IMG/VR virus record: IMGVR_UViG_3300012920_000074
Location: 1-45,557 of that record
Reading direction: 5' to 3' (one strand)
Source of the DNA: a virus
Length of the DNA stretch: 45,557 nt
Below are positions 1 to 45,557 of this stretch, one piece after another (within the stretch, counting starts at the first letter, position 1; each line of letters starts with the position of its first letter). A program made the translations under genes and the position numbers. The notes under the pieces were generated by a model. That model searched no databases. It was not told the DNA's origin and saw only the letters and a program-made list of their open reading frames with translations.

Positions 1-258
1 CAAGAACGTGTCAACAACCTGATTGCAGATCAGGGACCAGATGCAGAATGTGCAGCGTGGATTTACACCAAAAATGATTGTCATTTGAAGGATGAAGATG
101 GTGAGATTGATTGGAACACTAATGTAGAAGATCCTGAAGTCATTGAACGTATTTTCGATGAAGTTGGGAACATTGATTACATTTACACTGTGATTCAGGA
201 GTGTGTTGATGAGGTTACAGAAGAGCAACTTATGTTACATCAACAGGAATTAGTATGA
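1..258 (+). CDS. Hypothetical protein, C-terminal part (5' end outside window)
   Basis: Frame 1 is open from the first base to a TGA at 256-258, giving 85 residues of a protein whose start lies upstream of the window. The fragment is acidic (many Asp/Glu, e.g. DEDGEIDWN and EDPEVIERIFDEVG) and has no transmembrane segment. Its last codons overlap the ATG of the next gene (ATGA at 255-258), which is the coupling style used throughout this block and supports it being a real gene. I do not recognise a family. Confidence 0.75.
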   Translation, partial: QERVNNLIADQGPDAECAAWIYTKNDCHLKDEDGEIDWNTNVEDPEVIERIFDEVGNIDYIYTVIQECVDEVTEEQLMLHQQELV

Positions 259-380
259 AAATACCTAACTGGAAACATCACTCAAAAAAAGATAAAAAAA
301 CCAAAGGTATCTGTAAGGGTGTGCTTAAGGCACGCAAACAATCTCTTAAATCACTCAAACTCAAACTAAAATGCAATTAG
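255..380 (+). CDS. Lysine-rich 41-residue hypothetical protein
   Basis: A 41-codon frame begins at an ATG overlapping the previous stop (ATGA) and ends in TAG, overlapping the next start at 371 by ten bases. About sixteen of 41 residues are lysine, in runs such as SKKDKKTKG and KSLKLKLK. Such a small, strongly basic peptide could bind nucleic acid or an acidic host protein, but this is inference from composition only. The exact packing between two genes with overlaps on both sides is the main support. Confidence 0.6.
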   Translation: MKIPNWKHHSKKDKKTKGICKGVLKARKQSLKSLKLKLKCN

Positions 381-553
381 AAACACAACTTCAAGTGGTA
401 ATTGATGGACTGAGAGATTCAGTCAATGTCAATTATGAGGCAATTGATGATCCTGACAAGGGTTATCCTTTTGCAGCAGGGTATTCACGTTCTGCTTGCA
501 AAACTGCTGCTGAGCAACTAGAATCAATCATCAAGTGGTATCAATCAAAATGA
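371..553 (+). CDS. Small hypothetical protein (60 aa)
   Basis: 60 codons from ATG 371 to TGA 551-553. The product is soluble-looking and contains a central GYPFAAGYSRSA segment followed by a helix-prone AAEQLESIIKWY tail, a pattern common among small phage proteins. It overlaps the 41-aa gene at its 5' end and the ATG of the secreted peptidase-like gene at its 3' end (ATGA at 550-553), so the three are probably co-translated. No function assigned. Confidence 0.75.
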   Translation: MQLETQLQVVIDGLRDSVNVNYEAIDDPDKGYPFAAGYSRSACKTAAEQLESIIKWYQSK

Positions 554-1086
554 AAAAGTTTGTTGTTTTAGCAACAGCATTTGCTGCTAGTTTGCTGTCT
601 GCACCAACATTGGCATCAGACACAAATCATCAGGATCATGTTAATCTGGCAAACACATTGACTGAGGTTGGTGTTACTGTCACCATCAATAATCCCATTC
701 ATTGTCCACCAGGACGTGAGGGAGGTGGATCTTATTCACCATTTTCTGCTCTCCTTGCTATATGTCAAGACAATGGAGTTAGTGATGGTGTGGCAGTAGA
801 ATGGACCCCTAATGATTATGATACTCTGCGCCATGAAGCACATCATGTCATCCAAGATTGTATCTCTGGAACTATAGCAGATGGCAGAATGGACATGCTG
901 TTTAATAGTAAAGACTGGGATGAGTTTACCAAAGGTCTGGATGATTATGTGTCCAAAGTGTATAAGGAGCAGATTAAAAGAGGCATGACAGATAAAGTTG
1001 CAATGGAAGAAGTTGAGGCATATGTTGTTGCTGAGTTCATACCTGCTGCCAATATCTCTAAGAAAGTCAGGCAATTTTGTATGTAA
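550..1086 (+). CDS. Secreted HExxH putative zinc metallopeptidase
   Basis: The 178-residue product starts with a classical signal peptide: MKK, a hydrophobic stretch (residues 4-18) and a probable cleavage after TLA at about residue 22. Residues 95-99 read HEAHH, matching the HExxH zinc-binding helix of zincin peptidases, in the context LRHEAHHVIQD. A second helix-like segment, EEVEAYVVAEF at 153-163, offers Glu156 as a third ligand as in the gluzincin ExxA pattern. Four Cys remain after the leader (52, 72, 104, 177). I chose ATG 550 rather than an in-frame GTG fifteen bases upstream because it yields the signal peptide and an ATGA overlap with the previous gene. Seen: leader and HExxH. Known: gluzincin geometry. 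Inferred: export to the host periplasm and peptide cleavage there; target unknown. Confidence 0.75.
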   Translation: MKKFVVLATAFAASLLSAPTLASDTNHQDHVNLANTLTEVGVTVTINNPIHCPPGREGGGSYSPFSALLAICQDNGVSDGVAVEWTPNDYDTLRHEAHHVIQDCISGTIADGRMDMLFNSKDWDEFTKGLDDYVSKVYKEQIKRGMTDKVAMEEVEAYVVAEFIPAANISKKVRQFCM

Positions 1087-1090
1087 TAAT

Positions 1091-1126
1091 GTTAGTTACC
1101 TCTAAATGTCCCCTATAGTGTAAGCA
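1091..1126 (+). repeat. Intercistronic repeat copy 1
   Basis: Near-consensus copy of the 36-nt element beginning GTTAGTTACC and ending CTATAGTGTAAGCA, placed four bases after the TAA of the peptidase-like gene and eleven bases before ATG 1138. The TATAGT hexamer is a possible -10 element; no good -35 hexamer lies at 16-18 bp. Confidence 0.9.
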
Positions 1127-1137
1127 TCCAACCAACC

Positions 1138-1479
1138 ATGAGAAAAATTGAATCCCAAATGTGTGCAGCAGTTCAAAGTAACAAGAACTGGACATCTGGC
1201 AACACATCAGTTATCACTGAAGATATGACTTCCAAAGTATATCTTCATGGCAATCATATTGCCACTATTGATGAAGATTCAATGACAATCTATGATGGTG
1301 GTTGGCAATCTAACACCACAAAATCAAGACTTAATGCACTTTGCAGTGAGTTTTGTATTGCTGGTGAGGGTGTTTTCCAATCAGATTTTGTCTGGTATAT
1401 CAGACATTTTGTTGGCAAAATCAATGGTCAGAATGTATTCAAGACTGTTGAATTTGACAATGGTTACACTTTCGCCTGA
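1138..1479 (+). CDS. Conserved cyanophage hypothetical protein (113 aa)
   Basis: 113 codons from an ATG that follows repeat copy 1. The protein has the layout of a small conserved family I associate with marine cyanophages: an N-terminal MRKIE helix, a central VYLHGNHIATI strand-turn segment and a C-terminal NGYTFA ending. It contains Trp- and aromatic-rich stretches (NKNWTSGNT, FVWYIRHF) and looks like a compact mixed alpha/beta domain. There is no catalytic signature. It is the first gene of a three-gene unit ending at 2041. Family recognition is from memory; no function is known to me. Confidence 0.8.
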   Translation: MRKIESQMCAAVQSNKNWTSGNTSVITEDMTSKVYLHGNHIATIDEDSMTIYDGGWQSNTTKSRLNALCSEFCIAGEGVFQSDFVWYIRHFVGKINGQNVFKTVEFDNGYTFA

Positions 1480-1499
1480 TCACTAATTAACACATTATC

Positions 1500-1709
1500 A
1501 TGAACAATTCTTCTACTGTCCTCAAGGAAATGCAGTCTCTTCAGAAAACCTGGAGGGCACAAAACTTCTACTTGACTAATGAACAACAGGCACGATATGA
1601 TGAGTTGGTGATGCTTAGGAAAGCATTTATTCAGTATTGGAAAGAGAATGATATGGTCTGGGTAGGACCATCTAATGCTGGCAAATCTAAAGAACAAAGT
1701 GAGGACTGA
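1500..1709 (+). CDS. Small hypothetical protein (69 aa)
   Basis: 69 codons starting at ATG 1500, twenty bases after the preceding stop, ending TGA 1707-1709 two bases before the next ATG. The first half is helix-rich and charged (LKEMQSLQKTWRAQNFYLTNEQQARYDELVMLRKAF-like pattern, given here only as a description), the C-terminus is hydrophilic. No family recognised. Tight spacing to both neighbours supports expression from the repeat copy 1 unit. Confidence 0.7.
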   Translation: MNNSSTVLKEMQSLQKTWRAQNFYLTNEQQARYDELVMLRKAFIQYWKENDMVWVGPSNAGKSKEQSED

Positions 1710-1711
1710 GC

Positions 1712-2041
1712 ATGAAATTTGATAAAATTTTTGATCAACCAATCCAGTGTGAGGATGAGACTTTTGTCTACAATCATGCACGCTGTGAATATCTTGCTGG
1801 TGAATGTCTGACCCAATATGAGGATCAGATGGAGAAAATATGCAAAAAGTATAAGAAAGCAAAGAAAAGGAAGCAAGTAAGGTATCATGCCCTAAACATG
1901 ATTTCATTGCACTCTGAGTGGCATGTAGAGGGGTCTGATGAGACATTGTACCTCATATACAATAAGGAAGGTGATACCTTCACTGATATTGTTACTGAGA
2001 ATGAATACTATTCATCAGGTAATAATGAGGAAGATTGTTAG
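1712..2041 (+). CDS. Hypothetical protein (109 aa) whose stop codon is supplied by a repeat
   Basis: 109 residues from ATG 1712. The middle contains a dense basic run (KICKKYKKAKKRKQ, residues about 48-61) between two acidic/aromatic segments. The TAG stop at 2039-2041 is formed by the GTTAG that opens repeat copy 2, so the element has been fitted directly onto the gene end. No family recognised. Confidence 0.7.
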   Translation: MKFDKIFDQPIQCEDETFVYNHARCEYLAGECLTQYEDQMEKICKKYKKAKKRKQVRYHALNMISLHSEWHVEGSDETLYLIYNKEGDTFTDIVTENEYYSSGNNEEDC

Positions 2042-2065
2042 TAACCACTAAATGTCCCCTATAGT
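2037..2065 (+). repeat. Intercistronic repeat copy 2
   Basis: Variant copy (GTTAGTAACCACTAAATG...CTATAGT), diverging after TATAGT where GTAAGCA is replaced by AACACA. Its first bases provide the stop codon of the preceding gene. Here TTAGT and ACTAA could form a 5-bp stem, but the pairing is not kept in other copies. Confidence 0.85.
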
Positions 2066-2081
2066 AACACAACACAAGCAC

Positions 2082-2375
2082 ATGGACTTCACTGAAGAAA
2101 ACAATTTTTTTGATGATGGTGAATTGCAATTCAATGAAAAGAGGGGTCGCCCTTCTCTTGTTAATTGGGACAATGTAATTAACAGCAATAAATGGTATTT
2201 TCTTAACAATACTGAAAGATCTGAAATTGCTATTAAAAATGACAGTAGACCTCAACCACCTGCAAAATTAGTGTGTGAAGGATATAAATTTACAATTAAA
2301 AAATGCACACATCCTGATAGTGGGGAGCAAGGACTAGCAATCAGATGTGTTCAATATCCAGATGATCAAGAGTAG
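2082..2375 (+). CDS. Hypothetical protein (97 aa)
   Basis: I start this gene at ATG 2082 (MDFTEENNFFDDGE) because the longer in-frame start at 2052 lies inside repeat copy 2, upstream of any transcript start that its TATAGT could specify. The 97-residue product has an acidic N-terminus, a central basic KRGRPS segment reminiscent of minor-groove-binding AT-hook cores (RGRP), and an ECD-like C-terminal half rich in Cys/His (KKCTHPDSGEQG). DNA contact through RGRP is a possibility only; single RGRP motifs also occur by chance. Confidence 0.65.
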   Translation: MDFTEENNFFDDGELQFNEKRGRPSLVNWDNVINSNKWYFLNNTERSEIAIKNDSRPQPPAKLVCEGYKFTIKKCTHPDSGEQGLAIRCVQYPDDQE

Positions 2376-2378
2376 ATT

Positions 2379-2414
2379 GTTAGTTACCTCTAAATGTCCC
2401 CTATAGTGTAAGCA
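2379..2414 (+). repeat. Intercistronic repeat copy 3
   Basis: Exact match to copy 1 over the 36-nt core, also sharing the flanking ATCCAA. It starts three bases after a TAG stop and lies eight bases upstream of ATG 2423. Confidence 0.9.
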
Positions 2415-2422
2415 TCCAAACC

Positions 2423-2587
2423 ATGAAACCTTATCCCCTTGGCATTGACAACCCTATCCTAGTCAAAGGGGTGTGGGGTTCACATAAGTGGGCATTGTAT
2501 TGGAAGGAAGATATGCAAAAGATTGCAACTTTCTCCAATCAATTCACTGCTTATCAGGCAAGACAAACTATCATTGAATCATTATGA
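2423..2587 (+). CDS. Small hypothetical protein (54 aa)
   Basis: 54 codons from ATG 2423 to TGA 2585-2587, overlapping the next ATG as ATGA. The product has a Trp-rich N-terminal half (VKGVWGSHKWALYWKED) and a helical C-terminus (FTAYQARQTIIESL). Trp-x(3-7)-Trp spacing with alternating charges suggests a small beta-sheet domain. Translational coupling links it to the KxDG protein, perhaps as a partner. No family recognised. Confidence 0.65.
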   Translation: MKPYPLGIDNPILVKGVWGSHKWALYWKEDMQKIATFSNQFTAYQARQTIIESL

Positions 2588-3471
2588 CAAAAACTCACAT
2601 TGAACACCCAGAAGATTCTATTTTGACTGGTGATCTGTCATTCTTTGATGCGTTATCTACCACTTCACATGTGAGCATGAAGATGGATGGAATGTCTCTA
2701 GTTTGGGGCACTAATCCTAACAATGGCAGGTTTTTTGTATGCACCAAAAGTGCATTCAACAAGAAAAAAGACAAGAAATGTTATACACATGATGACATAT
2801 TTGCACACTTTGGTCATCAAGTAGAAGTGGTGGATATTCTATCACATTGCCTTAAGTATTTGCCTAGAACTGATAACATTTACTGGGGTGATTGGTTGGG
2901 TTTTGGTCGCACTGATGTGATGACACAAAACACACTAACATATGCCTTCCCTGAGAAGATTGAGCAGAAACTTGTTATTGCTCCACATACACAAGTTCAT
3001 CTCACTCAGGATGGTCTATTTTGCAATGCTGTGTGTAAACCACTAACTGAAACATTTACCAACTCCAGTATCATCAAATGGGTGCAACCTGTGGTTGATA
3101 AAGTATATGTGGACAATGACCCAGTTATTATCAATCAGGATGCTATCTCATTCTTGACTGATAAGGAGGCAAGTCTTGCCAAGCAAAGTATCAACAAACT
3201 GATCAAGTCTGGTCAGAGTTTGACTGATGATGTGCTGACTGCAATCCTTGGATGTAATCAACTTGCTAATCTGTATCAGTTGGTGATAGAGATGAAAGAG
3301 GAGTTGATGGATAGTTTCATCATTATTGATGCCCCTGATGCTTATCTTCCCAATGGTGATTATACCAGGTTTGGTGAAGGTTTTGTGATGGATAATGTGT
3401 GGGGCACATACAAACTAGTGAATAGATTTGAATTTGCTCATGCTAACTTCAATCATGGATATAGCAAGTAG
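2584..3471 (+). CDS. KxDG-motif nucleotidyltransferase/ligase-like protein
   Basis: 295 residues. MKMDG at 32-36 matches motif I (KxDG) of the covalent nucleotidyltransferase superfamily that includes ATP-dependent DNA/RNA ligases and capping enzymes; Lys33 would be the AMP-bearing residue. FFVCTKSAFNK (50-60) follows where motif Ia is expected, NIYWGDWLGF (98-107) sits where the motif III acidic/aromatic strand is expected, and near the C-terminus GEGFVM (264-269) resembles motif IV and YKLVNRFEF (276-284) motif V. The protein ends eleven residues after this, so it lacks the OB-fold domain normal in ligases. Seen: ordered motifs. Inferred: adenylylation chemistry; substrate (RNA, DNA or protein) cannot be told. 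It resembles a cyanophage family of unknown function I know only as hypothetical. Confidence 0.6.
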   Translation: MTKTHIEHPEDSILTGDLSFFDALSTTSHVSMKMDGMSLVWGTNPNNGRFFVCTKSAFNKKKDKKCYTHDDIFAHFGHQVEVVDILSHCLKYLPRTDNIYWGDWLGFGRTDVMTQNTLTYAFPEKIEQKLVIAPHTQVHLTQDGLFCNAVCKPLTETFTNSSIIKWVQPVVDKVYVDNDPVIINQDAISFLTDKEASLAKQSINKLIKSGQSLTDDVLTAILGCNQLANLYQLVIEMKEELMDSFIIIDAPDAYLPNGDYTRFGEGFVMDNVWGTYKLVNRFEFAHANFNHGYSK

Positions 3472-3474
3472 ATT

Positions 3475-3510
3475 GTTAGTTACCTCTAAATGTCTTCTAT
3501 AGTGTAAGCA
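3475..3510 (+). repeat. Intercistronic repeat copy 4
   Basis: Copy of the 36-nt element with TCTTCTATAG in place of TCCCCTATAG. It starts three bases after TAG 3469-3471 and ends nine bases before ATG 3520; flank ATCCAA is shared with copies 1 and 3. Confidence 0.9.
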
Positions 3511-3519
3511 TCCAAATTT

Positions 3520-3741
3520 ATGACACTCACAGAAAAAAATCAATTGCAATTTGATCTTCGTCAGAAGATGTGGGAAGCACAATCTACAGTTGAATTTTGT
3601 AAGCAACAGATTGCAAAATTAGAGAGAGACTATAAAGAATCACTAGAACCTGACCTCTTTACACAAATGTTTGGTGAGCAAGTAATGGTGCCCACAATAT
3701 ACACTGACACACCCATGGCAGAAGAGTATTATGGTGGGTGA
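3520..3741 (+). CDS. Small helical hypothetical protein (73 aa)
   Basis: 73 residues. The N-terminal two thirds form one amphipathic helix with possible coiled-coil heptads (NQLQFDLRQKMWEAQ, then KQQIAKLERDYKES), and the C-terminal third is proline- and tyrosine-containing and ends in EEYYGG. It is the only gene between repeat copies 4 and 5, a single-gene cassette. No family recognised. Confidence 0.7.
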   Translation: MTLTEKNQLQFDLRQKMWEAQSTVEFCKQQIAKLERDYKESLEPDLFTQMFGEQVMVPTIYTDTPMAEEYYGG

Positions 3742-3745
3742 TATT

Positions 3746-3774
3746 GTTAGTAACCTCCAAATGTCCCCTATAGT
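3746..3774 (+). repeat. Intercistronic repeat copy 5
   Basis: Variant copy ending exactly at TATAGT, directly followed by ATG 3775. If TATAGT is a -10 element, transcription would begin past that ATG and translation would have to use ATG 3790. Confidence 0.85.
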
Positions 3775-3966
3775 ATGAACACAACACAAATGACTAAGTT
3801 TCAAGAAATCCTCCTACAATTGCCACAATTCATTGTAGAATGCAATGCAGATTGTGAGATGGCATATGATTGGGTATGTGAAATGATTGGTGAATCATTC
3901 GTATCCAATGATGATATGTGGTCTGAATTTTATGATGTTTGGGAGGATAATGCTGTTTGCTATTAA
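3775..3966 (+). CDS. Small acidic hypothetical protein (63 aa)
   Basis: 63 codons from ATG 3775; an in-frame ATG at 3790 (MTKFQEILLQ) is an equally good start and is favoured if repeat copy 5 is a promoter. The product is acidic and rich in Cys, Asp and Trp (VECNADCEMAYDWVCEM, SNDDMWSEFYDVWED), with three Cys in the first half that could bind a metal or form a disulfide. No family recognised. Confidence 0.65.
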   Translation: MNTTQMTKFQEILLQLPQFIVECNADCEMAYDWVCEMIGESFVSNDDMWSEFYDVWEDNAVCY

Positions 3967-4027
3967 GTATTTCTATTTTACTAGTCTTGGTGTCATTTTT
4001 GTTCTTTTCCTTAAATCAATCTCATGA
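3950..4027 (+). CDS. 25-residue hydrophobic micro-protein
   Basis: A 25-codon frame runs from ATG 3950 to TGA 4025-4027, overlapping the preceding gene by 17 bases and the next gene's ATG as ATGA. It fills the only gap between 3966 and 4024. GGGAGG at 3941-3946 just upstream is a strong Shine-Dalgarno match, though the spacing to ATG is only three bases. The peptide is nearly all hydrophobic (YFYFTSLGVIFVLFL) with one Lys near each end, as expected for a single-pass membrane peptide. It could also be a chance frame. Confidence 0.45.
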   Translation: MLFAIKYFYFTSLGVIFVLFLKSIS

Positions 4028-4188
4028 CTAAAACACAATTATTGAAGGTTATTAAAGAAACAGCAGATCAACATCCATCATTGGATAAGTATCAGAAATT
4101 TCATGTATTTGTGACTATATGTGATGGTATGCTAGAGCAGCATCGTATCACACAGGAGCAACATACACGCTGGACTAACATTTATTAA
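4024..4188 (+). CDS. Small hypothetical protein (54 aa)
   Basis: 54 codons from ATG 4024 to TAA 4186-4188. It is predominantly helical, with three short amphipathic segments (TQLLKVIKETAD, KFHVFVTICDGMLEQH, ITQEQHTRW). The ATGA overlap with the hydrophobic micro-protein suggests coupled translation. No family recognised. Confidence 0.6.
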   Translation: MTKTQLLKVIKETADQHPSLDKYQKFHVFVTICDGMLEQHRITQEQHTRWTNIY

Positions 4189-4212
4189 ATACAATTTTCT
4201 TTTTTTATTATC

Positions 4213-4386
4213 ATGGACAGACTTGAATTTCTCACACAACGTGAACAGTTGATGGAAAACATTGACTCTATTGTTGATGAGTTCTTTCACCAACATTATG
4301 TGGGTGATATTGAACTTAGGGATAAGTTAGTTACCAAACTGTGTGATTCAGTTTGTGATACTATGGACCCAGTAGGTATGGCATGA
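4213..4386 (+). CDS. Small hypothetical protein (57 aa)
   Basis: 57 codons from ATG 4213, 24 bases after the previous stop in a T-rich spacer with no Shine-Dalgarno, to TGA 4384-4386. The product is acidic and helical (RLEFLTQREQLMENIDSIVDE) with two Cys (45 and 49, C-D-S-V-C). It is the last gene before repeat copy 6. No family recognised. Confidence 0.6.
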   Translation: MDRLEFLTQREQLMENIDSIVDEFFHQHYVGDIELRDKLVTKLCDSVCDTMDPVGMA

Positions 4387-4391
4387 TTATT

Positions 4392-4427
4392 GTTAGTTAC
4401 CTCTAAATGTCTCCTATAGTGTAAGCA
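4392..4427 (+). repeat. Intercistronic repeat copy 6
   Basis: Copy with TCTCCTATAG. Its terminal A is the first base of ATG 4427, so the element abuts the coding region with no room for a ribosome-binding site; a transcript starting after TATAGT would be nearly leaderless or use ATG 4439. Confidence 0.9.
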
Positions 4428-4780
4428 TGACTGATCCAATGACAACCACACAAACAAAAGCAGAATTTCTGACTGAAGCACTCATTGAGACTGTAAACAA
4501 TGAGTGGAAAGTAAATGCCCTTGAGAATAATGTGAACCACTATTCTATGCTGAGCATGGAAGTAGGTCGCAAATATATTAAAGTATGGCAACAGAATGTG
4601 TGGGATGGTGTTGTCAGGGAGAGTCGCAGTTGCTTTATGTTTGTTGATAAAAATGATGGTGCTGTGTATAAACCAGCATCATACAAAGCACCTGCTAAGG
4701 GTATCAGATTCAGCATTGAAGGATTAAATGAAAACCCCCATATTATTGATCAATTTGGTAGTTTTCTCTACAGACGTTGA
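4427..4780 (+). CDS. Conserved cyanophage hypothetical protein (117 aa)
   Basis: 117 residues. After a polar N-terminus the core carries a motif set I recognise from many marine T4-like phages: GRKYIKVWQ, SCFMFVDKNDG and YKPASYKAPAKGIRFS, which reads like a small antiparallel beta domain ending in a conserved PAKG loop. There is no catalytic residue set. ATG 4439 is an alternative start (MTTTQTKAEF) and would give the transcript from repeat copy 6 a short leader. Function unknown. Confidence 0.75.
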   Translation: MTDPMTTTQTKAEFLTEALIETVNNEWKVNALENNVNHYSMLSMEVGRKYIKVWQQNVWDGVVRESRSCFMFVDKNDGAVYKPASYKAPAKGIRFSIEGLNENPHIIDQFGSFLYRR

Positions 4781-4819
4781 TTAACACTTAACTCTCTCCC
4801 ATTCTTTACATTTTTCATC

Positions 4820-5380
4820 ATGGCAAAACCTATTACTTGGACTGCAAATATCACTGGTAAAGGTTACACTCCTTGTGAGGTAAGTATCAGTGGACCAAGC
4901 ACAAGTAAGTATGCCTATGCTGCACTTAGCGCACAATATCCTGGTGCTAAGGTTTACAATGTAAGGCGTGATACTGCTGCTATTCAAGAAGAATGGGAGG
5001 ATACATTAGAGAAGTCAGGTGCAAATAAGGGTGGAAGTTCTGCTGAGGCGATTAACACCACATCATCACAATCTAGTGGTGGTGGATATGAACTTGATCT
5101 AGGATCTGCATTAGGTTTAGGTGCATTGATTATAGGTGGAGTTGGTATCTGGTTTGCGTGGATGTTGCTGCCACTGGTAACAGGAATTGGAGGACTATTT
5201 GCAGGGTATAAGTATAGTTCAAAGTATTCAGTTAATGTTAATTTCCATCTGCGTATGTGGTTAGTCTTAGGGAGTGCAATCCTTGGTGCAACTGGTGGAT
5301 ATATGGTAGGGGATAAGGTACATGAATTCACAGGAATGTCAAGCATGAATAACACTGAGCAGGTGCAACAAGCAAAGTAG
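4820..5380 (+). CDS. Membrane protein with soluble N-terminal YPGA domain
   Basis: 186 residues. Residues 1-60 form a soluble domain with the segment AALSAQYPGAKVYNVRR (35-50), similar in shape to ALDKIYPGARVQRF in the protein at 43781. A Gly/Ser linker (70-90) leads to a hydrophobic hairpin at about 95-129 (LGALIIGGVGIWFAWMLLPL) and another segment at about 146-165. The membrane part is glycine-rich, as in small phage membrane proteins that sit in the host inner membrane. It is the second gene after repeat copy 6 and ends three bases before copy 7. Function unknown; a lysis-timing or host-modification role would be speculation. Confidence 0.75.
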   Translation: MAKPITWTANITGKGYTPCEVSISGPSTSKYAYAALSAQYPGAKVYNVRRDTAAIQEEWEDTLEKSGANKGGSSAEAINTTSSQSSGGGYELDLGSALGLGALIIGGVGIWFAWMLLPLVTGIGGLFAGYKYSSKYSVNVNFHLRMWLVLGSAILGATGGYMVGDKVHEFTGMSSMNNTEQVQQAK

Positions 5381-5383
5381 ATT

Positions 5384-5419
5384 GTTAGTTACCTCTAAAT
5401 GTCTCCTATAGTGTAAGCA
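5384..5419 (+). repeat. Intercistronic repeat copy 7
   Basis: Identical to copy 6 across the 36-nt core and, like it, ends in the A of the next start codon (ATG 5419). It begins three bases after TAG 5378-5380. Confidence 0.9.
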
Positions 5420-5754
5420 TGACTCAAATCCAAATGAACTTCACTTTTTCACAAATGAACCCTGAATTCAGGGGTGCATATGTTGCAATTGCTGGTGGTG
5501 ATATTACTACCATCAAAATGTTTGATGGCAAAAGTGAAATGTATTCTTGGATTATTGATATGATTGAGGTGCAAGGTTATCCCTATGTTGAGACAACAAT
5601 TGTCACATCAAATGGCACTGTAGATGATAGATTGATCAGCAAATCTGCTATCTATAAGTCATCTGAGAATTGCTATAAGTTTGGTCCTATTGAACCTGAG
5701 TGTGGTGAATCTATCTTTGTTCAGTATAATGACCATTGTGCAATTGCTGCCTAA
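5419..5754 (+). CDS. Hypothetical protein (111 aa)
   Basis: 111 residues, single gene between repeat copies 7 and 8. The sequence alternates hydrophobic strands and turns (YVAIAGGDITTIKMF, YPYVETTIVTSNGTVDD), suggesting a compact beta-rich domain. Three Cys lie in the C-terminal third. ATG 5434 (MNFTFSQMN) is a possible alternative start if the repeat is a promoter. No family recognised. Confidence 0.7.
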   Translation: MTQIQMNFTFSQMNPEFRGAYVAIAGGDITTIKMFDGKSEMYSWIIDMIEVQGYPYVETTIVTSNGTVDDRLISKSAIYKSSENCYKFGPIEPECGESIFVQYNDHCAIAA

Positions 5755-5758
5755 TAAA

Positions 5759-5794
5759 GTTAGTTACCTCTAAATGTCTCCTATAGTGTAAGCA
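5759..5794 (+). repeat. Intercistronic repeat copy 8
   Basis: Full copy with TCTCCTATAG, seven bases after a TAA stop. Unlike the others it is followed by a 90-base leader rather than an immediate start codon. Confidence 0.9.
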
Positions 5795-5884
5795 GGATTT
5801 CTCCACTAGGTTGCTTCTCTGATTCTCAGACTTCTTCACTAGTGTTGTTTCTCCTCTCCCACTAAATCTTTTTTCTTTCACATT
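5795..5884 (+). other. Pyrimidine-rich leader between repeat copy 8 and ATG 5885
   Basis: Ninety bases with very few purine runs, dominated by TTCTC/CTCC blocks. Two imperfect copies of a CACTAGgTTGcTTCTC-type segment lie at 5802-5820 and 5835-5854. There is no Shine-Dalgarno before ATG 5885. It could be an S1-type unstructured leader or a remnant of a duplicated sequence; no coding frame is supported. Confidence 0.4.
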
Positions 5885-6139
5885 ATGACTTCAACTTATC
5901 AAACACAATTGACTGATACAACTTACAATGGTTGGACTAATTACTCCACTTGGAATGTTGCTCTCTGGTTGCAAAATGATGAGGGTTTGTATAACCTTGC
6001 CCTAGATTACAAGGATTATGGTTACAATGCTCTTGCAGAATTCCTGACTGAGTTTATGTCAGAAACCCCAGATGGTGTTTCTTATACATCATCAGATCTT
6101 AATATCTGTGAACTCAATGATATGCTGGAGGAACTGTGA
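5885..6139 (+). CDS. Small conserved NGWTNYSTWN protein
   Basis: 84 residues with the signature YNGWTNYSTWNVALWLQND at 14-32, which I recognise from a small family of unknown function (DUF7249-like) found in phages and bacteria. The remainder is acidic and helical (LAEFLTEFMSETPDG, ICELNDMLEEL). It heads a four-gene chain in which every junction is a stop-start overlap (GTGA 6136, ATGA 6279, ATGA 6551). Function unknown. Confidence 0.8.
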   Translation: MTSTYQTQLTDTTYNGWTNYSTWNVALWLQNDEGLYNLALDYKDYGYNALAEFLTEFMSETPDGVSYTSSDLNICELNDMLEEL

Positions 6140-6282
6140 AACTTATATTTTTCTTCATCATCACTCTCTTAGTTGTTAATCTAGGTATTGACCTATTAGA
6201 TAACAACATGAATGAGATCTATAGAGAAAGGCAAGAAGTTCTAAGAAGACTCACATCTAAACCATCAAACATCATCCAATGA
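6136..6282 (+). CDS. 48-residue membrane micro-protein with GTG start
   Basis: The frame opens with GTG overlapping the previous TGA (GTGA) and closes with a TGA overlapping the next ATG (ATGA), exactly filling the 139-base gap between two clear genes. GGAGG at 6127-6131 precedes the GTG by four bases. Residues 2-16 are a continuous hydrophobic segment (KLIFFFIITLLVVNLG) followed by a charged helix (NEIYRERQEVLRRLTS), the layout of a small type II or signal-anchored membrane protein. No family recognised. Confidence 0.65.
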   Translation: MKLIFFFIITLLVVNLGIDLLDNNMNEIYRERQEVLRRLTSKPSNIIQ

Positions 6283-6554
6283 TTGCATCATCAAACCTTT
6301 CAAAAATCAAACCCAAACTAAGAACAACTGGTCAGGTAACTGGTAACTTTGGAAAGGCAAAAGTCAGAACTAATGGTAACACAGAACTAGGATATACAAG
6401 TAAGAAAGATATATCTCCAGTCACTACATTTGATGCTTATATTAACAGATTGTATGATGCAATGAATAACACAGATGATGACAGATTAAAGAAATTCTGT
6501 TATACTGAAATCAAGAAGTATCTCATTAAAACTAATCAGTGGAGTGCATCATGA
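6279..6554 (+). CDS. Hypothetical protein (91 aa)
   Basis: 91 codons from ATG 6279 (ATGA overlap) to TGA 6552-6554 (ATGA overlap with the next gene). The N-terminal half is basic and disordered-looking (KIKPKLRTTGQVTGNFGKAKVRTNG), the C-terminal half a helix pair (FDAYINRLYDAMNN, DRLKKFCYTEIKKYL). No family recognised. Confidence 0.7.
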   Translation: MIASSNLSKIKPKLRTTGQVTGNFGKAKVRTNGNTELGYTSKKDISPVTTFDAYINRLYDAMNNTDDDRLKKFCYTEIKKYLIKTNQWSAS

Positions 6555-6805
6555 GTAACACAATTCAAGAGAACATCATTGACAGAGATGTACTTCAGGA
6601 CAAGTATGTTCAGCAGATTATTGATAGTCTAGACCTAGATGATTGCCTTGCTATGTTATATGATTATATCAGCAAAGATCAGGATAGTTTGACATTCTCA
6701 GAACTGCTAGAAGATGTCAATGAGTATTACCCAGAACTGCTAAATTGTGCCTCTTATAGTGAACAGAACCTGGAAGCAACTTCACAGGGTGATATAGGCA
6801 AATGA
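6551..6805 (+). CDS. Acidic hypothetical protein (84 aa)
   Basis: 84 residues from ATG 6551; an in-frame GTG twelve bases upstream is rejected in favour of the ATGA overlap. The product is strongly acidic and helical (IIDRDVLQDKYVQQIIDSLDLDD, FSELLEDVNEYYPELL) and resembles small phage proteins that bind basic host partners, though no family is recognised. It is the last gene of the copy 8 unit and precedes a non-coding stretch. Confidence 0.7.
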   Translation: MSNTIQENIIDRDVLQDKYVQQIIDSLDLDDCLAMLYDYISKDQDSLTFSELLEDVNEYYPELLNCASYSEQNLEATSQGDIGK

Positions 6806-6821
6806 ACCCCAAAATACCCTC

Positions 6822-6828
6822 ATAAATA
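6822..6828 (+). promoter_or_regulatory. Late-promoter-like ATAAATA
   Basis: ATAAATA seventeen bases after a stop codon and ahead of non-coding sequence. It matches the T4/cyanophage late sigma (gp55) element, but no late gene follows for about 330 bases, so it either drives a non-coding RNA or is chance in AT-rich DNA. Confidence 0.4.
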
Positions 6829-7074
6829 GCACTTTTTCATTAAAATACATTTATAAATGTTATTTTTAATATGTTTAAGTGTTGTATTCAGAGGGTCAAA
6901 TACGCTGGAAAGTGTATCCCAATGCCCTGCTAAGTGTCTCTGAAGACCCTTAGAATGCCTCCACAAAGGTCTCATCTTATAGTGATCTTAGGCAGCAGTC
7001 TATCATCAACTCTCAGAAATGTCAACCCCCTCAGTGACACTTTGCCCACCTGCACATTTTCCACTATGTGACAC

Positions 7075-7103
7075 TTGACAAATCCCAATCCTGGTGGTAT
7101 TAT
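7075..7103 (+). promoter_or_regulatory. Sigma70-type promoter TTGACA-N17-TATTAT
   Basis: TTGACA at 7075-7080 and TATTAT at 7098-7103 are separated by exactly 17 bases, 11 of 12 consensus positions. It ends one base before repeat copy 9, so that copy would lie in the 5' leader of the transcript for the genes at 7154 and 7341. Confidence 0.65.
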
Positions 7104-7104
7104 T

Positions 7105-7140
7105 ATTAGTAACCACCAAAGGTCCACTATGATGTAAGCA
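7105..7140 (+). repeat. Intercistronic repeat copy 9 (divergent)
   Basis: Most divergent copy: ATTAGTAACCACCAAAGG...CTATGATGTAAGCA. The TATAGT hexamer is lost to TATGAT but GTAAGCA is kept. A normal sigma70 promoter sits directly upstream, which may have relieved selection on this copy. Confidence 0.75.
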
Positions 7141-7153
7141 CTGCAATCCACTC

Positions 7154-7270
7154 ATGAATTCTTATCAACAACTGCTACAGTCCATTGATGACATCAAAGC
7201 AACAGGTAAGAAAGTTAAAGTAACAGTGCTGCCCAGTGCTATCAGAAAGAAGCAGAAATCTCTGCTCTGA
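7154..7270 (+). CDS. Small basic hypothetical protein (38 aa)
   Basis: 38 codons from ATG 7154, thirteen bases after repeat copy 9, to TGA 7268-7270. The product has a helical N-terminus (SYQQLLQSIDDIKAT) and a basic C-terminus (GKKVKVTV, IRKKQKS). Placement after a sigma70-type promoter plus the repeat is the main support. No family recognised. Confidence 0.55.
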   Translation: MNSYQQLLQSIDDIKATGKKVKVTVLPSAIRKKQKSLL

Positions 7271-7340
7271 CTGTTAGAAACTGTGTGACCTGGTGATGTC
7301 ATTAAACTCACTACATTTCACACTAACTAACACAAACTCC

Positions 7341-7493
7341 ATGTCTACTTCTGTTATGGTTTCCCTTCTGCGTAAGGGTCGCAATGGCAATGAAATTCTG
7401 CAGATTCTTGATGCAATCTGTGAGGACCAAGGTGATACTAATGGTGCCCAAAATGCAGTCAACTCAGGTACATTGGAGGAACTGACATTCTGA
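7341..7493 (+). CDS. Small hypothetical protein (50 aa)
   Basis: 50 codons. ATG 7341 (MSTSVMVSLLRKGRNGNEILQ) is preferred over an in-frame ATG at 7293 because the upstream extension is low in helix content and reads as spacer. The core GNEILQILDAICED followed by a Gly/Asn-rich end resembles small cyanophage hypotheticals I have seen but cannot name. It lies 70 bases after the previous gene with no intervening repeat. Confidence 0.55.
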   Translation: MSTSVMVSLLRKGRNGNEILQILDAICEDQGDTNGAQNAVNSGTLEELTF

Positions 7494-7525
7494 TACTTAT
7501 GTGATGCTTACTGTGTGCCTCCTAG

Positions 7526-7554
7526 TTGACACTGGGGGGCATATGTGATAGACT
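7526..7554 (+). promoter_or_regulatory. Possible sigma70 promoter TTGACA-N17-TAGACT
   Basis: Perfect TTGACA (7526-7531), exact 17-base spacer and a weaker TAGACT -10 (4 of 6). Its transcript would start near 7561 and run into the two hairpins and the 7715 terminator, with no gene until 7789. Confidence 0.4.
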
Positions 7555-7714
7555 GTGAGTAACACTAAGGGACAGTGATTTAGTCCCCTTAAATGTTATT
7601 GAAGGGCGGTGTAGCGACCCCCCTAAGCGAAAAAAGGGTCATAACCTAACCTACAAAAGTATATACCCCTTTGAGATATATTTCAAAATAAAAAAATTTC
7701 CATATAAAAAAAAT

Positions 7715-7746
7715 CCCCCTGTAGGTTTGACGCCCACAGGGTTTTG
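7715..7746 (+). terminator. Intrinsic-terminator-like hairpin
   Basis: CCCTGT at 7717-7722 pairs with ACAGGG at 7736-7741, extended across an A-C mismatch by GG/CC, followed by TTTTGTT. An A-run lies immediately upstream, so it could act in both directions. The T-tract is short. Confidence 0.55.
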
Positions 7747-7773
7747 TTATATACTGTGTTGATATAAAGACTT

Positions 7774-7780
7774 AAGGAGG
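7774..7780 (+). promoter_or_regulatory. Strong Shine-Dalgarno deciding a TTG start
   Basis: AAGGAGG with eight bases to TTG 7789. Most genes in the upstream block lack such a site, so this one fixes the unusual start codon. Confidence 0.7.
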
Positions 7781-7788
7781 CGCCCCTT

Positions 7789-7986
7789 TTGGACTCCCAA
7801 GAGAAATTTTACCACATATATTTGAAGAATGAGTGTGTACTTCATTCATTGGATGAGAAGAATTTCAAGTCATCCTGGGATACACTACAGAATCTAGTGG
7901 GACTGGTGAAAACAGACTATGTTGCTGAAGATCTCTCATATGAGGTAGTGACACCTCTACAAAAAAGAGAGGATATCAGTAATTAA
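7789..7986 (+). CDS. Hypothetical protein (65 aa) with TTG start
   Basis: The frame opens at TTG 7789, eight bases after a near-perfect Shine-Dalgarno (AAGGAGG, 7774-7780), the strongest ribosome-binding site in the window. The 65-residue product has a FYHIYLKNECVLHSLDEKNF strand-turn region then a helical middle (WDTLQNLVGLVKTDY) and an acidic tail; it looks like a small alpha/beta protein. It stands alone after a terminator-like hairpin. No family recognised. Confidence 0.65.
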   Translation: MDSQEKFYHIYLKNECVLHSLDEKNFKSSWDTLQNLVGLVKTDYVAEDLSYEVVTPLQKREDISN

Positions 7987-8003
7987 GTTAGACACTCACA
8001 TCC

Positions 8004-8032
8004 TTGACACTGAGTTAAATAAGATGTATAAT
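8004..8032 (+). promoter_or_regulatory. Perfect consensus sigma70 promoter
   Basis: TTGACA (8004-8009), 17-base spacer and TATAAT (8027-8032): 12 of 12 consensus positions. Transcription would begin near 8039, so the in-frame TTG 8032 and ATG 8035 cannot be used and ATG 8056 is the start of the downstream gene. This is a host-type (early) promoter. Confidence 0.85.
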
Positions 8033-8055
8033 TGATGTGTAGTGAATTAACTATC

Positions 8056-8838
8056 ATGGCAAAAGGATTTACAGTAAAGGCAGCAGCGCCAAAGGCAACA
8101 AAGAAGCCTGCTGCAGAATGGGATTATGATGCAATCAAGGCAAGGATGAAGGGCAAGGCAATTGTTTTCTGTCTGCCAGGGCGTGGTTGTTCATATGCTT
8201 TTATGAAGAACTTTGTGCAGTTATGTTTTGATCTGGTGCAGAATGGCATGTCAATCCAGATCAGTCAGGATTACTCTTCTATGGTGAACTTTGCAAGATG
8301 CAAGTGCCTGGGAGCAAATGTCCTCAGAGGACCTGATCAAGTACCCTGGGATGGTAAGTTGCAGTATGATTACCAACTGTGGATTGATTCAGATATTATT
8401 TTCAACACTGAGAAGTTCTGGCAACTGTGTGATCTTGCCTTGAACTCAGAGAATGAAGAGAAGCAGATTGTAGCAGGATGGTATAGTACTGAGGACGGTA
8501 GGACGACCTCTGTGGCACATTGGCTGGAAGAGGATGACTTCCGTAATAATGGTGGTGTGATGAACCATGAGATGGTTGATGGTATTACTAAGCGTAAGAA
8601 ACCATTTACTGTTGACTATACTGGTTTTGGATGGGTGATGATTCAGAAGGGTGTCTTTGAGAATGAGGGTATGAAGTATCCTTGGTTTGCTCCTAAGATG
8701 CAGGTGTTTGAGTCAGGTGCTGTCCAGGATATGTGTGGAGAGGATGTAAGTTTCTGTCTGGATGCTATTGAGTCTGGATATGAGATCTGGTGTGATCCAC
8801 GCATTAGAGTGGGACATGAGAAGACGCGTGTCATCTGA
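8056..8838 (+). CDS. GT-A fold glycosyltransferase-like protein
   Basis: 260 residues from ATG 8056, chosen because a consensus promoter overlaps the earlier in-frame starts. After a basic Ala/Lys/Pro tail (1-22), GKAIVFCLPGRGCS (33-46) reads as the first beta-strand of a nucleotide-sugar-binding fold. YQLWIDSDIIFN (106-117) carries a DxD motif (Asp111-Ser-Asp113) for metal/NDP-sugar binding, and near the C-terminus GEDVSFCLDA with a following VGHEK resembles the ED catalytic-base region and closing His of family-2-like enzymes. Seen: motifs in order. Known: GT-A enzymes transfer sugars from NDP-sugars. Inferred: it could modify phage DNA, virion or host surface glycan; acceptor unknown. It overlaps the next gene by 23 bases. 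Confidence 0.75.
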   Translation: MAKGFTVKAAAPKATKKPAAEWDYDAIKARMKGKAIVFCLPGRGCSYAFMKNFVQLCFDLVQNGMSIQISQDYSSMVNFARCKCLGANVLRGPDQVPWDGKLQYDYQLWIDSDIIFNTEKFWQLCDLALNSENEEKQIVAGWYSTEDGRTTSVAHWLEEDDFRNNGGVMNHEMVDGITKRKKPFTVDYTGFGWVMIQKGVFENEGMKYPWFAPKMQVFESGAVQDMCGEDVSFCLDAIESGYEIWCDPRIRVGHEKTRVI

Positions 8839-8968
8839 GGAAACTCATTGGGTATGTAATGAATGTGGTGGTAAAGGATGTGATTACTGCCACAATGGTT
8901 GGGGATGTAATGGACCTGACTGTAAGAAATGTAAAAGATTAGGGAGACCAAAGAAATGGCAAAAGTAA
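8816..8968 (+). CDS. Cys-rich mini zinc-ribbon protein (50 aa)
   Basis: 50 codons from ATG 8816, inside the end of the glycosyltransferase frame, to TAA 8966-8968. Seven cysteines are arranged C14-x2-C17, C22-x2-C25, C31 and C36-x2-C39, with CNECGGKGCDYC resembling the CxxCxGxG repeats of DnaJ zinc domains. The ends are basic (MRRR, RLGRPKKWQK). It probably binds one or two zinc ions and perhaps nucleic acid; the fold is inferred only from spacing. Confidence 0.7.
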   Translation: MRRRVSSEETHWVCNECGGKGCDYCHNGWGCNGPDCKKCKRLGRPKKWQK

Positions 8969-9105
8969 AGAAGTCACTGTTGGGCAATGTCTTCATTGAA
9001 TCCCAACCCAAGAAAACTAGACAGGGTTCTGGGCAGCACACAAAGTATGCTGCAAGTAGCAGTAACAACAAGAAGAAGCGTTATCGTGGACAAGGGAGAG
9101 GATAA
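8956..9105 (+). CDS. Short basic conserved cyanophage protein (49 aa)
   Basis: 49 codons from ATG 8956, overlapping the zinc-ribbon gene by 13 bases. The segment KKSLLGNVFIESQPKKTRQG followed by HTKYAAS and a KKKRYRGQGRG tail is one I recognise from many T4-like marine phages as a short protein of unknown role. About a third of the residues are Lys/Arg, and the tail looks like an unstructured nucleic-acid-binding or ribosomal-protein-like end. Confidence 0.75.
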   Translation: MAKVKKSLLGNVFIESQPKKTRQGSGQHTKYAASSSNNKKKRYRGQGRG

Positions 9106-9193
9106 TATTCCTCAGTGGGTTTACCTCATGGGTATCTCACTGATGCTCTTCACTATCTTTTGTTTCATCATTATGTTCCTTGGAATGCTCTAA
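9086..9193 (+). CDS. Mini membrane protein (35 aa, GTG start)
   Basis: 35 codons if GTG 9086 is used (VDKGEDNIPQWVY), overlapping the previous gene by 20 bases; ATG 9128 would leave only 21 residues. A soluble acidic N-terminus containing IPQWVY precedes one continuous hydrophobic span (LMGISLMLFTIFCFIIMFLGML) that runs to the stop. The stop codon is part of the terminator hairpin at 9175-9205. The start is uncertain, the membrane span is not. Confidence 0.6.
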   Translation: MDKGEDNIPQWVYLMGISLMLFTIFCFIIMFLGML

Positions 9194-9205
9194 GGAACTT
9201 TTTTT
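9175..9205 (+). terminator. Strong intrinsic terminator
   Basis: GTTCCTT (9175-9181) pairs perfectly with AAGGAAC (9192-9198) across a 10-base loop, followed at once by seven T (9199-9205). It includes the stop codon of the mini membrane protein and closes the transcript begun at 8039. Confidence 0.8.
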
Positions 9206-9206
9206 A

Positions 9207-9215
9207 TGGTATAAT
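9207..9215 (+). promoter_or_regulatory. Extended -10 promoter TGGTATAAT
   Basis: TGn directly before a perfect TATAAT (9210-9215), the extended -10 form that needs no -35; it also matches the T4 early promoter -10 (GGTATAAT). The T7-long T-run of the terminator just upstream may act as an AT-rich upstream element. Start near 9222, nineteen bases ahead of ATG 9241. Confidence 0.75.
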
Positions 9216-9240
9216 AGTCTTATGAGCGCGTTTAACCTCT

Positions 9241-9633
9241 ATGGATGATTGGCAAATAGCAGACTACAATTTAACCTTATGGACCTATCTGGCTCCTAGT
9301 AAGGTGTGTGATGGTGTAGGGGTTTTTGCTCTGATGGACATTCCACAGGACACATTAATCTTTGAACCTGGTTGGCAGGTACAAGTGTATGATTCAGATA
9401 TGCCTGATGAAGTACGCACGTATCTCAGCAAGATGACCTATAATAATGAGAAGGGATTTTGGATTGATGATTCCCTCAGGAACTTAGGTCAACAATATTA
9501 CATCAATCACTCTCATCAACCTAATGTGGCATATGAGAGGAGTAGTGGCAGACTGTATGCAATATCTGATATAACTAAGGACACTGAACTTACTGATTAC
9601 TATTTTCCAGGAGAAAGAGATTGGCTTACTTAA
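9241..9633 (+). CDS. SET-domain protein
   Basis: 130 residues, close to a minimal SET domain. GVGVFALMDIP (25-35) matches the N-terminal SET GxG strand, YYINHSHQPNVAY (86-98) the NHSxxPN S-adenosylmethionine-binding/knot motif, and ISDITKDTELTDYYF (108-122) the ELTxDY motif with the catalytic-site tyrosines. There is no Cys-rich post-SET segment. SET enzymes methylate lysine side chains using SAM; a phage enzyme would act on a host or virion protein. Seen: all three motifs in order. Inferred: activity and target. It is driven by the extended -10 promoter and its 3' end overlaps the next gene by 13 bases. Confidence 0.85.
   Translation: MDDWQIADYNLTLWTYLAPSKVCDGVGVFALMDIPQDTLIFEPGWQVQVYDSDMPDEVRTYLSKMTYNNEKGFWIDDSLRNLGQQYYINHSHQPNVAYERSSGRLYAISDITKDTELTDYYFPGERDWLT
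9609..9613 (+). promoter_or_regulatory. Shine-Dalgarno deciding a TTG start
   Basis: AGGAG seven bases before TTG 9621, inside the SET gene. It supports TTG over any later ATG as the start of the following gene. Confidence 0.6.
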
Positions 9634-10268
9634 ATCACAGTTTACCTGATTGGTCTTGTTACATACGTAATGAGTTCTTATACAATCATAAGAAAGGACA
9701 TGGAGAAGTCACTAGATGTGATGTCCATAGTGTTGCTAGCATTGAAAAGCGTGCATTGCTTTTTGAGGCATTTTTGGAGAATGGCGTGAACTGGACCAGA
9801 CGTCCTCTACATGCCTTCTGCTGGGACCCTGAAGCACCCATTGAACCCCTGGAGGATACAATGTACTGGGACTGCTTTAGTCCTTATGTTGATGTCCAAA
9901 GGCGTCATAGATTAGCTGGTCTTGAAGCAGAACTGATTCGTCCTGATGGTAAGAAGGTCAAGGGCAGTTATATGTGGACCTTTGACTGGAGTTGGGAGAA
10001 CAAAGGTGTACCTGACCTGAACTTCTCTGAGACACCTGAACATAAGTGTGCCCACCTGTTCAAGATGGATAATGGTAACTATTATGCCTATCCTAATAAC
10101 AGGATCATATGGTATGACAATGCATGGACATTTAACAGGATTGAGAAGAACCCTGGATTTGAGATTGATACTACAGTGTACAGTGTAGAGAATAAGCGAA
10201 GAATTGAAACATCAGATCATTACATGTATGAGATCAAAGACCTAGATACTAACATTATGAGAGGATAA
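9621..10268 (+). CDS. Conserved cyanophage hypothetical protein (215 aa)
   Basis: 215 residues from TTG 9621, overlapping the SET gene by 13 bases. The whole sequence is Trp/Tyr/His-rich, and stretches such as LPDWSCYIRNEFLY, VNWTRRPLHAFCW and DTMYWDCFSPYVDVQ are ones I recognise from a strongly conserved cyanophage protein usually encoded just before gp25. No catalytic signature and no membrane span are visible. Position next to the baseplate genes suggests a morphogenesis or virion-associated role, which is inference. Confidence 0.8.
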   Translation: MAYLNHSLPDWSCYIRNEFLYNHKKGHGEVTRCDVHSVASIEKRALLFEAFLENGVNWTRRPLHAFCWDPEAPIEPLEDTMYWDCFSPYVDVQRRHRLAGLEAELIRPDGKKVKGSYMWTFDWSWENKGVPDLNFSETPEHKCAHLFKMDNGNYYAYPNNRIIWYDNAWTFNRIEKNPGFEIDTTVYSVENKRRIETSDHYMYEIKDLDTNIMRG

Positions 10269-10270
10269 CT

Positions 10271-10462
10271 ATGCATGATTTCTTAGACAACCTAGCAAAT
10301 GACCAGCATCAGAAAATGTTAAGGGAGATTGCAAATGATGACAAAACCCCTAAGCAACGCAAGACAATTGTTGAAGACGGATTTTATGAGGCAACTGATT
10401 GTTCTCACCCTGATCATCAGTGTACTTGTGGCTCTCAACAGGTAACACTTATTGAAGATTAG
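10271..10462 (+). CDS. Conserved small hypothetical protein (63 aa)
   Basis: 63 codons starting two bases after the previous stop. The N-terminal half is helical and charged (NDQHQKMLREIANDD); the C-terminal half contains CSHPDHQCTCGS, a compact Cys/His cluster (C44, H46, H49, C51, C53) that could bind zinc. I associate it with the conserved gene set between the TTG-start protein and gp25 in cyanophages. Function unknown. Confidence 0.75.
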   Translation: MHDFLDNLANDQHQKMLREIANDDKTPKQRKTIVEDGFYEATDCSHPDHQCTCGSQQVTLIED

Positions 10463-10466
10463 TGTT

Positions 10467-10473
10467 CTAAATA
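10467..10473 (+). promoter_or_regulatory. Late promoter CTAAATA before gp25
   Basis: CTAAATA 27 bases upstream of the gp25 start, in the only intergenic gap ahead of the virion cluster. Matches the late sigma (gp55) octamer used by T4-like cyanophages, with room for a short leader. Confidence 0.65.
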
Positions 10474-10499
10474 GGTCAGAATTGTTGTAACATAATTAA

Positions 10500-10901
10500 G
10501 TGCCTCTAGAAAGAGTCAGTCAAGGTTTTAAGGATGTTAGTGCATCATTCCAGGTAAACCCCATCAACTATGATTTGGTTACCATCAAGAATGAAACTGC
10601 TATTAACAGATCTATTCGTAATTTAATTCTTACAGTACCTGGTGAGAAACCATTTTTACCAGATTGTGGTTGTTATGTCACCAGGTTACTGTTTGAACAA
10701 GTGAACAACCAGACTGCTGATCAAATTAGGATTGAGATTGAAAGAACCATCAAAATATATGAACCAAGAGTTAGATTGACTGCAGTAGATGTACGTGCCA
10801 ATATTGACTCTAATGAATTTGATGTTGTTATTAGATACTTTATAGTTGGTGCTAATGCACTACAACAACAATTATCATTTGCATTACAGCCCAATAGGTA
10901 A
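10500..10901 (+). CDS. 25: Baseplate wedge subunit gp25
   Basis: 133 residues, the same size as T4 gp25 (132). The N-terminal part leads into the family signature NRSIRNLILTVPGEKPFLPDCG (around residues 38-60) typical of gp25/type VI TssE-like lysozyme-related wedge proteins, followed by the conserved helical IEIERTIKIYEPRV. The start is GTG 10500; no ATG is available before the conserved region. It is a component of the baseplate wedge, contacting gp6 and the sheath. Its stop directly abuts gp6. Confidence 0.92.
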   Translation: MPLERVSQGFKDVSASFQVNPINYDLVTIKNETAINRSIRNLILTVPGEKPFLPDCGCYVTRLLFEQVNNQTADQIRIEIERTIKIYEPRVRLTAVDVRANIDSNEFDVVIRYFIVGANALQQQLSFALQPNR

Positions 10902-13007
10902 ATGCCACTAGTTAATTTTAGCGACTTAGATTTTGATCAGATAAAGGAGTCCATTAAGGATTATTTGCGTGCGAACTCCAACTTTACTGATTATGATTTT
11001 GAAGGGTCCAATCTATCAACAATTATTGATACATTAGCATATAATACTTACATCACTTCATACAATGCCAATATGGTATCTAATGAGGTGTTCATTGATA
11101 GTGCAACTCTTAGAGAGAATGTAGTCTCTCTGGCAAGAAATATTGGATATGTGCCCAGATCAAAGAAGGCATCTGCTGCCAGGGTAACATTTACAGTTGA
11201 TGCATCTGCTACTACAGCAGTGACTGTAACACTGAAAGCAGGGTCTGTAATGACCTCTACATCTACACAAACTAATAGATCAAGGAATTACGTCTATTCT
11301 ATTCTTAATGATATCACTGTTCCAGTTAATTCAAGAGGACAAGCAGTATTCAAAGATATTAAGATTTGCCAAGGAACATATATTACACAACCATTTACTG
11401 TAGATGCCAAGAATCCCAATCAGAAGTTTATCTTAAACAATGCCTCTATTGATACTGGATTACTCTCAGTCATTGTAAGAGATACAAAGGATTCTACTGT
11501 TACTAAGAAATTTACTTTATTTGATAGTTTGTTTGATGTAACTGCTGACACCAGGGCATACTTCTTACAAGAGATCTCTAATGAGAGATATGAGTTATTG
11601 TTTGGTGATGGTATTTTTGGTGAGAAGTTAGAAGATAAGAATTATGTTGAAGCAAGTTATATTGTAACAAATGGTCCTATTGCCAATGGCATTGAGAGAT
11701 TTAAGTTTATTGGTAACTTAGAATCAAACAATGGTGATATTATTAGTTCTAGAGTATCAGTCATTACTACTGAGCAAAGGTCTGGTGGTGGTAAGAACAT
11801 TGAATCTGTAGAATCAATCAAAAAATATGCTCCACAAATCTATGCTTCACAGAACAGAGCAGTAACTGCTGCTGACTATGAGGCACTGATTCCTAAGATT
11901 TATCCTGAGGCACAATCTGTTTCAGCATTTGGTGGTGAGGATCTTAACCCACCCCTCTTTGGTAAAGTCTTTATTAGTATCAAACCTTATAATGGTATCT
12001 TCCTTTCTTCTGCCATTAAGGAGAACCTACAAGCAGCAATCAAGAGATATTCAGTTGCTGGTATTCTGACTGAGATTGTAGACCTTAAGTATCTTTACAT
12101 TGAACCTGACTGTGAGATTTACTATAACACAAACCTAACACCTTCTGCTACTGCTGTACAGGATAATGTTACAAAGAGTATTGTAAGGTATTCAGACTCA
12201 TCAGAACTTAACAAGTTTGGTGCAAGATTTAAATTCTCCAAGTTCCAAGGTGTAATTGATAACAGTAGTGATGCTGTTACCTCTAACATCACAAAAGTTG
12301 ATATTAGAAGGGATATGGAAGCACAGTTAAATACTTTTGCAGAGTATGAACTGTGTTTTGGTAATAGATTCTACATTAAGAATCATGGTCATGGTGCTGT
12401 CTATAATGGCACTTTAGTTGGTTATAATATTAGATCATCTGGTTTCCAGGTGGCAGGTATCAATGGTACTGTTTACCTTGGTGACAAGGCAACTGGGGAC
12501 CTCTCAAAGGGTTCTCTGTTCCTGTTTAGATTGAACTCCCCATCAGAACCAATTACTGTAAAACAGAATGTTGGCACAATTGATTACAAAAAAGGTGAAA
12601 TTAAATTAAATCCAATCAACATTATTAGTACCTCTGTTAATAGGAGCACACCACTGGTAGAGGTTTCTGCCTCACCTTTCTCAAATGATGTTATTGGTCT
12701 CCAAGATCTCTATCTGCAACTTGATGTAAATAATACAACAGTTGATGTTGTTCAGGATAACATTGCATCTGGCAATGATGTATCAGGTTCTAACTACATT
12801 GTGTCCTCTAGTTACAGTTCAAATGTTTTGGTAAGGGGAACCCCAATCACAACTGTTCCTGAACTGAGTGCATCTTCAGATCAACCAATAGGTCCCTCTC
12901 AATCACCAGCAAGAGTACCTGGTTCTATTGGATCTGCACCAACTAGACCTTCCTATACTACAACTCGTGTAGCATCATCTTCTTCACCATCTTCCTCAGG
13001 ATACTAA
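10902..13007 (+). CDS. 6: Baseplate wedge subunit gp6
   Basis: 701 residues (T4 gp6: 660). The N-terminus, FSDLDFDQIKESIKDYLRANSNFTDYDFEGS, and the following YNTYITSYNANMVSNEVFIDSATLRENVVSLARNIGY-type region are characteristic of the gp6/Baseplate J-like family that forms the wedge ring. LTAADYE-like text (VTAADYEALIPKIYPEAQSV, around 325) is the conserved J-domain segment. The last 60 residues are Ser/Pro-rich low complexity (SSSSPSSSGY), an extension absent from T4. Immediately after gp25 and twelve bases before the gp7-like gene. Confidence 0.93.
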   Translation: MPLVNFSDLDFDQIKESIKDYLRANSNFTDYDFEGSNLSTIIDTLAYNTYITSYNANMVSNEVFIDSATLRENVVSLARNIGYVPRSKKASAARVTFTVDASATTAVTVTLKAGSVMTSTSTQTNRSRNYVYSILNDITVPVNSRGQAVFKDIKICQGTYITQPFTVDAKNPNQKFILNNASIDTGLLSVIVRDTKDSTVTKKFTLFDSLFDVTADTRAYFLQEISNERYELLFGDGIFGEKLEDKNYVEASYIVTNGPIANGIERFKFIGNLESNNGDIISSRVSVITTEQRSGGGKNIESVESIKKYAPQIYASQNRAVTAADYEALIPKIYPEAQSVSAFGGEDLNPPLFGKVFISIKPYNGIFLSSAIKENLQAAIKRYSVAGILTEIVDLKYLYIEPDCEIYYNTNLTPSATAVQDNVTKSIVRYSDSSELNKFGARFKFSKFQGVIDNSSDAVTSNITKVDIRRDMEAQLNTFAEYELCFGNRFYIKNHGHGAVYNGTLVGYNIRSSGFQVAGINGTVYLGDKATGDLSKGSLFLFRLNSPSEPITVKQNVGTIDYKKGEIKLNPINIISTSVNRSTPLVEVSASPFSNDVIGLQDLYLQLDVNNTTVDVVQDNIASGNDVSGSNYIVSSSYSSNVLVRGTPITTVPELSASSDQPIGPSQSPARVPGSIGSAPTRPSYTTTRVASSSSPSSSGY

Positions 13008-13019
13008 TAAGAATTACAA

Positions 13020-16000
13020 ATGGCAGTAGATAGAGTAAAATTACAGCAAATTGTTGCTAGTCAACTTCCTAGGTACGTTCGTGAAGACTTTCCTCTGCTG
13101 ACAGAGTTCTTAGAACAGTATTATGTGTCACTGGAGACCCAAAGTGGACCTGGTGATATCCTTAAAAACATTGATCAGTATGTAAAAGTTGATGAATTAA
13201 GCAATTTAGAGAATGAAACTGCTCTTACTGCTGATGTTACTTTCTATTCTAGCAGTATTGATGTTCAAAGTACAGTAGGTTTTGTTGATACTGATGGTTT
13301 AATTAAGATTGATGATGAAATTATCTTCTATGAGACCAAAACAGACACCTCTTTTGAAGGAATTAAGAGAGGATTTAGTGGAATTACAACATATACAACA
13401 CCTGGAGTACCTGACAGACTAACTTTTGACTCAACAGAGACTGAATCACACAGTTCAGGTGCCAGAGTTGAGAACTTAAATGTCATTTTTCTCCAAAAAT
13501 TCCTCAAAAAACTGAAAAAACAGGTTACTCCTGGGTTTTCTGAGAGAAATTTCTTTGGAAATTTAGATGAAAGGAACTTTATCTACAATGCTGACAGTTT
13601 CTACAGCTCAAAAGGCACTGATCAGTCCTTTGAAATACTCTTTAGGGCACTTTATGGCGAAGATGTAGAGGTTATTAAACCTTCTCAGTTCCTTTTAACA
13701 CCTTCAAATGCAAATTATAAGGTAACAAAGGACTTTGTTGTTGAAAAACTGCAGGGTGACCCTCTTGATTTGAAGAATTTGACCCTCTATCAGCAGTTGA
13801 CTGGTGCTAGAGGTTCTGTTACCAATGTGCAACAGATTCCATATGACAATTTTCAGTATTATCAGATCAGTATTGACTCTGGTTATGCTAGAGACACTGA
13901 TGTGACAGGTTCAATCTATGGTGAATTTGAACCAGACCCTCAAACTAAGATCTTAAATGAGGTTGGAGCAGGTCAAACCTTCATTGATGTTGATTCCACA
14001 GTTGGTTTTCCACAAAGTGGCACCCTAGAAGTCTTTGATGTTGACCAAAATCTGCTTCGTTTAAAGTATGACACCAAAACATCAACTCAATTCTTCAATG
14101 TAACAGGTGTTGACAACAATATTCCTAAAATAAGTGATATTGCACTTGAAACTTATGCATTTGCCTTTGTTGGATTTAATACAACAGAGCAAGTTAAGGT
14201 AAGATTCACTGGTTCTATCAAAGATTTTGAGCAAGATGAGAAAACTCACTCTTATTTGAAGAATGATACCATTAATTTGAGATCTTTGGGTTATGAAGCA
14301 CCTGGAAAGAAGAATAATAACTGGACACTCAATGTAAAAACTAACTGGCAGGTAAAAACTACCACACTTTTGGACGCAGCAGCATTCCAGTATGGTTTTG
14401 AGTTCTATAATACCCATTTTTTACAAGAAGGTTACTCTGTACTCCTTGAAAATCCTGACAGAACCTTATCATTGCCTGGTGTTGTCTCCAGAGTACAATC
14501 AGATACTGAAATTGTTGTTGCTTTCCAACAAAATTTCTTAACTACTGGCGATTATACAATTGAGAATCAAACTTTAAAGGGTGATTCTACAAAATATTCC
14601 TATATTGAAAAATATACAGCAAACGTACAGAACACTTACGCAAAATATGATGGTTCTACTCTTATTGCTTCAAATAGCATCCCTAAGTACAATAATTTGG
14701 AGACCAATCCTTTTGACAGAAGGATTGTTTTCAGTTCAACCCTACAAAGCACTGAAATATTAGAACTTCCCACTAATGCAACCACTGTTCCTGACCATTC
14801 TTTCTATACTGGTGATGCATTATACTTTGAATCCAATGGAACTGGGTTTGAGGGTGTAACATCAGGTGCATATTTCATCCAAAGAGTGGATGAGAGAAGA
14901 ATTAAACTTTCCAGGTCAAAAGCAGACCTTGCAAGACAGATTTTCATCACTTTTAATGGTTCTGTAACAAATGCATCTGTAACACTTCTTGATTTTTATC
15001 AAAAAGAGATTGCACCACAGGGAATTTACAGAGAAATCCCAAATCCTGTAAATAGAAGCGAAATTTATACAACAAATGCTGGATTTAATGGAATTTTCAA
15101 AAATGGAGTTGAACTTTTAAACTATAAATCTCAAAATAGTGTATATTATGGAAATATTGAAGATTTTACCATTACTGCACCTGGTAAAGGGTATGATGTT
15201 ATCAATCCTCCAGTTTTAGTCATTAATGATGATGTTGGAGTTGGTGCAACTGGTATTGTTAATGTAAGAGGACAACTTGAGAGACTTGATATCCTTGATA
15301 AGGGTCTTGGATACCAACAACCACCATTTATTAGGATTAGTGGTGGTAATGGTTTTGGTGCAGCAGCAGAACCAAGGTTGACTTCCATCAAACATGAGAA
15401 TTCGTTCCTTGCTGATGGCACTTTAGAAGAAACTAGAATTGATATTAACCAAATTACATTCTCAAGTGATCATAAGTTCCTAGATGGTGAAAGTGTCATC
15501 TATGAACCCAGAGGGACAAAGGTAATTGCTGGTCTAATCACTGATTCACAATATTATGTCTCTATCTTCAGTCAAACAGCAATTAAACTGCACAATACCA
15601 AGACTGATGCTTTGGTTGGCATCAATACAGTAGAATTTACTGGTTTTGGTGAGGGTACTCAATTTATTTCAGCAACAGAACCCAAGCAAGTTGTTTCATC
15701 TGTTATTATAACCAATCCTGGTCAAAATTATGAGAGCAAGAAGAGAACAATCCCACAAGCAGGTATAAACACTGCTCTCAACACTGTTAATATCAAAGGT
15801 CATGGTTATCAGTCAAGAGAAATTGTTAGATACAACCCAGGAGACCAACCAATCCCTGGTTTAAAAATTAGTACTGATTATTTTGTTGTTAAAGTTGATG
15901 ATAATGCCTTCTCACTAACAGAAGTTGGTATTGGAACTATTCCAACTAACTTCTTCTTTGATAATGGAGTTATTATTGATTTTAGGCAAGAGGGCAATGG

Positions 16001-19000
16001 TTCATTCAACTATCAACCCATTACTGTCTCTGTAGAAGGTGCTGCTGCATCTTATGATAAGTCATTTGTTGAAGATTTCCAAGAATTGTTCATTATTGAA
16101 TCACCAATTGATGAAAACATCATTACTCCTGTTCAGGTGCTTGCTTGGACTGATACAGAGGCAGAAATTCTTAAAGCACTGAATGTTGATGAGTATTATG
16201 TCTTAGTTTCTGAAGGTGCTAACTGGTTAATTAGTGATGAACCATTTATTGGTAATATTCTCCTTTATGATGCTGAATTACAACCTGTATTCAGAGGTGG
16301 TATCCAATCTATTGACTTACTCAATGGTGGTGTTGGATATGGTTCATCTGAGATCATTGACTTCAGAAGGCAACCCAGTCTAGAGTTCCAATCTGGTAAA
16401 GGTGCTGTTTTACAACCAATTATCTCCAATGGTCAAATTTCAGAGGTAGTTGTTCTGTCCCCTGGTACTGGATATAACTCTCCACCTGACCTTAATGTTA
16501 TCAGTGCCAATGAGACTGGCAATTTTGCTGTTCTTACTCCAGTTATCAATAATGGAGAAATAAAGAGCATATTTGTTGTAAAAGGTGGTGCTGGTTATGA
16601 GGCAGGAAAGACCTCAATTGATGTTATTGCATCAGGTAGTGGGACAAGGACTAATGCAAACATTAGAGGTTGGAATGTAAACCTATTTGAGAGATACTTC
16701 AATAATATCCTTGAAGATGATGGTATTCTTTCAGAAAACCTGTCAAATAAAGAATTAGAGTATGCACACTTATATGCTGCCAGATCTCTTAGAGAAGCAG
16801 CAACTGTTATTGATGGATTTGATAAAGACAACCTTCAATATGGTACATTTGATCTTAGAAAGAATTCTGCAGGTGAAGAAATTGATAATATCTATCATTC
16901 ACCAATTATTGGTTGGGCATATGATGGAAACCCAATTTATGGACCATATGGTTTTGCAAATCAGGATGGAACTGGATTTGTAAGGAGAATGGTCTCTAGT
17001 TACAAGTTAACAACCACACCACAAAACAGACCATCATTTAACATCTATCCTAATGGTTTCTTTGTGGATGATTTTGAATATACTGCTGATGGTGACCTTG
17101 ATGAGCATAATGGCAGATTCTGTGTAACACCTGATTTCCCACTTGGTGTTTATGCATACTTCTGCACAATTAGCAGTGATATTGATTCATCTGGTCCTTT
17201 TAAGAAGTTTAGAAGACCTGTATTCCCATATGTGATTGGAAATACATTTAGATCACAACCCTCTGACTTTAATTACAAAGGAACATCAAATCAAACAGAT
17301 TATGATATTGAGAAGAATGCTTGGTTTAGAAATACCACTAACTATTTTACTAATGCAGGAAGCAGTGGTTACAATTACATCTATAACTCAAATAATGTAA
17401 GAAAGCAATCTGTTGATATTACTGCAACCTCAAGAGGCAGTGTTGACTCTTTAAGAATTATTGATGGTGGAGATAATTATCAAGTTAATGATAACATCAT
17501 CTTTGATGAAACTAACACTGGTGGAAGAAATGCTAGATGGAGAGTCAGTTCTATTAAAGGTGATAGAGTCACCAATGTAAGTCTTGCTACTACTCAATTC
17601 CAGGGTGTAACTTTCATACCTGGTAAGAGTAATTCACAATTTGTTGCATTTGTTCAAGAACCTCATAAATTTGATACAAATGACATTATTAATATTGACA
17701 ATCTTAATGAGGACTTCAAGGGATTTGCTGGTTCTTACAATATTGGAGTAGCAACAGCAAGATACCAACTTATGATTGGTATTCAGTCTGCATCACAAAC
17801 TGGTGTGTCTACCTTTATGACCATTAGAGGTCTTGAGTCATCTTTGTTGAGAGAGAATGATATTCTCACAATTCAGTCTGAAAGAGTAAAAGTTCTTACT
17901 ATTGATAATCTTAGCAGCAGAATTAAAGTCTTAAGAGAGCAAGATAATACTGTTGGTACATCTCACTCTGCTGGTCTTCTCTTTAGAGAGGAAACAAATA
18001 AGTTTGTATTCAACACCTCTGGCATTACCACTACCAAGAGATATAGAAATAATAATCAATACTATTTTGACCCCAATGAGCAAGTAGGACTTGGTTCACT
18101 TGCACAACCTGGAGCAGGTGCAACTCTTGGCATTAAGAACCCAGGTGCAGGAACTACACTTAGATTTGTAAGGGAGCAAATGATATTCCTCCCTAGTCAT
18201 GGAATCTCACCCAACACACCAGTTGTTTATAGCACTGGTGGTAGTGCCAATCCTGTAAGAGCATGGAGTGGTATTGAGACATCATCTATATTCAACTTAT
18301 CAGATAATGTCAACCTATTTGCCACACCTCTTGACAATGATCATATTGGCATCTCAACTAATAAAATTGGAGTAAATTCAGAGGGAACTTATGTAGGTGC
18401 ATTTACAACATTAACTGATACAGGTCTTGAGGGTGGTATATTATTCTTTACTAATGTAGGCACAGGTGATACTCATAGTTTTACTACAAATAGACCAAAT
18501 GTCTTAAAAGGTAGAGTATCTAAGAATGTGGTGACAGTCAGTGTTGCTGACAGTCATGGAATGTCAACTAATGACTTTATTGACTTTGATCTTAATCCAA
18601 AAGACACTGAAACAATCAATGTCATTTACAATACTTACAATAGAAGAATTGTATTTGACCCAGATGTTATTGAGGAAGCAGATGTAAATGCTACCACTAG
18701 CACCTGGACAGTTCCTAAGGATAAGTATCTTCTTGGTGATAAAATTATTTATTCTGCAGTTGAACCATCTGTAGGCATGGTTCATGAGGATATGTATTAT
18801 GTTTATCCAATTGAAGATAATAAAATTAAATTAATTAAGGAGATTTCAGAGGTTGGCAAAGACTTTCCTAAATTTGTAAATATTGGCACTGCTAAAACTG
18901 CTACATTCTCCAGAATCAACCCAAGGTTAAAAGTACAGAAAAACAGAACCTACAAGTTCAATTTGTCTGATTCATCATTGGGATTCACTAATGCATTGAC

Positions 19001-22000
19001 ACCATTCTCTGCATTCTCAATGAAGATTACCACTGATGACAAATATCAGGATGAGTTCTTGGTTGGTGAGGGTTCAGGTGCATTTGAGGTGGAAAGAACT
19101 GGTGATGTTGGCATAACAACAGATGCAAGTCTTAGTATCAGAATTAGTGATAATGTTCCCAAAAACCTATTCTATAAGTTTGATATTGTCAATACCAATA
19201 TTGTACCTTCATTCCAAAAGGAATTAATCATTGATGAGACTGTTCCTCAGTATAATCAGATTAATACAGTACCAAGTAAGTATGATGGAAGACATCAGGT
19301 TGTTGGTGTAAGTTCCAATACCTTCCAGTTTAATGTTCTTAATGTTAAGGACCAAACTGATACTTATACTGAAAGTAATGCCAATATTAGTTACACAACA
19401 AACTCAAGAAGTGCATATGGTCCAATTAGTGATGTAAGTCTTGTAAACAGGGGTGTTGGTTATAAGTCACTTCCTGGTTTTGATAAAATCATCACCAAAG
19501 AAGGTGAAGGGTGTTTGCTTGAACCTCAAAGCACATCAATTGGTCAAATCTTAGATTATAGAGTCAATAATATTGGTTTTGGTTATCCATCAGATAAAAC
19601 ACTTACTGCAGCAGGTAACACACCTGAAATTCTTAAGATTGAACCTCTTGCTCAATTTGATTATATTGGAATTACCTCAGCAGGTGTCAATTATTTTGTA
19701 GACCCTGAATTGGTGGTAATTGATGGTTTAACTAATAAACAAATCACTGATGTTGAACTTAAATTTGAAAGACAAGAGACAGAGGTTGAAATTCTAAAGA
19801 ATACCATCTCACTGAACAATGTTACTCCTAGTATCATCCCAATCAACAATCCAAATGGATTTAGTATTGGTTCAATGTCTTATTTTGAGAATAATAAGAT
19901 TGTTAGACTTTACCTGAACAAGCAATTCAGCACTGCCTCTGAATTCCCATTTGAAGTAGGCAAAAACATAATTGTTGAGAATATTGCCATTGGTTTCAAT
20001 ACTGATGGTAAAGGTTATAATTCTGACAACTATGACTACACACTTTTCCCTGTTACTGGTCTTGATTCCCAATTAGGTGGTTCAGGTGCTTATATTGAGT
20101 ATAGTCTTGCTGATAGTTTACAGAATGGCGAATACCCAGGTAGAGTTGTTACAACTAGGTCTGCCTATGTAACACCTGAGTCATTCTTCCCAATCTTTGA
20201 TATTAAATTGAAGATATCTGACTTCTTTGATGGAGAGACTGTAACTAATGGTGTTTCAGATGGTCATGTTGAGAGATGGGATCCAGTCAGTCAAACTCTT
20301 TATGTTGCTTCTAGTGGATTCTTTGAACCAGGCACTATTATTGAATCTGATAGTTCACAAATTAAATCAAAAGTTAAGGAAAGAAAGAACTTCTTTACCA
20401 CTGTAAGAATTGGTGCAGGTGCAACAGTTGTTGATGGATGGCAGACAAACTCTGGTGTCCTGAATGACAATCTGCAAGTTCTTCCTAACAATGAGTATTA
20501 TCAAAACTTCTCTTATTCAATTAAGTCAAGAATTGATCTTGAAACATGGGATGATGCTGTAAGTGCTCTCAACCATACTGCTGGTTTCCAAAAATATGCA
20601 GATTTGGTTATTGAAAATGAGGCAGTAAGTGTTACCAAACCTGTTGAGATTGATTTAGACACAACTGTTGATATTGTTGGTGAATTTAGTCTAAATTGCT
20701 TCCCTGATTTTGATGCTGCTACAGAAAGAACCATTGAAGTTGAAGGTTCTAAGATTGTATCAGATACCATAGTCTTCAAGAATAAAATTCTGATTGATTA
20801 CTTTGAATCCAAAGGTAATAGAGTTCTTGACATTGATGACCTCAGCAATCCTGCTACTGGATCTGGTGGGGGCGAAGGAGGAGGCGGCGGAGGCGGCGGT
20901 GGTGGAGGTGGCGGCGGAGGCGGCGGTGGCGGCGGAGGTGGTGGTTTTGATGATGACATCAGACCAGAACCTTTTGAACCCATTGCCTTCTTTGACAATG
21001 ATTACACCCATAATAAAATCTTTACTCTTGTTCAGGACACTCAACTCCAAGACAGAAAGCAATGCAGTATGGTAACTGTGATGCAGGATGGCACACAAGG
21101 TTATGTAAACCAGTTTGCTATTGTTGATACTGTTACTCCACTAGGTCATTTTGATTATGCTAAATTTGATGACAATCAATGGTCTCTTGATTTTTATCCA
21201 GTCTCACCTGTATATAATAACTATCAAGTATCCATCTTCTCATTCTCACTATTAAATAATGCTGTTGGTGTGGGTTCCACTCAACTTGGTGATGTGGTAA
21301 ATATTTCATCTGCCTCTACTCAAATATCTGGTTCTAAAACTGAAGTTGTTTCAATTGGTGCTACTTACAGATCTGCTAAATTGATTGTTCAGATTGAGGA
21401 CATTGATAATGATAAGTATTTTGGAAATGAACTTAATGTTGTTCATGATGGTACAAATGTATCCTTGATGCAGTATGGTGACATAACAGCATCTAGTGAG
21501 TTAGCAGGTTTATCTGGATTTGGAACATTTAGTGGAAAAATTGATAGTGGCAATCTTGTAATTGAATTTAATCCAACTGTTGGAGCAGCACTTTCTGTAG
21601 GTGCTTGTGTGATTGCAGTTGCAGATGAGAATGCTAGTGGTATTGGCACTATTGATTTGGATATTTGCAATCTTTCATCATATGCTAAAGATATTGCCTC
21701 ATCTGGAACACCAACTGCTGAAGTCATTGGTTCTTATTATGAACCTGATGCAGCAGGTTACTTCTATGTTTCAGTTGAAGATACAACAAACAATGAGTAT
21801 GAGTCATTTGAATTAATTTCTCTAGATAATATATTTGAAGAAAACTTTGTTGAGTTTGCTAGGGTAAATACTGGTATAACAGGTCTTGGCACTGTTGGAC
21901 TGACATCAACAGGCAATAATATAAATGTAACATTTACTCCTGTTGCAAATATTGATTGTAAGGTCAGAGCATTTGCTTTGACAATGCAAAATGATCTTGG

Positions 22001-22034
22001 TGTCACAGGAATTACCTCTGCTAATCTTGGTTAA
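13020..22034 (+). CDS. 7: Giant baseplate wedge gp7-like protein with YHYH domain and polyglycine linker
   Basis: 3004 residues, about three times T4 gp7. Residues about 10-220 resemble the C-terminal half of T4 gp7: an LPRYVREDFPLLTEFLEQYY helix and FYSSKGTDQSFEILFRALYGEDVEV (about 193-217), matching FYSTKG...LFKVLYNEEVE there. A DEIIFYETKT...GIKRGF module follows the first region. Many GxGY-type repeats lie between about 720 and 1190, and a YHYH-type domain at about 1290-1385 (YHSPIIGWAYDGNPIYGPYG). Residues 2620-2642 are 23 consecutive glycines, separating a C-terminal ~360-residue beta-rich domain. Known: gp7 scaffolds wedge assembly. Inferred: the extra length forms peripheral tail structures. 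Position between gp6 and gp8 supports the call. Confidence 0.8.
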   Translation: MAVDRVKLQQIVASQLPRYVREDFPLLTEFLEQYYVSLETQSGPGDILKNIDQYVKVDELSNLENETALTADVTFYSSSIDVQSTVGFVDTDGLIKIDDEIIFYETKTDTSFEGIKRGFSGITTYTTPGVPDRLTFDSTETESHSSGARVENLNVIFLQKFLKKLKKQVTPGFSERNFFGNLDERNFIYNADSFYSSKGTDQSFEILFRALYGEDVEVIKPSQFLLTPSNANYKVTKDFVVEKLQGDPLDLKNLTLYQQLTGARGSVTNVQQIPYDNFQYYQISIDSGYARDTDVTGSIYGEFEPDPQTKILNEVGAGQTFIDVDSTVGFPQSGTLEVFDVDQNLLRLKYDTKTSTQFFNVTGVDNNIPKISDIALETYAFAFVGFNTTEQVKVRFTGSIKDFEQDEKTHSYLKNDTINLRSLGYEAPGKKNNNWTLNVKTNWQVKTTTLLDAAAFQYGFEFYNTHFLQEGYSVLLENPDRTLSLPGVVSRVQSDTEIVVAFQQNFLTTGDYTIENQTLKGDSTKYSYIEKYTANVQNTYAKYDGSTLIASNSIPKYNNLETNPFDRRIVFSSTLQSTEILELPTNATTVPDHSFYTGDALYFESNGTGFEGVTSGAYFIQRVDERRIKLSRSKADLARQIFITFNGSVTNASVTLLDFYQKEIAPQGIYREIPNPVNRSEIYTTNAGFNGIFKNGVELLNYKSQNSVYYGNIEDFTITAPGKGYDVINPPVLVINDDVGVGATGIVNVRGQLERLDILDKGLGYQQPPFIRISGGNGFGAAAEPRLTSIKHENSFLADGTLEETRIDINQITFSSDHKFLDGESVIYEPRGTKVIAGLITDSQYYVSIFSQTAIKLHNTKTDALVGINTVEFTGFGEGTQFISATEPKQVVSSVIITNPGQNYESKKRTIPQAGINTALNTVNIKGHGYQSREIVRYNPGDQPIPGLKISTDYFVVKVDDNAFSLTEVGIGTIPTNFFFDNGVIIDFRQEGNGSFNYQPITVSVEGAAASYDKSFVEDFQELFIIESPIDENIITPVQVLAWTDTEAEILKALNVDEYYVLVSEGANWLISDEPFIGNILLYDAELQPVFRGGIQSIDLLNGGVGYGSSEIIDFRRQPSLEFQSGKGAVLQPIISNGQISEVVVLSPGTGYNSPPDLNVISANETGNFAVLTPVINNGEIKSIFVVKGGAGYEAGKTSIDVIASGSGTRTNANIRGWNVNLFERYFNNILEDDGILSENLSNKELEYAHLYAARSLREAATVIDGFDKDNLQYGTFDLRKNSAGEEIDNIYHSPIIGWAYDGNPIYGPYGFANQDGTGFVRRMVSSYKLTTTPQNRPSFNIYPNGFFVDDFEYTADGDLDEHNGRFCVTPDFPLGVYAYFCTISSDIDSSGPFKKFRRPVFPYVIGNTFRSQPSDFNYKGTSNQTDYDIEKNAWFRNTTNYFTNAGSSGYNYIYNSNNVRKQSVDITATSRGSVDSLRIIDGGDNYQVNDNIIFDETNTGGRNARWRVSSIKGDRVTNVSLATTQFQGVTFIPGKSNSQFVAFVQEPHKFDTNDIINIDNLNEDFKGFAGSYNIGVATARYQLMIGIQSASQTGVSTFMTIRGLESSLLRENDILTIQSERVKVLTIDNLSSRIKVLREQDNTVGTSHSAGLLFREETNKFVFNTSGITTTKRYRNNNQYYFDPNEQVGLGSLAQPGAGATLGIKNPGAGTTLRFVREQMIFLPSHGISPNTPVVYSTGGSANPVRAWSGIETSSIFNLSDNVNLFATPLDNDHIGISTNKIGVNSEGTYVGAFTTLTDTGLEGGILFFTNVGTGDTHSFTTNRPNVLKGRVSKNVVTVSVADSHGMSTNDFIDFDLNPKDTETINVIYNTYNRRIVFDPDVIEEADVNATTSTWTVPKDKYLLGDKIIYSAVEPSVGMVHEDMYYVYPIEDNKIKLIKEISEVGKDFPKFVNIGTAKTATFSRINPRLKVQKNRTYKFNLSDSSLGFTNALTPFSAFSMKITTDDKYQDEFLVGEGSGAFEVERTGDVGITTDASLSIRISDNVPKNLFYKFDIVNTNIVPSFQKELIIDETVPQYNQINTVPSKYDGRHQVVGVSSNTFQFNVLNVKDQTDTYTESNANISYTTNSRSAYGPISDVSLVNRGVGYKSLPGFDKIITKEGEGCLLEPQSTSIGQILDYRVNNIGFGYPSDKTLTAAGNTPEILKIEPLAQFDYIGITSAGVNYFVDPELVVIDGLTNKQITDVELKFERQETEVEILKNTISLNNVTPSIIPINNPNGFSIGSMSYFENNKIVRLYLNKQFSTASEFPFEVGKNIIVENIAIGFNTDGKGYNSDNYDYTLFPVTGLDSQLGGSGAYIEYSLADSLQNGEYPGRVVTTRSAYVTPESFFPIFDIKLKISDFFDGETVTNGVSDGHVERWDPVSQTLYVASSGFFEPGTIIESDSSQIKSKVKERKNFFTTVRIGAGATVVDGWQTNSGVLNDNLQVLPNNEYYQNFSYSIKSRIDLETWDDAVSALNHTAGFQKYADLVIENEAVSVTKPVEIDLDTTVDIVGEFSLNCFPDFDAATERTIEVEGSKIVSDTIVFKNKILIDYFESKGNRVLDIDDLSNPATGSGGGEGGGGGGGGGGGGGGGGGGGGGGGFDDDIRPEPFEPIAFFDNDYTHNKIFTLVQDTQLQDRKQCSMVTVMQDGTQGYVNQFAIVDTVTPLGHFDYAKFDDNQWSLDFYPVSPVYNNYQVSIFSFSLLNNAVGVGSTQLGDVVNISSASTQISGSKTEVVSIGATYRSAKLIVQIEDIDNDKYFGNELNVVHDGTNVSLMQYGDITASSELAGLSGFGTFSGKIDSGNLVIEFNPTVGAALSVGACVIAVADENASGIGTIDLDICNLSSYAKDIASSGTPTAEVIGSYYEPDAAGYFYVSVEDTTNNEYESFELISLDNIFEENFVEFARVNTGITGLGTVGLTSTGNNINVTFTPVANIDCKVRAFALTMQNDLGVTGITSANLG
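20877..20945 (+). repeat. GGN polyglycine-coding tract
   Basis: 69 bases encoding 23 glycines using mixed GGA/GGC/GGT codons, an extreme G-rich island in an AT-rich genome. The mixture of codons shows it is kept as protein rather than as a pure DNA microsatellite, though slippage of GGCGGA-type units is likely. Confidence 0.9.
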
Positions 22035-22060
22035 TATCTCAACTTTAAACCTTTAAATGA

Positions 22061-25000
22061 ATGACTAATTTACTCAATCTAGTAACAAGAACAGGAGACT
22101 ACACTGGTCAAGAATTTGACAAGAAGAAGGATTTTGGTCTGTTCTTTAAAGGGGTTCCCATCTTTGGACAAGCATTCAAAGGTAATGATCCTGGAGTTGT
22201 TAATCTTTCTAACAACACTATTGTAATTCCAAATCATAAGTTTGTTACTGGTGAGAAAGTAGAATATGTATATTCTAATTCTAAGATTGACTCAGAATTT
22301 GCAATTGGTATTGCTGCAACTACAGTTCCAGGAATTGGATTAACTGATAAATTACCAAAAGAAGCATATATTATCAAATACAGTGATGTAACTGTTGGTC
22401 TAGCAAAAAGTGCTGCTGATGCATTAGCAAAAGTTCCAGTACCTTTAAATTTAAATGCTGTAGGTGTTGGCGCTGATCATAGTATTATTGCAACAAATCA
22501 GAATGCCAGAGCACTGATTGCAATTGACAATATGATTCAAGCACCTATTACAGAGGTGAAGATTGAGACTAATCTAGTGTCAAATATTATATTTGATCCC
22601 TCATTTCTTGTAGTTGGAATCCAGTCATTTAAGGCAAATGATTTGATTCAAATTAATGATGAGATCATGCTCCTTCAAAACATTGGAGTAGCAGGAACTA
22701 ACAGTTTCAGTGTGTTGAGAGCACAAATGGGCACAGAAGTTGCCTCTCATGGTATTGGTGACACAGTTAGATTGTTAGGTGGTAACTACAATATTATCGG
22801 TAATACTATTCATTTTGCTGAAGCACCTAAAGGTAGACAACCAAAACCAATTCCAAGTGATCCTGATCAGCAGGATTGGACTGGTATAACCACCACCTCA
22901 ACTTTTGAGGGAAGAGTTTTTATGAGGAGTGGTATTCCTGAGGGAGATCAACACACATATAAAGACAATTACACATTTGATAATATTCAATCACAGTTTA
23001 ATGGTTTTGATAATGAGTTTACACTAACAATTGATGGTGGAGATAATGTTGCTGGATTTGCAACAAACCAGGCAATTGTTCTTAATTCCAATATTCTTCA
23101 GGAACCAACTGGTGCTCAGGAGGCAACTGGCAACTTTACACTTGGTGAAACCATTGGTGTAACATCAATTACATATACTGGTCAAAGTCAATCATCTGAA
23201 GATGATCCTAACAGGGCAACCATTCCTAGAGGTGGTAATATTACTGCTGTTGGTTCAACACAAGGATTTGGATATCAACCATTAGTTGCTGCTGGTGCAT
23301 CAGTATTTGTCAGTTCTGCTGGAACAATTACATCAATTGCAATTGGAAATAGTGGTTCTGGTTATAGATCAGGTATTCAGACTAATGTTTCAGTTGGAAT
23401 ACTGACATCATCAGAATTAAATGCACCAATCATTGGAATTGGTACTGCAAATATTTTAGCTGGCATTATTACATCCATTGATCTTTACAATTTTGGTTCT
23501 GGTCTTGATCAGTTTAATCCACCTGTAGTTGTAATTGACAAACCACTTCCTTATGCAAATCTACCACTAATTTACAGTGATTCTGGATTAGAGGGTATTG
23601 GAACAGGTGCTAGAGTTGATATTCAGGTTGGTCAGGGTTCAAGTGTTATAACCTTTGATTTGATTCAAGGTGGATTTGCATATGGTAATAGTGAGATATT
23701 AACTGTGTCTGTTGGTGGCACACTTGGTATTCCTACTACTAGTGACTTTGGAACAAATGAGTTCCAAGTTATTGTTGATAATGTATATCGTGACACCTTT
23801 AATGGATTTACAATTGGAGAACTTGATGTATTTGATAGACTAGATTCACAATTTGATGGTGAAACCACTAAGTTCAATCTCTCAATTGCTGGAGAAGCAT
23901 ATGGTATTGAAACTGCTGATGGTTCTGATATTGATCTAAATGAGGCATTGATTATTACACTTAATGATGTTCTACAAATTCCAAGAGAGGCATATAATTT
24001 TACAGGTGGTTCTATTGTAGAATTTACTGAAGCTCCTAAGGAGGGTGACAAGTGTTCAATTATTTTCTATAAAGGAACACCAGAAATTGATGTTGTATTT
24101 GTAGATATTCTTGAAACAGTCAAGGTGGGTGACTCACTTCAATTGAAGAATGACCCAGGTTCTCAACAAAATATTTCATTGTTGCAGGACAAGAGAGTTG
24201 TTACTGGTATCACCACTCTTGATACTGTTAATACATTCCCATATGCAGGTCCAGGTATTACAACTGATATTACTTTAGAAAGACCAATTGAGTGGTGCAA
24301 GCAAAAGGATGATCTCTTTATTGATGGTGAGGTAGTTGCTAAAGATAGACTTGAGTATGAACCACAAATCTATCCTGCTGCATATGTTATTAATGACATC
24401 AATGTTGGAGATGAGTTCTGCTATGTTGATACAGTAAGACCTTTGTTTGACTCAGAACCAGAGACACAACTTATTGAGTATCAATTTGATGTGACATTTA
24501 CTGACCAAAGTGAAATTAGGTCAGCAATTGCAACTGCGATTGTTAGTAATGGATCTGTAACTGGTTTGAGTATTGTAGATCCTGGTTCAGGTTATGATGT
24601 CTTGCCAGCACCTCAAGTCTCAATTGCTAATCCAGGATTTACATCAACAGGAAGAGCAACAGCTACTGGTTCTGCTTTCAATAATCAAGTTTCTGTCTTA
24701 AATGTAACTAATGCAGGTTCAGGATACACTTCTGCCCCACCTGTAATTATTGAGACACCCAAACCAAAACAAGAAGAGATTGGTGTAAGTTCTTACTTTG
24801 GTGATTATGGTCAGATTGTTGGTATTGCCCAATCTGCTGGTGGACTGGTTACTCTTGAAATGTATATACCACAAGATTCATTCATGAGAGATCCATATTA
24901 TGTTGGGGTTGCTGTTACATTAACAGAACTTCAGGTGAATGATTACTTTGTTGTAAATAACTCAAATGTGGGTCTTTACAGCACTCTACCTGATTTTGAT

Positions 25001-25366
25001 GGTATCTACAGAGTAAGTAAAACATATGACTTTACATCTGATCTGACTAACATTGGTGTTGGTGTGACAATGATTAGAAGAGTTGAGTTAAATTATGCTG
25101 GTATTGCAGGAACCAATTTCTCATCAACCATTATCAGTTTTGATAGCACACTTGACACATTTGATAATGTTGCTGGATCACCAAATGGCACTGGCATATT
25201 TGAGAGGAACAGAATTTATGGTGAATACACTTGGGGTAAGGTAAGTTTTGTTGGCAGATCACCAATAACTGCTAAACAATTTATTGCTCAACCTTATAGC
25301 AATTTGGACAAATCACCACTGATGACAAGATCAAGAATTCTCAGATTTAATAATTACACTCCATAA
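22061..25366 (+). CDS. Large baseplate/tail structural protein (1101 aa)
   Basis: 1101 residues between gp7-like and fibre genes. It has no full-length T4 counterpart that I recognise. Visible parts are an N-terminal VTRTGDYTGQEFDKKKDFGLFFKG region; an INDEIMLLQN...VLRAQMGTEVASH module (about 200-240) shared with gp7 and the DUF4815 protein; two copies of a DSQFDG..TxFxLTI..LQxPxxAY..FTEAPKxGD module (about 305 and 586) common in phage fibre and adhesin proteins; and several GSGY repeats (about 430, 475, 840, 885). It is likely a virion protein on the baseplate periphery. Its TAA is followed four bases later by a late promoter. Confidence 0.7.
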   Translation: MTNLLNLVTRTGDYTGQEFDKKKDFGLFFKGVPIFGQAFKGNDPGVVNLSNNTIVIPNHKFVTGEKVEYVYSNSKIDSEFAIGIAATTVPGIGLTDKLPKEAYIIKYSDVTVGLAKSAADALAKVPVPLNLNAVGVGADHSIIATNQNARALIAIDNMIQAPITEVKIETNLVSNIIFDPSFLVVGIQSFKANDLIQINDEIMLLQNIGVAGTNSFSVLRAQMGTEVASHGIGDTVRLLGGNYNIIGNTIHFAEAPKGRQPKPIPSDPDQQDWTGITTTSTFEGRVFMRSGIPEGDQHTYKDNYTFDNIQSQFNGFDNEFTLTIDGGDNVAGFATNQAIVLNSNILQEPTGAQEATGNFTLGETIGVTSITYTGQSQSSEDDPNRATIPRGGNITAVGSTQGFGYQPLVAAGASVFVSSAGTITSIAIGNSGSGYRSGIQTNVSVGILTSSELNAPIIGIGTANILAGIITSIDLYNFGSGLDQFNPPVVVIDKPLPYANLPLIYSDSGLEGIGTGARVDIQVGQGSSVITFDLIQGGFAYGNSEILTVSVGGTLGIPTTSDFGTNEFQVIVDNVYRDTFNGFTIGELDVFDRLDSQFDGETTKFNLSIAGEAYGIETADGSDIDLNEALIITLNDVLQIPREAYNFTGGSIVEFTEAPKEGDKCSIIFYKGTPEIDVVFVDILETVKVGDSLQLKNDPGSQQNISLLQDKRVVTGITTLDTVNTFPYAGPGITTDITLERPIEWCKQKDDLFIDGEVVAKDRLEYEPQIYPAAYVINDINVGDEFCYVDTVRPLFDSEPETQLIEYQFDVTFTDQSEIRSAIATAIVSNGSVTGLSIVDPGSGYDVLPAPQVSIANPGFTSTGRATATGSAFNNQVSVLNVTNAGSGYTSAPPVIIETPKPKQEEIGVSSYFGDYGQIVGIAQSAGGLVTLEMYIPQDSFMRDPYYVGVAVTLTELQVNDYFVVNNSNVGLYSTLPDFDGIYRVSKTYDFTSDLTNIGVGVTMIRRVELNYAGIAGTNFSSTIISFDSTLDTFDNVAGSPNGTGIFERNRIYGEYTWGKVSFVGRSPITAKQFIAQPYSNLDKSPLMTRSRILRFNNYTP

Positions 25367-25369
25367 AGG

Positions 25370-25376
25370 ATAAATA
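25370..25376 (+). promoter_or_regulatory. Late promoter ATAAATA
   Basis: GGATAAATAAA in the 37-base gap, 28 bases before ATG 25404. Good match and good distance for the fibre-like gene. Confidence 0.7.
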
Positions 25377-25403
25377 AACCTAGGAAAAGGACTCCCCCTA
25401 AAA

Positions 25404-27227
25404 ATGGCATATCAAGGTATTAATACAGGAACCTCCCCTAATGATGGTTTAGGGGATACTCTCCTGGATGGTGGTATAAAGATTAATAGTAACTTCAGTG
25501 AACTGTACAATATTGTTGGTGATGGCACCAATACATTTGTTGGTGTGGTTACTCAAATCACGGCAGGAACAAATGTAAGTATTTCAACTGCATATGGTTC
25601 TGTTGAGGTAGCAGCACCTACACCTACCAATCTACAAACAAGTAATCTTAGGGTAACTGGAATTACCACCCTTGGTGCTACCAATGGAATTGGTACAGTT
25701 ACCATGGGTATTGGTGTTACTGCCCTTCATGTTGATGGTAGTGCCAGAGTCACAGGAGTCCTTACTGTTGGCCAAGGTTCTATCACACTTGAGAATGACA
25801 GAGTTCATGTAGGTTCTGGTATTACCATTGATGCCAATAACAACACAATGGTGATGGGTGATAACATCACATTGACAGCATCCTCTGGTAGTGTGGATGT
25901 GTCTGCAATGACAGCAGCAAGTGCTACTGTAAGTGGTCATTCTACTGCTGCTACACTTGCTACATCTGGCATTGCAACATTTGCTGGTAATGTAAGTCTT
26001 GGTGCTTCAGTCACATTACTAGATAATCAAAAGATTCTTTTAGGTGATGATGCTGATTTTGAAATTGTTCATACTAGTGGATCAGGTAATGTCATTGAGG
26101 CAAAAACTGCTGCCTTCAATTTAAAAGCAAATAACCTTAATATTATTGCTGGCACAGCAAATACAGTTGTTGCTGCAACTAACCCTGATGGCAACTATGG
26201 TATTGAACTTTACTACCTTAATGACAAGAAGTTAGAAACAAGGTCATCTGGTGTAAGAGTTTTTGATGGTCTCCAGGTCATCTCTGGTGTAACTACAGTT
26301 GGTGTTCTGACTGCCACCACTCTGTATGGTGATGGTTCAAATCTGACAGGTATTGGTGCTGCATCTACTGCACATATCAATGCTGAAACACTAGTTGTAA
26401 CTGGTATCACAACACTGGGTGTTGTAACAGGTGCAACTTACTTTGGTGATGGTTCAAACTTGAGTGGTATTGCTGGCATTAACACCACAGTAATTAACAC
26501 CACATTGTTTAACAACAGTGGTATTACTACACTTGGTGGTCTTGCTATTGTCAGTGCAGGTGCAACTATTACTGGTGTAACCACATTCAACAGTAACATT
26601 GCTGTTGGTAGTAACTTGAATATTGGTGCTAATAATTCACAAGCACTGATTCAGAGCACAGCATCTGATAAACTTCTGGTAAGAAACCAAATTGGTTCAC
26701 TTGACCTCTGGGGCAATACACAAATCAGAGCATATAAGGATGGTGGAACAGAACTCATGTTCCGTGGTATTGCTGATGGTGCATTTGAAGCATACCATGA
26801 TGCATCTAAGAAGTTTGAAACTACTCAAGATGGTGCTTTAGTAACTGGAATTCTGACTGCTACAACTTATAAAGGAAATGCTTCAGATATTACTTCTGGT
26901 CAATGGACACTAACTGCTCAGGCAAGTGATCATTACTTATTCACAGGTCCTGGTGTCTCAGATGCAGAGGTAGAACCTGTCATTTACCTTGCAAGAGGAC
27001 AGAGGTATGAATTTGTAAATAACATGAATGCTCACCCATTTGAGATTAGAGTATCAAATGGTGGTGCAGCATATACTGATGGAATTACAGTTGATGGAAC
27101 TGCACAACTTGGAACTACTATCTTTGAAGTTCCATTCAATGCTCCTAACCAACTGTACTATCAGTGTACTTCACATGCTGGTATGGGTGGTACAGTGGTT
27201 GTTTATCCCAACCTATTTACAGTCTAA
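25404..27227 (+). CDS. Tail-fibre-like protein with C-terminal cupredoxin domain
   Basis: 607 residues. The N-terminus INTGTSPNDGLGDTLLDGGIKINSNFSELY is the attachment-type motif of many phage fibres. The middle is a run of G-V-T-T-type repeats with GDGSNLTGI and GDGSNLSGI units (about 306 and 345). The last ~105 residues form a cupredoxin-like domain: YLARGQRYEFVN strand, His544 in NAHPFEIR, then YYQCTSHAGMGG with Cys588, His591 and Met594. These are the four type-1 copper ligands in plastocyanin order; the C-x2-H-x2-M loop has the short amicyanin spacing. Seen: all ligands. Inferred: copper binding in the virion. Alternative: a cupredoxin fold used only for adhesion. Confidence 0.75.
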   Translation: MAYQGINTGTSPNDGLGDTLLDGGIKINSNFSELYNIVGDGTNTFVGVVTQITAGTNVSISTAYGSVEVAAPTPTNLQTSNLRVTGITTLGATNGIGTVTMGIGVTALHVDGSARVTGVLTVGQGSITLENDRVHVGSGITIDANNNTMVMGDNITLTASSGSVDVSAMTAASATVSGHSTAATLATSGIATFAGNVSLGASVTLLDNQKILLGDDADFEIVHTSGSGNVIEAKTAAFNLKANNLNIIAGTANTVVAATNPDGNYGIELYYLNDKKLETRSSGVRVFDGLQVISGVTTVGVLTATTLYGDGSNLTGIGAASTAHINAETLVVTGITTLGVVTGATYFGDGSNLSGIAGINTTVINTTLFNNSGITTLGGLAIVSAGATITGVTTFNSNIAVGSNLNIGANNSQALIQSTASDKLLVRNQIGSLDLWGNTQIRAYKDGGTELMFRGIADGAFEAYHDASKKFETTQDGALVTGILTATTYKGNASDITSGQWTLTAQASDHYLFTGPGVSDAEVEPVIYLARGQRYEFVNNMNAHPFEIRVSNGGAAYTDGITVDGTAQLGTTIFEVPFNAPNQLYYQCTSHAGMGGTVVVYPNLFTV

Positions 27228-27230
27228 ATA
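27224..27230 (+). promoter_or_regulatory. Late promoter CTAAATA overlapping a stop codon
   Basis: CTAAATA built over the TAA of the fibre gene and 20 bases ahead of the gp8 start. Overlap of late octamer and stop codon recurs at 36823 and 39198. Confidence 0.65.
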
Positions 27231-27250
27231 AGAAAAAAGTCCTCTAACCA

Positions 27251-28810
27251 ATGGCAGCGATAATTACTGATCAACTTCGTATATTGAATGCGAGGAATTT
27301 TGTGGATGCTGTTCAATCATCCAACAATTCCTTTTATGCATGGATTGGGTTGCCTGATGCTCCTAATTTCCAAGCTGATTGGAATACAAACCCACCTGCT
27401 CCTAGGGATAGTTTGAATGACTCAAACTATTATTGGGATACTATGCTTGCTCTCAAGAAAATTAATTCTGGAGATGTAAGTCAGGTTGTTAGGAAGATTA
27501 ATTGGCAATCAGGAACCACATATGACATGTGGAGAAATGATATTACAAGAAACAATCCATCACAACCATCTGGTGCGTTTGATATCTATGATTCAAACTT
27601 CTATGTGATGAATAGTGAGTATAAAGTTTATATTTGCTTGTACAATAATGCTAATCCAGAGAATAACTTTAGAGGAGGTCCTTCTCTGGATGAACCCAAT
27701 TTCACTGACTTAGAACCAAGAGAAGCAGGGAGCAGTGGTGATGGATACATCTGGAAATTCCTTTATTCAATCAAACCTAACCAAATTATTAAATTTGATT
27801 CAACAAATTACATTGCTGTCCCAACCGATTGGGAAACAAACGCTTCATATAGTGCAGTCAGAGAGAATGCAAAAACCAGTGGACAAATCAAAATTGTCAC
27901 AGTAAGAAATAGAGGTGTTGGCATTGGTACTGCTAATGTCACCTACACCAAAGTTCCCATCAAAGGTGATGGAAGAGATGCAGAAGCAACAGTGGTTGTT
28001 AATAATGACTCAAAGGTAGAATCAGTTACTGTCTCAAATGGTGGTTTTGGTTACTCATTTGGAACACTTGACCTAAGAGAGGGTGGTGTTCCCACTGGCA
28101 CTATTGACCCTGTATTTGATATTATTATCCCACCACCTGGTGGTCATGGTGCAGACATCTATGGAGAACTTGGTGCATATCATGTTCTTTCATATGCAAG
28201 ATTTGAAAATGATTCACAAAACCCTGACTTTATTACTGGCAACCAGTTTGCTCAAGTTGGAATTGTAAAAAATCCTACTAATTATGACTCCACATCAAAT
28301 CTGACAAGAGACAAGGCAAGTGCTCTTTATGCCCTAAAGTTGACAGGTGTTGGATATAGTGAGGCAGTATTTACTGCTGACTCACAGATTACCCAAACTG
28401 TTGGTCTTGGTTCAACAGCAGTTGGTAGTGTTGTTTCTTATGACCCATCAACTGGTGTTCTTAAGTATTGGCAAGATAGAAGAACTGCTGGATTCAATAG
28501 TGATGGTTCTAAGGACTCTGAACCTGTATATGGGTTTGAAATGCTTAGGTTTACCAATACACCATCTACAGGGGGTAATGTAAATATTATCCCAACATCT
28601 GGTAATACACTGCAGATTGATCAATCATTTACAGGTGTATCGACAGTAATAAATAATAGGACATACTACCTGGGTCAAGAGTTCAATCAAGGTATATCAA
28701 ATCCAGAAGCAGAAAAATATTCTGGAGACATCATCTATGTTGACAATAGACCCTCTGTCACCAGATCCTCTTCTCAAAAAGAAGATATTAAAGTCATCTT
28801 GCAATTCTAA
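27251..28810 (+). CDS. 8: Baseplate wedge subunit gp8
   Basis: 519 residues (T4 gp8: 334). GDGYIWKFLYSIKP at about 163-176 and the C-terminal SGDIIYVDNRPSVTRSSSQKEDIKVILQF match the corresponding GDGYVWEYLFEI and IYMENRPP...EEINILFTF segments of T4 gp8, so the assignment is firm. The extra length is an insertion between them containing a VSNGGFGY repeat of the type found in other virion proteins here. gp8 is a dimeric wedge protein bridging gp7 and gp10. Five bases separate it from the DUF4815 gene. Confidence 0.9.
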   Translation: MAAIITDQLRILNARNFVDAVQSSNNSFYAWIGLPDAPNFQADWNTNPPAPRDSLNDSNYYWDTMLALKKINSGDVSQVVRKINWQSGTTYDMWRNDITRNNPSQPSGAFDIYDSNFYVMNSEYKVYICLYNNANPENNFRGGPSLDEPNFTDLEPREAGSSGDGYIWKFLYSIKPNQIIKFDSTNYIAVPTDWETNASYSAVRENAKTSGQIKIVTVRNRGVGIGTANVTYTKVPIKGDGRDAEATVVVNNDSKVESVTVSNGGFGYSFGTLDLREGGVPTGTIDPVFDIIIPPPGGHGADIYGELGAYHVLSYARFENDSQNPDFITGNQFAQVGIVKNPTNYDSTSNLTRDKASALYALKLTGVGYSEAVFTADSQITQTVGLGSTAVGSVVSYDPSTGVLKYWQDRRTAGFNSDGSKDSEPVYGFEMLRFTNTPSTGGNVNIIPTSGNTLQIDQSFTGVSTVINNRTYYLGQEFNQGISNPEAEKYSGDIIYVDNRPSVTRSSSQKEDIKVILQF

Positions 28811-28815
28811 GAATA

Positions 28816-31800
28816 ATGCCACAGGAAACTAACCTTAATGTTGCTCCTTACTTTGACGACTTTGATCCGCAACAGAATTACTACAAAGTCCTCTATAAAC
28901 CAGGTTTCCCAGTTCAGGCAAGAGAACTTACTGGAATGCAGTCTATTCTGCAAAACCAGGTTGAGGAGATGGGAAACCATTTCTTTAAAGAAGGTGCAAA
29001 GGTTATCCCTGGTGACCTGACATATGTTCAAAACTTTTATTGTGTTCAAATTCAATCTGAATTCTTAGGAGTTCCTATTGGCATTTACATTGACCAACTT
29101 GTTGGTGCTACTATCACAGGTCAAACCTCTGGTGTGACTGCTAAGGTTGTTAAGTGTCTTACAAATGATGAGTCTGAGAGAGGTGTATATACTCTTTATA
29201 TTACCTATGAGAATACTGGTTCTTCTTCTGAAGATATTAGTCAATTCTTGAGTAATGAGATTCTGATTAGTAATAAAAATATTTCATATGCTTCAACCTT
29301 CATTTCTATTGGTGAGGGTTTTGCAACGACTATCACTCAGAATGCATCTGCTATTGGTTCAGCAATGTTTATTGCTGATGGTGTGTATTTCCTTAGGGGA
29401 TACATGGTTAATGTCCCAGCACAAACTTTGATTCTTGACCAGTATAATAATGTCCCTTCATATAGAGTTGGTCTTGATGTAGTAGAAGAAATTATATCAT
29501 CTGATGTTGACCCATCACTTAATGATAATGCTCAAGGTTTTAATAACTTTACTGCTCCTGGTGCTGACAGACTTAGAATTACAGCAACTCTTTCTAAAAA
29601 GGGTCTGAGAGCATTTAATGAGAGTAATTTTGTGCAACTCTCAACAGTTGAGAATGGCAAATTAAGAACAATAACTACAGGCACTGATTATAATTTCCTT
29701 GGAGATGAGTTAGCAGCAAGGACTTTTGATGAATCAGGTCATTATTATGTAAAAGAATATGTTACTACTGTAAAAGAAAGTTTAAACAATAATGAGGGTA
29801 ACAGAGGTTTATTCAATATAAACCAAGTTACATCATCAGGCAATGTGCCCTCAAAAGATTTAGGTGTTTATAAAATATCACCAGGTAAGGCATATGTCAA
29901 AGGTTATGAGGTAGAAAATATTGGTGCAACTCTTCTTGATTTTGTAAAACCAAGAACAACAAAATTTCTCAAGGACCAAGTAGTTAATTTTGGTTTTGGA
30001 CCTACTCTCAATGTGAACAGAGTATTTGGTTCGCCCACTATTGGAATTAATACAACTAACTCAGTCTCTCTGAGAGATACAAGAATGCCTGGTGTTCAGA
30101 ATGCACCAAGTGGCAAAGAGATTGGTGTAGCAAGAATTTACGACTTTGCTCTTGAAAGTGGTTCTTATGATTCAGTTGTCCCTGATTTGAATCAGTGGGA
30201 CCTGTCATTATATGATGTCCAGACATTTACTGACATCAATGTAAATGAACCAGTGACACTCACCAACTCTGTTTTCATTAAGGGTGAGTCAAGTGGTGCT
30301 ACTGGTTTCCTTAGGTCTGATGTAAATGCTGGCACTGCTATCACTGCTTATCAGGTCAATGGTGACTTCTTCAAAGGTGAGAGACTTATATTTAATGGTT
30401 TGGTTGATGATGCAAGATATGTAACAAGTTCTACTAATTTCTCATTGAGTGATGTAAGATCAATTTATTCAGAAGTTGGTATTACAACATTTACTGCTGA
30501 TACAATTCAAATTGGTGGTTTTAACTTTGGTAGTGCATCTGTTACTGGTGCTAATGCCTCTAACCAATCATTTATCACAGTATCTGCTGACCCTAACTTC
30601 TCATTTGTTGGTCTTATAACTGCCAACAATATGATTCAATACTCTAGACCAGACTTTGATATTGTCTCATATGCTAGAGTAGTTGGTGTATCAAGAACAA
30701 ACTTTGCCATTGAAGCAGTTACATCAACTGCTCTGGTTAATAGTGGTGTTCTTCCAACTTCAAATGAGCAAATCAATAATGTTCAAATTATTGGTGCATC
30801 TGGAGCATCAAATGTAGGTTCTGGTAACATCTCTGACAATGAATCAGTCTACAGTGTATTGCCTAAGAGTAATGTCAACTCAGTAAATCTTCTGGGTTCA
30901 GAACTTACTATCAGAAGACAGTTTACTGTTAGTATAACCAATGGTGCCACAACTCCTATTGATTGCGAGTCCAATGAAATTTTCCTCCCATTTGATGAGG
31001 AAAGATACACACTTATTAGATCTGATGGTTCTACAGAAGTCCTGACATCTGATAAATTTGTATTCCTGAATGCTAATACAACTCTTCAGATCAGGGGTCT
31101 TGGTGCAGATGCTGTTAATTGTAAATTAATTACAACTATCAGAAAATCTAATATCAGATCAAAAGTAAAACTTAAGGCAACTGCTAAAAGCATTGTAGTA
31201 GATAAATCAAATTCTGTTGGTTCTGGTATTGGAACTACAACTCTGGATGATGGTTTAGTGTATGGTGATTTTCCTTTTGGAACAAGAGTTCAAGATGAGA
31301 TTATCTCACTGAACACTGCTGATGTGGTTTCTATCTTAGGTGTATTTGAATCACAAAATACAGATAATGCTGATCCACCAAATATGACCACATCCCAGAT
31401 GGATGGTATTACAAACACAACAAATGATCTAATTGTTGGTGAGATTGTAACTGGTACTCAAAGTGGAGCAAAAGCAATTTATGTTGGTAAGAAAACTGAT
31501 ACCAGTATCTTCTTTGTTTATCTGAATAAGACTGTATTCCAGAATTCAGAAGTTGTTAACTTTGAAAGTTCCAGTGTTAATGCTATTGCTGGTGCTGTTG
31601 TTCTTGGTTCTAAGAATATTACTAAGGACTTTAAATTTGTCAATGGTCAGAAAGGTGGTTTCTATGACTATTCAAGAATTATTAGGAAAGGAACAGCAGG
31701 TATTCCTGCCAGAAAACTAAAAATATTCTTTACCTCTGCTTTCTATGAATCTTCTGACCAGGGTGATATCACCACAGCAAACTCCTACACAAACTTTGAC

Positions 31801-34800
31801 TATGCAACTGAAGTAGCAAGTGTAAATGGTAGAAGAAATACAGACATTATTGATGCTAGACCCAGAGTAAATGATTACTCAGTAGCACAGGGAATTAGAT
31901 CTCCTCTTGAGTTCTTTGGTAGAGACTTTGTTGATATTAATGGTGGCACCAGTCAAAGTTCTAGACACATCATTGCTAATGATGAGACAATGGTCTTTGG
32001 TTATGATTACTTCTTACCTAGAGCAGATAGACTTTATCTTACAAAAGATAAGGGTATTCAATTAGTCTCTGGTACACCAGATGATCAACCAAGACTTCCT
32101 GATGGAATCAATGGTGCTCTGAATATTGCCAATATCTTCCTTCCTGCATTCCTCTACAAAACTTCTGATGCTAAAGTTAATTTTGTAGAGCATAAGCGCT
32201 TCCAGATGAGTGATATTGCTAAACTTGAGCAAAGAGTCAAGAATCTTGAGTATTATACATCACTGAGTTCTCTTGAGAACAATACCCTCAACTCCTTTGT
32301 TGAGGATCAAAATGGTTTGAACAGATTTAAGTCAGGTATCTTTGTTGATAACTTCTCATCTCTTGAACCACAGGACACATCAATTGGTGTTAGAAACTCA
32401 ATTGATACTAAGAATGGTATCCTGAGACCTTCTCACTACACAACTGCTGTTAATCTCCTGCTTGGCACAACTGCTGTAACTGGTATTGGTACTGTTTCTG
32501 ATGCTAATCAAGACTCTGATTTTGCTGAAGTTGTTGGCACAAATATTAAAAAGACTGGTAGAGTTCTGACACTTGATTATACGCAAGACACATGGTTAAC
32601 TCAACCATATGCTACAAGAATTGAAAGTGTAACTCCTTTCCTCATTCAATTCTGGCAGGGTCAAATTGAACTGACTCCTGATGTTGATATTTGGATTGAT
32701 GTCAATAGAGTTGAAGTCAATAATGTAATGATGGAAGGTTCCTTCCAAGGCATTTCTGAAGCACTTGGAGCAGAGGTAACAACATCAGAAGATGGTTCAA
32801 GACTTGGTGTAAGTCCTGTTATTTGGAACTCCTGGGAGACTGTTGGTGTCAATGTTGACTTATCATTGTCTAACCAACAGCAGTTTATCCAAGGGGCATC
32901 TGATGTTATCTCAAATGGTCTGGTAGACAATCTTCTCCAGGGTGCTGATGTTGGTATTAATCAGATTGTTGATGCTAGTGATGCTATTGTTAACAATATT
33001 AATGCTACTGGTGGTGTATCACTTGACCAACAAAGAACTGGTACTCAGTTTACTGTAAATGAGACCATTGATACTGAAACTCTTGGAGACAGGATTGTAA
33101 GGAGAGACCTTATCCACTTCATGAGAGCAAGAAATATCTCATTCAAGGGAACAGGTCTCAAACCATATACAAGATTATATTCATTCTTTGATGATGTAGA
33201 TGTAAACTCATTTACAGTTCCTAAGTTAATTGAGATTGAGATGCTTCATGGCACATTTGTACCTGGTGAGAACTGTACAGGTGCAATGGATGATGGTGGT
33301 TCTTCTAGAATTAGTTCTGCTTCAGTTCCAGACATCAATTTTAGAATTGCTATTGCTAATCATAAGTATGGTCCTTACAACAATCCAACTGACACATATG
33401 ATAGCAATCCATATGACAGAAATAACTCTATAGCATCTGTATATTCTGAGTCTTCATCAGTTCTGAATGTTGATACATTTAGTCTGTCCTCACAAGATTT
33501 CCCACAATATTCAGGATTTATTGGAATTGGAATGCTCTTAACTGGAAGTAATTCTGGAGCACAAGCAAGAGTTAAAAATATAAGACTCACCACTGATAGA
33601 CTTGGCACTCTTCAAGGTTCATTTAGTGTACCTGATGGTGGCAATCCTTCCAACCCTGTATTTGAGACAGGCAGATCTAGATTTAGATTGACTAGCAGTC
33701 CAGTTAACAATCTTACTTCAGGAGCAACAACAACTGCTGCAGAAGCAACATTCTACTCACAGGGTGATGTTGATACAACTCAACAAACTACTCTTTCTGT
33801 TAGAAATGCTACTGTTGAACAGACAGATGTCAGTCAGACAAGAGAAATTTCTGGTGCTGCTATCTCTAATAATATTGCCATTGAAAGTGGATTTGATGTT
33901 ATAACAAATATTGATCAAGATGTTACCAACATCTCTAATGAATTCATCACCAATGAAATTACTGAAGTTACTAATGAGATAACTAATGTTACTAATGAGA
34001 TTACCAATGTAACTAATGAAATAACCAATATTACTAATGAGATTACCAATGTAACTAATGAGATTACTGAAGTTACTAATATTACAAATATTGAAAATGT
34101 TACTAGAGTAATTAGACCACCTATTAGACGTAGAATTGACCCTCTGGCACAAACATTCTTTGTAGATGATGAAGATGGTGTATTCATTACAGCAGTTGAT
34201 GTTTTCTTACAAGCAAAAGATCCAAACATCCCCTTGCTGTTTGAAATTAGAGAGGTAAATCTTGGTACACCAACCACTAATGTTTTACCTTTTTCTCAGG
34301 TAAGTATTGATCCCAATAACATTAACTTAAGTGATGAGGCAAATGTAGCAACAACTATTACTCTGCCTTCCCCTGTATATCTGAATGGTCAAACTGAGTA
34401 TGCTCTGGTTCTTCTCTCACATTCTACAGAATATAAGGTTTGGACAAGCAGATTTGGTGAAGCAGATATTAGATCTTCTTCTCAGGAAGCAGGTCAAATT
34501 CTGGTTACAGAACAACCACTTCTTGGTTCATTGTTCAAATCACAGAATGCTACAGTCTGGACTCCCTCACAGTATGAAGACCTCAAGTTCAATCTTTATG
34601 CTGCTCAATTTAAGGCATCTGGCAACTTCACATTCTATAATCCAAATCTGCCTGAGGATATTGCTAAGATTGAACCCACTGGTATTACAATGCTGCCAAG
34701 GCAAGCAAGAATTGGTATTGGCACCACTGTAAATGATCCTGACATCCAACTTGGCAATAGAATTACTCAAAGAAATAATGATGTAAGTGGTGTTCTGGTA

Positions 34801-36612
34801 GGTTATGCTGGTTCAGCAACTGGTAGCATGTCTATCACAAATGCTGGTGTTGGATATACCCCATCAGCAGGACACTTCTCATACACTGGTGTTGCTCTGA
34901 CATCTATTACAGGATTTGGTTTAAATGCTACTGCTGATATCACAGTTGAGGATGGTGTAGCGATTGGTGCAACCATTAATGCTGGTGGTGTTGGATATGC
35001 AATTGGTGATGTGCTTACACCTATTAATGTTGGCACACTTGAACTTGGTTCTGGTATGCAGTTGTCAGTATCAACACTGCTTGGACAAAATACACTGATT
35101 GTTGATAATGTTCAAGGTGACTATCTCCCAAGTTCTAGTAACAGAATTGAGTTTATCAATGGTGCTGGCATTACCACTGAACTGAATTATGCTGCTGGTG
35201 GTGATGTCATTGCTCTAAATCCAATTAATGTTACAAGTCAAGGTGACTACATTAAGATTTTCCAGAGAAATCATGGTCTGTATTCAAATGTTGATAGGGT
35301 ACAAGTTAGAAATGTTGCTAGTGATGTAACTCCTTCAACTCTTGCAACTCCTTATAACTTTGATGCTACCACATTCCTTACACTTGAAAGGACAGATGAG
35401 TATGCAAACTTTGAGGGTGTTGGTGTTGCTGGTACTAATCCTGGATACATTAAGATTAATGATGAAATTATCAGTTACACTGGTGTCAATGGCAGAACAC
35501 TGACAGGTATTACAAGAGGTGTTGATAACACTGTTGTTGCTTCTCATGCCTCAGGTGAGACTGTTGAAAAGTATGAACTTAATGGTGTATCACTGAGAAG
35601 AATCAATAGACCTCATCTTCTGTCTAATGTTGTTGCTAATGAGTTAAATGAGGCACCAATTGGTGTTGATTATTACTACTTGAATATTAGAATGAATGCT
35701 AATGGCACAAACAGAGCATCTGGAAATGTGAGTGGATTTAGACCACTTTACTTCAATGAAAGATCAGTTGGTGGTGGTCCTAATGCAATGGCAAACTATA
35801 ATCTGCCATACTCACTTATTAATCCCAAGATCTCAAATGTCACACCATTCAATACTGCAATGACCTCAATTGTGAGAACAATTTCTGCATCTAGTGTCTC
35901 AGGTAATCAAGAGTCTTATAATGATGAAGGATATCAACAGGTCACATTGTTTGATAAGAACTACTTCCCCTCTTTAAGACAGATTGCTTCACCACAAAAT
36001 GAATCTCAAATTTTGTCATCTCAGACATTCCCTGGCAACAAATCATTCACAATGATTATGAATATGTCCAGTAGGAATTCTAGATTGAGTCCTGTCATTG
36101 ATCTTGATAGTTGTAGTTTGGTTCTTACATCAAATAGAATTAATGCTCCTGTCACAGACTATGCCAATGATTTTAGAGTCAATGGTATAGAAGATGATCC
36201 TAATAGATTTGTATATGTTTCTAAGAATGTAATCTTAGAAAATCCAGCAACATCATTAAAAGTTTTGCTTGATGCTTATGTATCAAACTTTGGTGATGTC
36301 AGAGTATTCTATGCTCTGAATCAAAATGTTAAACCAAGTGAGACAATCTTTATTCCCTTCCCTGGACATAGAAACATTGCTCCTAATGGTTCTATTATTG
36401 ATCTGTCCTCCAACAATGGTACATCTGATGTACAGGTTCCTAAGATTGACTCCTATCAACCTGAACCATCTGTAAACTTGTTTAAAGAGTACAGATATAC
36501 CATTGATGAGGTTGTGCCATTCACATCATTTAGAATCAAGATTATTGGTACATCTACTGATCAATCAACTCCTGTCCTTATTAGAAACCTTAGAGGTATT
36601 GCATTAGCATAA
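28816..36612 (+). CDS. Giant DUF4815-type baseplate/fibre protein (2598 aa)
   Basis: 2598 residues. The N-terminus, APYFDDFDPQQNYYKVL followed by PGFPVQARELTGMQSILQNQ and HFFKEGAKVIPG, is the DUF4815 signature of T4-like marine phage structural proteins. Six perfect NEITNVT-type heptads (1713-1754) suggest a trimeric stalk. IRRRIDPLAQTFFVDD, just after it, is a conserved segment of these proteins. An INDEIISYTGVNGRT...GITRGVD module and two GVGY units lie in the last third, and the C-terminus EYRYTIDEVVPFTSFRIKIIG is typical. It occupies the position of gp10 in T4 and may play that role, but I see no direct gp10 homology. Stop overlaps the next ATG (TAATG). Confidence 0.75.
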   Translation: MPQETNLNVAPYFDDFDPQQNYYKVLYKPGFPVQARELTGMQSILQNQVEEMGNHFFKEGAKVIPGDLTYVQNFYCVQIQSEFLGVPIGIYIDQLVGATITGQTSGVTAKVVKCLTNDESERGVYTLYITYENTGSSSEDISQFLSNEILISNKNISYASTFISIGEGFATTITQNASAIGSAMFIADGVYFLRGYMVNVPAQTLILDQYNNVPSYRVGLDVVEEIISSDVDPSLNDNAQGFNNFTAPGADRLRITATLSKKGLRAFNESNFVQLSTVENGKLRTITTGTDYNFLGDELAARTFDESGHYYVKEYVTTVKESLNNNEGNRGLFNINQVTSSGNVPSKDLGVYKISPGKAYVKGYEVENIGATLLDFVKPRTTKFLKDQVVNFGFGPTLNVNRVFGSPTIGINTTNSVSLRDTRMPGVQNAPSGKEIGVARIYDFALESGSYDSVVPDLNQWDLSLYDVQTFTDINVNEPVTLTNSVFIKGESSGATGFLRSDVNAGTAITAYQVNGDFFKGERLIFNGLVDDARYVTSSTNFSLSDVRSIYSEVGITTFTADTIQIGGFNFGSASVTGANASNQSFITVSADPNFSFVGLITANNMIQYSRPDFDIVSYARVVGVSRTNFAIEAVTSTALVNSGVLPTSNEQINNVQIIGASGASNVGSGNISDNESVYSVLPKSNVNSVNLLGSELTIRRQFTVSITNGATTPIDCESNEIFLPFDEERYTLIRSDGSTEVLTSDKFVFLNANTTLQIRGLGADAVNCKLITTIRKSNIRSKVKLKATAKSIVVDKSNSVGSGIGTTTLDDGLVYGDFPFGTRVQDEIISLNTADVVSILGVFESQNTDNADPPNMTTSQMDGITNTTNDLIVGEIVTGTQSGAKAIYVGKKTDTSIFFVYLNKTVFQNSEVVNFESSSVNAIAGAVVLGSKNITKDFKFVNGQKGGFYDYSRIIRKGTAGIPARKLKIFFTSAFYESSDQGDITTANSYTNFDYATEVASVNGRRNTDIIDARPRVNDYSVAQGIRSPLEFFGRDFVDINGGTSQSSRHIIANDETMVFGYDYFLPRADRLYLTKDKGIQLVSGTPDDQPRLPDGINGALNIANIFLPAFLYKTSDAKVNFVEHKRFQMSDIAKLEQRVKNLEYYTSLSSLENNTLNSFVEDQNGLNRFKSGIFVDNFSSLEPQDTSIGVRNSIDTKNGILRPSHYTTAVNLLLGTTAVTGIGTVSDANQDSDFAEVVGTNIKKTGRVLTLDYTQDTWLTQPYATRIESVTPFLIQFWQGQIELTPDVDIWIDVNRVEVNNVMMEGSFQGISEALGAEVTTSEDGSRLGVSPVIWNSWETVGVNVDLSLSNQQQFIQGASDVISNGLVDNLLQGADVGINQIVDASDAIVNNINATGGVSLDQQRTGTQFTVNETIDTETLGDRIVRRDLIHFMRARNISFKGTGLKPYTRLYSFFDDVDVNSFTVPKLIEIEMLHGTFVPGENCTGAMDDGGSSRISSASVPDINFRIAIANHKYGPYNNPTDTYDSNPYDRNNSIASVYSESSSVLNVDTFSLSSQDFPQYSGFIGIGMLLTGSNSGAQARVKNIRLTTDRLGTLQGSFSVPDGGNPSNPVFETGRSRFRLTSSPVNNLTSGATTTAAEATFYSQGDVDTTQQTTLSVRNATVEQTDVSQTREISGAAISNNIAIESGFDVITNIDQDVTNISNEFITNEITEVTNEITNVTNEITNVTNEITNITNEITNVTNEITEVTNITNIENVTRVIRPPIRRRIDPLAQTFFVDDEDGVFITAVDVFLQAKDPNIPLLFEIREVNLGTPTTNVLPFSQVSIDPNNINLSDEANVATTITLPSPVYLNGQTEYALVLLSHSTEYKVWTSRFGEADIRSSSQEAGQILVTEQPLLGSLFKSQNATVWTPSQYEDLKFNLYAAQFKASGNFTFYNPNLPEDIAKIEPTGITMLPRQARIGIGTTVNDPDIQLGNRITQRNNDVSGVLVGYAGSATGSMSITNAGVGYTPSAGHFSYTGVALTSITGFGLNATADITVEDGVAIGATINAGGVGYAIGDVLTPINVGTLELGSGMQLSVSTLLGQNTLIVDNVQGDYLPSSSNRIEFINGAGITTELNYAAGGDVIALNPINVTSQGDYIKIFQRNHGLYSNVDRVQVRNVASDVTPSTLATPYNFDATTFLTLERTDEYANFEGVGVAGTNPGYIKINDEIISYTGVNGRTLTGITRGVDNTVVASHASGETVEKYELNGVSLRRINRPHLLSNVVANELNEAPIGVDYYYLNIRMNANGTNRASGNVSGFRPLYFNERSVGGGPNAMANYNLPYSLINPKISNVTPFNTAMTSIVRTISASSVSGNQESYNDEGYQQVTLFDKNYFPSLRQIASPQNESQILSSQTFPGNKSFTMIMNMSSRNSRLSPVIDLDSCSLVLTSNRINAPVTDYANDFRVNGIEDDPNRFVYVSKNVILENPATSLKVLLDAYVSNFGDVRVFYALNQNVKPSETIFIPFPGHRNIAPNGSIIDLSSNNGTSDVQVPKIDSYQPEPSVNLFKEYRYTIDEVVPFTSFRIKIIGTSTDQSTPVLIRNLRGIALA
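33952..34077 (+). repeat. Six tandem 21-base repeats encoding NEITxxT heptads
   Basis: 126 bases comprising six consecutive 21-base units such as AATGAGATTACCAATGTAACT. The protein is (NEITEVT)(NEITNVT)2(NEITNIT)(NEITNVT)(NEITEVT), with Ile and Val/Ile at 3-4 spacing like coiled-coil a/d positions. Synonymous changes between units show selection on the protein. Confidence 0.85.
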
Positions 36613-36830
36613 TGAGTAACTATATTCCTGTTGAAGGTAGGGATGGTTTTTATAGAGACACTAAAACTGGTGCCATCATCAATAAAAACCATCTTGAATA
36701 CCAATCTTACATCAAGCAAAGAGAGAAATTGAATTCTGAAAAAGACAGAATTGATAGACTTGAAAATGATGTGAATGATATTAAGTCTATGTTAAACAAC
36801 ATAGTTGATTTATTACAAGACCATAAATAG
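36612..36830 (+). CDS. Conserved small protein with C-terminal coiled coil
   Basis: 72 residues. The N-terminus YIPVEGRDGFYRDTKTGAIINKN resembles a small protein often found between fibre and neck genes in T4-like marine phages; the C-terminal 35 residues (EKDRIDRLENDVNDIKSMLNNIVDLL) form a leucine/isoleucine heptad coiled coil. TAATG overlaps the previous stop, and its own TAG lies inside an ATAAATAG late-promoter motif. It could be a whisker or chaperone adaptor; function unknown. Confidence 0.75.
   Translation: MSNYIPVEGRDGFYRDTKTGAIINKNHLEYQSYIKQREKLNSEKDRIDRLENDVNDIKSMLNNIVDLLQDHK
36823..36829 (+). promoter_or_regulatory. Late promoter ATAAATA overlapping a stop codon
   Basis: ATAAATA overlapping TAG 36828-36830, 23 bases before the gp13 start. 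It is a better candidate than TATAAATG at 36848, which contains the start codon itself. Confidence 0.65.
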
Positions 36831-36852
36831 TCGTATTAGTAGTATCCTATAA

Positions 36853-37722
36853 ATGGCTAAGCCCACTTCAAGACAAGGATTGATTGATTATTGCCTTAGG
36901 CAACTAGGAGCTCCTGTCTTGGAGGTTAATGTTGCTCCTGAGCAAATTGAAGACCTTGTAGATGATGCAATTCAGTACTTCAATGAGAGACACTATGATG
37001 GTGTAACTCAGGTATATTTGAAGTACCAAATCACAGAAGAGGATGTTGCTAGAGGTAAGGCAGGACCACCTGGAGCAGAGGGTAAGGGTCAGGCAGGTAT
37101 AAGTACAACATCAGTCACCACATCAATGGTGGGTGCTGCTACCACATTTAACTATTATCAGAATAGTAATTACATCCAATTACCAGACAGTATAATTGGT
37201 GTAAACAAAGTATTTCAATACAGTGACTTAGTTGGAACTGGTATGTTCTCTATGAAGTACCAGTTGATGCTAAATGATGTCATGGGTATCAATGGTATGA
37301 TGGCAGGTGGTGGATATGACCTCCTCTCATACTCAATGACCATGGGTTATATTGAGACAATGAACTTCTTGCTTAACACCCACAAGCAGATTAGATTCAA
37401 TCAAAGAGCAAACAGAATGTACCTGGACATTGACTGGGGCAATCTGAAGGCAGGAAGGTTTATCATTATTGATGCATGGGATGGAATGAACCCTGAAACA
37501 CATAATGGTGCTTACAATGATGTATTCCTGAAGAGGTATTTGACTGCACTTATTAAGAGGCAATGGGGTCAGAATCTTATTAAGTTCCAAGGTGTAAAAC
37601 TGCCAGGTGGAGTTGAATTCAATGGCAGACAAATTTATGATGATGCTATGGCAGACTTGGATAAAATCCAAGACCAGATGCTGAGTACTTATGAAATACC
37701 ACCTCTGGATCTTATAGGGTGA
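36853..37722 (+). CDS. 13: Neck protein gp13
   Basis: 289 residues (T4: 309). RQGLIDYCLRQLGAPVLEVNVAPEQIEDLVDDAIQYFNERHYDG is the N-terminal neck signature, matching [26 protein letters not shown]...EYHFDG in T4 gp13. GQNLIKFQGVKLPGGVEFNGRQIYDDA near the C-terminus matches the T4 GMMLPGGVTIDGQRLIEEA segment. Known role: neck completion with gp14 after DNA packaging. A PPGAEGKGQAG loop (about 78-88) is an insertion. Followed after six bases by gp14. Confidence 0.93.
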   Translation: MAKPTSRQGLIDYCLRQLGAPVLEVNVAPEQIEDLVDDAIQYFNERHYDGVTQVYLKYQITEEDVARGKAGPPGAEGKGQAGISTTSVTTSMVGAATTFNYYQNSNYIQLPDSIIGVNKVFQYSDLVGTGMFSMKYQLMLNDVMGINGMMAGGGYDLLSYSMTMGYIETMNFLLNTHKQIRFNQRANRMYLDIDWGNLKAGRFIIIDAWDGMNPETHNGAYNDVFLKRYLTALIKRQWGQNLIKFQGVKLPGGVEFNGRQIYDDAMADLDKIQDQMLSTYEIPPLDLIG

Positions 37723-37728
37723 TTCCTT

Positions 37729-39201
37729 ATGTTGAATTCATTCTTCCTTAATGGATCAAAATCAGAACAAAGTCTAGTACAGTCTCTTGTCAATGAACAA
37801 TTGAGAATGTATGGTGTTGAGGTATATTATCTTCCCAGAAGATACCTCAAAACTAATAGCGTCATAAGAGAGGTAATTCAATCTGAGTTTAAGGATGCCT
37901 ATCCAATTGAGGCATATGTAGACAACTATGAGGGTTATTCTGGACAGGGAACTATCCTTTCAAAGTTTGGCATTGAGAACAGAGATGATCTTCAACTCAT
38001 TATCTCAAAGGAAAGATTTGAAGATTATATTTCACCACTACTTGCTAATGTTCCAAATAGTAAGTTAAACAGCAGACCTAAGGAAGGAGACCTTATCTAC
38101 TTCCCACTGGGTGACAGATTGTTTGAGATTAAATTTGTAGAGCATGAGCAACCATTTTATCAACTCAAGAAGACCTATGTTTATGAGTTGAGATGTGAAC
38201 TCTTCAGATATGAGGATGAGGTTCTTGATACTAATGTAGAGGACATTGATGATGAGATTGCACAGATTGGTTATATTCAGACACTGAGTCTGATTGGTGC
38301 TGGACATACAGCAACAGCAGAGGCAACTGTATGTGCTAATGGTGCTGTTAATAAGATCACTATCAGTAATATGGGGAAGAATTTCTCTTCCACTCCACTG
38401 GTAGGTTTCTCATCTGCCCCTGCTGGAGGAGTAACTGCTGAGGGTATAGCAGCAGTTTCTTATTCATATCCTGGTTGTAAGGGTAAGTCTGGTGTTGTCA
38501 CTTCAATTCAACTTACTAATGCTGGTTGTGGTTATACAGAACCACCTATGATAACAGTGCAGGGTGGTGGTGGTTCAGGATTTGCTGCTACCACTGGCAT
38601 CTCTACAGATGGTTCTATAATGTTCATCACTGTCACTGATGGTGGTTCTGGATATTTACAAGCACCTGCTGTATCAATTGGTCAGTCTGCTGGTGTATTC
38701 CCCACATTTGACAATACCACTTATCAGTTTGATTCTACCCTATACACTTGGGATAGTGAGTTCCCATCACCAATCACTGATGCTGTTGCTATCTCTACAA
38801 TTAGCACTGCTGGCATTGTGACAGATATCTATGTAATTGAAGGTGGTGAAGGATATAATGCTGCTCCATTGGTATTCATTGAGGCACCTCCATCATTGAC
38901 AGAAGGTAATATTGGAACAGGTACATTTATCTTCAATGAGGTTGTTATTGGTCAGACTTCCAATACATCAGCAAGAGTTAAGGAATGGAATGCTACAACA
39001 AATCATATGGAAGTGTCTATTGTTGATGGATACTTCCAGGTAGGAGAGGTGATTGTTGGACAAGAATCAGGTGGTAGATATATGATTGGTGGATATGTAA
39101 CAGATGATTTAGTTACTCCTTATGCTCAAAATGATGTCATTGAGTTTGAAGCAGACAAGATTATTGACTTCTCATCTCAGAACCCCTTTGGTATGCCCTA
39201 A
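37729..39201 (+). CDS. 14: Neck protein gp14 with inserted GxGY module region
   Basis: 490 residues against 256 in T4. The N-terminal ~180 residues (NEQLRMYGVEVYYLPRRYLKTNSVIREVIQSEF, then FPLGDRLFEIKFVEHEQPFYQLKKTYVYELRCELF-type text) are typical gp14, and the C-terminal FEADKIIDFSSQNPFGMP is the conserved end. Between lies about 220 residues of repeats (NMGKNFSSTPLVGF, NAGCGYTEPPMITV, DGGSGYLQAPAVSI, EGGEGYNAAPLVFI). The insert probably projects as a decoration from the neck. Its TAA is inside the CTAAATA late promoter for gp15. Confidence 0.88.
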   Translation: MLNSFFLNGSKSEQSLVQSLVNEQLRMYGVEVYYLPRRYLKTNSVIREVIQSEFKDAYPIEAYVDNYEGYSGQGTILSKFGIENRDDLQLIISKERFEDYISPLLANVPNSKLNSRPKEGDLIYFPLGDRLFEIKFVEHEQPFYQLKKTYVYELRCELFRYEDEVLDTNVEDIDDEIAQIGYIQTLSLIGAGHTATAEATVCANGAVNKITISNMGKNFSSTPLVGFSSAPAGGVTAEGIAAVSYSYPGCKGKSGVVTSIQLTNAGCGYTEPPMITVQGGGGSGFAATTGISTDGSIMFITVTDGGSGYLQAPAVSIGQSAGVFPTFDNTTYQFDSTLYTWDSEFPSPITDAVAISTISTAGIVTDIYVIEGGEGYNAAPLVFIEAPPSLTEGNIGTGTFIFNEVVIGQTSNTSARVKEWNATTNHMEVSIVDGYFQVGEVIVGQESGGRYMIGGYVTDDLVTPYAQNDVIEFEADKIIDFSSQNPFGMP

Positions 39202-39204
39202 ATA
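39198..39204 (+). promoter_or_regulatory. Late promoter CTAAATA overlapping a stop codon
   Basis: CTAAATA spanning the gp14 TAA, 21 bases ahead of gp15 ATG 39226. Confidence 0.65.
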
Positions 39205-39225
39205 AAGGTATATAAGTTTAAGATA

Positions 39226-40224
39226 ATGTTTGAGTATTTTTACAACGAGATCTTCAGATCTGTAATTATTGGGTTTGGTTCTCTGTTTAATGGAATTCAA
39301 ATCAAACACAAGGATGAGAATGATGATACTTTTAGTATCATCAAAGTTCCTCTTGCCTATGGACCTACACAAAAGTTCCTGGCAAGGATGGAACAGAATC
39401 CTGATCTGAATCATCCAGTTCAGATGACACTGCCAAGGATGTCATTTGAGTTTGTAAACTTACAGTATGACCCCACTAGGAAGTCAACTCAAACACAACA
39501 ACTTGTATTTACTGATGAGAATGGTAATGAGCAGAAGAAGGCATACCTTCCTGTCCCCTATAACATGACAATTACACTTTCAGTTTACACAAAACTGAAT
39601 GATGATATGCTCCAAATTGTTGAGCAGATTGTACCCTATTTCCAACCATCATATACCATCCCTATTAAGTTCCTTGGTAACTTGAAAGAGAGCACAAATG
39701 TTCCTATTGTGCTTGATGATATTGATATGACTGATGAGTATGAGGGCAACTTTGATACAAGAAGAGCACTCATCTACACATTTACATTTACTGCTAAGAC
39801 ATTTGTATTTGGTCCTCTTGCAGATGTTTCCAAAGACATCATCAAGAAGGTTACTGTTGGTTATATTGCTGGGTCCAAATCTGGCAAATATGAGAGGGAT
39901 GTTACCTATCAGGTTACACCTAGAGCAATCAAAGATTATGATGGTGTAGTGGCAACTCTGCTTGCTGAGAATGTTGATATGGTTGAGAATATTATTGATG
40001 TAGATGATGGTACTAAGGTCAAGAAGGGAACATACATTTATGTTGGTCAAGAAGAGATGTATGTTGAAGATGTAGTTGATAATAAACTAGTTGTAAGAAG
40101 AGCACAAGATAAGACACCAATCCAGAATCATGTTTTGGGATCTAAAGTCTATAACATCACTCAGGCAGATAATGCCAGAATTGAGGTTGGTGATGACTTT
40201 GGATTTGATGGTAATGTTTTCTGA
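39226..40224 (+). CDS. 15: Tail sheath stabiliser gp15
   Basis: 332 residues (T4: 272). The N-terminus MFEYFYNEIFRS followed by LFNGIQIKHKDENDD, IKVPLAYGPTQKFLAR and LPRMSFEFVNLQYD parallels T4 gp15 (MFGYFYNSSFRR, LFSNIQIKR, VPITYASKEHF, LPRINLHLVDFSYN). gp15 caps the tail and connects it to the neck. The last ~80 residues (DVDDGTKVKKGTYIYVGQEEMYVEDVVDNKLVVRRAQD) form an extra domain resembling the IND-EII-type module of the other tail proteins and absent from T4. Confidence 0.92.
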   Translation: MFEYFYNEIFRSVIIGFGSLFNGIQIKHKDENDDTFSIIKVPLAYGPTQKFLARMEQNPDLNHPVQMTLPRMSFEFVNLQYDPTRKSTQTQQLVFTDENGNEQKKAYLPVPYNMTITLSVYTKLNDDMLQIVEQIVPYFQPSYTIPIKFLGNLKESTNVPIVLDDIDMTDEYEGNFDTRRALIYTFTFTAKTFVFGPLADVSKDIIKKVTVGYIAGSKSGKYERDVTYQVTPRAIKDYDGVVATLLAENVDMVENIIDVDDGTKVKKGTYIYVGQEEMYVEDVVDNKLVVRRAQDKTPIQNHVLGSKVYNITQADNARIEVGDDFGFDGNVF

Positions 40225-40232
40225 GGTAACCC

Positions 40233-40658
40233 ATGGATAAGTATGATAAATTGAATGATACATTTGATGTGGAACCAATCTCCTCAGAGATTGAAAAAGT
40301 TGATGTTAAAAAACAGATAGACAAGTACAAATCATCTGCTGAAGACATCAAAAAAGATTATGAATATACAAGGGGTAATTTGTATTCAATTATTGAGAAA
40401 GGGCAAGAGGCAATCAATGGCATTCTTGAGATTGCTCAGGAAAGTGAAATGCCTAGAGCATATGAGGTTGCAGGTCAATTAATTAAGAATGTATCTGATG
40501 CCACTGACAAGTTGCTTGACCTTCAGAAAAAACTGAAAGATGTAAATGAAGAGGAGAACAAAGGACCAACTTCAGTTACCAACAATGCATTGTTTGTAGG
40601 TTCAACTGCTGACTTACAGAAGATGCTTAAAAAGGCAAACAAAGACATAAATACTTAA
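40233..40658 (+). CDS. 16: Terminase small subunit gp16
   Basis: 141 residues (T4: 164). The core is helical: DYEYTRGNLYSIIEKGQEAINGILEIAQESEMPRAYEVAGQLIKNVSDATDKLLDLQKKLKDV, corresponding to the DDYGVVRRN...SPRHMEVFATLMGQM...LKLHKDMKDI region of T4 gp16. It forms the ring that stimulates gp17 ATPase and selects DNA. Eight bases after gp15. The stretch after the helices (GPTSVTNNALFVGSTADLQKML) is the usual tail. Confidence 0.92.
   Translation: MDKYDKLNDTFDVEPISSEIEKVDVKKQIDKYKSSAEDIKKDYEYTRGNLYSIIEKGQEAINGILEIAQESEMPRAYEVAGQLIKNVSDATDKLLDLQKKLKDVNEEENKGPTSVTNNALFVGSTADLQKMLKKANKDINT
40647..40653 (+). promoter_or_regulatory. Late promoter-like ATAAATA
   Basis: ATAAATA over the last codons of gp16, only 13 bases before ATG 40667, so a transcript from it would have almost no leader for that gene; it could serve the gene at 40999. 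Confidence 0.5.
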
Positions 40659-40666
40659 AAAAATTC

Positions 40667-40999
40667 ATGGCTGTACCAGCAATCAATATCTCAATAGATA
40701 AGAGCACTGACTTCTCACAAGATTTCATTGTGAAGAATGCTGATCAGACAGCTATGAATTTATCTGGATATACTGCAACATCAAAGATAAGAAAGTATCC
40801 AGAAGACTCAACTTCAAGTAGTTTTACTTGTGGTATTACATCATCCACTGGCACCATCAATGTTTCAATGGGTGCCTCTGATACTGCATCATTAGTTATT
40901 GGTAGAAACTACTATGATATTATAATCACTTCAGGGGTAGGCACTGTTACAAAAGTGTATGAGGGAACTGTTATGGTAACTGCTACTGTATCTGCATAA
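40667..40999 (+). CDS. Ig-like/BppU-N-type small structural protein (110 aa)
   Basis: 110 residues of alternating beta-strands: INISIDKSTDFSQDFIVKNADQTAMNLSGYTATSKIRKYPED, then GTINVSMGASDTASLVIGRNYYDIIIT and VTKVYEGTVMVTATVS. This pattern (sid.g.dF...v.n.DG...dLtGytats.ir, then yyYDi, then eGtv.v.p.vt) is that of a small beta-sandwich common on phage baseplates and fibres. Start follows an 8-base gap; the TAA overlaps the next ATG. Probably a virion decoration or fibre-attachment protein. Confidence 0.7.
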   Translation: MAVPAINISIDKSTDFSQDFIVKNADQTAMNLSGYTATSKIRKYPEDSTSSSFTCGITSSTGTINVSMGASDTASLVIGRNYYDIIITSGVGTVTKVYEGTVMVTATVSA

Positions 41000-43755
41000 T
41001 GGATAATCTAGGGGATTTCTTCTCTTTGATTGATGAAGAAAAAAAGAAAGAGAAAGAAAAGACCAAGGATATAATTGGTGACATATCCCTAGACGACCTT
41101 TTTAGCAATCTCAAAGAAGAAAAAAAGAAACTTAAGAAAAAAGTTGCAAAAAAAGAACAAGAAAAAAAGAAATTATTAAAACAAGCAGCAGCATTTGAAT
41201 CTTTTCTATTTTCAAATAAAAAGGTAGATACATCTGATTGGAAAGATAATTATAAACCTCTAGAGATTGAATCTGTAGATATAGTTAAACCTGAACCACT
41301 TAAACCTACTGAACCAACAATCCCAGATCTAGGGGAGGATAATTCTGATTGGGCAGAAGAGGTTGAAGAAGAATTACAAGAACAAAGCACTATTGGAAAA
41401 TCAATAGAAATTCTCAATCAATTAGTTGCTGAAGAGGAACAACTAAATGAATCTGAGACTGAAATTGCACGTCTTAAAAGAGAATTAGACCAACTAAAAA
41501 AACTTGTAAATGAGGTATCAAGAGTCTCAAGTGGTGGTGGTGAAGTAAGATTAGAATTTTTAGATGATGTTGATAGAGATTCTGTCAAGGTTGATGGAAA
41601 GGCAATAGTTTGGGACAACACGTCAAGTAAGTTTATAGGAACAACTGTTGCAGCAGATGTCACATCTGTTGGTTATGCAGATACTGCTGGCATTTCAACA
41701 GTATCACAAGGATTGACTGGAACACCAGATATTAGTGTTGGTATTGTAACTGCAACATCAGCAACCTTTACAGGAAATGTTTCTGTTGGTGGCACACTTA
41801 CCTATGAGGATGTTACTAATATTGATTCAGTAGGATTAATAACTGCTAGAAGTGGAATAAAAGTTGGAAGTGGCATTACATTTGAACCAAATGGTCAAGC
41901 AACTTTTGCAGGAATTATCACTGCAACACAACTTTCAGGATATGATCATTTAGTTGCTCCATATGGTCCCACAACAACTATTGATGTTCAGGTTGCTACA
42001 AAGACCTCTGCTCACAGATACTTCAATACTGGAAGTGGTCTGGGATATGTCTTAGATGGTATTGAGTCTCCATTCCTCATTCTTACTCCAGGAAGAACAT
42101 ATAGATTCTCTGGATCAATTGGAGGCAGTCATCCATTCAGATTCTATCTTGATGCTGCAAAAGGAACTGAATATACAACAGGAGTTACAGTAGAATCTAA
42201 TTATGTTGAATTAGAAGTAACAGACACTACACCAACAGTTTTACACTATCAGTGTGCTTCCCATGGTTTCATGGGCAATTCTGTACAAGTCAATTCAAGT
42301 AATTCAATTTTACTGAATAGTCAGAATGCATCACATTACTTAGATTATAATAATTTTACCAACACACCAACAATTCCAACTAATAATAATGAATTAACTA
42401 ATGGTGCTGGTTACATTACTGGTGTATCTACATTTTCTGGAAATTATAATGATCTAACAAACACACCAACAATCCCAACCAATAACAATGAGTTGGTCAA
42501 TGGTGCTGGTTATATTACCACATCATTTACCAATACTAATCAATTAGTTAATGGTGCTGGATTTATAACTGGTGTATCTACATTCTCAGGAAATTATAAT
42601 GATCTAACAAACACACCAACAATCCCAACCAATAACAATGAGTTGGTCAATGGTGCTGGTTACATTACTGGTGTATCTACATTCTCAGGAAATTATAATG
42701 ACCTAACAAATACACCAACAATACCTTCTAATAATAATGAGTTAACAAATGGTGCTGGTTATATAACAACATCTTTTACCAATACTAATCAATTAGTCAA
42801 TGGTGCTGGTTTTATTACAAATGTTGTAAGTGGTGTTCTTACTGCAACATCTTTCAGTGGTGATGGATCTGGTCTTACAAATGTAGGAATGGACACATCA
42901 AATGTGTCTGCAGATACTCTAATTGTATCAGGAGTAACAACTTTCCTTGGAAATGTTTCAATTGCTGGCACTCTGCAATATGAAGATGTAACTGACATTG
43001 ATTCAGTTGGTATCATCACTGCTAACCAGGGAATCAATATAACTAGTGGTGGTTTAAATGTTGTAGGAGTATCAACATTTGATGATATTGACATTGGCGG
43101 AAATATTAACTCAAATGTTACCATTGTCTCTACTGATTCAAGTAGTTCAGCAGGTCCTGAACTAACTCTTTATAGAAATAGTCCATCACCAGCTCCATCA
43201 GATTATATTGGACAGTTGATGTTCAAAGGTGAAAATAGTAATGGTGGAACTGAAAATTATGCAAAGATAACTGGAAAAATTACAGATGAAACTCTTGGTA
43301 CAGAGGATGGTTTAATTGAAACTGCTATCAAGGGTAATGGATCTTTTACAATAGTAAGTCGTCAAAAATCAAACGAACTCCAATTACTTAATGGTGTTGG
43401 ATTGAATGTTGATGGTAATTTGGATGTTAATGGGACGACAACAGTTGGTGTTGTTACAGGTGCTACTTCTATTCAAGCAACAACATACTATGGAGATGGA
43501 AGTAAACTTACTGGTATCAGTGCTGGAGCAGGTGGAACTGAAAATGTTTCTTCTGATACAATTCAATCTGGCATTATTACTGCAACAGAGCAATTCTATC
43601 CACCCTCTCTCACTACAGTTCAGAGAAATGCTCTCACTTTTAATGCAGGTGCATTTGTTTTTAATGAGACAGAAAATAAATTACAAATGTTTATTGGTGG
43701 TGAATGGAAAAATCTTGCCTTTGAACTTGATTCTTATACTTCAATTGGAATTTAA
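40999..43755 (+). CDS. Fibre-like protein with coiled-coil N-terminus, cupredoxin-like domain and tandem NNNELVNGAGYIT repeats
   Basis: 918 residues. Residues 1-70 are Lys/Glu-rich coiled coil; another coiled coil lies at about 140-170 (ESETEIARLKRELDQLKKLVNEV). About 340-430 form a cupredoxin-like domain: LTPGRTYRFSGS, His378 in SHPFRFY, then HYQCASHGFMGN with Cys419, His422 and Met425, the same ligand set and C-x2-H-x2-M spacing as the protein at 25404. Five to six NNNELxNGAGYIT / SGNYNDLTNTPTIP units follow (about 450-610), then GDGSxLT collagen-like fibre repeats and a PPSLTTVQRNALTF...MFIGGEWKNLAFE tip domain typical of tail fibres. It lies between the terminase subunits. Confidence 0.75.
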   Translation: MDNLGDFFSLIDEEKKKEKEKTKDIIGDISLDDLFSNLKEEKKKLKKKVAKKEQEKKKLLKQAAAFESFLFSNKKVDTSDWKDNYKPLEIESVDIVKPEPLKPTEPTIPDLGEDNSDWAEEVEEELQEQSTIGKSIEILNQLVAEEEQLNESETEIARLKRELDQLKKLVNEVSRVSSGGGEVRLEFLDDVDRDSVKVDGKAIVWDNTSSKFIGTTVAADVTSVGYADTAGISTVSQGLTGTPDISVGIVTATSATFTGNVSVGGTLTYEDVTNIDSVGLITARSGIKVGSGITFEPNGQATFAGIITATQLSGYDHLVAPYGPTTTIDVQVATKTSAHRYFNTGSGLGYVLDGIESPFLILTPGRTYRFSGSIGGSHPFRFYLDAAKGTEYTTGVTVESNYVELEVTDTTPTVLHYQCASHGFMGNSVQVNSSNSILLNSQNASHYLDYNNFTNTPTIPTNNNELTNGAGYITGVSTFSGNYNDLTNTPTIPTNNNELVNGAGYITTSFTNTNQLVNGAGFITGVSTFSGNYNDLTNTPTIPTNNNELVNGAGYITGVSTFSGNYNDLTNTPTIPSNNNELTNGAGYITTSFTNTNQLVNGAGFITNVVSGVLTATSFSGDGSGLTNVGMDTSNVSADTLIVSGVTTFLGNVSIAGTLQYEDVTDIDSVGIITANQGINITSGGLNVVGVSTFDDIDIGGNINSNVTIVSTDSSSSAGPELTLYRNSPSPAPSDYIGQLMFKGENSNGGTENYAKITGKITDETLGTEDGLIETAIKGNGSFTIVSRQKSNELQLLNGVGLNVDGNLDVNGTTTVGVVTGATSIQATTYYGDGSKLTGISAGAGGTENVSSDTIQSGIITATEQFYPPSLTTVQRNALTFNAGAFVFNETENKLQMFIGGEWKNLAFELDSYTSIGI
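42421..42760 (+). repeat. Tandem fibre repeats in DNA
   Basis: Near-identical ~60-base stretches (GGTGTATCTACATT... leading into AACACACCAACAATCCC) recur at 42421, 42571 and 42670, alternating with shorter ACATCATTTACC-type units. High nucleotide identity between units points to recent duplication or gene conversion. Confidence 0.8.
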
Positions 43756-43761
43756 TAAATA
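43755..43761 (+). promoter_or_regulatory. Late promoter-like ATAAATA
   Basis: TTTAATAAATAATAAAA immediately after the fibre gene, 19 bases before ATG 43781. Confidence 0.6.
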
Positions 43762-43780
43762 ATAAAAAACTCTTGCTTCA

Positions 43781-44968
43781 ATGATGAACGAAGATCTTAG
43801 AGCCTGGTTTGGTAAAGGCAGTGGTGGTGGAGCTGGTGGCGGTGGATGGGATCGTTACAACACCAAGGGTGAGCGTGTAGGAAAATGTGCACGTGAAGAC
43901 AAGGATGGTGATGGTAAAGGTGATGGTCCTAAACCAAAATGCCTTTCAAAAGGTAAAGCAGCAAGCATGTCTAAAGCAGAAAGAGGTGCTGCAGTGAGAC
44001 GCAAGAGAGCAAATGATCCAAATCCAGATAGAAAAGGAGATGCCATCCACGTGAATACTAAAAAGAAAGAAACCAATGAAGAAGTTATTCTTGAAAAGGA
44101 AGGCAAGAAAGATGCTTGCTATCATAAGGTGAAAGCATCTGCAAGTGTATGGCCTTCTGCATATGCTTCTGGAAGATTAGTTCAGTGCCGTAAGAAGGGT
44201 GCTAAGAACTATGGTAAGTCTAAGAAGAATGAAGAGTTCCTGGCACTTCCTGAGTTCTCTCAAATCCAGATTGATGCCATGAGAGCATCTGGCATTGAGG
44301 TTGAAGTTATTGATGAGGCATGTTGGAAGTCTCACAAGCAAGTTGGAATGAAGAAGAAAGGAAACCGCATGGTTCCTAATTGTGTTCCTAAGAATGAGGA
44401 AAAGATTTCTGAAAGAGAAAGAGTATTGAGAGAACTCCACCATAAGAAAGATGGTGAAGAGCATCCCATTGAAGAGGCAGTAGAAACAGTCAAGTCTCAG
44501 ACTGGTCAAGTCTATGCAGTAGGATTTATGTTCAGAGGCAAGTATATGATGGCAAAGGTATTCTTCCCTAGTCCCAAGAGACCTAGCAGGGATGAGGTAC
44601 AAATGGCACTAGACAAAATCTATCCTGGTGCTAGAGTGCAGAGGTTTGATATGTCCCATATTGACTACTCTGACCCCTACATCAACATGCCTGTAAAGGA
44701 GGAAGTTGAAGAGGTAGAAGAGGGTGCAGCATGGACTAAAAAATCTGGTAAAAATTCTGAAGGAGGTCTCAATGAAAAAGGTAGGAAGTCGTATGAAGCC
44801 CAAAACCCAGGAAGCGATCTTAAGGCACCTACAAAAAAAGTTGGAAATCCTAGGAGAGCGTCTTTTTGTGCGAGAATGAAAGGTATGAAGAAAAAGTTGA
44901 CTTCTAAGAAAACTGCCTCTGACCCTGATAGCAGGATAAATAAATCACTGAGAAAGTGGAACTGCTGA
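43781..44968 (+). CDS. Five-module basic protein between terminase subunits (395 aa)
   Basis: 395 residues, about a third charged. Modules in order: (1) EDLRAWFGKG...GGGGWDRYNTKGERVGKCA, a DUF5872-like Trp-Arg-Tyr/GKC motif; (2) CYHKVKASASVWPSAYASGRLVQCRKKGAKNYG; (3) EACWKSHKQVGMKKKGNRMVPNCVPKNE; (4) a ~75-residue domain QVYAVGFMFRGKYMMAKVFF with MALDKIYPGARVQRF; (5) LNEKGRKSYEAQNPGSDLKAP...FCARMKGMKKKLTS...NKSLRKWNC, a DUF6321-like end. Modules 1, 2, 3 and 5 occur separately in many marine phage and some bacterial proteins. Function unknown; basic, Cys-containing modules suggest nucleic-acid or metal contact. Start: ATG 43781 or 43784. It lies just upstream of gp17 and could help packaging. 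Confidence 0.75.
   Translation: MMNEDLRAWFGKGSGGGAGGGGWDRYNTKGERVGKCAREDKDGDGKGDGPKPKCLSKGKAASMSKAERGAAVRRKRANDPNPDRKGDAIHVNTKKKETNEEVILEKEGKKDACYHKVKASASVWPSAYASGRLVQCRKKGAKNYGKSKKNEEFLALPEFSQIQIDAMRASGIEVEVIDEACWKSHKQVGMKKKGNRMVPNCVPKNEEKISERERVLRELHHKKDGEEHPIEEAVETVKSQTGQVYAVGFMFRGKYMMAKVFFPSPKRPSRDEVQMALDKIYPGARVQRFDMSHIDYSDPYINMPVKEEVEEVEEGAAWTKKSGKNSEGGLNEKGRKSYEAQNPGSDLKAPTKKVGNPRRASFCARMKGMKKKLTSKKTASDPDSRINKSLRKWNC
44936..44942 (+). promoter_or_regulatory. Late promoter-like ATAAATA before gp17
   Basis: AGGATAAATAAAT within the 3' end of the five-module gene, 32 bases before the gp17 ATG. Confidence 0.6.
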
Positions 44969-44974
44969 TAGCAT

Positions 44975-45557
44975 ATGAGTAATGATGTTTATTTGGGTAA
45001 TCCCCTTCTTAAGAAGGCGAATACACCAATTGAGTTCACACAAGATCAGATTGAAGAATACATCAAATGCAAAGAAGACCCTGTTTACTTTGCAAATAAT
45101 TTTGTGAAGATTGTTACCTTGGATGAGGGTCTACAACCCTTTAAGACATATGACTTCCAAGAAAAATTAATCAACAACTTTCACAACAGCAGATTCAACA
45201 TCTGTAAGATGCCAAGACAGACAGGTAAATCAACTACCTGTGTATCATACCTTCTACACTATGCTGTTTTCAATGACAGTGTAAACATTGGCATCCTGGC
45301 AAACAAAGCATCCACTGCTAGAGAACTTTTAGCACGACTGGCTACAGCATATGAAAACCTGCCCAAATGGATGCAGCAGGGTGTGCTAGTATGGAACAAA
45401 GGAAACATTGAGTTAGAAAATGGATCAAAGATATTGGCAGCTTCTACATCTGCAAGTGCTGTCAGAGGCATGTCGTTCAATATCCTCTTCTTGGACGAAT
45501 TCGCGTTCGTTCCAAATCACATCGCTGATGCCTTCTTTGCATCTGTTTATCCTACTA
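44975..45557 (+). CDS. 17: Terminase large subunit gp17, N-terminal part
   Basis: The frame starts at ATG 44975, six bases after the previous stop, and runs off the end of the window (194 codons seen, T4 gp17 is 610). MPRQTGKSTT at 79-88 is the Walker A P-loop (T4: SRQLGKTT), FQEKLI near 61 provides the upstream Q-type adenine contact, and ILFLDEFAFVP at 170-180 is Walker B with the catalytic Glu175. This is the ATPase half of the packaging motor; the nuclease half lies beyond the window. Confidence 0.95.
   Translation, partial: MSNDVYLGNPLLKKANTPIEFTQDQIEEYIKCKEDPVYFANNFVKIVTLDEGLQPFKTYDFQEKLINNFHNSRFNICKMPRQTGKSTTCVSYLLHYAVFNDSVNIGILANKASTARELLARLATAYENLPKWMQQGVLVWNKGNIELENGSKILAASTSASAVRGMSFNILFLDEFAFVPNHIADAFFASVYPT

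Follow-up and report, generated by a model that had tools for sequence, protein, structure and literature searches.

What is the role of a 36-base sequence that recurs, always in the direction of the genes, within a block of small genes of a T4-like cyanophage? The window analyzed here (the whole stretch of 45,557 nucleotides of the IMG/VR record IMGVR_UViG_3300012920_000074) is a 45.6 kb fragment of such a phage (Kyanoviridae), a virus of ocean cyanobacteria, whose gp6 is 77% identical to RN05-S gp6 (the top match of the S-B05 group) and then 46% to that of ACG-2014f. The small-gene block of the window sits ahead of the baseplate genes gp25/gp6, and an order of helicase, small genes and gp25 with gp6 is common to P-TIM68, SynMITS9220M01, Syn1, ACG-2014f and Syn9. 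Copies of the element cut the block of the window into cassettes of 1–4 genes with mostly unknown products, those recognized being Kyano_Gp96, DUF6267, DUF7717 and DUF7249. A sequence-only reading of this DNA had proposed a promoter with TATAGT as its -10, a conserved spacer, possibly a phage-specific factor, and a part in the shuffling of small genes; the present analysis follows up this proposal.

Nine copies of the element in the window

Throughout, element positions are counted from the first T of TTASTNACC as 0, so that the 36 bases extend from -1 to 34 (copy 1 has its position 0 at 1092 and its position 34 at A1126). Scanning of the whole 45.6 kb window with a weight matrix derived from 200 different copies in IMG/VR (window left out) confirmed the nine copies reported earlier (Table 1), with 9/9 on the + strand, as the genes are, and yielded neither a tenth copy nor any on the other strand. 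The nine copies score 42–65 bits vs. -25 for the next best site of the window and -19 for the best of three shuffles, a gap that excludes chance as their origin. The two motifs described as shared by all nine copies are exact in six of them: the 3' motif CTATAGTGTAAGCA is replaced by CTATAGTAACACAA, CTATAGTATGAACA and CTATGATGTAAGCA in copies 2, 5 and 9, respectively, and GTTAGTTACC by GTTAGTAACC in copies 2 and 5 and by ATTAGTAACC in copy 9. Placement at a stop codon holds for 8/9 copies, which lie 3–5 bases past the stop or contain it (copy 2), and fails for copy 9, which comes after about 300 bases of non-coding DNA; the description of the copies as lying just ahead of the next start needs correction for copies 5–7, which include or overlap the ATG, and for copy 8 with its longer leader. 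Spacings between copies are irregular (271–1346 bases), which, as had been noted, is not the regular repeat spacing of a CRISPR array. Classical promoters are kept by the window elsewhere, downstream of copy 9 (Table 1).

Table 1. Element copies and sigma70-type sites in the window
Feature	Position	Strand	Remarks
Element copy 1	1091..1126	+	Heads genes 1138-1479, 1500-1709 and 1712-2041; predicted +1 = A1126
Element copy 2	2037..2072	+	Holds stop TAG 2039-2041 of the preceding gene; heads gene from ATG 2081
Element copy 3	2379..2414	+	Heads genes 2423-2587 and 2584-3471 (DUF6267)
Element copy 4	3475..3510	+	Heads gene 3520-3741
Element copy 5	3746..3781	+	ATG 3775 inside the element, right after TATAGT, in frame with gene 3775-3966
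Element copy 6	4392..4427	+	Last A opens in-frame ATG 4427-4429; genes 4427-4780 (DUF7717) and 4820-5380
Element copy 7	5384..5419	+	Last A opens in-frame ATG 5419-5421; gene 5419-5754
Element copy 8	5759..5794	+	Followed by a 90-nt pyrimidine-rich leader; gene 5885-6139 (DUF7249)
Sigma70 consensus TTGACA-N17-TATTAT	7075..7103	+	Directly upstream of copy 9; a start from it would fall inside copy 9
Element copy 9	7105..7140	+	Most diverged copy; heads gene 7154-7270
Promoter/stem-loop composite, TTGACG-N17-TATACT overlapped by a stem-loop	7717..7755	+	-13 kcal/mol, z -2.6; precedes ORF 7789-7986; not an element copy
Perfect TTGACA-N17-TATAAT (12/12 consensus)	8004..8032	+	Precedes gene 8056-8838; not an element copy

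A lineage-specific family at one locus

The search of related cyanophage genomes suggested by the sequence-only reading revealed a family of elements common to one set of cyanomyoviruses (Kyanoviridae), with representatives in three isolates and in about 78 IMG/VR stretches, the latter retrieved from viral contigs with a degenerate pattern; a single contig has as many as 14 copies, and one strand holds almost all of them. Among the isolates, S-B05 has 14 copies of a TTACTCACC version, SynMITS9220M01 has 12 of a TTACTCACCTCTAAAGTG version and P-TIM68 has 13 of a TTAGTTACCTCTAAATTGA version. Each lineage has its own version throughout its copies, meaning that they evolve in concert. Within the complete genomes (190–209 kb) the element is confined to the small-gene block between the helicase gene and gp25/gp6, and this location was found in all relatives read. 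If, as suspected, the S-B05 record is misjoined, its two + strand copies at 156 kb lie next to the block as well. Another S-B05 copy, at 40.35 kb, seemingly heads a divergent operon and would as such favor a promoter; it was set aside because a repeat of 102 bp, present at both 40399 and 158813, points to a misjoin in the record.

The four families (window, S-B05, SynMITS9220M01 and P-TIM68) align gap-free over about 40 bases, with conserved blocks at -4 to 14 (A..RTTASTNACCTCNAAA) and at 24 to 34 (TANTRTRANCA). Across families, TTASTNACCTCNAAA (hereafter box 1), a 9-base linker and TANTRTRANCA keep a fixed spacing, the linker being constant in length and changing in sequence; the earlier claim of a fully conserved spacer was borne out. 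The -10-like sequence TATAGT matches TATAAT at 5/6 bases; in P-TIM68 it is of ATTAAT type. Among 207 copies, C33 and A34 are conserved at.72/.82, and G is depleted from position 33 onward, as in an unstructured leader.

Comparison with cassette promoters of other phages

At the same locus, cassette promoters of the sigma70 type, often with stem-loops, are found in ACG-2014f (25 copies, TWGGCA-N17-TATACT-6 nt-A, followed by a leader with AAAGGA), in S-RIM12 (8 copies, TTGNCA-N17-MATACT-ATAAGAGTCAAAGGA, a type matching 266 phage records) and in P-TIM40 (six copies, with an upstream stem-loop, CACTACCG instead of a -35 hexamer, and TATAAT). The element agrees with all three in locus, direction, -10 register and its place at the head of cassettes. 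Upon alignment on the -10, the -35 of ACG-2014f and S-RIM12 falls on element positions -1 to 4, and the C-A of ACG-2014f (probable +1) falls on positions 33–34; furthermore, the S-RIM12 orthologue of the gene that follows copy 1 of the window has a TTGCGC-N16-TACAAT site ahead of it. These correspondences are the main ground for considering the element a promoter that replaced the sigma70 cassette promoters, and the shared register matches the promoter-like geometry predicted earlier, with TATAGT as the -10. Unlike the element, the promoters of ACG-2014f and S-RIM12 have a -35 hexamer and a Shine-Dalgarno-like leader, and their spacer, as that of P-TIM40, is variable.

A parallel had also been drawn with the promoter-early/stem-loop (PeSL) cassettes of T4-type phages, reportedly described by Comeau et al. 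in 2010 and 2014. Indeed, as in PeSL cassettes, the element is a repeated intercistronic module that heads small genes in a variable T4-like region and is linked to gene shuffling (its association with gene-order breakpoints is modest). Unlike them, it has neither a stem-loop terminator nor a sigma70-type early promoter (a -10 is present but, in most copies, no TTGACA-like -35 above shuffle expectation), all of its 36 bases are conserved and its sequence is unrelated. Thus, the element works like promoter/stem-loop cassettes but is not classed as one because these two defining features fail. The lack of a stem had been anticipated and is evident from the folding of the 60 nt upstream of the copies, with mean hairpin z of -0.6 to -0.1 in the four element families vs. 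-3.0 in the P-TIM40 control (the signal of ACG-2014f and S-RIM12 in the same test is weak); an RNA structure search revealed no conserved fold in the element copies.

Two other systems invite comparison. An early-gene regulatory element of the cyanophages Syn9 and P-TIM40, which Doron et al. are said to have described in 2016, reportedly controls early genes of T4-like cyanophages, as the present element may; however, searches of the Syn9 and P-TIM40 genomes found the present family in neither. As in the middle promoters of T4 (MotA box and sigma70 -10), a conserved box near -30 replaces the -35 and the -10 is kept, but the box is a different one, and MotA and AsiA are absent from S-B05, P-TIM68, SynMITS9220M01 and Syn9 (both found in the positive control RB14). 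A T7-type RNA polymerase (PF00940) is likewise absent from S-B05 and P-TIM68 (the P-SSP7 control matched with E 2.7e-69); all these searches refer to related complete genomes, the genome of the window itself being represented by the 45.6 kb fragment only.

Gene order at element junctions

As many as 82 gene families are found directly downstream of the element in this set of phages, in changing order. The next neighbor of a gene is retained at 5.1% of element junctions vs. 10.7% of other junctions (permutation p 0.001; per-junction means, within the block, for orthologues 30–70% identical, with p 0.045 at 30–88%), figures that are based on simple gene calls and on junctions of related contigs, which are not independent. 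An orthologue has the element upstream in 64% of cases if the reference has it there and in 30% if the reference lacks it. The element thus tends to stay with its genes, and gene order breaks more often where it lies, but the effect is modest. The lower conservation of gene order across element junctions supports the cassette idea; of the shuffling proposed earlier, the association with gene-order breakpoints stands, whereas the element is tied to particular genes to a greater degree than it wanders among them.

A probable promoter module and its alternatives

At the place of a -35 the element has GTTAST rather than a TTGACA-like hexamer. TTGACA-like hexamers do not exceed shuffle expectation in most copies, and no -35 enrichment was found over all copies. 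Our preferred explanation, for which we estimate a probability of roughly 0.6, is that every copy acts as a promoter module peculiar to its lineage, from which transcription of a cassette of 1–4 small genes begins. Box 1 would occupy the place of the -35 in the sigma70 promoters of related phages and, after the fixed 9-base linker, would be followed by a -10/initiator block (TATAGT-RTAANC-A), with the last base A of the element as the predicted +1. Since hardly any copy has a -35 hexamer, and MotA, AsiA and a T7-type polymerase are absent, the host RNA polymerase probably requires a helper (a phage or host factor) reading box 1, as the sequence-only reading had surmised. Because stem-loops are lacking between cassettes, transcripts would run on into the next ones, making the block an operon with many internal promoters, and the repeats would provide matching sequence where cassettes meet, along which exchange could occur. 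The sequences show the copies, the family, its fixed geometry and locus, the lack of a -35 and of a stem-loop, and the weaker conservation of gene order across junctions; activity as a promoter, the place and early timing of its start, the helper and the mechanism of recombination are inferred.

Start codons inside the element strain this reading. In 207 strict copies the triplet after TATAGT is GTA in 105, ATG in 62 (about 30% of copies with ATG at position 28), ATA in 29 and GTG in none. ATG28 shares the reading frame of a long downstream gene in 61/63 cases, where chance predicts about one in three, and four annotated genes of SynMITS9220M01 begin exactly at position 28, which therefore lies in translated mRNA; some ATG28 are the only plausible start of their gene, including five single-gene cassettes. 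By comparison, of the 164 copies in a less strict set that have ATG at position 14, just 6 begin a long frame with it. A start at A34, or 5–8 bases past TATAGT, leaves ATG28 out of the mRNA, and the ATG28 genes would therefore rely on transcripts from further upstream, which can reach them because no terminators separate the cassettes; a start at about position 6 gives ATG28 an ordinary leader. Two further candidate roles were rejected: a five-codon frame from ATG14 to a stop at 29–31, as ATG14 is often lost, and pairing or mimicry with 16S rRNA (ACCTCC resembling the anti-Shine-Dalgarno), as a third of copies have T or G in place of the last C.

The ATG28 data raise the rather unlikely alternative that the element is a transcribed 5' leader with a start at about positions 4–8, TATAGT not being a -10; the -10 would be the AT-rich block upstream (-8 to 0, TATTAT/TATAAT/TAWWRT), the conserved 30 bases would act in the RNA or the initially transcribed region, and ATG28 would obtain a normal leader of about 22 nt. 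Indeed, a consensus TTGACA-N17/18-TATTAT or TATAAT ends at -3/-2, abutting the element, in the same register within 1 base, in at least four related groups (L018/L070/L074, L052/L090, L064 and L089) and in window copy 9, with a weaker case in L071; a start from these sites would fall inside the element. Moreover, positions -4 (A) and 0 (T) hardly vary, with W at -6 and -2, and the lack of a -35 is common among cyanobacterial promoters (PMC3219970). Nevertheless, most copies have no -35 for a -10 in the AT block (not above shuffles in copies close to a stop codon), ATG14 would make a short upstream ORF in most copies, no RNA structure is evident and the constant spacing of the two blocks is left without explanation. 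We give more weight to TATAGT as the -10 on four grounds: the two blocks of the element keep their spacing in every family, the register agrees with that of the sigma70 cassette promoters in other phages, a C-A start is present, and G depletion sets in at position 33.

An intercistronic RNA signal (a processing site or translation-initiation element) within long transcripts, with no promoter at all, would account for nearly all copies lying between co-directional genes, for the clear use of position 28 by ribosomes and for the failure to find a clear divergent operon-head copy among 198 copies checked, but we judge it improbable: structure and a Shine-Dalgarno are lacking, the distance to the start codon is either 28 or 42–53, in other phages the corresponding position of orthologous genes is occupied by sigma70 promoters, and the -10-like AT block would lack an explanation. 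The breakpoints described above could also point to a site primarily for recombination or homing that takes no part in transcription, although a plain recombination site needs neither constant orientation nor a fixed start-codon distance nor a -10/initiator geometry, making this very unlikely. Scarcely credible is a promoter for a T7-like single-subunit RNA polymerase, notwithstanding the resemblance of CTATAG to the T7/SP6 core and a start at G26 (G = +1) that would keep ATG28 in the mRNA, given that PF00940 is missing as reported above and that box 1 reaches far past the -17 edge of T7 promoters.

Overall, the element is real and widespread, is specific to its lineages and stands at cassette heads; most likely it acts as a promoter with an unusual recognition sequence. 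That it also represents a new phage promoter class, in which host RNA polymerase and an undescribed helper recognizing TTASTNACCTCNAAA at the -35 position replace the sigma70/stem-loop cassettes of T4-like cyanophages, with 9–14 concerted copies per genome, is a more tentative proposal, somewhat short of even odds.

Implications

Small unknown genes are believed to direct early takeover in infections with T4-like cyanophages. As dozens of these genes have it in common, the promoter could define the early-takeover set in any genome or metagenome, and the predicted promoter implies a trans-acting factor to seek. The present comparison also suggests that cassette-style shuffling persists after the promoter/stem-loop module, thought to mediate it, gives way to an unrelated sequence.

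Promoter modules and the sequence around the element

Other cyanophages carry repeated modules of their own (table), and the 38-64 kb region of ACG-2014f is a dense promoter/stem-loop array. The CACTACC box of the P-TIM40 module lies about 17 bases 5' of the -10, near the place held by ASTNACC in the 36-base element of the window, and a link of the P-TIM40 copies to a published early element is possible. One composite in the window resembles the promoter/stem-loop composites of other cyanophages, and sits in a genome otherwise using the new element.

Features of the window and of other cyanophage genomes
Genome	Position	Feature
Window	5795-5884	90-nt leader after element copy 8, poor in G and pyrimidine-rich
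Window	7717-7755	TTGACG-N17-TATACT overlapped by stem-loop CCCTGTAGG...CCCACAGGG, then TTTTG
S-B05 (MK799832.1)	40399-40500	102-bp repeat, annotated (L015)
S-B05 (MK799832.1)	158813-158914	102-bp repeat, annotated again (L093)
ACG-2014f (L150)	38-64 kb	76-base module, 25 copies: arms GTGACAGTTGG..AAGTGGCAC, TWGGCA-N17-TATACT, AAAGGA leader
P-TIM40 (L153)	44-63 kb	stem-loop + CACTACCG + TATAAT, six copies

Counted from the first T of TTASTNACC as 0, the window element holds stops in all three frames (TAG at 1-3, TAG at 24-26, TAA or TGA at 29-31), and any upstream reading frame would therefore end within it; this arrangement may be a chance outcome of AT-rich signals. Genes that start at the ATG directly after TATAGT in the relatives' copies share the N-terminus MN[NT]T[QK] (ATGAACAACACTCAA, positions 28-42), as if a CA-rich leader sequence had turned coding. 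Some copies in the related stretches L001, L005 and L020 and in S-B05 continue with GTAAGGGTTCAGNCTTCTC.

The S-B05 group

Because the 102-bp repeat is annotated at both places, segment 1-40500 of the S-B05 record appears to be joined the wrong way round; the likely place of the small-gene block is after the helicase near 158.8 kb. S-B43, of the same group, is reported to have hypermodified DNA and a cytosine carboxymethyltransferase (PMC12783734); modified bases might play into how promoters are recognised in the S-B05/S-B43 group.
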